This document shows, piece after piece, positions 1 through 64,000 of a stretch of DNA of 64,000 nucleotides. The notes under the pieces were generated by a model. That model saw only the letters and a program-made list of their open reading frames with translations. It did no database searches and was not told where the DNA came from. Position numbers and translations under genes: made by a program. The DNA lies in assembly GCA_030145245.1 (NCBI GenBank), contig JAQYWC010000071.1, positions 62,001 through 126,000 on the forward strand, in the 5' to 3' direction. This stretch comes from Desulfobacterium sp. (lineage in GTDB: Bacteria > Desulfobacterota > Desulfobacteria > Desulfobacterales > Desulfobacteraceae). Position 1 is the stretch's first letter; each line of letters opens with the position of its first letter.

Positions 1-917
1 AACTCATCCTGCTTTTTTCCATCCCCGGCAAAAACCCCGTTGGAGAGCATGGCCGACGCCTCCTTAATGGCCGCAAGGGGTGTCCTGAGCTCATGGGAGA
101 CGTGGCTGACAAAATCGGCCTTCAGGGCATCCAGCTCCCCCAGCCGCTGACACATGAGATCGAAATGATAGGCAAGGTCCTGTATCTCAATGGGCCCCTG
201 GAGAGAATCGATCCTGTCAAACCGGCCCTCGGCTATCTCCTTGGTTTTATCCTTGAGAAGTAAAACCGAACGGGTGACGGAACGGGTGGTAACGGTTAAG
301 ATGGAGATACCTGCCACAAGAACCACCAGGGAGACCACCAGGGTGATCAGCGGAATCCGGTTGATCCGCCTGTCGAAAAGGATGGTCTTTTCCGTAATCG
401 CCGCCTCGTTCAGCTTCTTGATCTGCTGAAGGGCTGAAACCGTGCCCGCCCAACAGCCCTCCTTATCCTCCGGCAGAGGGGCAGGCAGGTCCTGTATTGC
501 CTTTTTACCATGGATTGACAGCTCTTCAAGGGCCGCAAGATACAGGTTGCATTCGCTTCTGGCGAGACCGAGCAATTGCCGGTCTTCCGTGGTGTTGAGG
601 AGGCGGTCCAGTTCGTCCATATCTGAGAAAAGGGTCTGCTTGAGCATTTGAAACCGCCCATAGTAATCCATATCTCCTAGGACGAAACACTTTTCTCCCG
701 CTTTGACAAGGGCCGGAAACGAATTCAAGAGGCGCTCGACAATGATGATGCCGGTCTTGTTGACATCAACGATCTCCCGGTTCACTTTTCGCAAGCTGTT
801 GATATTGATCATGACTACGCCGGCAAAAAGCACGATGAGCATCAGAATAACCAGGCTGCCCAGCAGCAAACGACCGGAAATAGTCAAGGGTACGATCTGT
901 TTTGGAACAAGTTTCAA
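1..917 (-). CDS. Sensor histidine kinase, 5' part (truncated by window edge)
   Basis: Read on the minus strand from a TTG at 917-915, preceded by an AGGGG ribosome binding site; about 305 codons are present and the 3' end lies beyond position 1. Residues about 11-38 form a membrane segment, followed by a roughly 150-residue helical periplasmic domain, a second membrane segment (ITLVVSLVVLVAGIS) and a HAMP-like linker. The H-box FVSHVSHELRTPLA gives the phosphorylated histidine. The ATPase domain is off the window, so the partner regulator and signal are unknown. The TTG start is chosen because no ATG lies upstream of the first membrane segment. The 225-nt gap to the next gene (918-1142) contains nothing I recognise. 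Confidence 0.85.
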   Translation of the reverse strand, partial: MKLVPKQIVPLTISGRLLLGSLVILMLIVLFAGVVMININSLRKVNREIVDVNKTGIIIVERLLNSFPALVKAGEKCFVLGDMDYYGRFQMLKQTLFSDMDELDRLLNTTEDRQLLGLARSECNLYLAALEELSIHGKKAIQDLPAPLPEDKEGCWAGTVSALQQIKKLNEAAITEKTILFDRRINRIPLITLVVSLVVLVAGISILTVTTRSVTRSVLLLKDKTKEIAEGRFDRIDSLQGPIEIQDLAYHFDLMCQRLGELDALKADFVSHVSHELRTPLAAIKEASAMLSNGVFAGDGKKQDE

Positions 918-1142
918 TACAAATCCCCTGTTGGCTGTTTATTTTTAGGTATGGTGTTTATAGCAGAAGATAAACAGAAATTGCAAGCGGGTGTTCTTCC
1001 TTTTACCGCTTACCGCATATGAGCAGAGCCCATTTTTTATTTCAATAAATAAAGCAGACATCAATTCGAATACAGGCGTCCATATGCAACAACACCTGTC
1101 GGCTTTTTTTTCAATTTACTAGCCGGGGTGTCAGGAAATTTA

Positions 1143-1766
1143 TCAGGGGGTGGTAATTTCAAACACGGAGATGGGCGTCTGTGTCACCTGGAACACCCTG
1201 TCGGAAAACCCGGTGGCCTGGTTCAGGCTGTGGCTTGCAAGGACAAGGGTGATATGGGGATGAAGGGCATGGATATGGTCGATGATCAGGCGGGCGGACG
1301 CCTGATCCATGGAGCTGAAGGGCTCGTCCATGAAGACAAGATCCGGATTGCAAAGAAAGGTTCTGATGATGGCGCACTTCTGTTTCATCCCCCTGGAGAT
1401 TTCATGGGGATAGTGGCCCTCGAACCCGGCAAGACCGGTGACGGCCATCCATTCACGGCAGCGCGCCTCCATGTTCCTGCACCAGGGAATTTTCCTGAGC
1501 CCAAGGGGATACGCAATGTTCTCCTGAACCGTCTTGTACCAGAAGAGCCCGGGATCCTGGAACACCACCCCTTGTTGCCGGGTGCCGGTCTCCACGGTTC
1601 CTGAAAAATCCGGGTCAATGCCGGCCAGAACAGAGATCAATGTGGTTTTGCCGGATCCGGACGGTGCCATCAGGGTGACGGTCTCCCCCGGTTCCACGCT
1701 GAAACTTAAATCGTCTATAATGGTTTGCCGGTTAAAAATTTTCGTTATCCTGTTTGCCCTCAGCAC
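1143..1766 (-). CDS. ABC transporter ATP-binding protein, NitT/TauT (SsuB-like) type
   Basis: 207 residues with Walker A APSGSGKTT near residue 35, a signature region (EISRGMKQKCAI; the usual LSGG is degenerate), Walker B LVFMDEP and an H-loop histidine (LVLASHS). This family energises import of small anions or organics such as nitrate, sulfonates, bicarbonate or thiamine precursors. It is shorter than the usual 240-260 residues because it ends soon after the H-loop. It is the last gene of a binding protein-permease-ATPase set (1143-3574). The substrate cannot be read from the sequence. Confidence 0.9.
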   Translation of the reverse strand: MLRANRITKIFNRQTIIDDLSFSVEPGETVTLMAPSGSGKTTLISVLAGIDPDFSGTVETGTRQQGVVFQDPGLFWYKTVQENIAYPLGLRKIPWCRNMEARCREWMAVTGLAGFEGHYPHEISRGMKQKCAIIRTFLCNPDLVFMDEPFSSMDQASARLIIDHIHALHPHITLVLASHSLNQATGFSDRVFQVTQTPISVFEITTP

Positions 1767-1782
1767 CTGCGCCTCCCCCGGT

Positions 1783-2559
1783 CTATCCCGGATAAAAATA
1801 TTTTTTAAAGAACCCCATGAAAACAGCGCTGATCACAAGCTGAATCACCAGGACAAAGAGCAGGATGACAACCACATAAAAGAGCACCTCCTGCATATTA
1901 AAATAGATCCTGGCAACATTGATCAGAAACCCAAGGCCGTTTTCAGATGCAATGAACTCCCCGAGCAGCGCCACCTTCATTGCCATGGTGGTGCCCATGC
2001 CGGCGTTGGCCCGCATGGCCGGAACAAGCAGGGGAATGTAAAGATCCCTGATCACATCCATCCGGGTGCCGTTAAACGAGCGGATCACCCCCTCCATCAA
2101 CGGATCTGCCTTGGCCAGTGCGGCTGCCGTGTTTATGGCGATGAGGGGCGTTGTCATGGTGACAACCAGCAGCACCGGGGCCACGCTTCCCACCCCGACC
2201 ATCAAAAGAAAAAGAACACCCACAATGAGGCCGGGCAGCACCTGAAGCATCATCATCAGGGCCTCCACCCAGGCCGTGATTTTCAACACATGGGCGATGA
2301 TACCCACAAGGGTTCCAAGGGCAAAGGAGAGGATAAATCCGGTCATCACCCTTCCCAGGGTGAATGACAGGTGCCCGAAAAATTCCGGGGTGCACAACAG
2401 GTCCGCCCGGCCCAGGGTTTCCATGGGAGAGGGCAGGACAAAGGGGTCAAAGAAGAGGGACCCTGTCCCCCAGAGCGCCATGACGATGCCAAGGGAAACC
2501 AGGGGGCTGACCAGGGGCTTAAAAAAAGTTGTCAAAGGTCTCATCCAGGGGCGATCCAA
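1783..2559 (-). CDS. ABC transporter permease, NitT/TauT (SsuC-like) type
   Basis: 258 residues with about six hydrophobic segments and the binding-protein-dependent transport fold. The coupling-helix region contains the variant EAA-like stretch FNGTRMDVIRDLYIPLLVP around residues 165-185. It belongs with the ATPase gene 16 bp downstream, and its 5' end overlaps the 3' end of the binding-protein gene by about 40 bp. The domain assignment is firm; the transported compound is unknown. Confidence 0.9.
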   Translation of the reverse strand: MDRPWMRPLTTFFKPLVSPLVSLGIVMALWGTGSLFFDPFVLPSPMETLGRADLLCTPEFFGHLSFTLGRVMTGFILSFALGTLVGIIAHVLKITAWVEALMMMLQVLPGLIVGVLFLLMVGVGSVAPVLLVVTMTTPLIAINTAAALAKADPLMEGVIRSFNGTRMDVIRDLYIPLLVPAMRANAGMGTTMAMKVALLGEFIASENGLGFLINVARIYFNMQEVLFYVVVILLFVLVIQLVISAVFMGFFKKYFYPG

Positions 2560-3574
2560 TGGTTTTATAATAGGTGAAAACGCCCTGTTTCAATTCCCGG
2601 TCTGTCAACAACCTGAACCGGGTGCGCCCCAGGGACGTTGCTAAAACAGTTCCGGGAAACCTGAGAAGTTTTTCAGCCCGTTGAACCGCACGACCTGGAT
2701 CCTTGGTACATAGTTCAATGGCCTGTTCAAGGGCCTGGTTGAACCTGCGGATCAGTTCCCGGTTTTCCTTTGCCCATTGGGCATTGACAAAGGTTCCCAC
2801 CTGGGGACAGGTGGTACCGGTTCCGGTATACCGTTCCCAAAGGGTTGCATAGTCAAGGCTGGCAACCAGGCCGGGATGGGTTTCAGCCAGGGATACAAAG
2901 GGTTCGGGCAATGCCGCAAACCTGATCCTCCCCTGTTGCAGCATTTTCACCGAGGAGTCGAACATTGCGTAGCCCACACGGATATCCCGTTGCCACACAA
3001 GTCCCTCACTCCGGGCAAAGAACCGGGTGACCTCCTCCAGGGGGGAACCGGGAAAGGGAAGCCAGATCTTCTCTCCCTTAAGGTCGCCAAACCCTTTGAC
3101 GAGCCTTGTTGAGACCAGGGAACTGAGGCCGGCCACATGGGAGTTGATGATCTTCAGCGGAACCCCCTGGCGGAAAAAACGGACGCCAACGCTGATCCCG
3201 GTTGTCAGAAATTGTGCCTTGTTTCTCAAAAAGAGAGAATGGGCCTGGGAGTGGTTGTGAAATATTTTCAACCCCACCCCGGGCAGATTATCCACGGCCA
3301 GGATCAACGGGATGGAGGCCGGCGTTGCCGGGGCCAGGACAACAATGTCCCGGCCCGGTTCCCCCGCTGCCCTGCCCGGCACGACCAGGGCAAGGGCAAA
3401 GCAAAAGAGAAAGACAAGAATTATGGACTTATCAGGAGCGATCTTCGATCTCCTTCCATATCTCGTCCATGGTGTGGCTGACCGTTTGTTTCCTGTCCCT
3501 GTAGGTGGTATGGAGCAGGTGATGGCTCTTCTCCCCCAGGGGCTTTTCCAGAAAATCCTCGTAGATTTTTGCAA
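2519..3574 (-). CDS. ABC transporter substrate-binding protein (NMT1/SsuA-like), start uncertain
   Basis: The mature part resembles NMT1/SsuA periplasmic binding proteins: about 300 residues starting at IVVLAPATPASIPL and including the lobe-typical DLKGEKIWLPFPG. A hydrophobic stretch (SIILVFLFCFALALVVPGRAAG) looks like a signal peptide. The only in-frame start before it is the ATG at 3574, giving 351 residues and placing the first ~48 codons out of frame inside the 3' end of the hydrogenase gene. The next start, a GTG, lies inside the signal segment. A shorter product from a non-standard start near 3430 is possible. The overlap suggests translation coupled to the hydrogenase gene. Confidence 0.75.
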   Translation of the reverse strand: MQKSTRIFWKSPWGRRAITCSIPPTGTGNKRSATPWTRYGRRSKIAPDKSIILVFLFCFALALVVPGRAAGEPGRDIVVLAPATPASIPLILAVDNLPGVGLKIFHNHSQAHSLFLRNKAQFLTTGISVGVRFFRQGVPLKIINSHVAGLSSLVSTRLVKGFGDLKGEKIWLPFPGSPLEEVTRFFARSEGLVWQRDIRVGYAMFDSSVKMLQQGRIRFAALPEPFVSLAETHPGLVASLDYATLWERYTGTGTTCPQVGTFVNAQWAKENRELIRRFNQALEQAIELCTKDPGRAVQRAEKLLRFPGTVLATSLGRTRFRLLTDRELKQGVFTYYKTIGSPLDETFDNFF

Positions 3575-5231
3575 TCATGGGATTGTTGTGGGACTGGCGG
3601 ATGGAACGGTTCTGATCGATGGTATACATCCCCTGTTTCCGCTCCCGGCGTGTGCCCTGGTAGGAGTGCTTGCTTCTTGGCTGGCCACCGCCCCCGGCGC
3701 ATCCCCCCGGGCATGCCATCACCTCCACAAACCCATAGGGACTCTCGCCTGTCTTAACTTCCTCCATGAGCCGGCGGGCCTCCTTAAGGGTGTGCACAAC
3801 CGCAAGCTTGACAGGTCCGATACCCGGGCCAAGATCAACAGTCGCCTCCCTTCGAAGCGCTTCCCCCCTGAGATCGGTATACTCAACCTGTTCAAGCTCA
3901 TTGCCGGTAACCACCTTGTGAACGGTTCTGACGGCTGCCTCCATGACACCGCCGGTGTTTCCAAAGATCACAGCCGCCCCGGAATATTCAGCCATCCACG
4001 GATTGTCAAACTTGGAATCCTCAAGACCGGCAAGATCGATGCCCTCCCGTTTCATGATCCGTGCAAATCCCCGGGTGGAGAGCACCACATCCACGTCCCG
4101 GCGCCCCTCGTTCTCAAATTCGGGCCGTTTAGCCTCTTCCTTCTTGGCTGTGCAGGGCATGATGGAGATCACCCGGATCTTATCGGGATTGATGTCCATC
4201 TTTTGGGCAAGATAGGTCTTGGCCATGGAACCCAGGCACTGCTGGGGAGAGCGGGTGGTGGAGATATGGGGGTTCATCTCAGGATAGTTCTTCTCCACAA
4301 AGGTCACCCAGCCGGGACAGCAAGAGGTAAACATGGGAAGAACACCCTTGTTTCGGATGCGGTCCAGCAGCTCCGTCCCCTCCTCCATAATGACAAGGTC
4401 GGCGGCAAAATTGGTATCCAGGACCACGTCGGCCCCAAGCTGTTTCAGGGCCGTGATCATCCTGCCCTCAACGTTTTCACCCTTGGCCATGTTGAACTCC
4501 TCACCAATGGCCGTTCTCACGGCCGGGGCAAACTGCACCACGGTGACAAGTTCAGGGTCGTACAGCATATCCAGGGCCTCTTCGGTATTGTTTTTACCGG
4601 CCAGGGCCCCAACCGGACAAACCAGAATACACTGGCCACAGGACACACAGCCCGATTGGTTCAAGGGCAGGTTGTCCCGGACGCTGATCTCGGTCTCAAG
4701 CCCCTTTTCCGTGATCACCAGGGCGTCGATGCCCTGGATATCCCGGCACACCTTGACACAGCGGAAACAGCGGATACACTTGCTCATGTCCCTGAAAATG
4801 GCGGGAGAGGAGTCATCCCGGCTGCGGCGCTGGTAAAACTCGGGATAGGTGTAACGGGTCTGCTGAAGTCCCACAAACTGGGCCACATCCTGGAGTTCGC
4901 AGTTTCCGTGGCGAACACAGGAGGCGCAGTCCTGGTTGTGATCGGCAAGGAGCAGTTCCACCTGGAGACGCTGCATCTCTCTCACCTTGGGTGTCCGGGT
5001 AAGGACGGCCATGCCCTCCTCCATGGGGGTGGTGCAGGAGGTGACAATGTGGTGTTCGGAATCGTCCTTCCGTTTTATATCCACCAGGCAGACCCGGCAG
5101 GTGCCCGGGGCATGGTCAAGGTCGGCCATCTCGCACAGGGTGGGAATGAAGTGGCCGTTTGCCTTGGCAACATCGAGCACTGTCTGGTTTTCACAAAATT
5201 CTACATCTTTACCATTAATGGTTGCTATCAT
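3432..5231 (-). CDS. hydA: [FeFe]-hydrogenase large subunit (HydA type, group A)
   Basis: 599 residues. From the N-terminus: a [2Fe-2S] domain (Cys33, 45, 48, 66), a His-Cys3 [4Fe-4S] motif (His98, Cys102, 105, 111), two ferredoxin-type [4Fe-4S] motifs (Cys152-162 and Cys195-205) and the H-cluster domain. The three H-cluster signatures are intact: TSCCPGW (303-309), MPCTAKKEE (359-365) and ACPGGCAGG (506-514). A ~80-residue C-terminal tail follows. It should reduce protons or oxidise H2 in the cytoplasm, as no export signal is visible. The partner is the flavoprotein 13 bp upstream. No maturase genes (hydE, hydF, hydG) are in the window. Confidence 0.93.
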   Translation of the reverse strand: MIATINGKDVEFCENQTVLDVAKANGHFIPTLCEMADLDHAPGTCRVCLVDIKRKDDSEHHIVTSCTTPMEEGMAVLTRTPKVREMQRLQVELLLADHNQDCASCVRHGNCELQDVAQFVGLQQTRYTYPEFYQRRSRDDSSPAIFRDMSKCIRCFRCVKVCRDIQGIDALVITEKGLETEISVRDNLPLNQSGCVSCGQCILVCPVGALAGKNNTEEALDMLYDPELVTVVQFAPAVRTAIGEEFNMAKGENVEGRMITALKQLGADVVLDTNFAADLVIMEEGTELLDRIRNKGVLPMFTSCCPGWVTFVEKNYPEMNPHISTTRSPQQCLGSMAKTYLAQKMDINPDKIRVISIMPCTAKKEEAKRPEFENEGRRDVDVVLSTRGFARIMKREGIDLAGLEDSKFDNPWMAEYSGAAVIFGNTGGVMEAAVRTVHKVVTGNELEQVEYTDLRGEALRREATVDLGPGIGPVKLAVVHTLKEARRLMEEVKTGESPYGFVEVMACPGGCAGGGGQPRSKHSYQGTRRERKQGMYTIDQNRSIRQSHNNPMIAKIYEDFLEKPLGEKSHHLLHTTYRDRKQTVSHTMDEIWKEIEDRS

Positions 5232-5244
5232 TCTTAAGGCCTCC

Positions 5245-7224
5245 CTATTGCTCGGTGATTACGGAATAAACACGGTAACAGCGCATGCATCGCTGGGCTT
5301 CAGCGTATGCTTCGTCAACGGAAATGGGTTTTTCAACCTCTTCAAAGAGCTCTTTTCGAATCATTGGATCAAGCTCCTTTATCTTTACCCTGTATTCATG
5401 TTTTACCGGTATAGAGATGCCCGTGGAGATCATGGGCTGGACATCGGCCACAAGCTGGGACATCCGATCCCGTGGCTGAAACCGTACACGCCCCAGGGTC
5501 AGGTAGTCATCGATGCTTTGGGCCGCCTTCTCCCCCTGGGCCATGGCCTGAACCAGGGTGGCAGGCCCAGTCACGCAGTCGCCCCCGGCAAACACGCCAT
5601 TCCTTGTGGTCATCAAAGAGGAGGGATTGACTTTTATCGTGCCCCAGGATTCGAGTTCCACCCCATCCTTGGGATCCACAAACCCGAGTTCCACCTGCTG
5701 GCCGATGGCAGGGATGACGTGGTCGGCCTCAAGCACAAATTCACTTTCCGCAATGGGAGTGACGCTGCACCTTCCGCCCTCGTCCGGTTCGCCCAGGGCC
5801 ATCTTGTTGAGCTCGACCCCACGCACCTTCCCGTCCGCAACCAGGATCCGGGTGGGATTGGTCAGAAAATGAAAGATCACCCCCTCTTTCATGGCCGCCT
5901 CGATCTCTTCATGGTCGGCGGGCATCTCCTTCTGGCTTCTTCTATATACAAGGTGAACCTCCTTGACGTTCATCCGGAGGGCAGACCTGGCACAGTCCAT
6001 GGCCACGTTGCCACCGCCCACAACCACCATTTTTTCCCCAAGTTCCATGGGCATGCCCCGGTCGATGTAGTCGTGGTTGATGCGAAGCAAGAAATCAACC
6101 CCAAAGTCGTACCCCTCGATTTCCGGATCTTCCTCGGCCACCCGCATCATCTTGCCCTTGTGGGCTCCGATTCCCAGGAACACTGCATTGTATCCCTTCT
6201 CCACAAGATCGTTCAGGACCAAATCCCGGCCAAGCTTCTGGTTGTATAGAATCCGGCCCCCCAGGGTTTCGATGATGGAGATCTCCTTGCCAAGCACCTC
6301 CTTTGGAAGCCTGTACTCGGGAATGCCCGTGGCTGCCATGCCCCCGGGAACAGGCTTGGACTCAAAGATATCCACCCTGTACCCCTTGAGCAGCAGGTGG
6401 TAGGCTGCGGCAATGCCGGCCGGCCCCGTGCCCACCACGGCGATCTTGAGATTCTTATCCTTGGGTTCAGCGGGTTTGTAGGTCGAAAACCACTCATTGA
6501 TCACCCCTTGTTCGTGGTCGGCCACAAAGCGCTTGAGCACCTTGATTCCAACGGCTTCGTCCACCTGGGTCCGCCGGCAGGCCATCTCGCAGAACCGGAC
6601 ACAGACCCGGCCACAGGTGGCTGCCATGGGATATTTCTGGAGGATCACCCCCAGGGAGTGGGTAAACTTGCCGTCCTTAATGTAGTCGATATATTTGGGA
6701 ACATCCACCTTTGAGGGACAGGCCTCGATGCAGGGGGCGGACAGATAGGTTCGACAGTGCTGTGCCAGGGGGGCGGGGGTAGCCAGCTCCGCCACAAGCG
6801 CCTCCCGGAACGATCCCAGCATCTCCAGGATGGCCACGGTTGCGGTCTGGCCAAGGCCGCACAAAGAGGTGTCTTTCACGTGCTTTGCAATGATTTCGAT
6901 CTCGTCCAGGTCTTCCGGGCGGCCCGTACGGTCCACCAGGGCCTGGAGCTTTCTCTTGATGATCTGGGTCCCGACCCTGCAGGGGGTGCACTTGCCGCAG
7001 GACTCCTTTGCCACCCGCTCCATGTACTGGAGAAGGGCATCCAGAAGGTTGACATTTTTTTCAAAAATAAAAAAGCCGTGTCCCCCGAAAAAAGCCTTGA
7101 TGGGGTTTCCAGCGTTAAACTCATCAAAGTCGCTGAACTCCGGGTGTTCCTCTATTTCAAAGATCTGCCGGTTTCGATTGTCGATGACCTTGCCATCCCA
7201 TGATCCGAATATTACTTTTGCCAT
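5245..7224 (-). CDS. Flavoprotein fusing NuoF-type Fe-S domain with GltD/NfnB-like NAD(P)H oxidoreductase
   Basis: 659 residues. The N-terminal ~140 residues carry the NuoF-type [4Fe-4S] motif (ESCGKCTPCR, Cys76, 79, 82, plus Cys122), but the FMN- and NADH-binding Rossmann part and the [2Fe-2S] NuoE-like domain are absent. The rest matches GltD/NfnB: an N-terminal double [4Fe-4S] segment (CGRVCVRFCEMACRR), a FAD dinucleotide motif (GTGPAGIAAAYHL), an NAD(P)H motif (VVVGGGNVAMDCARSALR) and a closing FAD signature (GVFAGGDCVTG). It lies directly upstream of the [FeFe]-hydrogenase and is probably its electron-exchange subunit, possibly flavin-bifurcating as in Nfn. That role is inferred. Confidence 0.88.
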   Translation of the reverse strand: MAKVIFGSWDGKVIDNRNRQIFEIEEHPEFSDFDEFNAGNPIKAFFGGHGFFIFEKNVNLLDALLQYMERVAKESCGKCTPCRVGTQIIKRKLQALVDRTGRPEDLDEIEIIAKHVKDTSLCGLGQTATVAILEMLGSFREALVAELATPAPLAQHCRTYLSAPCIEACPSKVDVPKYIDYIKDGKFTHSLGVILQKYPMAATCGRVCVRFCEMACRRTQVDEAVGIKVLKRFVADHEQGVINEWFSTYKPAEPKDKNLKIAVVGTGPAGIAAAYHLLLKGYRVDIFESKPVPGGMAATGIPEYRLPKEVLGKEISIIETLGGRILYNQKLGRDLVLNDLVEKGYNAVFLGIGAHKGKMMRVAEEDPEIEGYDFGVDFLLRINHDYIDRGMPMELGEKMVVVGGGNVAMDCARSALRMNVKEVHLVYRRSQKEMPADHEEIEAAMKEGVIFHFLTNPTRILVADGKVRGVELNKMALGEPDEGGRCSVTPIAESEFVLEADHVIPAIGQQVELGFVDPKDGVELESWGTIKVNPSSLMTTRNGVFAGGDCVTGPATLVQAMAQGEKAAQSIDDYLTLGRVRFQPRDRMSQLVADVQPMISTGISIPVKHEYRVKIKELDPMIRKELFEEVEKPISVDEAYAEAQRCMRCYRVYSVITEQ

Positions 7225-7347
7225 AAATAGATTCCCATTCGTGTCTATTGAATCGTGTTAACGTTTATTTTCATCCAGGGGATCGTTTCCCTTTCAGCTT
7301 CCCCCTGCCCACAGAAACGGCAATTGCAAAATAGATACCAATCCATT

Positions 7348-7370
7348 GGGGTCAGGCCTAGCTTATTGAC
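7348..7370 (+). repeat. Single arm of GGGGTCAGG-family repeat
   Basis: GGGGTCAGGCCTAGCTTATTG matches the arm of the palindrome at 20061-20132 with one mismatch. No matching opposite arm is seen downstream, so this looks like a half or decayed copy. It lies in the 275-bp gap (7225-7499) between the flavoprotein start and the spermidine-synthase-like gene, where nothing else was recognised. Confidence 0.7.
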
Positions 7371-7499
7371 TTTTGCTTTTTGTCAGGGGGGATCTTTTCT
7401 TGAGATTTCCTTGAGGATCAAACCTAACTTCTTGTGCGTATTGCAATGCGCATCAATCTTTACGAGGGGGCAGACATAAGATCCGTCCGCCCCCGTTAC

Positions 7500-8174
7500 T
7501 TACCTCCTGGTGGCAATCCACAGGGTGTGGCGGGCGCCCTTGCCGGTTTCCCTTGCCCGGACCCGGTGAACCTCAGGATAAAACCCGCACTCCTTAAGAC
7601 GACGGGTAAAGGGGGGGCTGTCTATGGCCGACCACACACCCAGGACACCTTTCGGTGCAAGGCACTTGCGAATGGCCCGAAGCCCCTGGGTTGTATAGAT
7701 CCAGGCGTTGCCCTCCTGGGTCAGGGCACCGGGTCCGTTATCCACATCCAGAATAACGGCATCAAAGGTCCTGGCAGGCCGGACAAGCAGTTTAACCACA
7801 TCCCCGACCTCAACCGCCACCCGATCGTCATCCAGGGGAGAACCGGCCAGGTGGGCGAGATGGTCACGGTTCCAGAGGACCAGCTCAGGCAAAAGTTCAG
7901 CCACCACCACCCCGGCACTCTGGGGGAGCGCCTCAAGGGCTGCGGCAAGGGTAAAGCCCATGCCAAGACCGCCAATGAGCACCCGGGGCTTAAGGTTGGG
8001 GCCCAGGGCTTCACAGGCAAGCCTGGCAAGCTGCTTTTCAGACCCTGACATGCGGCTGTTCATGAGCTCCTGGCCGCTGACGCGGATGGAAAATTCACTG
8101 CCCCGGCAAAATAGCCCCACCGGGTTTCCGTCCTCCGGGGTAAGCGCACTCCCGAGCTGTTTCCATGGAATCAT
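7500..8174 (-). CDS. Spermidine-synthase-like methyltransferase-fold protein
   Basis: 224 residues with a Rossmann methyltransferase-type core: glycine motif PRVLIGGLGMGFT, acidic strand end VVVAELLPEL and the DAVILDVDNGP strand typical of SpeE-like aminopropyltransferases. It lacks the N-terminal beta domain of classical SpeE, so polyamine synthesis cannot be assumed; many such shortened proteins are only annotated as spermidine-synthase-like. It is the last gene before a gap and follows rlmD by 32 bp on the same strand. Confidence 0.75.
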   Translation of the reverse strand: MIPWKQLGSALTPEDGNPVGLFCRGSEFSIRVSGQELMNSRMSGSEKQLARLACEALGPNLKPRVLIGGLGMGFTLAAALEALPQSAGVVVAELLPELVLWNRDHLAHLAGSPLDDDRVAVEVGDVVKLLVRPARTFDAVILDVDNGPGALTQEGNAWIYTTQGLRAIRKCLAPKGVLGVWSAIDSPPFTRRLKECGFYPEVHRVRARETGKGARHTLWIATRR

Positions 8175-8206
8175 AGGTTCCTCCGGCCTGGCTGTATTAC
8201 AGGCAT

Positions 8207-9595
8207 TTAACGCGCCTCAAGAAGGGCTACGGATTCGATGTGGAAGGTGTGGGGGAACATATCAACCGGCTGTACCTCCAGCGCCTTATAACTTGCGTTG
8301 AGCATGCCGAGATCCCGTGCAAGGGTTGCAGGGTTGCAGGAGACATAAACAATCTTCTTGGGAGCCAGGGCAATGACCTGCTCCACAACATCCTTGTGCA
8401 TCCCGGCCCTTGGCGGATCGATGATCATGACGTCACAGGAGGCGTCTATCTTGGGGAGTACATCCTTGATGTCCCCGACAAAGAAGTCGCAGTTGTCAAT
8501 GCCGTTCAGGGCCGCGTTTCGCTTGGCATCTTCGACGGCACTCTCCACAATCTCGATGCCCACAACACGTTTTGCCGTGTCCGAAAGCCAGATGGGAATG
8601 GTTCCCGTGCCCGAATAGAGATCGACCACGGTCTCGTTTCCGGTGAGACCTGCGTATTGGGAAACCAGGGTATAGAGCTGTTCGGCACCGGTGGTGTTGG
8701 TCTGGAAAAAACTGTTGGCCGAAATCTCAAAGGTGAACCTGCCCAGGCGCTCCTTGATACAGCGCTCCCCGGCAAGAAGCTTTTCATACTCACCAGTTGC
8801 AATGCCCGCCTTTCTGGCCGTGACATTGTTCACCACCGAGGCGATCTCCGGGAAGGTCTTTTGCAGGTGCTCGGCCAGGGGGATGAGCAGGTCATCGTTC
8901 TCCTCTTTGGTGACGATGTTGACCATCCAGGTGTTGAAGGCGGTGGAGCTCCGAAGCATGAGAAACCGCCAGAACCCCTCATGGGAACGAAGGCCGTAGG
9001 CCGGCACCCCGGACTCCTTGATGTAGTTACGCACCTCGTTAAGAATCCTGTTACCGATTTCCGGCTGTATCAGGCACTGGTCAAGATCGATGACCCGGTC
9101 AAAGGTTCCGGGCACATGGAGACCCAGGCCGAAATCCTTTTTGATGTCGGGATTGCTAAGCTCTTCCGGCAGAAGCCAGCGGCTGTCGCTGCAGGAGAAC
9201 TCCATCTTGTTTCTGAACCCAAAGGTTTTCTGGGAGGGAATAACAGGATGAACCGTGACACCCTTCAATAGACCGATATGCTCCAGGGACTCCTGAACAT
9301 GCCGGGTCTTATATTTAAGCTGGGTCTCATAGGGAAGGGCCTGCCACCGGCATCCGCCGCAGTACCCGGCATAGCTGCACGGGGTCTCCTGCCTCTGGGA
9401 AGAGGGTTCGATAATGGAGATAAGCTTTCCTTCGGCAAAGCTCTTCTTCTTTTTCGTAATCTTGACAAGGACCTTGTCTCCGGGAAGCGCCCGGTCAACG
9501 AACACGGGGTAGCCGTCCGGCTTAGCAAGTCCCTTGCCGCCAAAGGCAAGATCGATGATCTCAAGTTCCACAGCCTTTCTCTTTTGTATCTTCAT
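8207..9595 (-). CDS. rlmD: 23S rRNA (uracil-C5)-methyltransferase, RlmD/RumA family
   Basis: 462 residues from the ATG at 9595; a GTG two codons upstream is an alternative start. An N-terminal TRAM domain is followed by a [4Fe-4S] cysteine set (CSYAGYCGGCRW), a SAM-binding domain (VVDLYSGTGTIPIWL) and the catalytic-nucleophile motif SCNPATLARDL near residue 415. These are the features of the RumA/TrmA family, which methylates uridine at C5; U1939 of 23S rRNA is the usual target. The exact uridine (RlmD or RlmCD type) cannot be decided from the sequence. Confidence 0.88.
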   Translation of the reverse strand: MKIQKRKAVELEIIDLAFGGKGLAKPDGYPVFVDRALPGDKVLVKITKKKKSFAEGKLISIIEPSSQRQETPCSYAGYCGGCRWQALPYETQLKYKTRHVQESLEHIGLLKGVTVHPVIPSQKTFGFRNKMEFSCSDSRWLLPEELSNPDIKKDFGLGLHVPGTFDRVIDLDQCLIQPEIGNRILNEVRNYIKESGVPAYGLRSHEGFWRFLMLRSSTAFNTWMVNIVTKEENDDLLIPLAEHLQKTFPEIASVVNNVTARKAGIATGEYEKLLAGERCIKERLGRFTFEISANSFFQTNTTGAEQLYTLVSQYAGLTGNETVVDLYSGTGTIPIWLSDTAKRVVGIEIVESAVEDAKRNAALNGIDNCDFFVGDIKDVLPKIDASCDVMIIDPPRAGMHKDVVEQVIALAPKKIVYVSCNPATLARDLGMLNASYKALEVQPVDMFPHTFHIESVALLEAR

Positions 9596-9723
9596 AAACA
9601 CCTTGGCCCATGGGGGCTCTTTTTATCATTCATAGGGGATATAAACATCCACTGTCTGGTTCTATTTGCGTCTGCCAAAAAATGAACTTGAGATTATACA
9701 GCCCCTATGGCATAAGCACAAGT

Positions 9724-10467
9724 ATGAATATACTATCAAAGAAAATAGCATTTGTCTGTGATGCCCTGACCATCCACGGCATCCTTCACCTTCCTGCCAC
9801 CCCCAACCCACCGCTGGTGATCGGTTCCCACGGACTCGAAGGCACCAAAGAATCGGCCAAGCAGACACTGCTTGCCGACCTTCTGCCCGGCATGGGTATT
9901 GCTTTTTTCCGGTTTGATCACCGGGGCTGCGGAGAGAGCGACGGGAATTTCCAACACGACACCTCCCTTGACAAACGGGCCGCTGACATGGTGGCAGCGG
10001 TAAACCATGTGCTCAAACTCGGCCTGACCAGCAGAAAAATCGCTTTGTTCGGAAGCAGCCTCGGAGGCGCGACCTGCATCGAGACGTGGTCCCGCCTTAA
10101 AACCCAGGGCCTGACACCCCGTGGTGCAGTAGTCTGCGCAACCCCGGTAGAAAGCCGGACCATCAAAAACATCCCCCTTGAGGGCAACTCAAACCGCCCA
10201 GCCCTGCCCATGAGTTTTTTCGAGGAGAACCTGCTCTTTGACCTCACCCGGGCGGCAGCGAAACTGGACAATCTCCTGATCTTCCACGGCTCAAAGGATG
10301 AAGTGGTGCCCTGGGAAAACGGCGAGACACTTTATGACCTTGCCCAGCACCCCAAGGAGCTGATCATCCACGAAAACGGAGACCACAGGATGTCCAACAA
10401 AAATCAGCAGGAAGATTTCACCGAGCGGACAGCCGTTTGGCTCAAAGGCTGCCTTCTGCTGGAGTGA
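9724..10467 (+). CDS. Alpha/beta hydrolase
   Basis: 247 residues from the ATG at 9724. An upstream ATG at 9610 would add 38 residues unlike the family. The fold is an alpha/beta hydrolase: the nucleophile elbow GSSLGG (Ser), the acid in HGSKDEVVP and the histidine in NGDHRMS form a complete triad, and FDHRGCGESDG is the HG-type oxyanion region. It resembles the small serine-aminopeptidase-like or acylhydrolase proteins. The substrate is unknown. Its 3' end overlaps the convergent cinA gene by 26 bp. Confidence 0.85.
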   Translation: MNILSKKIAFVCDALTIHGILHLPATPNPPLVIGSHGLEGTKESAKQTLLADLLPGMGIAFFRFDHRGCGESDGNFQHDTSLDKRAADMVAAVNHVLKLGLTSRKIALFGSSLGGATCIETWSRLKTQGLTPRGAVVCATPVESRTIKNIPLEGNSNRPALPMSFFEENLLFDLTRAAAKLDNLLIFHGSKDEVVPWENGETLYDLAQHPKELIIHENGDHRMSNKNQQEDFTERTAVWLKGCLLLE

Positions 10468-11698
10468 GCCTTCGCCTCAGCATCTCCAGGGCAGTTGCGG
10501 CAAACATCTTCTTGTTCATTCCCCGGTCGTCAAAGGGAAACACATACCGCTTTGCCCAGGAGAAGCCAGGCCCTGCAACCCCGATACACACCGTACCCAC
10601 AGGTTTGTCATCACTTCCGCCGCCAGGACCTGCAATGCCGGAGGTGGAGACCCCGTAGGTGGCCCCGGTCAAGCCCCTCACCCCCTGGGCCATCTCCCTG
10701 GCGGTCTCTTCGGACACCGCCCCGAAACCTGCCAGGGTCGATTCCTTAACCCCGAGAATCCTGACCTTGGCGTCATTGGTGTAGGTGACTCCGGAAAAAA
10801 GAAAGTACCCCGAACTTCCGGCAACATCTGTGAGCATGCTTGCCACTAACCCGCCGGTACAGCTTTCGGCCGCAGCAACAGTGGCACCAGCTTCAAGCAG
10901 AAGCCTGCCCACCTCCTGTTCCATGGTAAGCCCATGGCGGGAGATCACCCGCCGGCCAAGGGTCGACTCAACAAAGACCCCTGCCCCGGCAAGCACCGTT
11001 TCAGCCCCCTCCCCTTTTGAATCATCACAGGACAGCTTGACCTCGATCAAGGGAAAATCAACCCTGAATCCAAGCCGGACACCAGGAAAACGCAGATTAA
11101 AATCGTGAAGCCTGGTCCCCACCTCGGACTCAGGCAGGCCAAACACGGTGAAACTCCTGGACGCTATGGCACAGGGCAGATCAAAAATATTTTGAATGCG
11201 GAAAAAAACGTCTTTTGGCGCCATCACCTTCATCTCAGACGGCACCCCGGGCATAAAAAAACAGTGACAGCCGGAAATATTCAGATAAAAGCCGGGAGCC
11301 GTACCAACACTGTTTTCAATAACCCCGGCCCCCTTGGGAAGCTTTGCCTGTTTCCGGTTCACCCCAGCCATGTCCCAGCCCCGTTTTTCAAAAAAACGCT
11401 CCATGGAACCAAGGGCTTCGGGGTTCATAACCCAGTCCACCCCACCAGCTTGTGCAGCAGCCTCGGCGGTGAGATCATCGGACGTGGGCCCTAACCCCCC
11501 GGTGACCAGCAGAAGATCGACCCTGGCTGTTGCCTCAACAATGGCCCTGCCAATTCCGTCCAGATCATCCCCCACAACAACACAACGTTCAACCGCGATC
11601 CCCATGGCCAGTAGGTTTGTGGCAAGCCAGGTCGAATTGGTGTCGTTCACACCCCCCGAAACGATCTCATCTCCAGTCGATAAAATTTCCGCCTTCAT
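10442..11698 (-). CDS. cinA: CinA: competence/damage-inducible family, NMN amidohydrolase
   Basis: 418 residues from the ATG at 11698, which has AGGGA 7 nt upstream; an in-frame ATG at 11716 lies in a weaker context. The N-terminal half is a MoCF-biosynthesis/COG1058 domain (STGDEI, TGGLGPTSDD) and the C-terminal ~160 residues are the CinA/PncC deamidase domain (AAESCTGGL, TSGIAGPGGG). The full-length two-domain form is an ADP-ribose pyrophosphatase/NMN deamidase involved in pyridine nucleotide salvage in characterised bacteria. Confidence 0.92.
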   Translation of the reverse strand: MKAEILSTGDEIVSGGVNDTNSTWLATNLLAMGIAVERCVVVGDDLDGIGRAIVEATARVDLLLVTGGLGPTSDDLTAEAAAQAGGVDWVMNPEALGSMERFFEKRGWDMAGVNRKQAKLPKGAGVIENSVGTAPGFYLNISGCHCFFMPGVPSEMKVMAPKDVFFRIQNIFDLPCAIASRSFTVFGLPESEVGTRLHDFNLRFPGVRLGFRVDFPLIEVKLSCDDSKGEGAETVLAGAGVFVESTLGRRVISRHGLTMEQEVGRLLLEAGATVAAAESCTGGLVASMLTDVAGSSGYFLFSGVTYTNDAKVRILGVKESTLAGFGAVSEETAREMAQGVRGLTGATYGVSTSGIAGPGGGSDDKPVGTVCIGVAGPGFSWAKRYVFPFDDRGMNKKMFAATALEMLRRRLTPAEGSL

Positions 11699-11716
11699 AA
11701 TCAAATCCCTGTTCAT

Positions 11717-12053
11717 GTTTTTAATCGGCGATCAACATCGATCGCCCGCCAGGTGAAGGTATAAGCCATGCAAAGCGCTTTGAATAGTTTTTTTTAAGTT
11801 TCTCCATTGGTTGACGCCCGACCAGGGGCAAACAGTTCGGCACCATTCCCTGGCATAAAATTTGCTTATAACCATATTGATTCCCAAATTAGGAAAAGGC
11901 GCCATTATTGAGAAGAACATTGGATATAAAAATGACCTCCAACACACAACAGGTACTGAAAACACGCAATTCTTAACTTGAAAAGAAGAGTACTGTCTGG
12001 TAAAGTCTGATTAATTCTTTACTATAACGCGTCAGCACAGATGAGAGAGAACA
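11717..12053. other. 337-bp intergenic region upstream of argC
   Basis: The region holds no convincing gene; a 77-codon minus-strand reading frame looks random. It contains a sigma-54-like site (11851-11866) and a sigma-70-like element TTGAAA-N17-TAAAGT (11978-12006). GAGAGA ahead of the argC ATG serves as a ribosome binding site. No T-box or other riboswitch could be recognised. Confidence 0.5.
11851..11866 (+). promoter_or_regulatory. Sigma-54-like promoter element
   Basis: TGGCATAAAATTTGCT fits the -24/-12 pattern TGGCAC-N5-TTGCW with GG and GC exactly 12 nt apart. It points toward argC but lies 188 bp before its start, so it may drive a leader or be fortuitous. Confidence 0.35.
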
Positions 12054-13091
12054 ATGATTAGAGTCGGTATTGCAGGAGCAACAGGATATACAGGTGCGGA
12101 GCTTGTCAAGTTAGTGACAGGCCATCCAGGGGCTGAACTTACGGCCGTAACCTCTCAATCCTACAGGGGACGAGCCATCCAGGATATTTTTCCTTCCATG
12201 AGAAATGTCGTGGATCTCACATGTGAATCACTGGATGTTGACGTCCTGAGTCAAAAGATTGACTGTATTTTTCTTGCCCTCCCCCACAAGGTTTCCATGA
12301 ACTATGCACCCGGTTTTGTGGAAAATAAGGTCAAGGTCATCGATCTCTCGGCCGACTTCCGGTTTCATGATGACGCGGCCTATGAATCGGCCTATCAGGA
12401 ACACGTTGCAAAACCACTGTTGAAACAGTCCGTCTACGGGTTAAGCGAACTCTACAGGGACGAGATAGCCGCTACGGACATTGTTGGAAACCCGGGGTGC
12501 TACCCCACAAGCTTTCTTCTCCCCATGCTTCCCCTGGTCAGCCAGAAACTTGTGCATACCCGTGACATCATATCAGACTCCAAATCAGGTGTCAGCGGTG
12601 CAGGACGTGCCCCTTCCCTTGGCAACCACTTCTGCGAGGTCAACGAATCATTCAAACCATATAAGGTGGGCAGCCATCGCCATGTTCCGGAGATGGAGGA
12701 GGTCTTGAGCCTTGGGGCCGGGGAACCCGTATCCATCACCTTTGTCCCCCACCTGCTGCCCCTTACCCGGGGCATGCTTACCACCATCTATGCAACGGTA
12801 ACCAAAAACACCACAGAGGAAATGATCCGAAAAGCCCTCTTGAGCCAATACGGCCCGGATACCTTTGTGCGGGTACTCCCCCAGGGAGAGTTTCCCGACA
12901 TCAGGAATGTCCGGGGCACCAATTTCTGTGACATAGGGTTCCATTTAGACAAGGACTCAGGCCGTATCATCCTTATATCGGCCATTGATAATATCCTGAA
13001 GGGTGCAGCCGGCCAGGCTGTTCAAAACATGAACATCATGTTTGGCATGGCCGAGCGCATGGGCCTTGAATTGCTCCAGGGAGCCCTGTAA
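12054..13091 (+). CDS. argC: N-acetyl-gamma-glutamyl-phosphate reductase
   Basis: 345 residues, the expected length. The N-terminal NAD(P) motif VGIAGATGYTGAELVKL and the active-site cysteine motif GNPGCYPT (around residue 149) identify ArgC, which reduces N-acetylglutamyl phosphate to the semialdehyde in arginine synthesis. A histidine-bearing segment (KVGSHRHVPEM) fits the second catalytic residue. No other arg gene is nearby, so the pathway genes are scattered. Confidence 0.95.
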   Translation: MIRVGIAGATGYTGAELVKLVTGHPGAELTAVTSQSYRGRAIQDIFPSMRNVVDLTCESLDVDVLSQKIDCIFLALPHKVSMNYAPGFVENKVKVIDLSADFRFHDDAAYESAYQEHVAKPLLKQSVYGLSELYRDEIAATDIVGNPGCYPTSFLLPMLPLVSQKLVHTRDIISDSKSGVSGAGRAPSLGNHFCEVNESFKPYKVGSHRHVPEMEEVLSLGAGEPVSITFVPHLLPLTRGMLTTIYATVTKNTTEEMIRKALLSQYGPDTFVRVLPQGEFPDIRNVRGTNFCDIGFHLDKDSGRIILISAIDNILKGAAGQAVQNMNIMFGMAERMGLELLQGAL

Positions 13092-13148
13092 CAATAATGA
13101 CCACCGTCCTTGACAGGGGTCTTTATTTCATTTAAGAAAAAGGCACTC

Positions 13149-14075
13149 ATGAAAAAACAAATAAAAATATGGTTTCACACGGGATCGGCCTCCGACATAC
13201 GAGAATTCGCCCTCTCCAGAACCCTGATACACTCCCTTGTGACCCTTACCCTTATGGCTGCCGCAGGTCTTGCCTACACAGGCTACGACTACTACAGGCT
13301 GAAAAAAGCCTCCTTTAACAACACCCTTCTCTCAGAAAAGATAGAGAGCCAGCATAACGAAATCAAGGTCCAGCGCTCCCAGCTCCAGACCCTGGCCGGC
13401 GAAATCAACCAGCTAAAAGACAGCGTCACCACCCTGTCAGGTTTTGAAGAGAAGGTCAGAATCATTGCCGACATCAAAAAGAACAGCGACTCCATCGGTT
13501 TTTTCGGTGTCGGCGGCATCTCCCGGGACGATATCGATCCTGACATCCCCCTTACCCAAAGGCATAACAGCCTCATCCGGGAGATGCACCAGCAGACAAG
13601 CCAGATCACGGTTGCAACCCAGAAGCAGAAAGCGGATTTTGAAGAGCTGCTGAAATTTCTCAATAAAAAACGTAATCTCCTTGCATCGACCCCCTCCATC
13701 CGGCCGGTCAAGGGGTGGGTCACCTCAAAATTCGGATATCGGTCATCCCCGTTTACAGGACGAAAAGAGTTCCACTCGGGCCTTGACATTGCAAACAGAA
13801 AAGGAAAGAAGATCATTGCCACGGCAGACGGGCTGGTCTCCTATGCCGCTGAGAAGATGCTGATCGGCAAAATGGTGAAGATTGATCACGGCCATGGAAC
13901 GGTCACAAAATTCGGACACCTGGACAAGATCCTTGTAAAGAAAGGCGCAAGAGTGAAGCGGGGTGATGTCATCGGTCTCATGGGGAATACGGGCAGGAGC
14001 ACAGGACCCCATGTTCACTATGAAGTAAGGATAAACGGAACCCCGGTCAATCCTGAAAAATACATTCTTAACTGA
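13149..14075 (+). CDS. M23 family metallopeptidase (LytM domain, membrane-anchored)
   Basis: 308 residues from the ATG at 13149; an ATG at 13110 lacks a good ribosome binding site. One membrane segment near residues 25-48 is followed by a coiled coil (about 60-125) and a C-terminal LytM domain. The zinc-site residues are visible in HSGLDIA, DHGHGTVTKFGHL and GPHVHYEVR, so it should be an active peptidoglycan endopeptidase in the periplasm. It follows argC by 57 bp and may be co-transcribed, with secA downstream. Confidence 0.9.
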   Translation: MKKQIKIWFHTGSASDIREFALSRTLIHSLVTLTLMAAAGLAYTGYDYYRLKKASFNNTLLSEKIESQHNEIKVQRSQLQTLAGEINQLKDSVTTLSGFEEKVRIIADIKKNSDSIGFFGVGGISRDDIDPDIPLTQRHNSLIREMHQQTSQITVATQKQKADFEELLKFLNKKRNLLASTPSIRPVKGWVTSKFGYRSSPFTGRKEFHSGLDIANRKGKKIIATADGLVSYAAEKMLIGKMVKIDHGHGTVTKFGHLDKILVKKGARVKRGDVIGLMGNTGRSTGPHVHYEVRINGTPVNPEKYILN

Positions 14076-14080
14076 GACCC

Positions 14081-14124
14081 GGGGCCTTTGGGCCCCAGCA
14101 TTAACCAAACCCGCCTGGAGCGGG
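14081..14124 (+). terminator. Tandem hairpins after the M23 peptidase gene
   Basis: GGGGCC-TTTG-GGCCCC (14081-14096) starts 5 nt after the stop codon and is followed by CCCGC-CTGGA-GCGGG (14110-14124). Neither has a long T tract directly after it, so this may be a terminator or a stabilising 3' structure in the 201-bp gap before secA. Confidence 0.5.
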
Positions 14125-14276
14125 CTTAATTCCCCTGCCCCCGGGATGTGCCATCCATACCGGCATATCCCCCCGCTGAACACCTTTCCTAAAAAAAAAT
14201 TTTATTTTTTTCAAATAGTGCTTATATGTTTATTGGACATAACCAACTAACTCTATATTGAAGGCAAATCATCCAT

Positions 14277-16799
14277 ATGGTACTCAACTTACTTACGAAA
14301 ATATTCGGCTCCAGCAACGACAGGGCCGTCAAACGAATCCAGCCCCTGGTAGACGCAATCAACGCTTTTGAACCGCAATTTCAAAAATACACGGATCAGG
14401 AACTGACTGAGACCACCCAGAGCTTCAAGCAAAGGCTTGCCAAAGATGAAACCCTGGACGACCTTCTTCCCGAAGCCTATGCCCTGGTAAGGGAAGCGTC
14501 CTGGCGCACATTGAAGATGCGCCATTTTGACGCCCAGCTCATCGGCGGCATTGCCCTGCACCAGGGCGTGATTGCCGAGATGAAAACCGGCGAGGGAAAA
14601 ACCCTGGCTGCGACCCTCCCCGCCTATCTCAACGCCCTGTCCGGAAAAGGCGTCCACATCGTCACCGTCAACGACTATCTCGCAAAACGTGATGCGGAAT
14701 GGATGAGCGCCATCTACAATTTTCTCGGCCTCACCGTTGGCATCATTGTTCACGACATGAACGACCAGGAGAGGAAAGAGGCCTACCGTTCCGACATCAC
14801 CTACGGAACCAACAACGAGTTCGGGTTCGACTATCTCCGTGACAACATGAAGTTCGACAGCGACTCCCTTGCCCAGGCTGAACTCAACTTTGCCATTGTG
14901 GATGAGGTGGACAGTATCCTCATCGACGAAGCAAGGACACCGCTGATCATCTCCGGACCAACGGAAAAATCCACAGCCCTCTATACCCAGACAGACGCCA
15001 TCATCCCGGCCTTTAAAGCAGATATCCACTACGCGGTGGACGAAAAGGCAAAAAGTTCCACCCTCACCGAAGAGGGTGTGGCCCTGGGAGAAAAGCTTCT
15101 CAATGTGGAAAACCTCTACGATCCCTCTAACATCGAGAGCCTCCACCACCTAAACCAGGCCCTCAAGGCCCACACCCTTTTCAAGCGGGACGTGGACTAC
15201 ATTGTCAAGGACGACGAGGTGGTAATTGTGGACGAGTTCACCGGCCGCCTCATGGCGGGGCGGCGTTACAGCGAAGGGCTCCACCAGGCACTGGAAGCAA
15301 AGGAGGGGGTCAAGATTGCCAACGAAAACCAGACCCTTGCCTCCATTACCTTTCAGAACTTTTTCAGGATGTACGACAAGCTGTCCGGCATGACCGGTAC
15401 GGCCGAAACAGAGGCAGCGGAGTTCCAGAAGATCTACGAACTGAATGTCCTGGTGATCCCGACCCACAGGGCCATGATCCGGAAAGACCTTCCCGACCTG
15501 ATCTACAAGACCCAGAAGGAGAAGTACCAGGCCGCCACCCAGGAGATCATCGCCCTCCACAAAAAAGGGCAGCCGGTTCTTGTGGGCACCATCTCCATCG
15601 ATGTTTCCGAGGATCTGAGTAAGCAACTCAAGAAACGGGGCATCAAGCACACCGTACTCAATGCAAAGCACCATGAGGCGGAAGCTGAGATCGTTGCCAA
15701 CGCAGGACAGCACGGAGCCGTCACCATATCCACCAACATGGCGGGCCGTGGAACCGATATCGTTCTGGGCGAGGGGGTCAAGGAGCTCGGGGGACTTCAC
15801 ATTCTCGGGACCAGCCGCCACGAATCGAGACGAATTGACAACCAGCTCAGGGGCCGTTCCGGCCGCCAGGGGGATCCCGGCTCTTCACGGTTCTACCTCT
15901 CCCTGGAGGATGACCTGTTGAGAATCTTCGGCGGAGACCGAATCACGGCCATCATGAACAAACTCGGTATCGACGAAGGCGAACCCATAGAGCACGGACT
16001 CATCAGCCGGGCCATTGAAAATGCCCAGTCCAAGGTGGAAGGTCACAACTTTGAGATCCGAAAACAGCTCATAGAATACGACGATGTCATGAACCAGCAG
16101 CGGGAGGTGATCTACCGCCAGAGACGCCAGATTCTCACGGACAAGGATCTTTCCGATCTCTTCCTGCAAATGGTTGAGGACCGGGCATGGCAGATTCACG
16201 GCCAGATTGCCCAGGAGAAGCTCCACGTCATGGAGTGGGATCTTGCAGGCCTCTCAGAAGCGATCAAGAAGCAGTTCAACATCGACATGGATTTCACCTC
16301 CCTGAATGAAGACCATCAGACCTCCGAAGCTCTGGGCCAGATCATCGAAGACGCTGCAAAACAGGCCTACAAAGCAAAGGAAGCCATTCTCGGGCCCGAC
16401 GACACCCGCCGGCTTGAGAGCTACATCATGCTCCAGACCGTGGACTCCCTGTGGAAGGATCACCTGCTCAACATGGATCACCTCAAAGAGGGGATCGGCC
16501 TTCGGGGATATGCCCAGCAGAACCCCCTTATCATTTATAAGAAAGAGGGCTACGAAATGTTTGAGGGGCTTGTGGAACGTATCAAGGAGGAAACCCTTGG
16601 TATCTTTTTCAGGGTCCAGATCGCCATCAACAACGCGGTTGAACCCGTGCAGCAACCCAAGCAGGAGAACCTGGTCTTTTCCCATTCCGACGATTCAGCA
16701 ACAAAGCAACCGGTGAAACGGGCCGAGGCAAAGGTTGGAAGAAACGACCCCTGCCCCTGCGGCAGCGGCAGAAAGCATAAGAAATGTTGCGGAGTTTAG
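14277..16799 (+). CDS. secA: Preprotein translocase ATPase SecA
   Basis: 840 residues, normal for SecA. Walker A is [11 protein letters not shown] near residue 105, the DEAD-type Walker B is [21 protein letters not shown], and the second helicase domain carries [11 protein letters not shown] and [17 protein letters not shown]. The C-terminal zinc-binding SEC-C motif is present ([16 protein letters not shown]), indicating the SecB/ribosome-interacting tail is kept. It drives export through SecYEG. The gene is followed directly by clpS (6 bp), so the protease genes may be read through from it. Confidence 0.97.
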
Positions 16800-16805
16800 A
16801 CTAGC

Positions 16806-17120
16806 ATGGGCACCAAAGATCCGGCAATCAAGGAAGAGATCGCATCGGGGGTTGACCAGAAGGAAGGACATCCCCCCATGTTCAGGGTGATCCTCCACAA
16901 TGACGACTACACCACCATGGAATTTGTCGTGGAGATCCTCATAAAGGTTTTTGGAAAATCACTTGAAAAAGCATCCATAATAATGCTTAATGTACATAGG
17001 CAGGGTAAGGGTATTTGCGGTTCTTACACCCGGGAGATCGCCGAAACAAAAGTGAATACCGTGCATAACCTGGCAAGAGAGCAGGGATTCCCGCTAAAAA
17101 GCACTATGGAGAAGGAGTAG
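16806..17120 (+). CDS. clpS: ATP-dependent Clp protease adaptor ClpS
   Basis: 104 residues. The N-degron-binding fold is shown by FRVILHNDDYTTMEFVVEIL, with the conserved N-D-D acidic pocket. ClpS delivers proteins with destabilising N-terminal Phe, Leu, Trp or Tyr to ClpAP. It lies 2 bp before clpA, and aat follows, so the whole leucine/phenylalanine branch of the N-end rule is in one transcription unit. The ~20-residue N-terminal extension is the flexible part that regulates ClpA in known systems. Confidence 0.95.
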   Translation: MGTKDPAIKEEIASGVDQKEGHPPMFRVILHNDDYTTMEFVVEILIKVFGKSLEKASIIMLNVHRQGKGICGSYTREIAETKVNTVHNLAREQGFPLKSTMEKE

Positions 17121-17122
17121 TC

Positions 17123-19372
17123 ATGATAAGCAAGGAACTGAGTGCAACTCTGGGAGCTGCAGTAAGGGAGGCCAAAAAAAGACGGCACGAGTACGTCTGT
17201 GTCGAACACGTTCTCTATGCAATCCTGAACCATGAAACAGGCTCCGAAACAGTTAAAAAATGTGGCGGAGACCCTGAACCCATAAAGAAGAACCTCGACA
17301 CTTTTTTCAAAGAGAAGATGACCGTCATGGACGAGGGGGAAGAGTATGTCCTCCAGCAGACCATCGGGTTCCAGAGAATGATCCAGAGGGCCATCAACCA
17401 GGCCCGGTCCGCAGAAAAGAGCGAGGTTAACCTCGGGGACATCATCGCCTCCATCTTCCAGGAAAAAGACTCCCATGCGGCCTACTACCTTGAGGCCGAA
17501 GGCATCACCAGGCTTGACGTTTTAAATTACATATCCCACGGCACCGAGGCACCGACGCCTCCAGCCGGCAAGCCGGAGCAGGGATTTCCAAAACCGAGCA
17601 AGCAGCCGAAAAAATCCGGCAAACCAGACCCCCTCGCCCTCTTTACAACCGATCTGTTGGGCAAGGCCGAGTCGAAAAAAATCGATCCCCTCATCGGCAG
17701 AAAGAACGAAACCGAAAGAGCCATGCAGGTGCTGTGCCGGCGCCGGAAAAACAATCCGGTGTTTGTGGGAGATCCAGGGGTTGGCAAAACCGCCATTGCC
17801 GAAGGAATCGCACTCAAGGCATTTAATAAGGAAGTTCCAGAGTTCCTGGAAGATTGTGAGATGTATTCCCTGGACATGGGGGCCTTGCTTGCAGGGACCA
17901 AGTACAGGGGAGACTTTGAGCAGCGGCTCAAGGATGTGATCGCCGCCCTTGAGGAAAAGGAGAACGCCCTGCTGGTCATCGACGAGATTCATACGGTGGT
18001 CGGGGCCGGCGCCACCAGCAGCGGTTCCATGGACGCCTCCAACATCCTGAAACCCGCCCTCTCCTCTGGCGCCTTGCGGTGCATCGGATCCACCACCTAT
18101 GAGGAGTATAAAAACTTCTTTGAAAAGGATCGTGCCCTCTCCCGCAGATTTGAAAAGATCCAGGTGCCCGAGCCCACGGTGGAGGAGACAGTGGAGATCC
18201 TCAAGGGGCTCAAAGGCTGCTACGAGGAGCACCACAACCTGTTCTACACGGACGAGGCGCTGGAAGCGTGCGCCAGGCTTTCCGCAAAGCATATCAACGA
18301 CCGGTTCCTTCCTGACAAGGCCATTGATGTCATGGATGAGACAGGTTCGGTCATACGGCTTTCCGGATCTGCAAGGCGAAAAAATATCCACCCCCTGGAC
18401 ATCGAAAAAACCGTTGCAAAGATGGCGAAGATTCCGGCCCAGAACGTGACGGCATCGGACAAAACCAATCTTGAAAACCTTCACTCAAAGCTTGAACATG
18501 TCATCTTTGGCCAGGACCATGCCATAACGACCCTTGCAACCTCCATCAAACGCTCCAGAGCAGGCCTTTCCTCTCCTGGCAGACCCATTGGTTCCTTTCT
18601 CTTCACCGGCCCCACCGGCGTGGGAAAAACCGAGGTGGCAAAGCAGCTGGCAGCCAACATGGGTATCGAGTTCCTGCGGTTTGACATGAGCGAGTACATG
18701 GAGAAGCATGCCGTATCAAGGCTCATTGGAGCACCTCCCGGCTATGTGGGCTTTGACCAGGGAGGCATCCTCACCGACAGCATCAGAAAACATCCCCACA
18801 GCGTGCTGCTGCTGGATGAGATTGAAAAGGCCCATCCGGACCTGTTCAACATCCTGCTCCAGGTGATGGATTACGCCACATTGACGGACAACAACGGAAA
18901 ATCGGCGGATTTCAGAAACGTCATCATCATCATGACCTCCAATGCCGGGGCAAGGGAGATGAGCTCCAACAAGATCGGTTTCGGAGACCAGCTCGAAGAT
19001 GTTGAGTCCAAGGGTTCCAGGGCCGTGAAAAAGACCTTCAGCCCTGAATTCAGAAACCGCCTCGACGCGGTGGTTCAGTTCCACTCCCTCTCCCATGAAG
19101 TCATGGAACTGATCGTGGACAAAAACATGAAGGAGCTTCGGGAGCTGTTGAAACCGAGGCACATCACCGTCCAGTACTCACCCAAGGTGAGGGCATGGCT
19201 TGCCCAAAAGGGATATGATCCCAAGTTCGGCGCCCGCCCCCTGGACCGGGTTATCCAGACCGAAATCAAGGACAAACTCACCGACGAGATCCTGTTCGGC
19301 TCCCTGGAAAAGGGCGGCAAAGCGGTCCTTGGCCTTAGAAACGATGCCATAACTTTTAGCTTTAAGCAGTGA
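17123..19372 (+). CDS. clpA: ATP-dependent Clp protease ATP-binding subunit ClpA
   Basis: 749 residues, typical length. The N-domain (1-145) precedes a Pro/Lys-rich linker and two AAA+ modules: GDPGVGKTAIAEG with VIDEIHTVVGAG (D1) and GPTGVGKTEVAKQL with LLLDEIEKAHPD (D2). There is no ClpB-type coiled-coil middle domain, which separates it from the disaggregase. It unfolds substrates into ClpP; clpP is not in the window. The stop codon abuts the aat start codon, so translation is coupled. Confidence 0.96.
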   Translation: MISKELSATLGAAVREAKKRRHEYVCVEHVLYAILNHETGSETVKKCGGDPEPIKKNLDTFFKEKMTVMDEGEEYVLQQTIGFQRMIQRAINQARSAEKSEVNLGDIIASIFQEKDSHAAYYLEAEGITRLDVLNYISHGTEAPTPPAGKPEQGFPKPSKQPKKSGKPDPLALFTTDLLGKAESKKIDPLIGRKNETERAMQVLCRRRKNNPVFVGDPGVGKTAIAEGIALKAFNKEVPEFLEDCEMYSLDMGALLAGTKYRGDFEQRLKDVIAALEEKENALLVIDEIHTVVGAGATSSGSMDASNILKPALSSGALRCIGSTTYEEYKNFFEKDRALSRRFEKIQVPEPTVEETVEILKGLKGCYEEHHNLFYTDEALEACARLSAKHINDRFLPDKAIDVMDETGSVIRLSGSARRKNIHPLDIEKTVAKMAKIPAQNVTASDKTNLENLHSKLEHVIFGQDHAITTLATSIKRSRAGLSSPGRPIGSFLFTGPTGVGKTEVAKQLAANMGIEFLRFDMSEYMEKHAVSRLIGAPPGYVGFDQGGILTDSIRKHPHSVLLLDEIEKAHPDLFNILLQVMDYATLTDNNGKSADFRNVIIIMTSNAGAREMSSNKIGFGDQLEDVESKGSRAVKKTFSPEFRNRLDAVVQFHSLSHEVMELIVDKNMKELRELLKPRHITVQYSPKVRAWLAQKGYDPKFGARPLDRVIQTEIKDKLTDEILFGSLEKGGKAVLGLRNDAITFSFKQ

Positions 19373-20074
19373 ATGCCTGTTTTCAGACTCTCTGAACGAC
19401 TGGAATTTCCCAACCCCAGGCTTGCAAGATTTGATGGTCTCCTCTGTATCGGAGGAGACCTCTCAATTGATCGTCTGATCCTTGCCTACCGAAGCGGTAT
19501 TTTTCCCTGGTACTCAAAAAATGAGCCCCTGCTCTGGTGGTCTCCGGACCCGAGGCTGGTTCTCTACCCCGGAGAGCTGAGGATCTCCAGGAGCCTTCGA
19601 AAAAAGATCAGGCACAATGTTTTCACCATCACCATGGACCAGGCCTTTGACCAGGTAATTCACAACTGTGCCGGCTTACGGACCGCCCAGGGCGAAGACA
19701 CCTGGCTGGTTGAGGAGATGATCCGCGCCTATACCGAACTCCATAAAAGCGGGTATGCCCACTCGGTTGAGGTGTGGAAGGATGGAGAGCTTGCCGGCGG
19801 GCTCTACGGACTATCCCTTGGCGGCTGTTTTTTCGGCGAATCCATGTTCACAAAGGTCAGCGATGCCTCCAAGACTGCCCTGGCTGCCCTGAACCACCAT
19901 CTGGTTGAACTCGATTTCGACCTCATCGACTGCCAGGTGACAAGCGACCACCTCCTCTCCATGGGAGCCGTGGAGATCCCAAGGGATCATTTCCTGGCCA
20001 CGATCAACAGTTCCCTTGAACGCAACGATTTAAAGGGTCCTTGGTGCTTCAAGGGATTTAGGGGTCAGGCTTAG
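19373..20074 (+). CDS. aat: Leucyl/phenylalanyl-tRNA-protein transferase
   Basis: 233 residues. Family motifs are GLLCIGGDLS, YRSGIFPWYS, LWWSPDPRLVL and GGLYGLSLGGCFFGESMF. Aat adds Leu or Phe to proteins with N-terminal Arg or Lys, creating N-degrons for ClpS and ClpAP, whose genes directly precede it. The last four or five codons (ending RGQA) and the stop codon lie within the left arm of the palindrome at 20061-20132, so the C-terminus appears to have been reshaped by the repeat. Confidence 0.96.
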   Translation: MPVFRLSERLEFPNPRLARFDGLLCIGGDLSIDRLILAYRSGIFPWYSKNEPLLWWSPDPRLVLYPGELRISRSLRKKIRHNVFTITMDQAFDQVIHNCAGLRTAQGEDTWLVEEMIRAYTELHKSGYAHSVEVWKDGELAGGLYGLSLGGCFFGESMFTKVSDASKTALAALNHHLVELDFDLIDCQVTSDHLLSMGAVEIPRDHFLATINSSLERNDLKGPWCFKGFRGQA

Positions 20075-20132
20075 CTTATTGCAACCAAACTTAAAGAAAC
20101 AAGGATTACACCAATAAGCTAAGCCTGACCCC
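20061..20132. repeat. GGGGTCAGG-family palindrome between aat and usp
   Basis: Perfect 21-bp inverted arms (20061-20081 and 20112-20132) beginning GGGGTCAGGCTTAGCT enclose a 30-nt loop. It fills the gap between two convergent genes and probably folds as a bidirectional terminator. Related copies lie at 7348, 40420, 43793 and 48725. Confidence 0.85.
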
Positions 20133-20138
20133 GTTTTA

Positions 20139-20672
20139 TTAATCGGTTCCGGGCAGGCGCACCACAAGGACCGGCTTTTCAGCCTTCCTAAGGACCCGCC
20201 GGGTAATGCTTCCCATCATCACGTCGGCAAGGGACGTCTCCCCATGGCTGCCCATGACGATCATATCGCACTGCCGCAGTTCCGCCTGCTTTAGAATCTG
20301 CTTCACAGGGTTTCCCCGGTCAATAACGATCTCATCGCTGAACTCGGTTTTCCCGGCAGAATCCCTTTTCACATCCTTGGTAAACTGGGTCAGCACCTCC
20401 CGGATCAAAACATTGTCCCGTCTCTTTCCGATCAGGGAACTCCGGGTCTCCTGAATATTCCTGGCCTTGATCTCTTCCCACTTTTCCCTGGCAACATGGC
20501 CCAGGACATTTCGCTCCAGCAGATCTGGCATCTCCTGGATCACATGAAGGATGGTGATTCTCGCCCCATATCGTTCTGCAAGACTTACGGCATAGGCAAA
20601 GGCGTATCTTGCATTCTCCGATAAATCAGTGGCATACAAGATATTGCCTATGGTGACCTCCGGTAATTTCAT
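20139..20672 (-). CDS. Universal stress protein (UspA family)
   Basis: 177 residues. The fold is shown by ILYATDLSENARYAFAYAVSLA at the start and the ATP-binding signature MIVMGSHGETSLADVMMGSITRRVLRKA (G-2X-G-9X-G(S/T)) near residues 137-164. It follows the TRAP permease gene on the same strand by 18 bp. A Usp encoded with a TRAP transporter is a known arrangement (TeaD with TeaABC), where it modulates transport activity; the same role here is inferred. Confidence 0.92.
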   Translation of the reverse strand: MKLPEVTIGNILYATDLSENARYAFAYAVSLAERYGARITILHVIQEMPDLLERNVLGHVAREKWEEIKARNIQETRSSLIGKRRDNVLIREVLTQFTKDVKRDSAGKTEFSDEIVIDRGNPVKQILKQAELRQCDMIVMGSHGETSLADVMMGSITRRVLRKAEKPVLVVRLPGTD

Positions 20673-20690
20673 GGCTCCCCCTTTTCTATT

Positions 20691-22427
20691 CTATTTCCCA
20701 TTGCCGCCCCTGCTGAACACCCGTTTTAACGAACCGACCCAGATGCCGCTCAAGAACCATGAATAGGCCCAGGTGCCGAACAGAATGTAAACAAACGCTT
20801 TGGCAATGTCCATGGAAGATCCGTCCAGGGAGAACCCCGGCACATAGGCGAACAGCAGCGGACCAAGGTAGAGAAACTTGGCAAACTTGAACGAGGTAAA
20901 GGCTGTTTTCCACATGTTGGCCTTTGCAATGGTTGCCCCGGCAAAGGCGGCAATGCACACCGGCGGCGTGATGTTGGAATCCTGGGAAAGCCAGTAGACG
21001 ATCATGTGGGCGGCAAGCTGGTTCACCCCCAGGTGGGTAAGTGCCGGCACCGCCACCACCGCGGTGATCAGATAGGCCGCTGTGACAGGAACTCCCATGC
21101 CGAGTACAAGAGAGGCAACGGCAATGAGAGCGATGGTCAGGAGAAGCGATCCTCCGGCAAGCTCGATCATGATGTCGGCAAAGGTCAGCACCAGCCCGGA
21201 AAAGGTCAGAACCCCGATGATGATACCGATGATGCCCACGGTGGCACCGATCTTGAGGCTGTTCATTGCCCCATCCCTGGACGCCTGGACAAACTTCCGG
21301 GGACCGATCCGGGTATCCTTTCTGACCCACGAGATCACAAGGCAACTGACAAGGCCGAGGATGGCCGAGTAGGCCGGCGAATACCCGGTAAGCATGAAGA
21401 TGGTGATCACGATGAGTGGGATGGTATAAAACCACTCCCGTTTCAGGATCTCCATGGCCGAGTGTTCCGATCTTTCACCCACGATGTTGTGCTTCTTGGC
21501 CTCATAATGCACCATGACAAACACGCTGAAAAAATACATGAGCGCCGGAAAAATAGCCACCAGCATGATCCTCGAGTAGGGGAGTCCCGTGAGTTCGGCC
21601 ATGATAAAACCGCCAGCCCCCATGATGGGGGGCATGAACATTCCGCCGATGGAGGCGGCAGGCTCGATGCCTCCTGCCACATGGGGCTTAAACCCCGCCT
21701 TTTTCATCATGGGAATGGTGAACATTCCGGTTGAAACGGTGTTGGCAATTGCGCTTCCCGAGATGGAGCCCATGAGCCCGGATGCGATGACAGAGACCTT
21801 GGCGGGCCCGCCGATCTTATGGCCCACAGCAGCCAGGGGAAAGTCGATGAAGAACTTCTGGGCCCCGCATTTTTCAAGGAACGCGCCAAAAAGAACAAAG
21901 AGGATCACGTAGGTGGCAAGCACGTTGGCCATGATGCCGAACACCCCGTCGCTCTTGTAGAAAATACTGATGCAAAGTTCGGGGAACGGCGCCCCGGCAT
22001 GGGAAACGAGATCCGGCGCCATGTAGCCGAACACCCCGTAAAGGAGCATGACCACCCCGATGATGACAAAGATGTTTCCCACCACCCTTCTGGCAAGCTC
22101 GATGCCGATGAGAACACCCACAATGGCGACCACCATGTCAAGGCGTGTCTCGGCCCCTGTACGGTAATTAATCGTCTCAAAATTGAAGATCCAGTAGCCG
22201 ATGGAGCCCACCGAGAGCACCATGAGACAATAGTCCACCACCCGCATGATGGTGGACTTGGACCGGTAGAGCAGGAACACGAGAAGATAGGTGATGATGA
22301 CGTACACTCCCCGGTGGTACTGGGTTGCCATGGGCTGAATCACTGCGGCATAGGAGTAAAAAAGAACAAGAATCACCGAACATACATCAAAGAGTATCTG
22401 TTCGAACCTGTTTAATTTTTCATACAC
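20691..22427 (-). CDS. TRAP transporter permease, fused DctQ-DctM (TAXI type)
   Basis: 578 residues with many hydrophobic segments. The small 4TM module and the large 12TM module are fused, as is usual for TAXI-TRAP systems. The large-module signature is visible (SGLMGSISGSAIANTVSTG, then GGIEPAASIGGMFMPPIMG). It works with the periplasmic TAXI protein encoded upstream. Uptake is driven by an ion gradient, not ATP. The substrate is unknown; organic acids or glutamate-like compounds are typical. Confidence 0.93.
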   Translation of the reverse strand: MYEKLNRFEQILFDVCSVILVLFYSYAAVIQPMATQYHRGVYVIITYLLVFLLYRSKSTIMRVVDYCLMVLSVGSIGYWIFNFETINYRTGAETRLDMVVAIVGVLIGIELARRVVGNIFVIIGVVMLLYGVFGYMAPDLVSHAGAPFPELCISIFYKSDGVFGIMANVLATYVILFVLFGAFLEKCGAQKFFIDFPLAAVGHKIGGPAKVSVIASGLMGSISGSAIANTVSTGMFTIPMMKKAGFKPHVAGGIEPAASIGGMFMPPIMGAGGFIMAELTGLPYSRIMLVAIFPALMYFFSVFVMVHYEAKKHNIVGERSEHSAMEILKREWFYTIPLIVITIFMLTGYSPAYSAILGLVSCLVISWVRKDTRIGPRKFVQASRDGAMNSLKIGATVGIIGIIIGVLTFSGLVLTFADIMIELAGGSLLLTIALIAVASLVLGMGVPVTAAYLITAVVAVPALTHLGVNQLAAHMIVYWLSQDSNITPPVCIAAFAGATIAKANMWKTAFTSFKFAKFLYLGPLLFAYVPGFSLDGSSMDIAKAFVYILFGTWAYSWFLSGIWVGSLKRVFSRGGNGK

Positions 22428-22484
22428 GGTTGACCTGCCTATATTGGATTGAGACTGTTGATATCAAATAATTCTTCAGCCCAG

Positions 22485-22511
22485 TGCAGGGTGGAACCCG
22501 TCCACCCTGCA
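22485..22511 (-). terminator. Intercistronic hairpin between TRAP binding protein and permease genes
   Basis: A perfect 11-bp stem (TGCAGGGTGGA/TCCACCCTGCA) with a 5-nt loop lies in the 112-bp gap between the binding-protein stop and the permease start. No T tract follows on the minus strand, so it may be a partial terminator or an mRNA-stabilising element that lets the binding protein be made in excess. Confidence 0.6.
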
Positions 22512-22539
22512 TGGTTCGTCAGCAACAATTGGGAAAGAC

Positions 22540-23514
22540 CTATTTCAGCACGCCCTTCTCCTTCCAGAACCGTTCTGCACCTGGGTGAAAGGGAGTCACG
22601 ATTCCATTGGTGCCGGTTGAAACGCTCATCTCCTTGAAAGTTTTTTTCTGGCCGCGCATGTGCTTGAGCCCCTCGTCGGAGTAAATGAGAGAGAGCATTT
22701 TATATACCGTGTCAGCCGGAACTTTTGCGTTGGCAACCCAGAGGGTGGAATCCTGGAACGAGGGAATATCCTGGGTCACCCCCTTGTAGGTGTTGGCGGG
22801 AATGGTGAGTTTCGCAAAATAGGGGTATTGTTTGTAGAATCCACTGTCCACGGCGTCTTGATGCAGGTTCACAAGCTCGATGTCGTTGGTCTGGGCGGCC
22901 ATGATGACAGCACCGCTGGGAAAGGCGGTAAAGAGCCAGAAGGCATCCAGCTGATTGTTACCAAAGGCCTGGGCGGCATCGTTGTAGCCCATGGCGTTTC
23001 TCTCGACCTTGTCCCACACCCCCATGTAACTGAAAAAGAGCTCACAATTGGCAAAGGCGCCGGACCCGGCATTGCCCACGCCCACTTTCTTGCCCGCAAG
23101 GTCGCTGACGCTGGTGATGCCCGACCCCTTCCGGGTTACCAGCTGGGCAGGCGCCCCATAGAGGTAGGATACGGCCAGAACGTCCGTATACTTCCGCAGG
23201 TCATTCTTCATCTTTCCGTTACGCCCCAGCCACACATGGCCCGAATAAACCACACTCATCTGCTGTCTGCCGGCATTGGTTTTCCGAAGATTTTCAACTG
23301 ACCCCGCAGAAGACTGGGCCTGGACCTTAAACCCGGGAACCTGCTTCAGGGGTTTAAAGACCTGAATCCCGTTGGCAACAACCTGAAAAGTTCCTCCGGC
23401 AGGACCGCCGCCGAAGACGACCCGCTTCTTGGCAAAGGCCGAAGGAGAGACGAGCAGAGAGACACCTACAAATAAACCAAGGGCAAGACCTACCACATAC
23501 TGTTTACTTCCCAT
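22540..23514 (-). CDS. TAXI family TRAP transporter solute-binding protein
   Basis: 324 residues. A signal peptide is clear (about 28 residues, ending SPSAFA) and the TAXI-type start of the mature protein is RVVFGGGPAGGTFQVVANGI. A strong AGGAGG ribosome binding site precedes the ATG. The protein captures the solute in the periplasm for the fused permease downstream. The 297-bp gap upstream (23515-23810) holds a 10-G homopolymer and the ferredoxin terminator; no clear promoter was recognised. Confidence 0.93.
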   Translation of the reverse strand: MGSKQYVVGLALGLFVGVSLLVSPSAFAKKRVVFGGGPAGGTFQVVANGIQVFKPLKQVPGFKVQAQSSAGSVENLRKTNAGRQQMSVVYSGHVWLGRNGKMKNDLRKYTDVLAVSYLYGAPAQLVTRKGSGITSVSDLAGKKVGVGNAGSGAFANCELFFSYMGVWDKVERNAMGYNDAAQAFGNNQLDAFWLFTAFPSGAVIMAAQTNDIELVNLHQDAVDSGFYKQYPYFAKLTIPANTYKGVTQDIPSFQDSTLWVANAKVPADTVYKMLSLIYSDEGLKHMRGQKKTFKEMSVSTGTNGIVTPFHPGAERFWKEKGVLK

Positions 23515-23737
23515 GAAATCCTCCTGTTTGTTGTCTTTATTAAGATAAACGTGGACGGGGCCAGGGTTGGACTATTACAAAGAGTGCAACAAGGAACGTC
23601 TGCCCCATTAAAGAACAGTAGCAGCAATGGACAATGGGGTCAATCGGGGTATTTCTGATTATGGTGTAGGAATTTTTCTTACATGACCGGGAGGGAAAAG
23701 AGGTCTGAGGGGGGGGGGAGAGGAAGAGCAAAGGAGC

Positions 23738-23787
23738 ATCAAAGCCCCAGGAAAAGCCTTTCACGGGCGTTTTCCTGGGGCTTTGAT
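23738..23787 (-). terminator. Strong inverted repeat downstream of the ferredoxin gene
   Basis: Perfect 18-bp arms (ATCAAAGCCCCAGGAAAA and its complement) with a 14-nt loop begin 23 nt after the ferredoxin stop. This is the likely terminator of that gene. The T-rich tail is weak on both strands. Confidence 0.7.
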
Positions 23788-23810
23788 TAAAGCCTTGCCA
23801 TAAAGGAAGA

Positions 23811-23999
23811 TTAATCCTCCTCTACGACGATTGCTCCTTCTTCACATACTTCAACGCAGCTTTCGCAGCCCATGCACTCCTCGGCATTGACGGCAACGGA
23901 TTTCTCGTTCTCCATCTCAAATACCTCTACAGGGCATACATCAACGCACTCTTCACAGCCAACGCACTTTTTCTCATCAACGATAGGATTAAAAGCCAT
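23811..23999 (-). CDS. Small 2[4Fe-4S] ferredoxin
   Basis: 62 residues from the ATG at 23999 (MAFNP); GGAGG about 10 nt upstream supports this over an in-frame ATG 18 nt earlier. Two cluster motifs are present, CVGCEECVDVCP and CMGCESCVEVCEEG. The second lacks the usual proline after its last cysteine but has all four cysteines. The protein is very acidic, as expected for a low-potential electron carrier. It could serve the hydrogenase or other ferredoxin-linked enzymes; no partner is encoded next to it. Confidence 0.93.
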   Translation of the reverse strand: MAFNPIVDEKKCVGCEECVDVCPVEVFEMENEKSVAVNAEECMGCESCVEVCEEGAIVVEED

Positions 24000-24100
24000 T
24001 TTTTTTAAAGCCTCCATAAAAATTTAACGTAAAAATTTAACGTAAAGTCCATTATAAAAACACTAACAAGAGCGCCTATTATAACAGGTAACCCATCAAA

Positions 24101-25108
24101 TCAAGCATTTTTATTTCTGACACTCACCAGGCACACGGGAATTTCCATGTTTGAACCCCGGATCAGTGCGCTTTTTCTGGCCTCCCGGTCGGTCGGACAG
24201 AATATGTTAATCACATCATCACCCGAAAAAAGATAAAGCTGAATATCGGCCAACAGCCCACAGCCGTCGTCTGCTTCAATCAAATCATTCGTTCCCGGGT
24301 TGTTGCCGGAGATGGCGTTTTCCATGGAACTTTTCAAACGTTCCTGCCACCCGGCGCTGTGTTTACAACACCCTTCATGCACTTTAAAATTCTCAATGTC
24401 AAGAATCTTTGTAGACTTTTTTGACTTTGAGTGAAAATAGTCCATTACGGCCTGGCTGGCGGTGACCGGGATAAGGGGTTCCCGCTCCCTGAGAACATCG
24501 ATTTTTTGGCGGAAAAACCGCGCCCAGGCTAGAATTCTCTCTTCCGTCATGGCCCTGCCCTGATCCTGATCCAGGGTGCAGGAATCCACGCCCTGTTTCG
24601 ACAAAGTCGCCCCATCCTTCAGGGCGGAGAAGAGTGCCGCTTCATTCCTGGCAATGGAGCAAAGCCTTGTGTTGACTTCCTCCGTATCCGCATCAGACTC
24701 CTGGGCGGTCCTCAAAAAGACAAGGGACTTGAGGTACGCCTCCCTGGAATCAACCGGAGCCACAGGCTCAGGGGAACCGGAACGACTTAGCCCAGCCCCC
24801 TGCTCGATACTCGATTTCAGCGTTGCAACCCCGGTATCACTGGTAAAATAGGGGGTCTCCCTAACCCGGGCTTTCAATTGGCCGGACCGGCCCTGGTTCA
24901 CCGCGGCCCACTGCTTATAATCCTCGACCGTTGCAAGGGTCGACATGAGCTCATCGGGTGTCGGCAAAACAAGGTCAATGTCCGGATTCCGGCCCTCAAC
25001 CTCTTTTGGAGAACTGACGCCCAAGTGGCAGAAGCTCTTAAAACAGGCGAAAAGCGCCCTGGCATCCTGTTGTCGTACATGGGTAAACGGAAAGAACAGA
25101 GGTTTCAT
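24101..25108 (-). CDS. Uncharacterised protein encoded next to the CysK/CysRS-like fusion
   Basis: 335 residues that I do not recognise. There is no signal peptide or membrane segment. It is mostly polar and probably helical in the middle, with a cysteine pair in KVHEGCCKHSAGW and a C-terminal alpha/beta-looking part ending IPVCLVSVRNK. It starts 5 bp after the fusion gene stop, so both are almost certainly translated from one mRNA. Codon use looks like its neighbours. No function is proposed; a role linked to the fusion protein is only suggested by the spacing. Confidence 0.7.
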   Translation of the reverse strand: MKPLFFPFTHVRQQDARALFACFKSFCHLGVSSPKEVEGRNPDIDLVLPTPDELMSTLATVEDYKQWAAVNQGRSGQLKARVRETPYFTSDTGVATLKSSIEQGAGLSRSGSPEPVAPVDSREAYLKSLVFLRTAQESDADTEEVNTRLCSIARNEAALFSALKDGATLSKQGVDSCTLDQDQGRAMTEERILAWARFFRQKIDVLREREPLIPVTASQAVMDYFHSKSKKSTKILDIENFKVHEGCCKHSAGWQERLKSSMENAISGNNPGTNDLIEADDGCGLLADIQLYLFSGDDVINIFCPTDREARKSALIRGSNMEIPVCLVSVRNKNA

Positions 25109-25113
25109 TTATC

Positions 25114-27393
25114 TCACACCTTTTTATCGTTAATCTCAACACCCATGGCCACAAGCTCCTCCCTGAGACGGTCAGATAACTCCCACTCCCTGTTCAACCG
25201 GGCGGCTTCCCGCTCTTCCAGGAGTTTGGCGACCTTGGCCGAAGGAACCTTGCCGGGATAAAAATCAAATATTTTTAGCACGCTGTCGATCTCCTTAAAA
25301 AGATCGATAACCGCCCGGGCGCCGGAAGGATCAATCCCCTGGGTGTCCATGAGCCGGTTCAACTCCTTCACCCCCTTGAACAGCGCCGCCATCACCCCCG
25401 GGATCTTCAGATCATCATCCATGGAGGAAAGAAAGCCCTGCTTCAGGTCATAGAGCAGCTGGTCAAGCCCATCATACCGTTCTCCCGCCTGCACACCGGC
25501 AAGGGCGGCAAGGCAGCGGTCCAGCTTGTAAAGGGAGCGCCTTGCGTCGTCAAGGGACTGGCTTGAGAGGGTAAGGGGTTTGCGGTAGTGGGAGGAGAGA
25601 AGCCAGAACCGGACCAGCCTGGGCTCCCACCCAAGGTTTTCCAGGATATCGAGATCGATTTTGGAAAGGGCATCCACCCCGAGGCTGCCGTCATAGTTGA
25701 CCGTGTCACAGTGCATCCACACCCTGGCAAGGGGCTCCCCTGCAAGGGCCCGGCACATGGCGTTCTCGTTCTCATGGTGGGGAAACAACAGCTCCCTTGA
25801 GCCGGTGTGGATATCAAACCCCTCTCCATGGTAATTCATGGCCATGGCCGCACACTGGAGATGGAGGGAGGGGCGGACATTTCCCCACTTGGTTTTCACG
25901 CACACCCCCCGTTTCAGCTCGGAAAGCCCCACCCGCTTCAACAGGGTAAAATCCTTGGGATTCTCCTTTTCATAGTCGTCCAGATCCACGGTGGCACCCA
26001 CCCTGATCTTGTCAAGGTCCACCCCGGAAAGTGAGCCGTACCCGGGAAGGCTCGAGATGTCAAAGTAAAGGGACCTGAGCTTTTCATAGGCATATCCGTT
26101 ATCACTGAGCCTTTCGGCAAGGGCCACCATCTCGTCCACATGGTCCGAAACAAGGGGGTAGGACTGGGCGGGCCTGACCCCAAGGGAGTCAAGATCCCGC
26201 TTAAACGCGTCAACAAAGGGCCGGGTAAACCCGGTAACGGAAACACCCTCCTGCTCTGACCCCTGGATGGTCTTGTCATCCAGATCCGTGATGTTGACCA
26301 CATGGTTAACCGAAAGCCGCCGGTACTCAAGGTACCGTACAAGAAGGTCGGTTGCAACAAAACGCCTGAACCGCGAGGGGTCCATCCGTTTGTGAACCGT
26401 GGGACCGCAGGTGTAAACGGACACCTTGCCCTGGGTCTTGGGTTCAAACCGCTCCTGGCTCCGGGACAGGGTGTTATAGAGATCAAGGCTGATGTTGTCC
26501 CTGACCGTGAACAGGGAGGTGGAAAGGTACCGCTCACCGCTGTCGGGAAAGATAACCACCACCGTGCCGGTCTTGATCTTCTTTGCCTCTTCAATGGCAA
26601 CGGCCATGGCCGCGCCGCTGCTCATCCCCACAAAAAGGCCCTCGCTCCTGGCAAGGTTCCTGGCAGCCTCAAAGGCGGTTTCATCGTCGATGTTCACCTT
26701 TTCATCCAGCCGTTTCTTATCAAAGAGATCGGGAATGTAGGACTCTTTCATGTTCTTGAGTCCCTGGATACCATGGCCCAGATAGGGCTCGGCACCAATG
26801 ATCCGGATGTCGGGATTGAGCTCCTTGAGTTTCCGGGACAGTCCCATGAGGGTGCCGCTGGTTCCAAGGGTCGCCACCACGCTGGTCACCCTGCCCTGGG
26901 TCTGCTCCCAGATCTCCGGAGCAGTGGTCCTGTAGTGGGCCATCCAGTTGGCATCGTTGTTGTACTGGTCTGTCATAAAGTAACGGTCGGGATTTTCCCG
27001 GGCCAGGCGGTACACCTCTTCGATGGCACCGTCTGATCCCAGGTGTCCGGGGGTAAGCCGGATCTCGGCCCCCCTGGCCCTGAGGATACTCTTTCTCTCT
27101 TCGCTTGCCGATTCCGACATGGCAAGAAGAAGACTATACCCTTTTTCCGAACAGATCATGGCAAGGCCGATCCCCGTGTTTCCGCTGGTGGCTTCGATCA
27201 CGGTCTTGCCCGGCACAAGCTCTCCGCTTTTTTCCCCCTGCTCAATCATGGAGAGGGCTGCCCTGTCCTTGATCGATCCCCCGGGGTTCATATACTCAAG
27301 CTTGGCAAAAATTCTGACCCCTGGAACCGGATTCATCCGTTTTATCTCCACCAGGGGCGTGTTTCCGATGGAGTCGAGAATTGAATGGCTCAT
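25114..27393 (-). CDS. Cysteine synthase fused to a CysRS-like domain lacking HIGH and KMSKS
   Basis: 759 residues. Residues 1-300 are an O-acetylserine sulfhydrylase-type enzyme: PLP lysine in GGSIKDRAA (Lys42), TSGNTG (69-74) and SSGAA (259-262). From ~303 the sequence aligns along the whole of cysteinyl-tRNA synthetase (LYNTLSR, CGPTV, VVNITDLDDKTI, FDIHTGSRELLFPHHENE, SSHYRKPL, and the C-terminal helical end). The zinc ligands Cys329, Cys514, His539 and Glu543 are kept. The HIGH position reads DPSR and the KMSKS position reads SLGVD. Trp205 of E. coli CysRS is Leu here. Aminoacyl-adenylate chemistry is therefore doubtful; cysteine sensing or channelling is inferred. It overlaps tmk by 4 bp. 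Confidence 0.9.
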   Translation of the reverse strand: MSHSILDSIGNTPLVEIKRMNPVPGVRIFAKLEYMNPGGSIKDRAALSMIEQGEKSGELVPGKTVIEATSGNTGIGLAMICSEKGYSLLLAMSESASEERKSILRARGAEIRLTPGHLGSDGAIEEVYRLARENPDRYFMTDQYNNDANWMAHYRTTAPEIWEQTQGRVTSVVATLGTSGTLMGLSRKLKELNPDIRIIGAEPYLGHGIQGLKNMKESYIPDLFDKKRLDEKVNIDDETAFEAARNLARSEGLFVGMSSGAAMAVAIEEAKKIKTGTVVVIFPDSGERYLSTSLFTVRDNISLDLYNTLSRSQERFEPKTQGKVSVYTCGPTVHKRMDPSRFRRFVATDLLVRYLEYRRLSVNHVVNITDLDDKTIQGSEQEGVSVTGFTRPFVDAFKRDLDSLGVRPAQSYPLVSDHVDEMVALAERLSDNGYAYEKLRSLYFDISSLPGYGSLSGVDLDKIRVGATVDLDDYEKENPKDFTLLKRVGLSELKRGVCVKTKWGNVRPSLHLQCAAMAMNYHGEGFDIHTGSRELLFPHHENENAMCRALAGEPLARVWMHCDTVNYDGSLGVDALSKIDLDILENLGWEPRLVRFWLLSSHYRKPLTLSSQSLDDARRSLYKLDRCLAALAGVQAGERYDGLDQLLYDLKQGFLSSMDDDLKIPGVMAALFKGVKELNRLMDTQGIDPSGARAVIDLFKEIDSVLKIFDFYPGKVPSAKVAKLLEEREAARLNREWELSDRLREELVAMGVEINDKKV

Positions 27394-28055
27394 GATGCGC
27401 TGCTTCCTTTGCCCTGGAGTTCAAGCCCAAGGCGTTTGTTAATTCCGGACACAATCTCCCCAAAGACCTGATCCTGGGTTCCTGCGGCATCAACCACCAG
27501 GAAGCGCTCCCTTTCCGCCTGGGCAAGGGCAAGATAGCCTTGCCGCACCCGCTGGTGGAATTCAAGGGCCTCCTGCTCGAACCGGGTCTCATCAGCGGTT
27601 CTTGCGCCTTTTTCCAAAGCACTGAAGGCCCGCTGGAGCCCGATTTCCGGATCCAGGTCAAAAAGGACGGTAAGGTCGGGCCGAAGATCCTGCACAACCA
27701 CGGAGTGGATGGTATCGATTAATTCTTTGGCAATCCCCCGGGCAGCGCCCTGATAAACGGTGGTGGCGTCGGTAAACCTGTCGCACAGCACGGTTTTGCC
27801 CGCGCCCAGCGACGGAACCACGACTTCAAACAGGTGCTGGGCCCGGTCTGCTCCATACAGAAAAAGCTCGCACAGGTCCGACATCCCGCTGTTGTCCGGG
27901 TCAAGGAGAATGGCCCTGATTTTTTTTCCGATAGGGGTATCGCCAGGTTCCCTTGTGACAACCGTGTCATGCCCGTTTTCATCAAAACAGGCTGACAATC
28001 TCTTAATCTGTGTTGTCTTGCCGGAACCTTCGATCCCTTCAAAGGTGATAAACAT
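27390..28055 (-). CDS. tmk: Thymidylate kinase
   Basis: 221 residues. The P-loop FEGIEGSGKTTQI is near the N-terminus, VVTREPGDTPIG carries the DR(E)-type dTMP-binding segment, and CDRFTDATTVYQGAARG is the signature around residues 93-109. It phosphorylates dTMP to dTDP. It is the first gene of a minus-strand unit with the cysteine synthase/CysRS-like fusion, which it overlaps by 4 bp. It is divergent from lptD (118 bp), so the shared gap should hold both promoters. Confidence 0.95.
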   Translation of the reverse strand: MFITFEGIEGSGKTTQIKRLSACFDENGHDTVVTREPGDTPIGKKIRAILLDPDNSGMSDLCELFLYGADRAQHLFEVVVPSLGAGKTVLCDRFTDATTVYQGAARGIAKELIDTIHSVVVQDLRPDLTVLFDLDPEIGLQRAFSALEKGARTADETRFEQEALEFHQRVRQGYLALAQAERERFLVVDAAGTQDQVFGEIVSGINKRLGLELQGKGSSAS

Positions 28056-28173
28056 AAGTTGCTCCCAACATTGCTTGACTTTTAAGCATTAAAATGGCTT
28101 TATACAGTAAAATTTCCGTAAAATGAAACATTAAAATCCGAAACACCTGTTTCCCCAGACTGGACAACCAACC

Positions 28174-30495
28174 ATGGCGCCATTGTTACCCAGAAAATCA
28201 AAATACCGCAACCGGTCAACATCCTTGGCCATCCTGCTTCTAATCGCTTTCATCTCCCTTTGGCCGGTATCAGCGGCAGCTTTGTCAGAGATGCCGACCA
28301 AGGAGACATCCTGGCACATTTCCGCCCTGAAGGGTACCCAGGACCAGGAGAGGGATCTCTATGTCGCCGAAGGCGAGGTGGTGATCACAGGCGGCAACAC
28401 CCGGCTGGAAGCGGACTATGTGGAGTTCAACAACACCACCAAGGATGCCCAGGCCAGAGGACATGTGCTCCTGATTTCAGGAGAAGACACGGTAACCTGC
28501 GAGTCCATGAACCTCAACCTTGCCACTGAGACAGGAACCATCTATGACGGCACCGTGTTTATCCAGGAGAACAACTTCTATATCAGGGGTGATAAAATCA
28601 CAAAAACCGGCAAGGATACTTACCAGGCCGGGAAAGCCTCCCTCACCTCCTGTTCAGGAGACGCCCCGGACTGGAAAATTTCGGTCAGGGATGTAAAGGT
28701 CACCATGGAAGGATACGGGTTTGCAAAACACGCAACTGTCTGGGCAAAAAAGATGCCCACCCTGTACTCGCCCTTTCTGGCATTTCCGGCAAAGACAAAG
28801 CGGCAGACAGGCTTGCTTGCGCCCCAATACTCCATTTCAGACCGAAAGGGATTTCAGTTCACCCAGCCCCTGTTCCTTGCCCTCTCCCGAAACACGGATG
28901 CGACCCTCTACGCCGACTACCTGGAAAAACGGGGCATAAAGCTGGGAGCCGAATACCGTTATCTCCTTGCCAACGGATCCAAGGGAACCGCGTTCCTGGA
29001 TTTTATGGACGACCGGAAGATCGATGACGGCACCGAAGACACCGAGGATTACCGCTACAGCAGCACCCCGGACAGGACCAACACGGACCGGTACTGGTTC
29101 AGGATGAAACATGACCAGAACCTTCCGGGCCAGTGGAAGGCAAAACTGGATCTGGACATTGTAAGCGACGCCGACTATCTCCGTGAATTCAAGGACGGTT
29201 ACACGGGTTTCACCCAGACCCGGGACTATTTTGACAGCACCTTCGGCAGAAGTGTGGACGACTATGACGACACGATCCGGGCAAACCAGTTCAACCTGAA
29301 CAAAACCTGGTCCGCCTACAGCCTGAACATGGACGTTGACTGGTATGACAATGTCATCGCAAGAAGGGACCACAGCGATGACACGACCCTACAGACCCTT
29401 CCGGCCGTCGCGTTCAACTCGATCCGGCAGAGAATCAACCACACCCCCCTGTACGTGGATTTAGATTCCGAGTTCAGGAGTTTTTACCGGAAGGACACCA
29501 CCGCCGCCAAAACAAACGGCCAGCGAACCGACCTCCATCCCACCCTCTATCTTCCCATGCGGGCCGGACAATACTTCAGTCTGGAGCCATCCGTGGGAGT
29601 TCGCCAGACCCTTTGGTATTCGGACGAGTACGAATACGCCTCCGGAAACGACGAGGGGTTTAATCACCGGGAACTTTATGACCTCAACCTGAAACTTTCA
29701 ACCGAGGTATCCCGGGTGTTCAGCCCGGCCAACGGGTTTGCCGATAAGATTAAACACGAGATCACGCCTGCCCTTGAGTATCACTACATCCCGGACAGGG
29801 ACCAGGACGACCTGCCCTTCTTCGACGACACGGACAGGATCGCCAGGAGAAATGACCTGACCTGGTCAATGACCAACCGGTTCGTCACAAGAAAGCGAAA
29901 GCCCACCAGGGCAAAGCCGGAATCCGCCCCTTTGGCAGCCACAAAACCCGAAGGCACAGAAGAGGAGTATGTCTACCACGAATTTGCCTGGATCAAACTC
30001 TTCCAGACCTGCTACTTTGAAGATCAGACCCATTACGACGAGGACGTAAGATTCGACTCCTCCCAATCCTTTTCCGACATCTCCCTGGAGAGTGAGTTTT
30101 CACCCTACTCCTGGCTCTCCCTGGAACTGGATGCAGACTGGTCTCCCTATGAGAACCACTTCATGGAACAGAGCACCGGCCTCACCCTGAGGGACACCCG
30201 GGGAGATTCCATCCAGGGCTGGTACCGATACAAAAGGGAACGGACCGAACCTCTGAAAGTGGATCCCTCGGAGACGTTTTACGTCAGGTTAGACACAACC
30301 CTGACATCGAGACTCAGTGCCTTTTTCACCTATGAAGAGGATCTGTTCAAAAAAGAGAGGGTCGAAGCTGTAACCGGTATCCAGTATCGCAAAGATTGCT
30401 GGTCCCTGCTTCTGGCCTACAAAGACGAACCGGACGACAGATCCTTTGGTTTCATAATAACCCTGTATGGTATCGGAGAATTCGGACGAAAATGA
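28174..30495 (+). CDS. lptD: LPS-assembly outer-membrane protein LptD
   Basis: 773 residues. A signal peptide ends around residue 36 (WPVSAAALS). An OstA/LptA-like N-terminal domain (YVAEGEVVITGG, LEADYVEFNN) is followed by a long beta-barrel region rich in aromatic and acidic residues and ending in a strand (SFGFIITLYGIGEFGRK). LptD inserts lipopolysaccharide into the outer membrane, so the cell is diderm with LPS. Only a few cysteines are visible, so the E. coli disulfide pattern is not obviously kept. Its stop overlaps the start of the NusG-like gene (ATGA). Confidence 0.9.
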   Translation: MAPLLPRKSKYRNRSTSLAILLLIAFISLWPVSAAALSEMPTKETSWHISALKGTQDQERDLYVAEGEVVITGGNTRLEADYVEFNNTTKDAQARGHVLLISGEDTVTCESMNLNLATETGTIYDGTVFIQENNFYIRGDKITKTGKDTYQAGKASLTSCSGDAPDWKISVRDVKVTMEGYGFAKHATVWAKKMPTLYSPFLAFPAKTKRQTGLLAPQYSISDRKGFQFTQPLFLALSRNTDATLYADYLEKRGIKLGAEYRYLLANGSKGTAFLDFMDDRKIDDGTEDTEDYRYSSTPDRTNTDRYWFRMKHDQNLPGQWKAKLDLDIVSDADYLREFKDGYTGFTQTRDYFDSTFGRSVDDYDDTIRANQFNLNKTWSAYSLNMDVDWYDNVIARRDHSDDTTLQTLPAVAFNSIRQRINHTPLYVDLDSEFRSFYRKDTTAAKTNGQRTDLHPTLYLPMRAGQYFSLEPSVGVRQTLWYSDEYEYASGNDEGFNHRELYDLNLKLSTEVSRVFSPANGFADKIKHEITPALEYHYIPDRDQDDLPFFDDTDRIARRNDLTWSMTNRFVTRKRKPTRAKPESAPLAATKPEGTEEEYVYHEFAWIKLFQTCYFEDQTHYDEDVRFDSSQSFSDISLESEFSPYSWLSLELDADWSPYENHFMEQSTGLTLRDTRGDSIQGWYRYKRERTEPLKVDPSETFYVRLDTTLTSRLSAFFTYEEDLFKKERVEAVTGIQYRKDCWSLLLAYKDEPDDRSFGFIITLYGIGEFGRK

Positions 30496-31016
30496 TTCAA
30501 GCCAAGCAATGGTACACCCTTCTCACGCGGAGCCGTTTTGAAAACGTTGTATTCAAGGACATCCAGAAAAAATCCATTGAGGCCTTTCTTCCCAGAATCA
30601 AGGTAAAGAGCCGGCGTAAAGACAGGAAACTGATGATCGATCTCCCCCTGTTTCCGGGCTTCCTCTTTGTCAACATAGGTCCCGACCCCCAGGAGCACCT
30701 GAGCGTCCTGAAAACCTATGGCTCTGTTCGGCTGCTGGGGTTTTCAGACGGCCCGGTGGCCGTTCCCGACAGCCATATAGAGTCCCTTAAGATCATCACA
30801 AGCACAGACAGTGACATCATCTGCGGCACCACGGGAACCCTCAGGAAAGGCGAGATGGTTCAGGTGGTAAACGGACCCTTTTCAGGCGTCAGGGGAGAGT
30901 TTTTGCGCTACAAGGGCAAAGACCGGGTGATCATAAAGATTGAGACACTGGGCCAGTTCGCAGGCGTTGAAATCGACAGGGATGATGTGGAAGTATTGCC
31001 GGATATCCTCGCCTAA
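30492..31016 (+). CDS. NusG-family transcription factor paralogue (RfaH/UpxY-like)
   Basis: 174 residues from the ATG at 30492, which overlaps the lptD stop. The NGN domain is shown by WYTLLTRSRFENVV, FLPRIKVKSRR and LPLFPGFLFVNI. The KOW domain is at the C-terminus (KGEMVQVVNGPFSGVRG to DVEVLPDILA). General nusG normally sits with rplK/secE, so this is a specialised paralogue. Such factors promote antitermination of long operons for polysaccharides or envelope components. Coupling to lptD suggests an envelope target. The target operon is not visible. Confidence 0.85.
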   Translation: MIQAKQWYTLLTRSRFENVVFKDIQKKSIEAFLPRIKVKSRRKDRKLMIDLPLFPGFLFVNIGPDPQEHLSVLKTYGSVRLLGFSDGPVAVPDSHIESLKIITSTDSDIICGTTGTLRKGEMVQVVNGPFSGVRGEFLRYKGKDRVIIKIETLGQFAGVEIDRDDVEVLPDILA

Positions 31017-31020
31017 CCCC

Positions 31021-31049
31021 TTGACATAGTATAAAAATTTGTTTAGATA
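31021..31049 (+). promoter_or_regulatory. Sigma-70-type promoter upstream of the HU/IHF gene
   Basis: TTGACA (31021-31026), a 17-nt spacer and TAGATA (31044-31049) give a near-consensus promoter 102 bp before the HU-like gene. A hairpin with a T tract lies directly after the predicted start point. Confidence 0.55.
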
Positions 31050-31057
31050 GTGACTTG

Positions 31058-31085
31058 CGCCCATCCGATGGGCCAATTTTTTTTA
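31058..31085 (+). terminator. Intrinsic terminator or attenuator after the NusG-like gene
   Basis: GCCCAT-CCG-ATGGGC (about 31059-31073) followed by CAATTTTTTTT is a good rho-independent terminator for the lptD-nusG-like unit. Because the promoter at 31021 lies just before it, it could instead act as an early attenuator for the HU gene. Confidence 0.65.
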
Positions 31086-31150
31086 CGGAAAAATGGTCTC
31101 GCACACTGGTTTGCTGATGAGCCTGTTCCAGACAACATAAAAGAGGATTT

Positions 31151-31426
31151 ATGAATAAACTTGAACTTATCTCCGTCCTGAAACAGAGGTCGGATCTTAC
31201 AAAAACTGAGGCAGCCGAAGTTGTTCAGATATTTTTTGATTCATTGACCGATGCACTTTCAAAGGATGAACGGGTCGAAATACGCGGTCTGTGCAGTTTT
31301 TTTATCAAAGAGTACAAAAGTTATACCGGTCGAAATCCAAAGACCGGGGCCAAGGTAACCATTCCGGCAAAGAAACTGCCGTTTTTCAAGTGTGGCAAAG
31401 AGCTGAAAGAACGGGTCGATTATTAG
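31151..31426 (+). CDS. HU/IHF family DNA-binding protein
   Basis: 91 residues, standard size. The arm motif GRNPKTGAKVTIPAKKLPFFKCGKEL matches the DNA-intercalating beta ribbon with its proline, and the N-terminal helical dimerisation part is KLELISVLKQR. The ribbon sequence leans toward IHF-alpha-like proteins, but HU and IHF cannot be separated safely. A ribosome binding site (AGAGGA) precedes the ATG. holB follows 3 bp after the stop. Confidence 0.93.
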   Translation: MNKLELISVLKQRSDLTKTEAAEVVQIFFDSLTDALSKDERVEIRGLCSFFIKEYKSYTGRNPKTGAKVTIPAKKLPFFKCGKELKERVDY

Positions 31427-31429
31427 CCA

Positions 31430-32512
31430 ATGCCTGTTCATGACACAGCAGAGGAGCATTGCCGGCCAAAGGAAGGGACAGACCTGCCCAAGGCATTGAC
31501 AGCCATCCTTGAGACCCGAAAAATACCCAATGCTCTTCTGCTCCTCGGCAACCCGGGCATAGGCAAGCAAGACGCCGCACTGCAGTTTGCCCGGGCAGCC
31601 AACTGCCAGGGCGAACGGCTGTCCAGGGCACTTGCCTGCAACAGATGCAAATCATGCAGAAAGATCGCCGCAGGGATGCACCCCGATATCCTCCGGGTTG
31701 CCCCGGTAAAGGGCTCCATCAGAATTGCACAGATCCGTGACCTTTACGGAGCCATCACGGTAAAACCCCATGAGGCGAAATTCCGCATGGTTCTGATCCA
31801 GGACTCGGATGCCATGAACCCGGAGGCGTCCAACGCGCTGTTGAAGATCCTTGAAGAGCCGCCGGACCGCACCTTTTTCGTTCTGACTGCAGAAACAACC
31901 GATACCCTTCTTCAGACCATCCTTTCCCGGTGCCGGCAGGTGCGGTTCAGGCCGGCAAGCGTTGAAAGCATCCGGAAGGTCCTGGTGGACGCCCACGGCA
32001 TTGATCCTGTCATGGCAAAGGTTGCGGCATCATGGTCCGACGGAAGCCTCAGCAAAGCCCTCAGGCTTCTCAACCTGTCAGACAACAACGACGGCACGGA
32101 CTGGATAAAAAGACGGCAGTGGCTCATCACCGAAACAGCAGCCCTGATCAAAGGCGGCAACGGAAGCGACCGGACCGCCCTCCTTCTTTTAGCGGAAAAG
32201 ATCGGCCGGCAACCTGACCTCTTAAAGGATTCCCTGGCCGTCATCAGAACCTTTTTCAGGGACATTGCCGTGTTCGGATACAGCCCCGGCACCATTGTCA
32301 ATAATGATTTTTCAGCCCTTTTGCTGGAGATCATCCAAAATCAGCCGGCCCTGGCCCGGAAAGCCCTGGAATGGATCAAAGAGATCCACGGGGTTGAAAA
32401 AACAATCAAGGCCAATGCAGGTGCCAGATTAACCTTGGAAGCATTTTTCATTAAACTCATACCTGCCAGGCAAAGGCCTGACGCCATAAAGGTCCACAGG
32501 AGAGCATCATGA
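31430..32512 (+). CDS. holB: DNA polymerase III delta' subunit
   Basis: 360 residues. Clamp-loader AAA+ features are GNPGIGKQDAALQFA near residue 40, the zinc module CNRCKSCRKI (with Cys67), HPDILRVAP, and the SRC motif in ILSRCRQVRF, preceded by ALLKILEEPP. Delta' is the stator of the clamp loader that places the beta clamp. The ricT start overlaps its stop, and metG follows, the same order as around holB-yaaT-metS in Bacillus. Confidence 0.93.
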   Translation: MPVHDTAEEHCRPKEGTDLPKALTAILETRKIPNALLLLGNPGIGKQDAALQFARAANCQGERLSRALACNRCKSCRKIAAGMHPDILRVAPVKGSIRIAQIRDLYGAITVKPHEAKFRMVLIQDSDAMNPEASNALLKILEEPPDRTFFVLTAETTDTLLQTILSRCRQVRFRPASVESIRKVLVDAHGIDPVMAKVAASWSDGSLSKALRLLNLSDNNDGTDWIKRRQWLITETAALIKGGNGSDRTALLLLAEKIGRQPDLLKDSLAVIRTFFRDIAVFGYSPGTIVNNDFSALLLEIIQNQPALARKALEWIKEIHGVEKTIKANAGARLTLEAFFIKLIPARQRPDAIKVHRRAS

Positions 32513-33306
32513 CAAAAATTGCAGGTATCCGTTTCAAGCCTGCCGGCAAAATATACGATTTTGACTGCGGCGCGTTTGTCCTAGATATAGGGGACAAGGT
32601 GATTGTGGAAACAGAGCAGGGGCTTGGATTCGGTGTTGTCACCGTCCCGCCGGCGCCCCTTGAATCTGAGAAAAAGAAGAAACAGCTCAAAAAGGTGTTC
32701 CGCATCGCCACGGAAGCGGACTTCCAGAAGAGGGAAAAGAACAAGGAGCTTGAGCAACAGGCCTTTGACTTCTGCCAGGGCTGCATCTCAAAGCTTGGGC
32801 TGAAGATGAACCTCTTCTCCGTGGAGAGCACCTTTGATGCGGCCAAGCTCACCTTTTTCTACACGGCCGACGGCCGGGTGGACTTCAGGGAACTTGTGAA
32901 GATCCTTGTCAAGGAGTACCGCATCCGCATCGAGATGCGCCAGGTGGGCATCCGGAACCAGTCAAAACAGTGCGGTGGACTGGGCAGGTGCGGCCGGGAG
33001 ATCTGCTGCTCATTGTTCATGAAGAACTTTGATCCTGTGTCCATAAAGATGGCCAAGGAGCAGGGTCTCTCCCTGAATCCCACAAAAATTTCAGGCCTGT
33101 GCGGCAGGCTCATGTGCTGCCTCACCTTTGAAAACAAAACCTACAAGCTACTGAAAAAAGAGCTTCCCAAACCAGGCAAGATCCTTGAAACCCCCAAAGG
33201 CCGGGGCAAGGTGATTCGTCAGAACGTGCTCAGGGGAACGGTATCACTCCGCCTTGAAGATGGTTCTGAACTCGAAGCCGACCCAAAAGATCTAAGCAAA
33301 GGATAA
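32509..33306 (+). CDS. ricT: PSP1/RicT-family regulatory iron-sulfur protein
   Basis: 265 residues. The PSP1 C-terminal domain is recognised by the cysteine-rich core CGGLGRCGREICC and GLCGRLMCCLTFE. In Bacillus RicT (YaaT) forms a complex with RicA and RicF that binds Fe-S clusters and affects RNase Y-dependent mRNA processing. No ricA or ricF homologues are seen here, so the protein may act alone or with other partners in this lineage. It overlaps holB by 4 bp and precedes metG by 10 bp. Confidence 0.9.
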   Translation: MTKIAGIRFKPAGKIYDFDCGAFVLDIGDKVIVETEQGLGFGVVTVPPAPLESEKKKKQLKKVFRIATEADFQKREKNKELEQQAFDFCQGCISKLGLKMNLFSVESTFDAAKLTFFYTADGRVDFRELVKILVKEYRIRIEMRQVGIRNQSKQCGGLGRCGREICCSLFMKNFDPVSIKMAKEQGLSLNPTKISGLCGRLMCCLTFENKTYKLLKKELPKPGKILETPKGRGKVIRQNVLRGTVSLRLEDGSELEADPKDLSKG

Positions 33307-33316
33307 CATTCGACAA

Positions 33317-35251
33317 ATGAAAACAAGCGATCCCAATTTTTTCACCACCCCCATCTACTATGTCAATGCCAAGCCCCATCTTGGGCACGCCTATACCACC
33401 ATTGCAGTGGACGTTGCCGCCCGCTACAGCCGAATGTGTTCAAAGGATACCTACTTTCTCACCGGAACGGACGAACACGGTGACAAGATAGCCGAGGCTG
33501 CAGACCGGGAGAGCACCACGCCAAAGGCCTATGCCGACAAGATCAGCCAGCGGTTCCAGGACCTGTGGCCAAAGCTGAACATCAGCAACGACCACTTTAT
33601 CAGGACCACAGACCCCGATCACATCAAGGTGGTGAAGGGGCTTCTGTCCAAGATCCACGAGGCAGGGGACATCTACTTCAGCGAATACGAAGGGATCTAC
33701 TGCTTCGGGTGTGAACGCTTCTACCAGGAGCGGGAGCTTGTGGACGGCAAATGTCCGGACCACGGCACGGTGCCGGAAACCATCAAGGAGTCCAACTACT
33801 TTTTCCGCATGAGCAAATACCAGGAGTGGCTCATTGATTACATCAACAGCAACCCCGGCTTCATCCGGCCCGAACGCTACAAAAATGAAATCCTCTCCTT
33901 TCTCAAGGAGCCCCTGGAGGACCTTTGCATCTCAAGGCCCAAATCACGGCTCACCTGGGGCATCACCCTCCCCTTTGACCAGGATTATGTCACCTATGTG
34001 TGGTTCGACGCCCTGACCAACTACCTCTCGGCCCTGGGGTATCCTGACGGAGAGCTGTTCAACCGCTTCTGGCCCAACACCCGCCATTTTGTTGCCAAGG
34101 ATATCATTAAACCCCACGGCATCTACTGGCCCTGCATGCTCAAGGCGGCCGGCATCGAGCCTTACCACAGCCTCAATGTCCACGGCTTCTGGAACGTGGG
34201 CGGATCCAAGATGTCAAAGAGCATCGGCAACGTCACCGATCCTGTGGAGGTGACCGACACCTACGGCACGGACAGCTTCAGGTACTTTCTCATGCGGGAG
34301 ATGGTGTTCGGCCTGGACTCCAACTTTACCGAGGACACAATTGTCCAGCGGATCAACTCAGACCTTGCCAACGACCTTGGCAACCTCTTTTCCAGGGTGG
34401 TCTCCATGGTCCACCGCTACTTTGACGGAAGCACCCCCGGGTTTGATGCTGCACTTGACAAGGAGCTCACCCTCAAACCCCAGGCGGACAAATGCGTCGA
34501 AAACTATAACCGCTTCATGGAAAACACGGAGTTCCACAAGGCCGTCATTGCCGTGTGGGAGTTCATCAGCACCATGAACAAGTATATCGACACCCAGGCG
34601 CCCTGGACCCTTGCAAAGGACGAGGAAAAAGCACCGGCACTGGAAACGGTCATGTACAACCTTGTGGAAGGATTGAGAACGGTTGCCAGCCTGATCTATC
34701 CCATCATGCCCGAAACGTCGGTCAGGATGCGGACCCTCCTCAACATCAAAATGCCTGCCGACCGGGAGTTCCACACCATGGAGGAGATTACCCCCTGGCA
34801 CCAGACAACCGCCGGCACCGTCATTGAGAAGGCACCTGTCCTGTTTCCAAGGATCGATGTCAAGGTGGTGGAAAAAGCCGCCCCAAAAAAAGCGCCGGCT
34901 AAAAAGAAAGCCCAGGCCCTGAAACCCGAGATCACCATCGACGATTTTGCAAAGATCGATCTTCGGAGCGGAACCGTTATTTCGGCTGAAAAGATCAAAA
35001 AATCCAACAAGCTGCTCAAGCTCAGGGTGGACCTGGGTGAGGAAGAACCCCGCCAGGTGATCGCAGGCATAGCAAAAGACTATGACCCCGACCAGATTAT
35101 CGGCAAAAGTGTTGTCGTGGTTGCCAACCTGGCCCCTGCCAAGCTCATGGGAGAGACCTCCCAGGGGATGGTGCTTGCGGCAAACGACGGCAAAAGCCTC
35201 GCCCTGACCGGATTCGACAAAACGGTCAACCCGGGAAACCAGATAAAATAG
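33317..35251 (+). CDS. metG: Methionyl-tRNA synthetase with C-terminal tRNA-binding domain
   Basis: 644 residues. The class I motifs are intact: HLGH in KPHLGHAYTT (~18) and KMSKS in GGSKMSKSIGN (~297). One zinc knuckle is present (CFGCERF and CPDHG). After the anticodon-binding domain comes a lysine-rich linker and a Trbp111/Arc1p-type tRNA-binding domain (about 540-644; DFAKIDLRSGTVIS, ANLAPAKLMGETSQGM). Its intact catalytic motifs contrast with the CysRS-like domain at 25114. Confidence 0.96.
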   Translation: MKTSDPNFFTTPIYYVNAKPHLGHAYTTIAVDVAARYSRMCSKDTYFLTGTDEHGDKIAEAADRESTTPKAYADKISQRFQDLWPKLNISNDHFIRTTDPDHIKVVKGLLSKIHEAGDIYFSEYEGIYCFGCERFYQERELVDGKCPDHGTVPETIKESNYFFRMSKYQEWLIDYINSNPGFIRPERYKNEILSFLKEPLEDLCISRPKSRLTWGITLPFDQDYVTYVWFDALTNYLSALGYPDGELFNRFWPNTRHFVAKDIIKPHGIYWPCMLKAAGIEPYHSLNVHGFWNVGGSKMSKSIGNVTDPVEVTDTYGTDSFRYFLMREMVFGLDSNFTEDTIVQRINSDLANDLGNLFSRVVSMVHRYFDGSTPGFDAALDKELTLKPQADKCVENYNRFMENTEFHKAVIAVWEFISTMNKYIDTQAPWTLAKDEEKAPALETVMYNLVEGLRTVASLIYPIMPETSVRMRTLLNIKMPADREFHTMEEITPWHQTTAGTVIEKAPVLFPRIDVKVVEKAAPKKAPAKKKAQALKPEITIDDFAKIDLRSGTVISAEKIKKSNKLLKLRVDLGEEEPRQVIAGIAKDYDPDQIIGKSVVVVANLAPAKLMGETSQGMVLAANDGKSLALTGFDKTVNPGNQIK

Positions 35252-35266
35252 GATTGGGGAGAGCGG

Positions 35267-36673
35267 TTGCATAATCACACCAAAAACACCAGCTGGCGGG
35301 AGTTCCAGTCAGAAATACACCTTGAGAATCGAAGGAAAAGAAACCTTTCCCGGATTTTCAAGCTACTCCTTCTTGTCCTGATCTGTGTAGGAACCATGAT
35401 GGGCATCACCAAGGCAAACATCCCCAGCCTGCCGAATATCATGGATATGGTGAAGCAAAAGCTTCCCCTTGACGCCCTGCTGCAAAAGGGGGAACAAAAG
35501 GTTGAGGAGGAAGCACCGCTCCCCGGTTTAACACGGAAGGATCTCAAGGAACTCCTGGATCCTTCCCTGCTGTTCAATACCGAAACATCCACCATTGTGG
35601 TGAACCGTGATGTTGACCGCTATACCATAGAAACCAGCCTTGATCCTTCGTTTCAACGGTTTCTCACAACCAAGCTTGACCGGCTCAAGACCCTTACCCG
35701 GGGAAAACCCCAGCGCATCGGCCTGGTGGCCATGGATCCCGGCACAGGAAAGATCCTTGCCATGGCAGGGTTTGATCTTGCCGATCCCAAGGCCAACCCC
35801 TGCACCATGGGAAACTATCCGGCCGCAAGCGTCTTTAAAATAGTGACGGCCTCGGCAGCCGTGGAAAGCATGGGATACACCCCCCGGACCCCCATGTACT
35901 TCAACGGCGGGAAATACACCCTTTACAAACGGCAGCTCAAGGACAAGAAAAACCGCTACACCACCCGGGTCACCCTTGGCAAGGCCTTTGCGGAATCGAT
36001 CAACCCTGTGTTCGGCAAGATCGCATCCACCCGGCTTGAGAAAGAGAAACTCCGGCACTACGCCACCACATTCGGGTTCAACCAGGAGATGGATTCGGAT
36101 TTCCCCTTTGATTCCGGAAAAATTCTTATCAAAGACAACGCCTACCAGCTGGCAGAGGTGGGATGCGGGTTTAACAAGACAACCACCATCTCCCCCATTT
36201 TTGGCGCCATGCTCTCCGCCACCATTGTCAACCAGGGCAAGCCCCCCCTGCCCTCACTTGTAAAAACGGTTACCGACGCAAACGGCTCGGTGATTTACAC
36301 AAATAAGCCGCCCATCTTCAGAAAGGCCGTTGATCCAAAGACTGCCCAAGCCATCATGACCATGATGGAAAAAACCATCACCTCGGGTACGGCCAGTAAA
36401 TCCTTCAGAAGGTTCAAGCGGGATTCAACCCTCTCAAAACTTGAAATCGGTGGCAAAACCGGATCTCTCTACAACAAGGACAACACTGTCAAGTACGACT
36501 GGTTCACCGGATTTGCCAAGGATAAAAACGGGGACAAAGCCCTGGCCCTGGCCGTGGTTGTCGGTCACAGAAAATACATCGGCACCCGGGCGGCAAGCTA
36601 CGGTAAAATGATGTTCAAGCACTATTTCAAATCCTATTTTGCATCAAACAAAAATACGATCAACAACGGTTAA
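35267..36673 (+). CDS. Penicillin-binding protein, transpeptidase domain only
   Basis: 468 residues from a TTG start preceded by GGGGAGAG. One membrane segment (about 30-47) is followed by a short linker and a transpeptidase domain with the three active-site motifs: SVFK (~188), SIN (~243) and KTGS (~397). It is shorter than class B PBP2 or PBP3 because the N-terminal dimerisation module is nearly absent, and no glycosyltransferase domain exists. It should cross-link peptidoglycan or act as a carboxypeptidase or sensor-like PBP. The large GlmS-like gene starts 20 bp downstream. Confidence 0.85.
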   Translation: MHNHTKNTSWREFQSEIHLENRRKRNLSRIFKLLLLVLICVGTMMGITKANIPSLPNIMDMVKQKLPLDALLQKGEQKVEEEAPLPGLTRKDLKELLDPSLLFNTETSTIVVNRDVDRYTIETSLDPSFQRFLTTKLDRLKTLTRGKPQRIGLVAMDPGTGKILAMAGFDLADPKANPCTMGNYPAASVFKIVTASAAVESMGYTPRTPMYFNGGKYTLYKRQLKDKKNRYTTRVTLGKAFAESINPVFGKIASTRLEKEKLRHYATTFGFNQEMDSDFPFDSGKILIKDNAYQLAEVGCGFNKTTTISPIFGAMLSATIVNQGKPPLPSLVKTVTDANGSVIYTNKPPIFRKAVDPKTAQAIMTMMEKTITSGTASKSFRRFKRDSTLSKLEIGGKTGSLYNKDNTVKYDWFTGFAKDKNGDKALALAVVVGHRKYIGTRAASYGKMMFKHYFKSYFASNKNTINNG

Positions 36674-36693
36674 AATCCTGAAACGGAGGAACC

Positions 36694-39600
36694 ATGCCAT
36701 TTCCAATACTGAACCGTTCCATGCTGAAGAAAAGCATTTCACGACTCCTTTCCACATCCATCCAGTTCGGAAAATCCCCGGACCGTGCAAAGGAAAACAG
36801 CCTGATTCTGTTTCCGGTTCGACCCAACACGTTCTGCTGCGGGCTGTCGTCCCTTGTGAGCTACAAAGGCGTTAGCGCTTCCCCGGAAGAGACAGACCTT
36901 CGTTCCATGGAACAAGATATCGACATCCTCCGGGAGAGTTCGCTGACCGCCTGCCTTTCCAAGGGGCTCGACCTTGGGGAGAGCTATCTGGGTGGCGAAG
37001 AGCGTCTCTCCCTCTTTCTGGAACTGGCCCACACCCTTCGAAGGAAAGGGCCGTTTTACGACCTCTATTCCAGCCAATCCAGGGAAAAAGAGCTGAAAAC
37101 CATCCTGGAAGCGCTGGGAGCCCTCCTCATCCAGGAGAAGAGCGAGCTCAAACAGCGGATGGCCGACCTTGCCGCCAAGGAAGTAGACACCGTGGCCCCG
37201 AGATTAGACAAACTCCAGGACATCATCTGGTGCCTTGAAAAAGAGGTGCTGGAAAACCTCGAGAGAATCCGTGACCTTGCCCTGTTCTCCTCCAATCCCG
37301 GAACAAAAGAGCAGATCACGATTTTCAAGAAGATCAATGCCGTGCTCAACAGCATAGACCGCCTGGAGGTGAGGGGCAGGGATTCTGCCGGGATCTCCCT
37401 TCTCTTTGTCTTTTCCAAGGAAGAATTTGAAGGTTTCCGGGACCAGCTTGTCAAGGCAGGCCTTGGCGACCAGCTGAAGCAGAGAACCAACAGGACGGTT
37501 CTCACCAACAACAGCATCACGGTCCACGACACCAATGACGACGATGGGAAACACCTTGTCAGCATTGCCATTGTCTATAAATTTGCCGCCGAGATCGGCG
37601 CCCTGGGGGACAATGTCTCCTTTCTCCGAAGCCAGATCAGAAACGACCAGATCCTCCAGATTCTGACCAAGGCAGACGCCTTGTTCAACACGGTATCGGC
37701 CCACACCCGATGGGCGTCGGTGGGAGACATCTCCGAAGCCAACTGTCATCCCGTGGACAACGTGCCAACGGACAAGGAGATCGAAAAGAGCGGCATCATC
37801 CATGTCAGTCTGAACGGTGATATCGACAACTACCTGGAACTCAAGACCGACTATGAAAACAGGTACGACGCCATAGCCCCTGATATCACCACGGACACCA
37901 AGATCATCCCCCTTGAGATCGAGCATTTTCTGAGGCAGGGAGAGACCGTGGAAGAGGCCTTCAGGCTGGCCGTCAATGAGTTCAAAGGCTCCCATGCCAT
38001 CAGCATGCACACCGACCTTGCCCCGGGCAAGCTCTTCCTGGCCCAGAAGGGCAGCGGCCAGGCCCTGTTCATCGGCCTGGGCCCGGACCACTACATTGCG
38101 GCATCGGAACTCTATGGTCTTGTGGAAGAAACCCAGACCTTTCTCAAGCTCAATGGCGAAAAAGCGGGTCAGATCATGATCCTGGACCAGAACTCCACAG
38201 GAGGACTCACAGGCCTCAGTTCACGTGCCTATGACGGCACCCCCATCGAGCTCAGCCAGAACGACATCCAGACCAGTGAAATCACCGGAAGGGACATCGA
38301 CCGCCAGAACTACCCCCACTACTTTTTAAAGGAGATCTCCGAGGCCCCGACCTCCGTGGAAATGACCCTGCAAAACAAGTGGAAAACCTGCCCAGATACC
38401 GCCCTCTACACCACAATTCTGGACCGGTCTGTCATTCCCGCATTCCTTGAAGAGGAACTGAAACAGGGAAAAATCAAGCGGATCTACTTCATCGGCCAGG
38501 GAACGGCAGGGGTCGCAGCCCAGGGCTGCGCCGACATCCTCGCCTCCTATCTTGCCGATACCAGCATCCAGATCCGGGCCCTGAAATCCTCTGAGCTATC
38601 GGGCTTCTCCATCCGGGGAAAGGACGGGGATACCGACTCCATGGCCGAAGACCTGGTGGTGGCCATCAGCCAGTCAGGCACCACCACCGATACCAACCGG
38701 ACCGTGGACATGGTGAAATCCAGAGGCGCCCGGACCCTTGCCATTGTCAATCGCAGGGATTCGGACCTCACCTTTAAGACAGACGGCGTTCTCTATACAA
38801 GCAGCGGCAGGGACATTGAGATGTCCGTTGCCTCCACCAAGGCCTTCTACTCCCAGATCACTGCCGGCGCCATACTCGGTCTTCACATGGCCGCCATGGT
38901 GGGAGCGATAACAGAGGAGAGAATCACCGAAGAGATCAACGAGCTTGTCACCCTGCCGGACAAGATGCGAAAGATCCTCTCCATGAAGGAGGAGATCGGC
39001 CGTTCGGCCAAGCGACTGTCCGTTCAAAAGAACTACTGGGCCACCGTAGGCAGCGGCTCCAACAAAACGTCGGCCGACGAGATCCGGATCAAACTGTCCG
39101 AGCTATGCTACAAGACCATCTCATCGGACTTTGTCGAGGACAAGAAGCACATTGATCTCTCATCCGAGCCCCTGATCCTCATCTGTGCCGCCGGAACGAG
39201 GGAGAGCGTGCTCGGGGACATCATCAAAGACACCGCCATCTTCCACGCCCACAAGGCCGCTCCCGTGGTGATCACCAACGAGGGAGAAAACCGGTTTGAT
39301 CCATACAGCATGGACGTGTTCAAGGTGCCCCGCACCGGAGAACACCTGGCGCCGATCCTCAACACCCTGGTGGGTCACATCTGGGGCTACTATGCCGCCC
39401 TTGCCATCAACGAAGGCTCGGAGTTCATGTACACCGCCAGAAACGAGATCAAGGAGCTCCTGGATGAATTTACCAGCATGGGACGAGATATCTATGAGGT
39501 GATTCTTGAGAAGCGGTTCAGGGAGAGCATTGCCGGGTTCTACGCCGATTTTTCAAAACGGCGCAGGGAAAAGCGGTTTCCGGCCGCCCTGGGGCTTGAC

Positions 39601-40413
39601 AACGCCACCAACATCACCCTGCTTTTGAAATATCTTTCAGGCCGCCTGCCCGTGTCCGACTTTGAGATGGATTTTGCCGAAAAGGGCACCCCTGCCAACA
39701 TGCTGAACGCGTTCTTCGAAAACATGGGGGAATCCATCAACACCATGGCAAGGCCGGTGGACGCCATCAAGCACCAGGCAAAGACCGTCACCGTGGGCAC
39801 CAGCAGAATCAGTGAAACCTTTGAAGGCATCGTGTTTGACGAACTTGCAGCCCACGGTATCACCATTGCCCAGCTGACCAACAGGAACGTCATGGTGCTG
39901 AAAAACCTCCAGCAGGTGGTTTCCGAAATCAAGGGGGGCCTTTTCTACAAAATTTCCGGCCTCAACCTCCTTGGCGAGCCTTCAGCCGAAACAAGGATCC
40001 AGGTTGCCAAAAAAACCGGCAATCTTGCCGGCGAAGTCTCCAGGGTGGAGAACGACCACCAGCTCAAGGGAACCAAGCACATCATCGTAAGGGAGGGCAA
40101 CGTCTATATCGGCAAAGGCCGTAAAGACAACAAGAGCATCCTCGTGATACCCGTGCTCTCATCCTCGGCCCACACCTCATCCACCATCGAGCACATCCTC
40201 TCCCTGAACGTGGGATTCAAGGCGGCGGATCAGGTGTCCCTCATGAAAAAGACCAAGGCCCTTGGGGGAAAATACACCCGGATAAAAGATATCATCCTCG
40301 AATCCTCGGACATCCCCAAATGGGACGACAAGCTCCTTGACCTTGTGAGCATCGACACCCTGTTCGGCGACTCGGCCGAGAAGATCGCAGAGCAGATCGA
40401 AGCCAGGGCATAA
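36694..40413 (+). CDS. Giant GlmS-like protein: GATase-II plus double SIS plus extra domain
   Basis: 1239 residues, about twice GlmS, with a strong GGAGG before the ATG. Glutamine amidotransferase features are split: Cys49-Gly50 (FCCGLSSL), a ~170-residue helical insertion, RGRDSAG (~227), HTRWASVGDIS (~340) and VSLNGDIDNYLELK (~371). Two SIS domains follow (FIGQGTAGVAAQG ~598; ISQSGTT ~657; GSGSNKTSADEIRIKLSELCY ~786), then ~290 residues of extension with no GlmS-like tail. Cys49 would need removal of a 48-residue propeptide, as in other Ntn amidotransferases. Glucosamine-6-phosphate formation is possible but unproven. It follows a PBP gene, which suggests a wall-related role. Confidence 0.85.
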   Translation: MPFPILNRSMLKKSISRLLSTSIQFGKSPDRAKENSLILFPVRPNTFCCGLSSLVSYKGVSASPEETDLRSMEQDIDILRESSLTACLSKGLDLGESYLGGEERLSLFLELAHTLRRKGPFYDLYSSQSREKELKTILEALGALLIQEKSELKQRMADLAAKEVDTVAPRLDKLQDIIWCLEKEVLENLERIRDLALFSSNPGTKEQITIFKKINAVLNSIDRLEVRGRDSAGISLLFVFSKEEFEGFRDQLVKAGLGDQLKQRTNRTVLTNNSITVHDTNDDDGKHLVSIAIVYKFAAEIGALGDNVSFLRSQIRNDQILQILTKADALFNTVSAHTRWASVGDISEANCHPVDNVPTDKEIEKSGIIHVSLNGDIDNYLELKTDYENRYDAIAPDITTDTKIIPLEIEHFLRQGETVEEAFRLAVNEFKGSHAISMHTDLAPGKLFLAQKGSGQALFIGLGPDHYIAASELYGLVEETQTFLKLNGEKAGQIMILDQNSTGGLTGLSSRAYDGTPIELSQNDIQTSEITGRDIDRQNYPHYFLKEISEAPTSVEMTLQNKWKTCPDTALYTTILDRSVIPAFLEEELKQGKIKRIYFIGQGTAGVAAQGCADILASYLADTSIQIRALKSSELSGFSIRGKDGDTDSMAEDLVVAISQSGTTTDTNRTVDMVKSRGARTLAIVNRRDSDLTFKTDGVLYTSSGRDIEMSVASTKAFYSQITAGAILGLHMAAMVGAITEERITEEINELVTLPDKMRKILSMKEEIGRSAKRLSVQKNYWATVGSGSNKTSADEIRIKLSELCYKTISSDFVEDKKHIDLSSEPLILICAAGTRESVLGDIIKDTAIFHAHKAAPVVITNEGENRFDPYSMDVFKVPRTGEHLAPILNTLVGHIWGYYAALAINEGSEFMYTARNEIKELLDEFTSMGRDIYEVILEKRFRESIAGFYADFSKRRREKRFPAALGLDNATNITLLLKYLSGRLPVSDFEMDFAEKGTPANMLNAFFENMGESINTMARPVDAIKHQAKTVTVGTSRISETFEGIVFDELAAHGITIAQLTNRNVMVLKNLQQVVSEIKGGLFYKISGLNLLGEPSAETRIQVAKKTGNLAGEVSRVENDHQLKGTKHIIVREGNVYIGKGRKDNKSILVIPVLSSSAHTSSTIEHILSLNVGFKAADQVSLMKKTKALGGKYTRIKDIILESSDIPKWDDKLLDLVSIDTLFGDSAEKIAEQIEARA

Positions 40414-40442
40414 ACCAGCGGGGTCAGGTCTGCACACTTGAC
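40411..40442 (+). repeat. Direct repeat copy 1 flanking AT-rich segment
   Basis: TAAACCAGCGGGGTCAGGTC and the next 12 nt match 43784-43815 in 31 of 32 positions. The copy begins at the stop codon of the giant GlmS-like gene and contains the left arm of the palindrome at 40420. Confidence 0.85.
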
Positions 40443-40474
40443 AGAGAATCTGTCAAAAGTGTAGACCTGACCCC
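40420..40474. repeat. GGGGTCAGG-family palindrome after the giant GlmS-like gene
   Basis: The left arm GGGGTCAGGTCTGCACACTT pairs imperfectly with a right arm ending AAGTGTAGACCTGACCCC. It lies between convergent genes (7 bp after one stop, 15 bp before the other) and likely terminates both. Confidence 0.85.
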
Positions 40475-40488
40475 TGATTTATCAGTCC

Positions 40489-42006
40489 CTATTTTTTGTC
40501 TTTAGAAAGTGTATGGACAAGGTCATTCATCTTATAAGCCATATTTCGAAGATCATCAGAACTGTTTTTCACATCCGAACTTCTTTGGGTAATGGTTTCA
40601 GCAACACTGCTGACAATTGCTATATCCGTTGCTATGTCAGATGTCACGGCAGTGCTTTCTGAGATATTCCTGCTGATTTCAGATACGCCCATATCCATCT
40701 GTTCCATGTTATTCGATATTTCGTTAACTGTTGCTGACTGTTCTTCAACAGCCGATGCAAGTGTTGTAACAATATCGTTTAATCTGTTTATAACGCCGGT
40801 TACTTCAGATATATCTTGTACCCTGTCTCCGATCGATGTCTGAATCTCGTCAACCTGACCTTTAATTTTTGACGTTGCATCCGCAGTTTGTTTTGCAAGT
40901 TCCTTAATTTCGTTTGCAACAACAGCAAAACCTTTTCCGGCTTCACCTGCTCTTGCAGCTTCAATGGTGGCATTAAGTGCAAGGAGATTTGTCTGGTCGG
41001 ATATATCAGTGATTATTCCCGTTACGCTGCCAATCTCCCCGGCTTTTCTACTTAACTCATCAATATTGCCGGAAGCATAACCTGCTTTGTTTACAGCGTT
41101 GGACATCTCATTCAATGTATCGCCAGCCCTGCCAGCTATTTCATTAATCGTTGTTACAAGCTGTTCCATCGAGGTTGAGATTGTACTCATATTATCAGAG
41201 GTTTCTTCCGTTGCAACAGCAATTGAAGCGATATTTGAGTTCATTTTCCCTGCAGCAGTTGCGACACCGTCTGACTTCGATGACATTTCTAGGGAGTCAG
41301 AATGCATATTTGTCGAAATACCGCTTAATGATTCTGATGATTCATTCAGAGCAGAAGAACTGATTGACAGTTCGGTAATGGTAATTTCCATCTGTCTTTT
41401 TTGCTTCTGAATCAAAAGGTTGTTTCTGAGTGCTGCTTTGTATGATGCACTTGAGTCTTTTGCGATGGCAAGAATTACAGACGTATACAGAGCCGTTATT
41501 CCGGCATAAGTGTATATACCGCTGATCAGTGCACCCACGAATGTTGGAAGTAACATTAATACAATAAAAGTGGTCATCATAGTAAAATCAGGCTCAAGGG
41601 TTTTAACCGCCCCGGATATAAGTCCGCATGTCATTATAAAAACATAAACAGATATAAGGGAATCAGGCCCGTAAAAGCTAACTGACATTGCGCAGAAAAT
41701 GCCCCAGATTAACGCAGAGATAGCCGTAAGAATGAAAAAAACCTGATTCCACCGGTCAGGATTATCCATGTACTTTTTCTTTACAGTTAAGGCAGCCATA
41801 ATTCTCAGACTAGAAAATAGCAGAATAATCAGAGCCATGGTGGACGTAAAAAGCTTATGGTCTTCAAAGTAGGTGGTTCCGAAAATCAGGATCAGGTATA
41901 GAACAACGTAGGTGATAACAGATTTAAGCGAATTACTGTACAGAAATTGATACGATATATGTTTAATTTCATCGACTTCGGTGTATCCCACCTCATTTCC
42001 TTCCAT
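40489..42006 (-). CDS. Methyl-accepting chemotaxis protein with six-helix membrane N-terminus
   Basis: 505 residues. The first ~190 contain about six hydrophobic segments (for example [19 protein letters not shown] and [13 protein letters not shown]) without a periplasmic ligand domain. No HAMP domain is evident. The remainder is a long coiled coil with the conserved signalling tip, here [28 protein letters not shown]. It should signal to CheA/CheW, perhaps from a membrane or redox cue. The gene is clearly more AT-rich than its neighbours and lies inside a segment flanked by direct repeats, so recent acquisition is plausible. Confidence 0.93.
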
Positions 42007-42184
42007 TTTGCCTCCTGAAAAATATTCTCAACATGCACCCATATAATCGTACAGATCAAAAATTGCGACAACTTAATTCCATATCAGGTTTTCCGGTTGC
42101 TGCAAAGAACTATGGCCTAGTTCAGATAAAAAAGGATTCGAAATAGACTCAAAGAATATGGTACTGTTTCATTCAAACCGAAAA

Positions 42185-42660
42185 AACAGACCTCGGCGAA
42201 CAGCTGAAGCAGGGAACCAACCGGATGTTCCACGACGCCCATACAGACCAGGGGCAGCACCTTGAAGTCCGTCTCAATGCATTTGTCAGTATTTCTATCC
42301 CCGCCATTATTCTGGTTTATTGAACACTTCTGAACATTTATTTTTCCAGTTACCCGTCCTATTACTCCATTACTCAACGCTTGCACCTTCCGCTTCTAAA
42401 AAATCAAAGTTCGTTCACGCGGTCTGGTGATGCATATTGTACCGGTTTTTTTTACCAACAGTGGTCGAAGCATTAAGGTCTTACCCTGTAAGCAGATCAA
42501 GTTTTTGGGGGAGTTTTAATCAACGGGAAGCGGTCATGATCAAAAGGCCACTATCATCGCCCTGATTCTGAAATAAATTTTACCCCCAAGCCCACCTGCC
42601 AACCGCTGAATGCGTTCTTCAAAAACATTGGGGATCCGGTTCCACCCATATTGGGGTTGA
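42185..42660 (+). pseudogene. Decayed, internally deleted copy of the giant GlmS-like gene
   Basis: Two blocks resemble the intact gene at 36694-40413. Block one (~42189-42310) reads DLGEQLKQGTNR then HLEV, matching GLGDQLKQRTNR and HLVS at ~255-285 of the intact protein. Block two (~42538-42660) reads KATIIALILK then LNAFFKNIGD, matching NATNITLLLK and LNAFFENMGE near residues 970-1010. Roughly 680 codons between them are missing, and stop codons and frameshifts break the frame. The ~230 bp between the blocks and the flanks (42007-42184, 42661-42799) hold nothing I recognise. Confidence 0.75.
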
Positions 42661-42799
42661 CAAAAAGGAAGTTCCACTCATAGGATGGGAAGACTGTTAA
42701 GCGGCTGTTTAAGGCGTTCAAAACCTAAAACTTAACCCTTCATTAACAGAACAGTAAAATTTCCAGCATTCAATGCACAGTTCTAAATGTGAGAAAAAA

Positions 42800-43786
42800 A
42801 TGATGCGGAAAACCATTATCATTCTTTGTCAAATTAGTTTTATCTTTCTTTTTTTCGGCGGAAATCAATTATCTGCATTTCCACCTGAGAATCAAGATCC
42901 TGTAAAAATCATTCTGAATAACTGGACCAGCCAAAGGGTCATCTCAAAAATTACAGGCAAAATTTTACAACATATGGGGTACGCAGTTGCATATTCTGTT
43001 GCATCGGTCGACGAACAATGGGGCGGATTACAAAGGGGCATCTATCATGTCCAGATTGAGATATGGGAAGGTACAATGAAAAAAGCGTTTGATAAAATGG
43101 TTAAACTTGGCGGGTTGACTGATGCTGGTTCTCATTTTGCCAAAACCCGCGAAGAATGGTGGTACCCATCCTATGTTGAAAAAAAATGCCCGGGACTTCC
43201 GGATTGGAAAGCACTAAAGAATTGTTATTCTCTTTTTGCTTCTCCTGAAACATATCCAAAAGGAAGATATCTGGCCGGCCCCTGGGAAAAACCGGACGAA
43301 GCACGAATCAGAGCATTGGGCCTGAACTTTAAAGTAATTGTAGTTAAGCGCGGAGATGATCTGCGGATCGAATTGGAAAAAGCCATAAAAAACAAAACCC
43401 CCATCGTTTTGTTCAACTGGAGCCCAAACTGGGTTGAAGCAAAGTATAACGGCAAATTTATTGAATTTCCTGAATATGACCCGGAATGCGAAACCAATCC
43501 CAAGTGGGGAATAAATCCAATATTTCATCAGGACTGTGGCAACCCTAAAGACGGCTGGCTTAAAAAAGGAGTCTGGACAGGAATGATTGAAAAATGGCCG
43601 TGTGCGTTTAAAACCATTCAAAATATAAATTTTACGAATGAAATGATCTCGCAACTTTCCCTATGGGTTGATATTGAGAATATAAGCTATGAAGATGCTG
43701 CAATAAAGTGGATAGAGGAAAATAAAGGCTTATGGAAATCATGGATTCCCAAAACCTGCTTAGACAAGTCAACCATGAGCCAGTAA
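42800..43786 (+). CDS. Glycine-betaine/proline-type ABC substrate-binding protein (OpuAC family), orphan
   Basis: 328 residues from the ATG at 42800; an ATG at 42773 would add nine residues ahead of the signal peptide. The signal peptide (MMRKTIIILCQISFIFLFFGG) ends near residue 28. The mature protein has OpuAC-type features: ILNNWTSQRVISKITGKIL, QIEIWEGT and TPIVLFNWSPNW, with aromatic residues of the kind that hold quaternary amines. No permease or ATPase gene is adjacent. Base composition is AT-rich. It may feed a distant transporter or a receptor such as the nearby chemotaxis protein; that link is speculative. Confidence 0.85.
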   Translation: MMRKTIIILCQISFIFLFFGGNQLSAFPPENQDPVKIILNNWTSQRVISKITGKILQHMGYAVAYSVASVDEQWGGLQRGIYHVQIEIWEGTMKKAFDKMVKLGGLTDAGSHFAKTREEWWYPSYVEKKCPGLPDWKALKNCYSLFASPETYPKGRYLAGPWEKPDEARIRALGLNFKVIVVKRGDDLRIELEKAIKNKTPIVLFNWSPNWVEAKYNGKFIEFPEYDPECETNPKWGINPIFHQDCGNPKDGWLKKGVWTGMIEKWPCAFKTIQNINFTNEMISQLSLWVDIENISYEDAAIKWIEENKGLWKSWIPKTCLDKSTMSQ

Positions 43787-43815
43787 ACCTGCGGGGTCAG
43801 GTCTGCACACTTGAC
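43784..43815 (+). repeat. Direct repeat copy 2 with half GGGGTCAGG element
   Basis: Nearly identical (31 of 32) to 40411-40442 and in the same orientation, again starting at the stop codon of the upstream gene. It carries only the left arm of the palindrome (43793-43815). Confidence 0.85.
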
Positions 43816-44221
43816 CACTTCACGAGGAAGTAACGCCCTTGATAGTCAGTTGCGATGGTGGTGGCTGTCCTAAAGGCGCGGCTGCATTAATCCCGGATTT
43901 GAGTTTTTTTCTTCCCCGGAACAAAAAGGAAACCGATCACAGGTCACCCTTCCACCCCAAGGCTGAATGGGCAGTCTCAACTTGCCGCTTGGCAGCAATT
44001 TGAGATCCGTCCCTAGGCGTTTGGAACATTTTGATACTTTTCTTGCAAAAAAACAGCGTCCTATCTGTACATTTTACAAGAGGATGATGTATGTTTGTAA
44101 TTTGGTTGTCTCCCCTTTGTATGGAATGGCTGTTTAAGTACCATGAATTCGGTTATTTTCCCGAGTGGACGCATCTGCTTTTTAAACAAATAAGGACGAC
44201 GTAAACAGGGAATAACGGATT
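43816..44221. other. Intergenic region upstream of the SBP/diguanylate cyclase gene
   Basis: The ~400 bp contain no convincing gene. A short plus-strand stretch near 43838-43990 reads CDGGGCPKGAAALIPDL but has no start and no recognised relatives. No GEMM-type c-di-GMP riboswitch pattern was found before the GGDEF gene. The promoter of that gene presumably lies here. Confidence 0.4.
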
Positions 44222-47200
44222 ATGAAGGAAAAAAAGAACCTTCATCAGGACTGTAAAAACCCCCTTTCTTCCTGTGGGACATCCACGGGAATCACCTGCC
44301 GGAAAAGCCCCGGATTTTATGCGTGTCTGTTGATTTTGTGCATGTTTGCAGGTGCGCCTGCAGGCGCTTTTGCCGAACCCGAAAAGGTCACCCTGCAGTT
44401 GAACTGGAAGCACCAGTTTGAGTATGCCGGATATTACGCAGCAAAGGAGAAAGGGTATTATGCCGGTGCAGGTCTGGATGTTGAGTTCCGGGAAGGACTT
44501 CCCCAATCGACACCGGTGACTGAGGTCCTGGAAGGGCGGGCAGACTTCGGCGTCTGGGTTTCCAGCCTGATCTCAGAGCGTCTCAACGGCAAGCCTGTGG
44601 TTATGCTTGCCAACTATTTCAAACACTCCCCCCTTGTTATCATTGCAGACCCTTCCATCCGCATGCCGTCACAGCTTCGGGGTAAAAAAGTCATGGGGCC
44701 TGTTGAAGATGGAGAGATCGCTGAAATTTCCTGGCTTCTGAAGGCCAACGGCTTAGGGGTAGACTCCGTCAAGTGGATTCCCCATACCTATGACCCCATG
44801 GATATTGCGGAGGGCAAGGCCGACGCCATGACGGCGTACATCACAAATCAACCGTTTGCATTGGATGAACAAGGAATTTCCTATAATATTCTGGACCCTG
44901 CCAATTACGGAGCGGACTTCTACGGGGACAGCCTTTTCACTTCCGAGCATCAGATGCAGGAGAACCCTGAAAGAACCTGGAAATTTGTGGAGGCCACTTC
45001 CCGGGGGTGGGAGTATGCCCTTAACCATCCTGATGAGATCATCGATCTGATCCTTGAAAAATATTCGAAAAATATCCCCAGGGACAAGCTTCTTTTTGAA
45101 GCCCGGGGCACCCGCGAGATGATTCAACCCGGTGTCTTTGCAGTAGGGTCCATTGATGAAGTGAGGATCAGACGCATTGCAGACAGGTTGGTTGAGCTTG
45201 GGATGGTGGACAAAGGCTACACCCTTTCAGGATTTATTTATGGATCAACCGATCGGCCCCCTGTGACGGAGGGACGTATTCCCCTGACAGAAGAGGAGAG
45301 GCTCTTTGTAAGAACCCACCCTGTTATCCGTGTGTCAAATGAGTTCAACTGGCCCCCCTTTGATTTTGTGGTCTCCGGAGAGCCACGGGGGGTTGGCATT
45401 GAATTGATGAATATGATTGCGGCCCGAACCGGCCTTAACGTTGAATACGTGAACGGATACAACTGGGATGAGCTGCTGACCATGTTTTTCAAGGGGGAGA
45501 TCGATATAATTCACTCCATAAGCCGTACACCGGAACGGGAGAAGAAAGCCCTGTTTACCAACCCCTACTATCACAGCAAAAACGTTCTGGTCCTGAGGCG
45601 GGACACGGCTGACATTCAGGACCTCAAGGATCTTGAAGGAAAAATCATCGCCCTGCCCAGGGGGTGGTCCTCCATTGATTTTTTCAAGAAAAATTATCCG
45701 GACATTCATATCATTGAAGTGGAAAACTCACGGCAGGCCCTTGAGTATGTGGACCAGGGCAAGGTACAGGCCACCGTTGAGCAGGAGGGGATTGTTTCCT
45801 ATTTCATCAATAAATTTGGCTTTCGGGACCTGAAAATCTCCAGTTGGCTGGAAGATGCGGCATTACAAGACACCTCCTCCCTCCATTTTGCGGTTCGTAA
45901 AGAGAGACCGGCTCTTCACGGCATTCTGGCAAAAGGCCTGGCAACGGTCACCCCCGGCGAAATGCTTAATCTGAGAAATAAATGGTTCGGCAATAACGGG
46001 TTCAATTCCAGCCGGAAAGAGGTGGGGCTCACCCTGTCTGAACGGAACTGGCTGAAGCAAAAGGGGAGGATAACCTTCTGCATCGCCCCCGACAGAATGC
46101 CTTTTGAGGCATTTTCAGGGAAAGATGTAACCGGTATGACATCTGACTTTCTGAAGTTGTTCAGGGAGCGCCTCGGCGTTCCACTTACCCTTATCCCAAC
46201 AAACTCCTGGGAGGAATCCGTGGAACAGGTCAGAACAGGTAAAGCCGATATCCTGACCATCGCAAGCGTCTCCCCCAAACGGCTGCAGTTCCTGGACTTC
46301 ACCCCATCCTATCTCAACTGCAGTGTCGGAATCATTGTCCGGGAAGACTTCCCCTTCATTACCGGTATGGATGAGCTGGCAGGTAAACGGGTCGGCATCA
46401 TGAAGGACACTTTTATCTGGGATGTTATTCCCGAAAGATATCCGAAAGTCACCTATGTCCCTGTAAAAAACCGCCGGTTTTCCCTGGTTCAGGTCTCCAA
46501 TGGAAGCCTGGATGCCGTCATTATGGATCTGCCCGTGGCCGCAAACAACATCCGGCAACTGGGCCTGACCCACCTGAAGGTGGCCGGTCACACCGCTGTT
46601 CTCAATGAAATGCGCATCGGGATACGGAAAGATAGTGCCCGGCTCCATGGCATCATGAGCAAACTGGTTCGCTCTCTCTCCAGAAAAGAGGTGGACGCGG
46701 TTTACCAGAAATGGGCAGCCATCCGGTTTGAAAGCGAGTTTGACCGATCACTCCTCTTCAAAGTGATCGGGTTTGCCCTCTTTGCGGTCATATTTATTTT
46801 TCTCTGGAACCGCAAGCTCGTTCATCTGAACCGCAGGATCTCCCAGGCCCATGCCGAAGTTGAAGCCAAAAGCCTGCAGCTCGAACGCATCTCCATCACC
46901 GACACCCTGACCGGACTCTTTAACCGGAGGCACCTGGAAGAGACCTTCGCTGTTGAAGTCAAACGATCCCGCCGCTACAAGCGCCCCCTCTCTGTGATGA
47001 TTATCGATATTGACCATTTTAAATCCATCAACGACACCCACGGCCACCAGGCAGGCGACACGGTCCTCCGCCAGATAGCAAAAGTCCTTGATAGGAACAG
47101 CCGCTCATGCGATATCCTGGGCCGCTGGGGCGGCGAGGAATTTATGCTCATCTGCCCGGAAACCAGCCTCAGGGGAACCGCCGCCGTGGCGGAAAACCTT

Positions 47201-47380
47201 CGCCTGAAAATTCGTGAAATACTCTTTCAGACCGCAGGTACCCAAACCGCAAGCTTCGGTTTGGCAACCCTCAAGGATGAGGATACCGGAGAATCTTTGA
47301 TTCACCGTGCAGATACGGCGCTCTACCGCGCCAAGGAAAACGGGCGCGACCGTGTCGTAACCGAAGATCTATCTTCATAA
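44222..47380 (+). CDS. Diguanylate cyclase with NMT1-like and two SBP-type sensor modules
   Basis: 1052 residues. A signal/anchor segment (about 30-52) is followed by an NMT1-like binding-protein domain (LQLNWKHQFEYAGYYAAKEKGYY), then two SBP_bac_3-like domains (from ~365 IRVSNEFNWPPFDF and from ~610 ITFCIAPDRMPFEAF). A membrane helix (~850; VIGFALFAVIFIFLWN), a short coiled coil and a GGDEF domain end the protein. The active-site GGEEF is intact and an I-site RSCD lies five residues before it, so it should make c-di-GMP under feedback control. The input is probably a periplasmic solute such as a pyrimidine-like or amino-acid compound. Confidence 0.92.
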   Translation: MKEKKNLHQDCKNPLSSCGTSTGITCRKSPGFYACLLILCMFAGAPAGAFAEPEKVTLQLNWKHQFEYAGYYAAKEKGYYAGAGLDVEFREGLPQSTPVTEVLEGRADFGVWVSSLISERLNGKPVVMLANYFKHSPLVIIADPSIRMPSQLRGKKVMGPVEDGEIAEISWLLKANGLGVDSVKWIPHTYDPMDIAEGKADAMTAYITNQPFALDEQGISYNILDPANYGADFYGDSLFTSEHQMQENPERTWKFVEATSRGWEYALNHPDEIIDLILEKYSKNIPRDKLLFEARGTREMIQPGVFAVGSIDEVRIRRIADRLVELGMVDKGYTLSGFIYGSTDRPPVTEGRIPLTEEERLFVRTHPVIRVSNEFNWPPFDFVVSGEPRGVGIELMNMIAARTGLNVEYVNGYNWDELLTMFFKGEIDIIHSISRTPEREKKALFTNPYYHSKNVLVLRRDTADIQDLKDLEGKIIALPRGWSSIDFFKKNYPDIHIIEVENSRQALEYVDQGKVQATVEQEGIVSYFINKFGFRDLKISSWLEDAALQDTSSLHFAVRKERPALHGILAKGLATVTPGEMLNLRNKWFGNNGFNSSRKEVGLTLSERNWLKQKGRITFCIAPDRMPFEAFSGKDVTGMTSDFLKLFRERLGVPLTLIPTNSWEESVEQVRTGKADILTIASVSPKRLQFLDFTPSYLNCSVGIIVREDFPFITGMDELAGKRVGIMKDTFIWDVIPERYPKVTYVPVKNRRFSLVQVSNGSLDAVIMDLPVAANNIRQLGLTHLKVAGHTAVLNEMRIGIRKDSARLHGIMSKLVRSLSRKEVDAVYQKWAAIRFESEFDRSLLFKVIGFALFAVIFIFLWNRKLVHLNRRISQAHAEVEAKSLQLERISITDTLTGLFNRRHLEETFAVEVKRSRRYKRPLSVMIIDIDHFKSINDTHGHQAGDTVLRQIAKVLDRNSRSCDILGRWGGEEFMLICPETSLRGTAAVAENLRLKIREILFQTAGTQTASFGLATLKDEDTGESLIHRADTALYRAKENGRDRVVTEDLSS

Positions 47381-47825
47381 GGGTTGCCTCCGTCCGCCTT
47401 CGCCAAGGGCTCTCCAAGGGGGCAGACCCATAAAAGTAAATCAGATGAAACGATTTGATCGGATATTGAAGCGGCTGCACGCTGGCGCGAAAATATAAGC
47501 GGTGGTGTCATGGCCGAAGGTATCCCCATATTGCCAACAGCATCCTGGCCAACATGGTCAAGATCCTCGGAGAACGGCTGCGGGATGCAACCCGGGTGAT
47601 TAACAACCTGGAAAATTGACAATCTCCTTTAAACAAACATCAGACTTACATTATACTCTGCCTGCCTGCCAACGATTCCTTTTGACTTGACATACGTTGC
47701 CGCCTTGGCTAAACATTGCCCAGATTTTCATTACATAATCATAGCCTTTTTTCAACCAAGAGGCTTGGACTATACTACTTCCACAATTACTACCCGACTT
47801 TGATTTTTAGAAAAGGCTCCGTGAA
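47381..47825. other. Intergenic region with a gene remnant
   Basis: 445 bp between the diguanylate cyclase and the CDF-like gene. Apart from the remnant at 47509-47619, nothing coding is recognised. AT-rich sequence at 47640-47820 probably contains the promoter of the CDF-like gene. Confidence 0.4.
47509..47619 (+). pseudogene. Possible 3' remnant of a cyclic-nucleotide-binding-domain gene
   Basis: In one frame the stretch reads YPHIANSILANMVKILGERL then RDATRVINNLEN and a stop. This resembles the helical C-terminal end of Crp/cNMP-binding domains. No start or upstream domain is present, so it can only be a leftover. The match is short, so the call is tentative. Confidence 0.35.
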
Positions 47826-48716
47826 ATGAGTGAAAAAAAAGTTCTTCTTATGTCTGTCTATACGACAGCGTTCTTTGCATGTTTCGGAATTATGTGGGGG
47901 ATTGTTGCCGACTCCGGTATGATTATCTTCGACGGCATTTACTCTCTGATCAGCATTGGCTTGAGCATGCTCTCTTTACAGGTGTTAAAACTGGTACAGG
48001 AGAATGATGAAGACATTCGGTTCCCCTTCAGCAAAGCTCATTTTGAGCCGCTGGTAATCATATTCAAGTCATTGGTTATTATAGTAATGTGCGGAATTTC
48101 AGCGTTCAATGCCCTTTCAGAAATACTTTCCGGAGGCAGATATGTGGAACCCGGACAGGGGATTGTCTATGCCCTGGTCAGCACGCTTGGCTGCCTGGTT
48201 GTGACGTTGGTTATTCAGCAGCAGAACCAAAAGATAGCTTCGGGTCTTTTGCAGGCGGAGAGAAACCAGTGGTTTGGCGACTCACTCCTCAGTACCGGTG
48301 TGCTGTTGGGCTTTTCTGTCTCCTACCTGTTGATCGGCAGCCACCTGGATTGGATGATTCCCTATGCTGACCCGGGCATGGTGGTGCTGGCCTCGGGTTT
48401 TTTCGTCATCCTGCCCCTGAAAAGTTTTGCAGCGGCTTTTAAAGAGATCCTCCTTTATCAGGTCCATGAGGATCTATTTCGCCCCGTCGATCTGGAAGCG
48501 AAGAAAATCGCCGAAGAATTAAAGGCTGAATATAAACTGCGCATGGTCAATATCGGCAGAGAGCTGAACATTGAATTAAATTTTCTGATGGAAAACCAGT
48601 CGTTTACCGTCAATGAAATGGACAATATACGAAAGAGGATAATTGCTGTTGCTTCGACAATTAAAGAGCGGCATTGGGTAAATATCAACTTCACCCAGGA
48701 CAGGGCCTGGATTTAA
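47826..48716 (+). CDS. Cation diffusion facilitator-like membrane protein with altered metal site
   Basis: 296 residues with about six membrane segments and a C-terminal ~90-residue cytoplasmic domain, the layout of CDF/YiiP transporters. The linker FPFSKAHFEPL corresponds to the family's YPFGxxRxE segment. Metal-site residues are unusual: TM2 has DGIYS (DxxxS where DxxxD or HxxxD is expected) and TM5 has QWFGD (QxxxD where HxxxD or DxxxD is expected). Metal specificity, and even transport, are therefore uncertain. It stands alone and converges on pyrG across a palindrome. Confidence 0.8.
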   Translation: MSEKKVLLMSVYTTAFFACFGIMWGIVADSGMIIFDGIYSLISIGLSMLSLQVLKLVQENDEDIRFPFSKAHFEPLVIIFKSLVIIVMCGISAFNALSEILSGGRYVEPGQGIVYALVSTLGCLVVTLVIQQQNQKIASGLLQAERNQWFGDSLLSTGVLLGFSVSYLLIGSHLDWMIPYADPGMVVLASGFFVILPLKSFAAAFKEILLYQVHEDLFRPVDLEAKKIAEELKAEYKLRMVNIGRELNIELNFLMENQSFTVNEMDNIRKRIIAVASTIKERHWVNINFTQDRAWI

Positions 48717-48724
48717 CAAAATAG

Positions 48725-48761
48725 GGGGCCAGGTCTACACTATAGGCTTAGACCTGACCCC
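48725..48761. repeat. GGGGTCAGG-family short palindrome between convergent genes
   Basis: Arms GGGGCCAGGTCTA (48725-48737) and TAGACCTGACCCC (48749-48761) with an 11-nt centre pair at 12 of 13 positions. It starts 8 bp after one stop and ends 5 bp before the pyrG stop, so it likely acts as a terminator for both. Confidence 0.85.
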
Positions 48762-48766
48762 TGATA

Positions 48767-52622
<3,856 letters not shown>

Positions 52623-52686
52623 TTAAATTAAGAGACATAACTACTCCCAATGGACCATTATGTCAACATTTGCGCAAGATTTGCGG

Positions 52687-53166
52687 TTAAACAGTGAACC
52701 GTTTATCGGCCCTGGTCGACTCAAGAGACCGTGTTCCGGCATCAAACCAGCCGGCCCTGGAATCCGGAAAGGCATCAAACTTGGGCACATAGGGTTTGAT
52801 GTCGATGAGGGGGGTCCTGTCGACGATGTCGATGCCCTTGACATGGATGATGTTCTCCTCGACCCCCAACAGCCTGACAATGGAGATCCCGATCTGGTTG
52901 GGGCGTTTAGGGGCCCGGGTGGAGAAGAGTCCCCGCGGGGTATCATCCAGAAAGGGCTTTGCCATGAGGCTGTACCCCTCGGACAGGTGAAAGTGGTAGA
53001 GCAGAATGATCCGCTCAAATCCGTCAAGGTCGGAAAGCCCCTCCTGGAATTCCGGAAACACCTCCACCCTTCCTTCAAAGTCAACGGCACCGGCAGGCTG
53101 TATCGGGGCTCCCTCACGCTCTTTATGGGGGGAACGGATGATTCCTATTTCATTAAAGGTGATCAT
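52687..53166 (-). CDS. TrmO/TsaA-family tRNA methyltransferase-like protein
   Basis: 159 residues. The VirR/TsaA (YaeB, UPF0066) fold is shown by IGIIRSPHKEREGAPIQ, LDGFERIILLYHFHLSEG and GLFSTRAPKRPNQIGIS, the SAM-binding signature of the family. In E. coli TrmO methylates t6A37 of tRNA-Thr. This protein lacks the C-terminal domain of the longer TrmO, so its target may differ. It stands 153 bp from the divergent U32-like gene. Confidence 0.85.
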   Translation of the reverse strand: MITFNEIGIIRSPHKEREGAPIQPAGAVDFEGRVEVFPEFQEGLSDLDGFERIILLYHFHLSEGYSLMAKPFLDDTPRGLFSTRAPKRPNQIGISIVRLLGVEENIIHVKGIDIVDRTPLIDIKPYVPKFDAFPDSRAGWFDAGTRSLESTRADKRFTV

Positions 53167-53319
53167 TGTATCTCCTTTTATAATAAAGTTTTTTTGACAA
53201 ACCGAACTAGGATATCAACTCCCAATGTCCGGTTCAAGGAAAAACAATAAAAGTATCCGGCGCCCTTGCCAAGGGTTTCGCCCTTGCCTTTGATCCTGGA
53301 TCTCGTGTAAACTTACCCC

Positions 53320-54387
53320 ATGATGAAATTCGACATCCCCTACATCCCGGACAGGGATTACACCCGTTTTATACAGCGCCACAGGTCCCGGATCGACTCG
53401 GTTCATTTTGGGCTCCACCAGGGGCCTGTGCTCGATTCACGGCTCAGGTTCAAGGACGTTGAAACGGTAAGACTTGCCGAACAGCTCAATGCGCTTTCAG
53501 TTCCCCGTAACTACTGCCTGCTGAACTCCCGGTTCATGGCACCCGATCGCTACTTTGACCCCCTGTTTTTAACAGGGCTCATGGAAAACCTTGAGATACT
53601 CATGGAGCGCTCCCGTCTTGACGGAATCGTCTTCTGCGATGCCTATCTCCTCAATGCCCTGTCAAACCACGGAGGAGACACCCTTACCGGGCTCGAGGCG
53701 GTTCCCGGCATCAACTGCATGATAGACAACATGGACAAGGCCCGTGCCTATCTGGGACTCGTTGACCAGACCGCGTTCAAACGCCCGTCAAAACTTGTTC
53801 TGGACAGGTCGTTGAACCGGAACCCCAAAGCCCTTGAAGCCATGGTTCCCAAACTGAAAAATGAGTATCCGGGTCTGAGACTTGAGCTCCTTGCCAACGA
53901 GGGGTGCCTCTACCAGTGCCCGTTCAAGCCGGCCCACGACGCTCAGATCGCGCTCACCAACACGGGACTTGTCCGGGAACGGGGGCATGAGATAAACCGG
54001 GACCAGGGGTGCATGAAGGTGTTGTTCAACGACCCAAAACTTCTCTTCAAATCCCCGTTCATCAGGCCGGAAGATATCAACGATTATTCCCACCTGGTTG
54101 ACACCATCAAGATCTCGGGCCGAACCCTTGGCCCGGGCTTTCTTAAAAATACGGTCACAGCCTACCTACAGGGTTCCTATGACGGAAATCTCCTGGACCT
54201 CCTGGACGCAATGGAATGGATGGCAGACCTTTTTTTTGTGGACAATTCAAAAATTTCAAAGCATGATGTCGAAACATTGACAAACTGCACCAAAGAGTGC
54301 AGGCGTTGTGATCAATGCAGCAAATTACTGGACTCAACCACCCAAAAGAAATCAATTCAACTCAACAGGTACAGGAACCCATCATGA
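53320..54387 (+). CDS. Peptidase U32-like protein
   Basis: 355 residues. The signature LELLANEGCLYQCPFKPAHD (~195-214) matches the U32/COG0826 family core (NEGCLYRCP), and a terminal cysteine cluster CTKECRRCDQC (~326-336) could complete an Fe-S site. Family members include tRNA and rRNA hydroxylases (TrhP, RlhA), collagenase-like proteins and UbiU/UbiV. This short version cannot be assigned to any of them. No SD is obvious; the ATG pair at 53320 is used. Its stop overlaps the galE start (ATGA). Confidence 0.75.
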   Translation: MMKFDIPYIPDRDYTRFIQRHRSRIDSVHFGLHQGPVLDSRLRFKDVETVRLAEQLNALSVPRNYCLLNSRFMAPDRYFDPLFLTGLMENLEILMERSRLDGIVFCDAYLLNALSNHGGDTLTGLEAVPGINCMIDNMDKARAYLGLVDQTAFKRPSKLVLDRSLNRNPKALEAMVPKLKNEYPGLRLELLANEGCLYQCPFKPAHDAQIALTNTGLVRERGHEINRDQGCMKVLFNDPKLLFKSPFIRPEDINDYSHLVDTIKISGRTLGPGFLKNTVTAYLQGSYDGNLLDLLDAMEWMADLFFVDNSKISKHDVETLTNCTKECRRCDQCSKLLDSTTQKKSIQLNRYRNPS

Positions 54388-55394
54388 AAATTCTCGTTAC
54401 AGGCGGAGCCGGATATATTGGTAGTCACACCTGCGTGGATCTCTTAAACCAGGGCTGGGAAGTCGTAGTTGTGGATAACCTCTCAAACAGCAGCGAGGAG
54501 TCCTTGAAACGTGTGGAGTCGATCACGGGCAAATCACTTTCTTTTTATAAGGCAGACCTTCTGGACAAGGAGGCTTTGACCGACGTTTTCAAGGCCCATG
54601 CCATCGATGCCGTAATCCATTTTGCAGGCATGAAGGCCGTGGGAGAATCCGTTGAGATCCCCCTCCGGTACTACCACAACAACATCACCGGGACCCTGAT
54701 ACTCCTTGAGGTGATGACGGAATTCTCCGTAAAAAACCTTGTATTCAGCTCATCGGCCACCGTGTACGGAGATCCCCACACCCTTCCCATCAAGGAAGAC
54801 TTTCCCCTGTCCGTTACCAACCCCTACGGCCGCACAAAACTGATGATCGAAGAGATGCTGAAAGATATTCACCTGGCCGACACGGCCTGGAACATCGCCC
54901 TGCTGCGCTACTTCAACCCCGTGGGAGCCCATGAATGCGGACGCATCGGGGAAGACCCCAACGGAATTCCCAACAACCTTCTGCCCTACATCTCCCAGGT
55001 TGCCGTGGGAAAGCTTGAAAGGGTCAACGTGTTCGGCAACGACTACGACACCCCGGATGGCACCGGGATGAGGGACTATATCCATGTTTCCGACCTTGCC
55101 GCAGGCCACATCAAGGCCATCCCAAAGCTCCTTACCGATCCGGGGATTGTCACCTACAACCTCGGCACCGGCCGCGGCAACTCGGTGCTCGAAATGATAG
55201 AGGGATTTGGACAGGCCTGTTCAAAGAAGATCTCCTTTGTTATTACAGATCGCCGTCCCGGGGATATTGCCGCCTGCTGGGCCGATCCGGCAAAGGCTGA
55301 AGAAGAGCTCGGATGGAAGGCGGAAAAAACCCTGGACGACATGTGCCGGGACACCTGGAGATGGCAAAAGAACAATCCAAACGGATATGAATAG
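54384..55394 (+). CDS. galE: UDP-glucose 4-epimerase
   Basis: 336 residues from the ATG at 54384. The NAD motif GGAGYIGSHT opens the protein; the catalytic pair is in SSSATVYG and NPYGRTK (Tyr and Lys ~150). RYFNPVGAHECGRIGEDPNGIPNNL is the typical GalE substrate region. It interconverts UDP-glucose and UDP-galactose for LPS or other glycans. It is the second gene of a four-gene run (53320-57826) with very short spacing. Confidence 0.95.
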   Translation: MKILVTGGAGYIGSHTCVDLLNQGWEVVVVDNLSNSSEESLKRVESITGKSLSFYKADLLDKEALTDVFKAHAIDAVIHFAGMKAVGESVEIPLRYYHNNITGTLILLEVMTEFSVKNLVFSSSATVYGDPHTLPIKEDFPLSVTNPYGRTKLMIEEMLKDIHLADTAWNIALLRYFNPVGAHECGRIGEDPNGIPNNLLPYISQVAVGKLERVNVFGNDYDTPDGTGMRDYIHVSDLAAGHIKAIPKLLTDPGIVTYNLGTGRGNSVLEMIEGFGQACSKKISFVITDRRPGDIAACWADPAKAEEELGWKAEKTLDDMCRDTWRWQKNNPNGYE

Positions 55395-55401
55395 GAGCCC
55401 C

Positions 55402-57042
55402 ATGGACACCTTTATCACCAGATTCAAAAAGAGCTTGAAGGCATTGGATCTTAAAACCGCAAAAAACATTTTGATCAGCATCCCAGGCGAGCCGGATCAG
55501 ATAAAGTTAGATGTTTTACACGAACTTGCCCTGGCCCCGGATCAAATCGCCTGGGAACTGTTGCTCTTCCTGTCTGAAATAAATTTCGGCACCAACGATA
55601 TCAGGGAGAGACTGATCCAGCTCATCACGGACAGGGCCCACCTCAACTTTAGTTTTTTACCCATACTCTTCAAGGCCGGGGGCAGAAAAAAAGTCCGGGA
55701 AGCCGCCCCCCTGATGAAGCACGTCCTCGTCAATGAGACCGATACGGGCATCCTGGCAGAGACCATCCGGGCAGCCGGAAGAAATACCATCCAGGCCCTG
55801 GTGAATGAAATCAGCGAGTATATCTACTACGACGACCAGGAACTCAAGGCCCATACCGTCCAGGCCCTTGAGCGGATCGGATCACCCAAGGCCCTTTTCC
55901 GCCTGGAGGAGGCGGCACAGACTATAAAATGCGACCAGAACATCCTGGATGCCATTGCCACCCTCAAACAGGAAGAAGAGGATCAAAAAGCTAAAAAAGA
56001 AGAAAAGCAAGAAAAGGAGGTGGTCCACCGGGATGTCAAGGAGGACAAAAAGGCTCTCCTGCACTGCACCAACCTCAAATCCACTGAAATGGACATCCGG
56101 TTCAACGCCCTTGTCAACCTGACGGAGATGGGCCCCCAAAACATTAAGATCCTCGAAGAGAACCTTGGTTCCGACAACCACGATCTTGTGATCAACACAT
56201 TGAGGATCATCGCCAGAACCATTCCCGAACAGATGCTGGGCAACCTCTATGCACTGCTCTCGAAAAAGGGTCTGCCCAAGTCCGTTAAATTTGCCGCCTA
56301 TGAGGCCCTTGGTTCCTTCCCAGGCCTTGAGTCCGCAGCATCGACCCTGAACGGTATAGACGACCCGGCCCTGCATGTTCGCATGGCAGCCCTGAACGTT
56401 CTTGAAAAAACCCCCACCGACTTTGTGCTGGCCGAGATAAAAAACCGGATCGAAACCGGAAGAAGAAAGGGGGAGATCCTGGCCGAGACCATTCTGGATG
56501 TCCAGGCCAGGCACATCATCGAATATCTCAGGATCTCAGACACTTTCTCCTACATTGCATCCAACTATCTCACCAAACGGGCGCCCCTCTCCACGCTTAA
56601 GGGGTATGTTTCCATTCTCCAGGACCGGAACCTCAGGTCAACGGCCAAAAAGTTCAACAGTATCGCTGAAAAAGCGTCCCGGGAGAATAGACCCAAAGCC
56701 ATGGTGATCAGCTCCTCGAAAACTGTGCAGGCCGTGTATGAAAAGCTCCTGTCCCAGGCAGGATACGCCCCCATGAGCTTTATAGCCCCCCAGGACGCTT
56801 TTGAAAAAGCCTCGGAAGAAAAGCCAGGGTTGATCATCTCCGATCTTTTCCTGAACGAAATCACCGCCATTGAATTTGCCTCGGAAATACGAGAATTCTA
56901 TCCCCCAAAGGAGGTTGCCTTTGTCATCTCAACCCTTCAGCAGGACTTCAATGACAACCGGTTTGAAGCCTTGTTCTCCAAGATCGGCATCCACGGAATC
57001 GTGGCGTTTCCGGCCCGGGCCAACCAGATTCCGCCCCCTTGA
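55402..57042 (+). CDS. HEAT-repeat protein with C-terminal receiver-like domain
   Basis: 546 residues from the ATG at 55402 (AGGAG upstream, inside the galE stop region). Residues ~20-210 and ~235-400 are HEAT-like helical repeats, separated by a highly charged Lys/Glu stretch (DQKAKKEEKQEKEV). The last ~120 residues look like a response-regulator receiver (KAMVISSSKTVQAVYEKLL, GLIISDLFLNEITAIEFASEI with the acceptor Asp). It probably serves as a scaffold or adaptor in signalling. It overlaps the ATP-grasp gene. Confidence 0.75.
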   Translation: MDTFITRFKKSLKALDLKTAKNILISIPGEPDQIKLDVLHELALAPDQIAWELLLFLSEINFGTNDIRERLIQLITDRAHLNFSFLPILFKAGGRKKVREAAPLMKHVLVNETDTGILAETIRAAGRNTIQALVNEISEYIYYDDQELKAHTVQALERIGSPKALFRLEEAAQTIKCDQNILDAIATLKQEEEDQKAKKEEKQEKEVVHRDVKEDKKALLHCTNLKSTEMDIRFNALVNLTEMGPQNIKILEENLGSDNHDLVINTLRIIARTIPEQMLGNLYALLSKKGLPKSVKFAAYEALGSFPGLESAASTLNGIDDPALHVRMAALNVLEKTPTDFVLAEIKNRIETGRRKGEILAETILDVQARHIIEYLRISDTFSYIASNYLTKRAPLSTLKGYVSILQDRNLRSTAKKFNSIAEKASRENRPKAMVISSSKTVQAVYEKLLSQAGYAPMSFIAPQDAFEKASEEKPGLIISDLFLNEITAIEFASEIREFYPPKEVAFVISTLQQDFNDNRFEALFSKIGIHGIVAFPARANQIPPP

Positions 57043-57826
57043 ACCAGGGCATCCGCCATTCATCGCCCTGGGAGCCAGGCTAAAGGACAGCCCCCTTGTG
57101 ATGACCCTGGGATTCCGGCCTAACTTCTGCGACTACACCGACGAAGAGGTCGACCTGATCAACAATGCCGGGGTCATCTACTGGCCCACGGCATTCTACG
57201 CAGACCTCTTCAACACCATGGGTAAAAGAACCTTTCCAAGCTTTAACACCTATTCTTTTACCCTTGACAAGATCAGGCAGACGGCCATTTTCAAACTGCT
57301 CAACATCCCCCACCCTGCAACCAGGGTCTTTTACGGCAAAAAACAGAAACAGACCATCACCGATTTTTTTAACTTTCCATTTGTTGCCAAGATTCCCAGG
57401 GGATCGGCCAGGGGAAGGGGCATCTTCCTGATCAAGACCCGGGAGGAGCTGGCAACCTACCTGAAACTCCCAGGCCCTGCCTACATCCAGGAGTACCTTC
57501 CCACGGATCGGGACATGAGAGTTATCGTGATCGGCAAGGAGATAGCCCTTGCCTTCTGGCGGGTAGCAAAAGGAGGAGAGTTTCGGACCAACCTTTCCCA
57601 GGGGGGAAGCATCGACTTTTCCCCCCTGCCCCGTGAAGCCCTGGAACTGGCCATTGCCACGGCCATTCAGTGCAACTGGACCGACGTGGGCCTGGATATC
57701 ATGGAACACCAGGGAAAATTCATAGTGCTTGAGGCCAACATGAAATACGGCATCCAGGGCTTTAAAACCGCCGGAATAGATTATAAGCAAATGCTCGAAA
57801 ACCTCATGAAAAAAGGAAAGATATAA
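56951..57826 (+). CDS. RimK-like ATP-grasp ligase, start uncertain
   Basis: The reliable part starts at HPPFIALGARLKDSPLVMTLGF (~57050) and runs to 57826. ATP-grasp features are FVAKIPRGSARGRGIFLI (lysine and glycine loop), YIQEYLPTDRDMRVIVIG and the metal-binding end VGLDIMEHQGKFIVLEANMKYG. Such ligases join amino acids or peptides to carboxylates using ATP. No good start lies just before the conserved region: the nearest upstream ATG is 56951, inside the HEAT gene in another frame, and the next is 57101. The true start, or a small frameshift, is unresolved. Confidence 0.7.
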   Translation: MTTGLKPCSPRSASTESWRFRPGPTRFRPLEPGHPPFIALGARLKDSPLVMTLGFRPNFCDYTDEEVDLINNAGVIYWPTAFYADLFNTMGKRTFPSFNTYSFTLDKIRQTAIFKLLNIPHPATRVFYGKKQKQTITDFFNFPFVAKIPRGSARGRGIFLIKTREELATYLKLPGPAYIQEYLPTDRDMRVIVIGKEIALAFWRVAKGGEFRTNLSQGGSIDFSPLPREALELAIATAIQCNWTDVGLDIMEHQGKFIVLEANMKYGIQGFKTAGIDYKQMLENLMKKGKI

Positions 57827-57913
57827 GCACTTGCACAAAAAAAATAAATATTGTAGGGTTCGAAAATTGGCTGAATTAAAATCAATTTTAACCCATGGAG
57901 AGATATAATCATC

Positions 57914-58306
57914 ATGAACATGACTGATGCTATAGATCTTTTTACAAAAGAGAAATTGGACAGAATTTTTCCAGCAGACCGGGCAGATAGCTTTTTCGAG
58001 GCCCTGTATGGAGATGTTTCCGAAGGTGCCTATGATATCAGCCTGGAATTTTCCAAAATAGAGAAAGACAGTCTCATATTTGAATTTCACCTGAAACAGC
58101 GTCCGGGCAAATGCCTTGCCTGCAACGTCACCCACGGACTTCCAATGGTTTTCTCCCGTCATCCCGTGATCAACCTTGACGGAATTACCAAAGAGATCAA
58201 CACACTTTTAAGCGGTAAAGCCACCTGCACTGGCTGGGACGTAAAACAGACCAAAGAGATCGACCGTACTCTTCACCTTCTCCCAGTCGCATTCCACATC
58301 ACCTGA
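57914..58306 (+). CDS. Small conserved-looking protein of unknown function
   Basis: 130 residues without signal peptide or membrane segment. The central stretch LKQRPGKCLACNVTHGLP contains a CxxC pair and resembles a family I associate with delta-type sulfate reducers, sometimes carrying the meaningless database name pancreas/duodenum homeobox protein; that association is recollection, not a search. It starts with an ATG after GAGAGATATAATCATC. Function unknown. Confidence 0.7.
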   Translation: MNMTDAIDLFTKEKLDRIFPADRADSFFEALYGDVSEGAYDISLEFSKIEKDSLIFEFHLKQRPGKCLACNVTHGLPMVFSRHPVINLDGITKEINTLLSGKATCTGWDVKQTKEIDRTLHLLPVAFHIT

Positions 58307-58332
58307 TAAAAAACCTTCAAGACCACACAGTC

Positions 58333-58393
58333 ATCGGGTTCCCGACAGATATATCTCCATATCACCGCCTCTCAGCTACGCTGGGAACCCGAT
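58333..58393. repeat. Inverted repeat between convergent genes
   Basis: ATCGGGTTCCC (58333-58343) and GGGAACCCGAT (58383-58393) are perfect 11-bp arms with a 39-nt loop, between the stops at 58306 and 58400. It is unrelated to the GGGGTCAGG family and may be a weak bidirectional terminator. Confidence 0.5.
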
Positions 58394-58399
58394 ACCAAC

Positions 58400-58927
58400 C
58401 TAGTTGCCGGCCTCATCCCCCATCCACTCCTTAAGATATTCGTCCACATAGGCTGTTGCCGGAGAAAGAATAGGTTCAGGGGATAGCAGCACATACCCGA
58501 TGCTCTCGATCTCCTGGGCAAGATGCTTGAAAAATGCCGCTTCAACATCCGCTTTTTCTTCAGAGGCGCAAGTCTCCGTGACCGCCTCGGTGAGATAGCC
58601 CACCGGCGTGAACGAGGAGCACTCAGCCATATCCCACTCGTCCGGAAAATTGTTGATTTTCCAGGGGCTCAGGCTCTCGGGCTTCAGTATGTTCGTTTTT
58701 TTCCTGTTGAAGGGTGCCTGGACAAACTTCATTTTCCGTTTTTCCCACTGCATCAGCTCTTTTAAGAGCGTCTCCATATCATCGGAAAAGATCCACTCCT
58801 CCGGTTCCAGTAAAACAGGAGGAAACTCCCTGCTGGTAAGGGCATACTTGAACGGCCCCTTGGTTTGCCAGAACTTCTTGAATTCACTGGATTCAAGTAA
58901 AATTATTCGTTGTACGGTCTTCGCCAT
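58400..58927 (-). CDS. Uncharacterised protein
   Basis: 175 residues that I do not recognise. It begins MAKTVQRIILLESSEFKKFW and is rich in aromatic and charged residues, with no membrane segment or signal peptide. The C-terminal half is acidic (EEKADVEAAFFKHLAQEIE). AGAGGCATTATG gives a good ribosome binding site. It is a single gene, divergent from birA by ~150 bp. Confidence 0.65.
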   Translation of the reverse strand: MAKTVQRIILLESSEFKKFWQTKGPFKYALTSREFPPVLLEPEEWIFSDDMETLLKELMQWEKRKMKFVQAPFNRKKTNILKPESLSPWKINNFPDEWDMAECSSFTPVGYLTEAVTETCASEEKADVEAAFFKHLAQEIESIGYVLLSPEPILSPATAYVDEYLKEWMGDEAGN

Positions 58928-59033
58928 AATGCCTCTCCTAACATCTCTACTGATTCACAGATAAAAGGATTAATGATATCAGAGAGGGGCTGATTTGAAC
59001 ATACCAAAAGTTTTTCCCTTGACCCCTGCAGGG

Positions 59034-59074
59034 TTTCCTGTTAACCATTCTTCTCAAACCAGGTTAACAGGAAA
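59034..59074 (+). promoter_or_regulatory. BirA operator upstream of the birA-bioY operon
   Basis: TTTCCTGTTAACC (59034-59046) and GGTTAACAGGAAA (59062-59074) are perfect 13-bp arms with a 15-nt spacer, matching the known BirA operator pattern (TGTTAACC-N15-GGTTAACA). A possible -35 (TTGACC, 59019) places a -10 inside the left arm. The site ends 6 bp before the birA ATG, so binding of biotinyl-AMP-BirA should repress the operon. Confidence 0.85.
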
Positions 59075-59080
59075 CAATCC

Positions 59081-60013
59081 ATGAAAGAAAAAATCTTACA
59101 ATTGCTGGGCAATGCCCAGACCCGGTTCATCTCAGGGGTTGAGATGAGCAACCACCTGGGCATCTCCAGGGTGGCGGTGTGGAAACACATGAAACGGCTG
59201 GTCCAGGAGGGGTATGACATCGATTCCTCCCCCAAGGGCTATCGGCTGAAGAGCTGCCGGGACCTCCTGGCTTTCACCTTTGAAAGGGGGGTGTCCTCCA
59301 TCCGTTTTCTGCCCATTGCGGACTCCACCATGGACAGGGCACGGGAACTTGCAAAACAGGGGGCCGGCCATCTCACGGTGGTGATTGCGGAACAGCAGGA
59401 AAAGGGCCGGGGCAGGCTCAACCGAACCTGGCTTTCCCAAAAAGGAGGACTGTGGTTCACCATCATCCTCAAGCCCGACCTGCCGCCACAGCTGAGCTTC
59501 AAGGTCAATTTCGCCGCCTCCCTCTGCCTTGCAAGGACATTGAACCGGCTCTTTGACATCAATGCCCGGGTGAAATGGCCCAACGACATCCTTGTCAACA
59601 ACAAGAAGCTTGTGGGGCTTTTGTCCGAGATGGAAACCCGGGGGGACATGATCTCCTTTGTCAACGTCGGCATCGGCATCAATGTGAACAACCATCCTGA
59701 ACAGGACGAGCCCAATGCCGTGTCCATACGCACACTCGTGGGCCGTGAAGTTTCCAGACGAGAGATCCTCACAACCTTTCTGGATGAGCTTGAGGCAATG
59801 CTTCAAGACATCCTTGAAAAAAATATCATCGACCTGTGGAAGGAGCAGACCTCAACCATTGGCAAGCAGGTGAGAATCGAGACCCTCAACAATGTGTACA
59901 AAGGGGTCGCCCTTGATGTGGACGAGACCGGCGCACTGATCCTGGAACAGGAGGATAACACCACCCGGCGGGTAATTTACGGAGACTGTTTTCACAGGGA
60001 GAATCAATCATGA
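59081..60013 (+). CDS. birA: Bifunctional biotin ligase/biotin operon repressor
   Basis: 310 residues. The N-terminal ~65 residues are a winged helix (MSNHLGISRVAVWKHMKRL). The ligase domain has the biotinyl-AMP loop EKGRGRLNRTW (~108-118) and KWPNDILVNNKKLVGLLSEM, and a C-terminal SH3-like domain closes the protein. It attaches biotin to carboxylases and, with its DNA-binding domain, should repress through the operator directly upstream. The bioY start overlaps its stop by 4 bp. Confidence 0.96.
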   Translation: MKEKILQLLGNAQTRFISGVEMSNHLGISRVAVWKHMKRLVQEGYDIDSSPKGYRLKSCRDLLAFTFERGVSSIRFLPIADSTMDRARELAKQGAGHLTVVIAEQQEKGRGRLNRTWLSQKGGLWFTIILKPDLPPQLSFKVNFAASLCLARTLNRLFDINARVKWPNDILVNNKKLVGLLSEMETRGDMISFVNVGIGINVNNHPEQDEPNAVSIRTLVGREVSRREILTTFLDELEAMLQDILEKNIIDLWKEQTSTIGKQVRIETLNNVYKGVALDVDETGALILEQEDNTTRRVIYGDCFHRENQS

Positions 60014-60537
60014 ACCAAGGATATCAACTCAGAGAAACCGTGTACTCGGCCCTTTTTGCGGCCCTCATTGCCGCAGGCGCCTTTATCGCCATCCCCATTG
60101 GCCCTGTGCCCATCGTTCTCCAGAACCTCTTTGTCCTGCTGGCAGGCCTGATCCTAGGCCCCCGCTGGGGCCTTGCAAGCGTTGGCCTCTATCTGCTGAT
60201 GGGCGCATGCGGTTTTCCCGTGTTTGCCGGGGGAACCGGGGGCATGGGGCGACTGTTGGGCCCCACCGGGGGATATCTCCTCGGCTACATTCCGGCCGTG
60301 CTGGTCACAGGCCTTATTTCAGAACGCCTGGGCAGGACCCGGTTCGCCGACGCAGCAGCAATGGTTGCAGGCTCCCTCATCGTTTACGGTGCCGGTGTTC
60401 CCTGGCTGAAATTTGCAACAAACATGGCCTGGAACAAGGCGGTTTTAGCCGGCATGGTCCCGTTTATTCCGGGTGATCTGCTCAAGATTACGGCAGGCGT
60501 CTTTGCAGCCGAAATCATCAGAAAGGTTATCAAATGA
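60010..60537 (+). CDS. bioY: Biotin ECF transporter S component BioY
   Basis: 175 residues with about six membrane segments. BioY signatures are visible: IPIGPVPIVLQNLFVLLAGL, LGPRWGLASVGLYLLMGACG and PVFAGGTGG. BioY captures biotin in the membrane and works with the ATPase and transmembrane T component encoded next. It overlaps birA and the ATPase gene by 4 bp each, making a tightly coupled operon. Confidence 0.96.
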   Translation: MNQGYQLRETVYSALFAALIAAGAFIAIPIGPVPIVLQNLFVLLAGLILGPRWGLASVGLYLLMGACGFPVFAGGTGGMGRLLGPTGGYLLGYIPAVLVTGLISERLGRTRFADAAAMVAGSLIVYGAGVPWLKFATNMAWNKAVLAGMVPFIPGDLLKITAGVFAAEIIRKVIK

Positions 60538-61292
60538 GAGCGCGTCCCCTGATTGAGGCAGATCAACTCTGCCACGGGTATGACAGCACTGGAAACGGCA
60601 TCCGAAAGATCAGCTTCCAAATTTTCAAGGGGGAGTTCCTCCTTGTGGCAGGCAAAAACGGTTCAGGCAAGAGCACCCTGTTTCGGCACCTGAATGCCCT
60701 GTTGATGCCCACGGCAGGCGATCTCCTCGTCCACGGCAGATCCATCCGTAAAGATCCCCTGGCTGCCAGAAAAACCGTGGGCCTGGTGTTCCAGGATGCC
60801 GACACCCAGATCGTGGGAGAGACAGTGGCCGACGACATCGCCTTTGGCCCGGAAAACCTCGGACTTTCCCGCAACGAAATCCAGGAAAGGGTCGACCTTG
60901 CCCTGGATGCCCTGGGGCTTTCACAGTTGCAAGAGAGGAACCCCTCCTCCCTGTCCGGGGGAGAGAAACGGCGCCTTGCCATTGCCGGGGTGGTTGCCAT
61001 GGACCCGGAGGTGATCGTACTGGACGAGCCCTTTTCCAACCTGGACCACCCGGGCACCCTGGATCTCATTGCCTGCATTGAAAAGCTCCACCAGACGGGC
61101 CGCACCATCGTCCTTGCCACCCATGACATCGAAAAAGTGATCACCCTGGCCACCCGGATGATCATCCTGGACCGGGGCAGCCTTGTTGCGGATGATGTCC
61201 CCCAGGCACTCTTGAAACACCTGGAACAGTTCGGGATAAGGGAGCCCTGCGCATCACGGCTCGGCATGGAGGTTCAGCCGTGGGCCAGTTGA
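60534..61292 (+). CDS. bioM: ECF transporter ATPase (BioM-type)
   Basis: 252 residues. Walker A is GKNGSGKSTLFRH (~38-50), the Q-loop FQDADTQIVGETVADDIAFGPEN is typical of ECF ATPases, the signature is LSGGEKRRLAIAG and Walker B is VIVLDEPFSNLD. It powers biotin uptake with BioY and the T component. The downstream gene starts within its 3' end (13-bp overlap). Confidence 0.95.
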   Translation: MRARPLIEADQLCHGYDSTGNGIRKISFQIFKGEFLLVAGKNGSGKSTLFRHLNALLMPTAGDLLVHGRSIRKDPLAARKTVGLVFQDADTQIVGETVADDIAFGPENLGLSRNEIQERVDLALDALGLSQLQERNPSSLSGGEKRRLAIAGVVAMDPEVIVLDEPFSNLDHPGTLDLIACIEKLHQTGRTIVLATHDIEKVITLATRMIILDRGSLVADDVPQALLKHLEQFGIREPCASRLGMEVQPWAS

Positions 61293-62035
61293 ACCTGTTC
61301 ACCTATATCCCATCCACCTCCATTGCCCATGACCTGGATGTGCGGTGCAAACTGTGCTGCCTGAGCCTCATGAGCCTTGCCACCTTCCGGGGAGGGCCGG
61401 TGCCCCTTGCCCTTATCACCGCCATGGTTGCAGGACTCCTGATCCCTGCCGCCATCAGGCCGCTTACGCTCCTTCGGGAGCTGAAATTCTTTTTTCTCCT
61501 GGTGGCCATGGTCTTTATCTCACGGTCCGTCACCACAGGGGGAGAACCCATGATCAACCTGTTGGGAATATCGGCAACAAAACAGGGAATCGCGGAGGGA
61601 GCCCTGCTGTCCTGGAAATTCGTCCTGGTGATGCTCATGGGAATCGTGTTTGCAAGGACCACAAAGCCCTCCCATGTCAAGGGAGCGGTCCAGTGGTTTC
61701 TGCGACCTGTCCCCTTTATCCCGGAGACCCGGGCCGCCGTCATGATCAGCCTGTTTTTAAGATTCATGCCCCTGATTCTCAACCAGGCGTCCGAGGTGTC
61801 CCAGGCCCAGCAGGCACGCTGTTTCCACCTGGAAAAAAACCCGGTAAAACGGCTGGTCCGCCTCACGGTTCCCCTGCTCAAAAAGACCTTTCAATCGGCG
61901 GACAGGATGGCCCTTGCAATGGAGGCCCGCAGCTACAGCGAAAAGCGAACAGACCCTGCCTTCATCCGTTCCGGCCACGAACCCCTCACCCTTGCCCTGT
62001 GCCTCCTTGTTCTGGGACTATCCTTTATGGTGTGA
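61280..62035 (+). CDS. bioN: ECF transporter T component (BioN-type)
   Basis: 251 residues with about five membrane segments. The two cytoplasmic coupling motifs that contact the ATPase are present as QQARCFH and MEARSYS (Ala-Arg-Ser/Cys type), ~177 and ~215. Translation is coupled to the ATPase gene. Its 3' end overlaps the convergent GNAT gene by 11 bp, so there is no room for a conventional terminator. Confidence 0.93.
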   Translation: MGQLNLFTYIPSTSIAHDLDVRCKLCCLSLMSLATFRGGPVPLALITAMVAGLLIPAAIRPLTLLRELKFFFLLVAMVFISRSVTTGGEPMINLLGISATKQGIAEGALLSWKFVLVMLMGIVFARTTKPSHVKGAVQWFLRPVPFIPETRAAVMISLFLRFMPLILNQASEVSQAQQARCFHLEKNPVKRLVRLTVPLLKKTFQSADRMALAMEARSYSEKRTDPAFIRSGHEPLTLALCLLVLGLSFMV

Positions 62036-62537
62036 CAGTCAGCTTCATTTCCATGAGATTCCAGGCTTCATCGCGGAATGTGAATGCACCCATCTTAAGC
62101 CGGTACTCCTTGAACCCAAGGCTTTGATAGGTGGCGATGGCCGCCTTGTTAAAGTCAAACACGCCAAGGGTGATTTCAACGAGGCCCAGAGTGTCGAACG
62201 CCTCCCTGGCAGCCAGCCGGACCATCTCCTTGCCAAGGCCTGTCCCTTGATAATCCGGAAAGATCATCACCCGTCCGATCCGGCAACATGCCCTGGTATA
62301 ATCAATATTCATGAGCTGGATGTGACCGACCACCTGGGATGTTGTCCGGAGAACCGCCTTGAACACCTTAACAGATGGCTGTTCCCCGGCGGCCTTTGCC
62401 AGGGTTCGTTTCAACTGGATGGCATCCAGGGGATGACGATAATTCGGCCCGGCCCATTGAAGGAGTAAGCGAGCGTCCGGAACCAAAGCGATCAACGGAT
62501 CGCAGTCGCTTTCAAGAAATTTTTCCAGCCGGATCAT
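62025..62537 (-). CDS. GNAT family N-acetyltransferase
   Basis: 170 residues. The acetyl-CoA loop is RIGRVMIFPDYQGTGLGKEMVRLA (~90-113), preceded by QVVGHIQLMNID and followed by LGVFDFNKAAIATYQSLGFKEY. This pattern matches the RimJ/RimL-like branch of GNAT. The acceptor substrate is unknown. The 281-bp gap to the next coding remnant (62538-62818) contains nothing I recognise. Confidence 0.9.
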   Translation of the reverse strand: MIRLEKFLESDCDPLIALVPDARLLLQWAGPNYRHPLDAIQLKRTLAKAAGEQPSVKVFKAVLRTTSQVVGHIQLMNIDYTRACCRIGRVMIFPDYQGTGLGKEMVRLAAREAFDTLGLVEITLGVFDFNKAAIATYQSLGFKEYRLKMGAFTFRDEAWNLMEMKLTVTP

Positions 62538-62818
62538 AGACCAGCCGGATTTCGAATGGTTTGTGCCTCTGCTATGGCGTCACCAATACGGGTTATCCTG
62601 ATCTCAATCGTCATTACTCAATCTTGCTCCTGTCAGTAGGGGGTCTGAAGATCCAACGAATGTCTTCGTTTATCTGCAACCAGGACTTTACTCTTTTGGG
62701 GTTCCGTAAGTCCAGACCTTTCTACCGCACCCATACAAAAACGCCCCCTCCACCCGGGATACAAATAGCAGTCCGGGATGCCGACACCCGGATCGTGGAA
62801 TAACCGTTTAACGATCTT

Positions 62819-63238
62819 TCAAAGATAGATCTCAGGTTCTTTCCGTTCCTGACATGCCATCTGTAATTGTTCAATGGCCCCGTTAAAATGGGGATCTGTC
62901 ATCTGTTTGGCTTCTTCCGGGCAATGTTTCACACATGCAAAACAAATTAGGCATTGCCATTTGTCTATCTTTGAAACATTGTCCGGATCAATGGCTGCTG
63001 TGGGACAAACTTCAGCACACAGCCCACATTGGGTACACTTGTCCGCATCTGTCACAGGAGTAAAGGATAATGTCTCACGAACCTGTTTGATCATATGCAG
63101 ATTTACAGGTTCAAGATAAGGAATATTTCCCGGAATATCAATTTTCCCAAGATCCTCTAAGGAATTTATGGCTTTAAGTTTTTCCCTGATTTTGGAACCA
63201 AAGGCCTGTGCTTTTTCAATATCATCGGAATCAGGCCG
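62819..63238 (-). pseudogene. C-terminal part of a disrupted EFR1-type flavodoxin/ferredoxin gene
   Basis: The frame reads ARPDSDDIEKAQAFG, then the ferredoxin part with two clusters, CTQCGLCAEVCP and CLICFACVKHCP, and ends PEIYL. An internal ATG at 63094 gives a 91-residue ferredoxin-like product, which could still be made. The gene's N-terminal flavodoxin half is at 63726-63950, beyond an IS3-family remnant. About 70 central residues are missing, so the original fused protein is lost. Confidence 0.8.
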
Positions 63239-63728
63239 GGCATGGGCCTTCCTGGATTATGTTTCCGTCCATCTTCGGCAACTTTTTTGTCCCGTTGATA
63301 CCAGGTGGAGCTGGCAATACCCGCATATTTAAGGATCTTTTTAGCTTGATGGCCTTTTTTTGTAAAGTTTTCAGCTACTTCTATTCTTTCAACCAGAGTT
63401 GGTTCGTTTTTTTTAAAAGCTCCTTTAATACCGCTATTTCAGTTTTGGCGTCTGCCAGTTCTTTCTCCAGGGTTCGCTGGGATTTCCGGTTATCCGCTTT
63501 CTGTTTGTTTTTGTCTCTTCTGAACCAAGTGTAGACCGTAGTGGCTGGAATTTCATGCTTTTGGGCCACTGCTGCATAGTTGTTCGTTTCAATGCACTCT
63601 TTAATGACCTGAGTCTTGAACTCAGTGGTGTAACTCTTCGACTTTTCGATGCTCATTTTTATGCTCCTTTCAGGTATTTTTTAATACCGGATTACGCACA
63701 AAAAGTCTCCACATTATATAGGGGGTTA
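63238..63728 (-). mobile_element. Truncated IS3-family element
   Basis: It contains an intact orfA (63381-63656) and ~55 codons of orfB in the overlapping frame (TLVERIEVAENFTKKGHQAK), cut off near 63238 after NPGR. A slippery A8 run near the orfA end fits the programmed frameshift of IS3 elements. The catalytic DDE part of orfB is gone, so the element is dead. It sits inside the EFR1-type gene. Exact termini and any target duplication could not be fixed. Confidence 0.8.
63381..63656 (-). CDS. IS3-family transposase OrfA
   Basis: 91 residues. A helix-turn-helix (YAAVAQKHEIPATTVYTWF) is followed by a leucine-zipper-like coiled coil (LEKELADAKTEIAVLKELLKK), the layout of IS3 OrfA. AGGAGCATAAAAATG gives a good start. 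Without a complete OrfB it cannot transpose the element. Confidence 0.88.
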   Translation of the reverse strand: MSIEKSKSYTTEFKTQVIKECIETNNYAAVAQKHEIPATTVYTWFRRDKNKQKADNRKSQRTLEKELADAKTEIAVLKELLKKTNQLWLKE

Positions 63729-63950
63729 GAGAGGCACCACCTCTTCCGGAACGCGGCCATAATAAACAGGGGTAGCAAGAATGACGATATCATTATTAAA
63801 AACAAAAGATTCCCCTTTACGCTTAGACCGGTTTGTACAGTCCATCATCTCAATATGTTCGGCCTGCATACCCACTGCAATGTTTTCTATGATTGTCCTG
63901 GTTGTCCCTGTTGGCGAAAAGTATACACATGAAACTGATTGAATATCCAT
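63726..63950 (-). pseudogene. N-terminal part of a disrupted EFR1-type flavodoxin/ferredoxin gene
   Basis: 74 codons reading VSCVYFSPTGTTRTIIENIA (flavodoxin phosphate loop SPTGTTR) to ILATPVYYGRVPEEVVPL, where the frame runs into the IS3 remnant and stops. GGAGA precedes the ATG at 63950. The matching ferredoxin half is at 62819-63238. The intact family couples an FMN domain to two [4Fe-4S] clusters. Confidence 0.8.
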
Positions 63951-64000
63951 TTACTGTCTCCATTTTCATTTAAAAGGTAAAAGCTGATCATATCTACTCA

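Follow-up and report, generated by a model that had tools for sequence, protein, structure and literature searches.

The window, by which we mean the whole 64,000-nucleotide stretch of DNA that was analysed, contains a gene (25114..27393; this and all other window features described here lie on the minus strand) whose single uninterrupted open reading frame encodes a 759-aa protein. Pfam and NCBIfam profiles and the predicted fold identify this protein as a cysteine synthase joined to a cysteinyl-tRNA synthetase (CysRS)-like region. The N-terminal half (residues 1-296; 26506..27393) is a PLP cysteine synthase of the CysK/CysM family: it matches PALP with an E value of 1.7e-75, scores above the cut-off for TIGR01136 (361 versus 344 bits; NCBIfam), and resembles OASS and CysM structures with Z scores of 35-36 (35.9 for M. 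tuberculosis CysM). The initial annotation had described an intact PLP-type synthase, and we found Lys42 (within SIKDR), TSGNTG and SSGAA all in place.

The same annotation placed a full-length CysRS-like region downstream of the synthase, and both the Pfam domains and the fold agree. This half (about residues 301-759) has a full-length CysRS fold, consisting of a catalytic domain (residues 303-609; 25567..26487; tRNA-synt_1e, E 8.4e-69), a helical bundle (residues 610-712; 25258..25566; DALR_2, E 8e-7) and a CysS_C anticodon-binding domain (residues 716-757; 25123..25248) that contains R728, R732, W737, D741, R744 and D756. The CysS_C match of the window protein falls just under the Pfam cut-off (21.9 versus 23 bits); among 45 fusions from related genomes, DALR_2, CysS_C and the complete four-domain layout were each found in 44. 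Against TIGR00435, the cysS equivalog model of NCBIfam, the CysRS-like half scores 312 bits, below the cut-off of 340. An AlphaFold2 model of the fusion (mean pLDDT 83) superposes on CysRS structures with Z scores of 46-47 on the DALI scale (rmsd 1.9-2.6 over 370-396 residues), and on CysRS with bound tRNA (1u0b) with a Z score of 46 (rmsd 6.3 over 435 residues). At a pTM of 0.60, the predicted model does not fix the mutual placement of the two halves, and no allosteric path is visible in it.

The two ATP-binding motifs of class I synthetases were said to be replaced, and alignment with phmmer bore this out: residues 338-341 (DPSR; 26371..26382) align without a gap to HLGH of the CysRS 8qhp, and residues 570-574 (SLGVD; 25672..25686) align to KMSKS. 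The window protein has neither an HxG sequence nor any Lys-Met-Ser, and the predicted model keeps the CysRS fold despite this loss. The zinc/cysteine site, by contrast, was reported as retained, and all four ligands are indeed present: Cys329 (26407..26409; C28 in E. coli), Cys514 (25852..25854; C209), and His539 and Glu543 (25765..25779; H234 and E238). At two other positions, those of E. coli W205 and D229, the window protein has leucine and glutamate, respectively. Because the ATP motifs are gone, the CysRS-like half of this protein would no longer activate cysteine, and we consider charging of tRNA very unlikely.

The fusion gene is flanked closely on both sides. Its start overlaps a thymidylate kinase gene (27390..28055) by 4 bp, so that translational coupling of the two is likely; in about 20 loci a thymidylate kinase gene likewise precedes the fusion. 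Downstream, after a gap of 5 bases, lies a 335-aa open reading frame (24101..25108) of a family that we call D1. D1 adjoins the fusion on the same strand in 36-37 loci, is located directly upstream of it in another family (L213), and occurs in 90 of 96 genomes of the order. Within the phylum sample, it was found in 51 of 90 fusion genomes versus 5 of 157 others, such that 51 of the 56 D1-positive genomes carry the fusion. No Pfam family was supported by more than one D1 member (best E 0.007), and the D1 structure model was unusable (pLDDT 43.5). An FPFT motif lies near the D1 N-terminus, and D1-like stretches occur inside open frames of 1091 and 1107 aa in two genomes (G088:C21:29147-29785 and G530:C51:39788-40432), possibly as fusions to another protein. 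The same strand also carries, at 20139-23514, genes for a TAXI-type TRAP transporter (an NMT1_3-like binding protein and a DctM-type permease) and, after them, one for a universal stress protein.

A separate CysRS and the spread of the fusion

A second CysRS with intact HIGH and KMSKS was sought in the window's own genome and is present: contig C69 encodes a canonical CysRS with SHIGHARS and EKMSKSLGN, adjoining ispF. The presence of this intact enzyme indicates that the fusion is an extra protein and not the translational CysRS. We tested 38 fusion genomes for a separate CysRS and found one in 34; the remaining four are draft MAGs with a completeness of 62-94%. Both motifs are kept in all 33 canonical Desulfobacterota CysRS sequences that we read. 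Intact CysRS genes in this and related genomes thus rule out the fusion as the cell's only CysRS. The alternative proposed earlier, a SepRS/SepCysS system, did not hold. The best match to a SepRS profile in the window's genome reached 24 bits against a cut-off of 381, which two control genomes exceeded; SepRS is absent, and that route is therefore not involved. No tRNA gene lies within the 64-kb window.

We found full-length fusions in most of 98 relatives, at 55-95% identity, and in most genomes of the order. Across the phylum Desulfobacterota, at least about 145 of 395 sampled genomes carry the fusion, including at least 90 of the first 247; these are lower bounds, obtained by counting by hand the frames of at least 700 aa among the matches listed. 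Named carriers include Desulfobacula, Desulforapulum, Desulfocapsa and Candidatus Desulfobulbus. A broader scan of genome contigs gave mostly canonical CysRS, and the occurrence figures given here describe Desulfobacterota. The fusion family is widespread in sulfate-reducing Desulfobacterota and is neither an artefact nor an isolated case. Alignment across the phylum, which the initial annotation had called for, comprised 98 fusions and revealed recurrent motif loss; these homologues rule out a sequencing artefact or the oddity of a single genome. It had also been considered that homologues might have intact motifs, which would make this copy the exception, and we found that only 1 of the 98 keeps HIGH, KMSKS and the zinc ligands. 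Motif loss, first taken as a property of one protein, is instead a phylum-wide family trait that occurs in graded stages.

Several unusual loci came to light in these searches. In a genome of the same genus (G002), a second copy of the fusion, truncated at its N-terminus and close to a transposase-like open reading frame (L212:2854-4974), is probably a decaying duplicate. At L150 (G225) the fusion lies inside a 1403-aa open frame, which could include a third domain or simply be open upstream. Two other Desulfobacterota genomes encode a different CysRS-like protein in frames of 729-742 aa (L210:4845-7031 and L211:3963-6188), with HIGN, a long C-terminal extension and no KMSKS by pattern search; at L210, a frame matching the D1 family lies approximately 1.5 kb from it.

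The synthase half and its probable use of O-phosphoserine

The synthase motifs are invariant in the fusions of relatives. Lys42 (27268..27270), the lysine that forms the PLP Schiff base, is invariant in 45 fusions and is contained in SxKDR or SxKER in all aligned fusions. Also invariant in the 45 is Lys213 (26755..26757; in GLKNMKES), which falls at the position of Arg220 of M. tuberculosis CysM. Residues 203-225 align to CysM without a gap (3dwi and 3dki; Arg220 in 3dwi numbering), and the fusion and CysM share a three-residue insertion, OAS-type enzymes being three residues short in this region. We take Arg220 of CysM to be a ligand of the O-phosphoserine phosphate. The fusion differs from CysM in having lysine for this arginine and in carrying a CysRS-like half. 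CysM draws its sulfur from a sulfur-carrier protein.

The genomic context of the fusion bears on its substrate as well. Four complete genomes (G017, G135, G197 and G424) and two near-complete ones (G009 and G081) have no cysteine synthase other than the fusion. Serine acetyltransferase (CysE) is absent from five of these (G017, G081, G135, G197 and G424), and in G009 the sole match to it is a partial one of 196 aa. Among 247 genomes, CysE is missing in 53 of 90 that carry the fusion versus 38 of 157 others (p about 7e-8, with kinship ignored), and in all 8 CysK-carrying genomes tested for both genes CysE adjoins the separate CysK. The window's own genome is of this latter kind: it contains CysE, and a separate CysK gene directly follows it on contig C35. 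The simplest reading of Lys213, together with genomes that lack CysE and have the fusion as sole synthase, is an O-phosphoserine-dependent enzyme, and on these sequence features the synthase half is probably of this type. With the fusion, these sulfide-rich bacteria would then have a probable way of making cysteine from O-phosphoserine that needs no serine acetyltransferase.

Decay and constraint in the CysRS-like half

A tree that combined the 98 fusion halves with 69 canonical CysRS shows the fusion halves to be monophyletic (support 0.80). They group with CysRS of the HIGN type from other phyla (support 1.0 at the parent node) and not with the HIGH-type CysRS of their own genomes. Within the fusion clade the motifs have decayed to different degrees: H.G[HN] is kept at the HIGH position in 5 of 98 fusions, KMS.S in 22, and all zinc ligands in 71. 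Individually, the equivalents of Cys329, Cys514, His539 and Glu543 are kept in 86, 90, 98 and 75 of the 98. Under parsimony, with an intact ancestor assumed, KMSKS was lost about 8 times on the tree, HxG 13-18 times and the complete zinc set 10 times. L125 is the sole fusion with a HIGH-type motif, a KMSKS-type motif and all zinc ligands; HLGN or HLGL with KMSRS persists in some fusions (L125 and L145), and a few of this kind might still be active. Every aligned fusion among the window's close relatives (L001, L009-L037) has all four zinc ligands. The full set is missing in 27 of the 98, lost in several lineages (L172-L175, L177, L127, L152, L163, L167 and L170), which indicates that cysteine binding is not a function common to all fusions.

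The anticodon-binding domain has behaved differently from the ATP motifs. The equivalents of E. coli R423, D436, R439 and D451 are identical in 98 of 98 fusions, that of R427 in 96, and the W432 position is aromatic in all 98. The anticodon contacts of E. coli CysRS presumably lie among R427, W432, D436 and D451; the retained residues could be structural instead. As a matched control, we expressed pairwise identity among fusions relative to that among the canonical CysRS of the same genomes. The catalytic part gave a ratio of 0.82, the helical bundle one of 1.03 and the anticodon domain one of 0.94. These ratios indicate that the C-terminal, tRNA-facing part is constrained like that of a working synthetase, and the catalytic part less so. 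In close fusion pairs, dN/dS is 0.05-0.16 for the catalytic part, indicative of selection and not of pseudogene drift, which is ruled out by these values well below 1 and by frames that are open throughout. For the anticodon domain, dN/dS is high and noisy (0.08-0.8) because the domain is short, and this weakens the argument for constraint there.

Proposed function of the fusion and comparison with known systems

Of the roles first suggested for the domain, namely sensor, carrier or tRNA-linked regulator, a sensor or tRNA-linked regulator is the class that best fits a selected CysRS-like half beside a separate intact CysRS; the part that rested on cysteine binding does not extend to the whole family. 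Our best explanation, which we would give an even chance, is that the fused half is a pseudo-CysRS module that reads tRNA-Cys, and in the window's clade cysteine as well, and so controls or positions the synthase to which it is attached. Under this model, a working PLP cysteine synthase, probably using O-phosphoserine and sulfide as substrates, would be covalently attached to a dead CysRS that has kept its fold, helical bundle and anticodon-binding domain, and in the window's order its zinc/cysteine pocket. The CysRS-like half would bind tRNA-Cys, charged or uncharged, and in the window's clade also cysteine, and the bound state would be passed to the synthase as allosteric control; alternatively, freshly made cysteine may be held near tRNA-Cys and CysRS. 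For E. coli CysRS, communication from the anticodon to the active site has been described (PMC9976931). For the fusion we infer tRNA binding, sensing and allostery, and we tentatively extend this to a broader possibility: that in Desulfobacterota the fused pseudo-CysRS, by recognising tRNA-Cys directly, controls cysteine synthesis or determines where it takes place. The activity of the enzyme would in that case be set by the charging state of its own product's tRNA, at the protein level and not through a T-box or leader peptide.

A simpler scheme would dispense with tRNA: cysteine bound at the zinc could feed back on the synthase, making the CysRS-like half a pure cysteine sensor. HisZ, which does not adenylate and which mediates histidine feedback, offers the precedent of an amino-acid-binding dead synthetase that regulates biosynthesis (PMC9437257), and the complete zinc site in all aligned close relatives of the window protein is what such a sensor would need. 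We nevertheless consider this reading rather unlikely, since the 27 fusions without a full zinc set have kept the anticodon-domain residues, and since the window protein itself has leucine and glutamate for W205 and D229. If the half served the synthase only as a scaffold, structural or for oligomerisation, this would explain why residues of the catalytic and zinc sites vary but those of the core fold stay, and separate CysK enzymes do work without any CysRS-like half; a scaffold, however, has no obvious need to keep five positions of the anticodon domain fixed (in 96-98 of 98 fusions), for canonical-like constraint in that region, or for a four-domain layout that is so nearly always complete, and we regard this explanation as improbable.

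Continued charging of tRNA-Cys, or of a special tRNA, through variant motifs draws on the HLGN/HLGL and KMSRS sequences of some relatives and on the fact that HIGN-type motifs are normal in other CysRS. For the window protein, with no HxG and no Lys-Met-Ser, this seems highly improbable, the more so given the intact CysRS in the same genomes and a window free of tRNA genes. We attach even less weight to another cysteine chemistry, either persulfide formation or an MshC-like ligation of cysteine to a small molecule, although the zinc-cysteine pocket is kept in the order and the conserved D1 gene follows the fusion. MshC resembles the fusion in being a CysRS paralogue that acts outside translation, and its structure matches the fusion model with a Z score of 43.6, but it is an ATP-using ligase unfused to a synthase; ligation of its type needs the ATP motifs, and the MshC model TIGR03447 gives 147 bits against a cut-off of 485, which rules out membership in that family. 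Persulfide formation, as suggested earlier, would by the route proposed for CARS depend on the same region: KMSKS lysines are proposed to bind PLP in that reaction, and they are lost here.

Regulation of amino-acid synthesis by a dead synthetase paralogue is rare, and HisZ is the textbook case. Two features of the HisZ-like class, the lack of adenylation motifs and a separate intact synthetase elsewhere in the genome, were found for the fusion, and a third, allosteric control of the biosynthetic partner, is what we propose. As with HisZ, the enzyme to which the dead synthetase is attached belongs to the pathway of the cognate amino acid. Unlike HisZ, a class II protein that acts as a separate subunit and senses histidine, the fusion is class I, covalent and in the cysteine pathway, with its anticodon-binding domain and key residues kept. 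The HisRS-like domain of GCN2 is likewise a pseudo-synthetase fused to another enzyme, and it senses tRNA, as we propose for the fusion; GCN2, however, is a eukaryotic kinase with a class II domain and a known function. With SepRS/SepCysS the fusion would share a physical link between cysteine formation and tRNA-Cys recognition, but its PLP enzyme is of the CysK/CysM type, no charging is expected, and the genome has no SepRS. We know of no dead synthetase regulator that is fused to the biosynthetic enzyme itself, or that is class I and serves cysteine. Our search of the open literature on the fusion and its parts returned no description of it; dead synthetase regulators as such are already known, and what we did not find there is a class I example that is covalently attached, belongs to cysteine synthesis and extends across a phylum. 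With many independent stages of decay beside an intact paralogue, the family shows what a synthetase keeps once charging is not its job. It also corrects annotation, as such proteins are easily labelled cysteine--tRNA ligase.

Another noncanonical CysRS is known from the same bacterial group. CysRS* (cysS*) of Desulfobacterales is an active enzyme without an anticodon domain and is coupled to selC*/selB* (PMC7609411, PMC9437257). In the fusion the situation is inverted: it has kept the anticodon domain, lost the ATP motifs and been joined to a cysteine synthase, and its anticodon domain and absent active motifs rule it out as a CysRS*. One genome (G464) encodes a 427-aa CysRS with KMSKS and without an anticodon domain (L214:2538-3818) that fits the published CysRS*; this genome also holds a canonical CysRS and the fusion.

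Follow-up and report, generated by a model that had tools for sequence, protein, structure and literature searches.

GlmS makes glucosamine-6-phosphate (GlcN6P) and glutamate from glutamine and fructose-6-phosphate. This reaction is the committed step to the amino sugars of peptidoglycan and LPS, and the textbook form of the enzyme is very uniform. The window, which is the whole stretch of 64,000 nucleotides analyzed here from a Desulfobacterium sp. contig, contains a gene for a GlmS-type protein of 1239 amino acids (36694..40413, + strand), identified from its translation and its homologues. The questions that this locus raises are whether such a protein is real, which reaction it catalyzes and what its additional parts contribute. 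As described below, we consider it probable that this gene supplies the organism with a functional glucosamine-6-phosphate synthase, a member of a deeply divergent long lineage that would be made as a precursor requiring removal of a leader and that has a tail which a putative sensor domain may gate.

The ORF is real and conserved, in agreement with an earlier note on this DNA, which had described a GlmS-like protein made unusual by a leader, a helical insertion and an extended C-terminus. An assembly fusion or artefact was ruled out by homologues of the same length, with 43-90% identity, that occur across the class. A wrong start codon was ruled out as well. A Shine-Dalgarno sequence, GGAGG (36685..36689, + strand), is located 4 nt upstream of the ATG, the leader is kept in relatives, and no ATG, GTG or TTG occurs within the 38 codons upstream of Cys49; the only possible starts are 39 and 48 codons before it. 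Therefore, the leader does not result from a wrong start call.

Upstream of the gene is a conserved cluster, recognized by Pfam and by synteny, that consists of lptD, a nusG-like gene, a holB-like gene, psp1, metG and a PBP-type transpeptidase gene (28174..36673, + strand). Synteny was compared at 94 loci. At the 61 of these loci whose upstream flank exceeds 2.5 kb, the neighbors include psp1 (48), metG (48), holB (45), the transpeptidase gene (41), lptD (29) and the nusG-like gene (24), and short flanks lower these counts. The lptD-to-transpeptidase neighbors are absent from all 14 outgroup loci (L156-L169), and the standard glmS genes of genomes G039, G177, G178 and G180 are not beside the metG cluster in the stretches that were read. 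No glmS ribozyme or other Rfam element reached the gathering score within the window.

Two other ORFs in the window are worth recording. The ORF with the NusG domain (30396-31016) begins inside the 3' end of lptD; it has a TTG start as listed, and the real start may be later. The second (44222-47380) encodes a sensor of 1052 aa that combines NMT1, two stretches of SBP_bac_3 and GGDEF; a single predicted diguanylate cyclase here carries several modules for solute binding.

Catalytic residues and distribution

Pfam detects both GATase_6 and SIS in the ORF. The NCBIfam GlmS models match residues 308-904 under their cut-offs; for example, the long form scores 250 bits against TIGR01135, which has an equivalog cut-off of 418.05 bits. 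The double SIS isomerase domain (residues 536-904; 38299..39405, + strand) was delimited with TIGR01135/NF001484 and by its VIA match to solved isomerase domains (Z about 40). The long form and E. coli GlmS have 28% identity over 602 aligned residues, and in the phylogenetic tree the long forms are in a strongly supported branch that is separate from standard GlmS.

To compare individual residues, 84 long forms of at least 1190 aa (the window's protein and the deduplicated loci of its relatives) were aligned with E. coli GlmS and the standard GlmS of G039. The glutaminase nucleophile and the glutamine-site residues of GlmS-type enzymes are present in all 84. Cys49 (36838..36840, + strand) is the equivalent of E. 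coli Cys1, and R227, R339, W340, N374, G375 and D401 are the equivalents of R26, R73, W74, N98, G99 and D123, respectively. The isomerase catalytic residues Glu488, His504 and Lys603 are also found in 84/84 sequences, as E803, H819 and K1030, together with E796 and K800 (E. coli E481 and K485) and the equivalents of E. coli Q348, S349, T352, V399, S401 and A602. The mapped residues other than C1, E488, H504 and K603 are likewise catalytic or ligand residues. Some positions near the active sites are changed in all or most of the long forms: T76 to Ser, H77 (which we take to be beside the glutaminase site) to Val, Ile or Met, S303 to Ala and H493 to Thr. The S347 equivalent is Ser in 77 of them and Thr in seven. 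The catalytic roles of C1, E488, H504 and K603 in GlmS are described in PMC9272926.

The earlier note had proposed looking for a normal GlmS elsewhere in the genome, and none was found. A SIS search gave only the long form, a KdsD/KpsF-like protein and an RpiR-like regulator, the last two identified by reading rather than by HMM, and a separate standard GlmS was therefore rejected. The genome does encode GlmM, the next step of the pathway. Among the 58 relatives searched, 57 had a match, one (G039) solely through a standard GlmS and another (G006) solely through a distant SIS protein; only G039 was above the TIGR01135 cut-off.

The same pattern is seen in larger samples. In a class sample of 241 genomes that are at least 90% complete, 235 matched the query (P0001), four of these (G039, G177, G178 and G180) through standard GlmS alone. 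TIGR01135 was above its cut-off in 4/241, in each case through a standard protein of ~610 aa. Altogether, 231 of these genomes have only the long form, four have only the standard form and none has both. The remaining six (G054, G070, G071, G072, G079 and G146) have neither, which could be a gap, another enzyme or auxotrophy. In a phylum sample (n = 394), the long form was scored as a match to residues 905-1239 (55 genomes) and the standard form as a GlmS above the cut-off (318 genomes); 54 genomes have only the long form, 317 only the standard form, one both and 22 neither. Fisher's test gives p 2.7e-47 for this exclusion, a value that ignores relatedness and is only descriptive, since related genomes are not independent. 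The single phylum-sample genome with both forms, G408 (locus L163, at G408:C29:21750-22736), may represent redundancy or a recent transfer. The whole-collection scan, which extended beyond the phylum, used patterns that catch close relatives only. The cultured relatives Desulfobacter vibrioformis and Desulfoluna butyratoxydans are among the bacteria in which it detected the long form.

One genus includes both kinds of enzyme (standard in G177 and G178, long in G057 and G174-176), and both kinds also occur within families f24, f92, f106 and f112, which indicates that the swap happened several times. The long form appears to replace standard GlmS across nearly an entire order of sulfate reducers.

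The retention of the catalytic residues, together with the near-strict exclusion with standard GlmS, would imply that the long form carries out the ordinary GlmS reaction, and thus the new substrate suggested in the earlier note finds no support here. Glutamine-dependent synthesis of GlcN6P is predicted from the pattern of genomic replacement. One might argue that the protein aminates a different sugar phosphate, e.g., an envelope or LPS sugar, and that GlcN6P comes from elsewhere; lptD is among the gene neighbors, and the altered S303 and H493 positions would be in line with this. However, the mutual exclusion, the replacement of one form by the other within a genus and a genome that has glmM and no other GlmS all go against this suggestion, and we consider it very improbable.

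The leader before the nucleophile

The protein, predicted to be a glucosamine-6-phosphate synthase, begins with a leader that is probably a propeptide (residues 1-48; 36694..36837, + strand). The nucleophile Cys49 follows 48 residues, exactly as claimed previously, so that loss of the initiator Met alone, which usually suffices in GlmS-type enzymes, does not expose it. A leader ahead of the nucleophile Cys is the arrangement found in the propeptide-bearing class-II amidotransferases of the C44 type.

The leader is present in 80 of the 84 aligned long forms, and all 80 have a Pro at position -8 from the catalytic Cys; a Phe at -9 occurs in 75/84. We read the four rows that lack the Pro as the four leaderless rows, in which the upstream DNA is non-coding. 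The residue at -1 varies among the relatives, and in 16 of the 80 leader-bearing rows a codon that could serve as a start lies 2-10 codons upstream of the Cys. Compared with the 90%-identical relative L019, dN/dS in the leader is 0.45.

Some long forms of other lineages have no leader, and in these the loss of the initiator Met is enough to expose the Cys. Met-Cys starts occur in the aligned rows L072, L085, L090 and L101, and also in L157, L159 and L169, while GTG directly precedes the catalytic Cys in L156, L158 and L160. L156-L160, from family f112, are divergent and shorter long forms (open frames of 1137-1170 aa) that are leaderless and have ATG or GTG before the catalytic Cys. Exposure of the Cys by Met removal only is a usual, and not a necessary, feature of the reaction. 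On a 44-row tree, the leader state changed at least four times among the 36 long rows (26 with a leader and 10 without). Such repeated gain or loss fits a leader that is necessarily absent from the mature enzyme.

The Cys works as the N-terminal residue in GlmS (PMC9272926). Its invariance in the long forms would be explained most economically if the leader is removed, either autocatalytically or by a protease. The protein would be made as a precursor in which the ~48-residue leader ends directly before Cys49, and cutting by autocatalysis or by a protease would free the alpha-amino group of the Cys.

If the leader were not removed, the glutaminase would be inactive and the protein would be an ammonia-dependent GlcN6P synthase or an isomerase. 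The variable residue before Cys49 and the change at H77 would agree with this, whereas the invariance of Cys49, R227, R339, W340, N374, G375 and D401 in 84/84 sequences and the same core in lineages that start with Met-Cys would not. We regard an uncleaved leader as unlikely.

Inserts, tail and C-terminal domain

Judged from the spacing of anchor residues, the long form has ~630 extra residues. Besides the 48 of the leader, there are 153 between the C1 and R26 equivalents, 65 between R26 and R73, 112 between E481 and K603 and about 204 after K603, with small additions in between. The earlier note was therefore right about extra residues before RGRDSAG, although there are ~153 of them rather than ~170 (the motif begins at R227, and the Cys-Arg spacing is 178 vs 25 in E. 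coli). They form a ~150-aa helical insert between the first strand and the first helix of the Ntn glutaminase fold (approximately residues 58-204; 36865..37305, + strand), placed by the alignment, the AF2 model and superposition with 1xff. A second glutaminase-domain insert of ~65 residues, absent from the earlier note, is located between R227 and R339, which are 112 residues apart vs 47 in E. coli (approximately residues 238-305; 37405..37608, + strand).

About 335 residues, and not ~290, follow the SIS domains, which end at residue 904, and they are not a substitute for the GlmS tail. The first of them form a ~110-aa helical insert between SIS2 and the tail (~residues 905-1016; 39406..39741, + strand), seen in both the alignment and the AF2 model. 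Next is the C-tail itself (residues 1021-1034, PVDAIKHQAKTVTV; 39754..39795, + strand), in which K1030 (39781-39783) is the equivalent of E. coli K603; the motif and its catalytic Lys occur in 84/84 relatives, and 205 residues lie beyond. The tail has therefore been retained and not replaced.

AF2 models were made from alignments of 40 sequences, i.e., the window's protein and 39 of the 80 loci from the whole-collection scan. The model of residues 49-1239 (pLDDT 82.3, pTM 0.67) recovers the Ntn glutaminase and double SIS fold, and among solved structures it comes closest to E. coli GlmS and human GFAT-1 (Foldseek E of ~2e-28; VIA Z 41.3 on GFAT-1, with 603 aligned residues and an rmsd of 5.0). 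All 238 residues of the E. coli glutaminase domain 1xff align with residues 1-482 of the model (VIA Z 31.1, rmsd 1.8), which means that the helical insert interrupts an otherwise whole Ntn fold. The C-tail (model residues 971-994) has a pLDDT below 50 in the monomer, and so the model does not fix its position. Compared with L019, dN/dS is 0.29 for residues 49-226, 0.094 for residues 227-904 and 0.072 for residues 905-1034.

The C-terminal domain (residues 1035-1239; 39796..40410, + strand) is modeled confidently when folded alone (pLDDT 94, pTM 0.88), and it has a weak PAS/GAF-like resemblance. A Foldseek search with this model gave nothing below 0.001; the best E was 0.013, and PAS-like sensor domains were at 0.013-0.04. 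The best VIA match is residues 174-360 of the large glutamate dehydrogenase (GDH) 7jsr (Z 9.1, 167 aligned residues, rmsd 4.9), only 1 Z above the next row. The core of the domain aligns with GAF and PAS domains over about 80 residues with Z 6-8 (top 8.1); the tool itself cautions that Z values of 7-8 are frequent, and so the PAS/GAF likeness is a lead rather than a finding. Pfam gave no PAS or GAF match in this domain, and a PDB sequence search with its profile gave nothing below E 0.48.

Regulation by a PAS/GAF-like C-terminal domain is plausible. Gating of the tail by a sensor is a hypothesis based on the anatomy, since the tail is held at both ends, together with the weak fold resemblance. 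Ammonia from the glutaminase domain would pass to the double SIS domain with its catalytic Glu, His and Lys. The Lys-bearing tail, placed between the helical module and the PAS/GAF-like domain instead of at the C-terminus, would complete the active site, and the likeliest role of the C-terminal domain would be to sense a metabolite or a partner and gate the tail, a form of allosteric control. More tentatively, the leader might keep the glutaminase inactive before cleavage, a metabolite bound far C-terminally might gate the tail and ammonia use, and the rate of amino-sugar synthesis would be set in this way in the whole order.

It is quite possible, if somewhat short of an even chance, that the C-terminal domain and the helical inserts are structural, serving oligomer or complex assembly instead of the sensing of a ligand. 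Such a role would affect just the added parts and would not conflict with GlmS function. The inserts are helical in the AF2 model, no ligand-binding family was matched significantly by fold or by sequence, and the extra segments of the large GDH also form intersubunit contacts, as reported in PMC8175468. Weak evidence for sensing comes from the alignment of the domain's core with GAF/PAS sensors and from its good conservation (dN/dS 0.131 vs L019).

If the gated, leader-bearing synthase that we prefer is correct, this double-size GlmS lineage, with a leader and a putative sensor on the catalytic tail, would mature and regulate the amino-sugar step in a novel manner. The leaderless lineages and the swaps within a genus make both processing and regulation directly testable.

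Comparison with known systems

The literature searched does not describe a GlmS that is long or has a leader. Other metabolic enzymes do have large additions. L-GDH180 (7jsr), the best VIA match of the C-terminal domain, resembles long GlmS in this respect, and PMC8175468 describes large appended segments that include PAS-type and ACT-like domains. The window's genome itself encodes two proteins of ~1050-1100 aa that are L-GDH-like (PF05088; L180 and L181, at G000:C35 and G000:C74), so that long additions occur in a further glutamate enzyme there.

There are also GlmS-like giants of ~1510-1530 aa in the same bacterial order, beside long GlmS in three genomes (L151:3995-8530, L152 and L153, in G023, G010 and G029, respectively). 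Like long GlmS, they have GATase-II-like motifs, a double SIS and a Lys-bearing tail followed by a long extension, and they start with MCG. They are in a very distant branch of the tree, score just 107.7 bits against TIGR01135 and have altered active-site motifs, e.g., SWSGTTSD (by eye). Parts of the long form showed no sequence relation by hhalign to the two L-GDH-like proteins, and the idea that the C-terminal domain or inserts share ancestry with these or with the giants was rejected for want of an hhalign signal; both results are weak because the targets were single sequences or three rows.

PurF and glutamate synthase have leaders before the nucleophile Cys. Their precursors (MEROPS C44) are like the long form in that the leader is directly before the Cys of a class-II amidotransferase; however, their downstream domains are unrelated to those of the long form. 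These precursors are self-processing, according to PMC5753285, an ability that is only inferred for the long form. The closest comparison is standard GlmS and human GFAT (TIGR01135, PRK00331), which share with the long form the Ntn glutaminase, the double SIS, the Lys tail, the catalytic residues and the fold. Unlike the long form, E. coli GlmS has 609 aa, its Cys directly follows the Met and its tail is the C-terminus.
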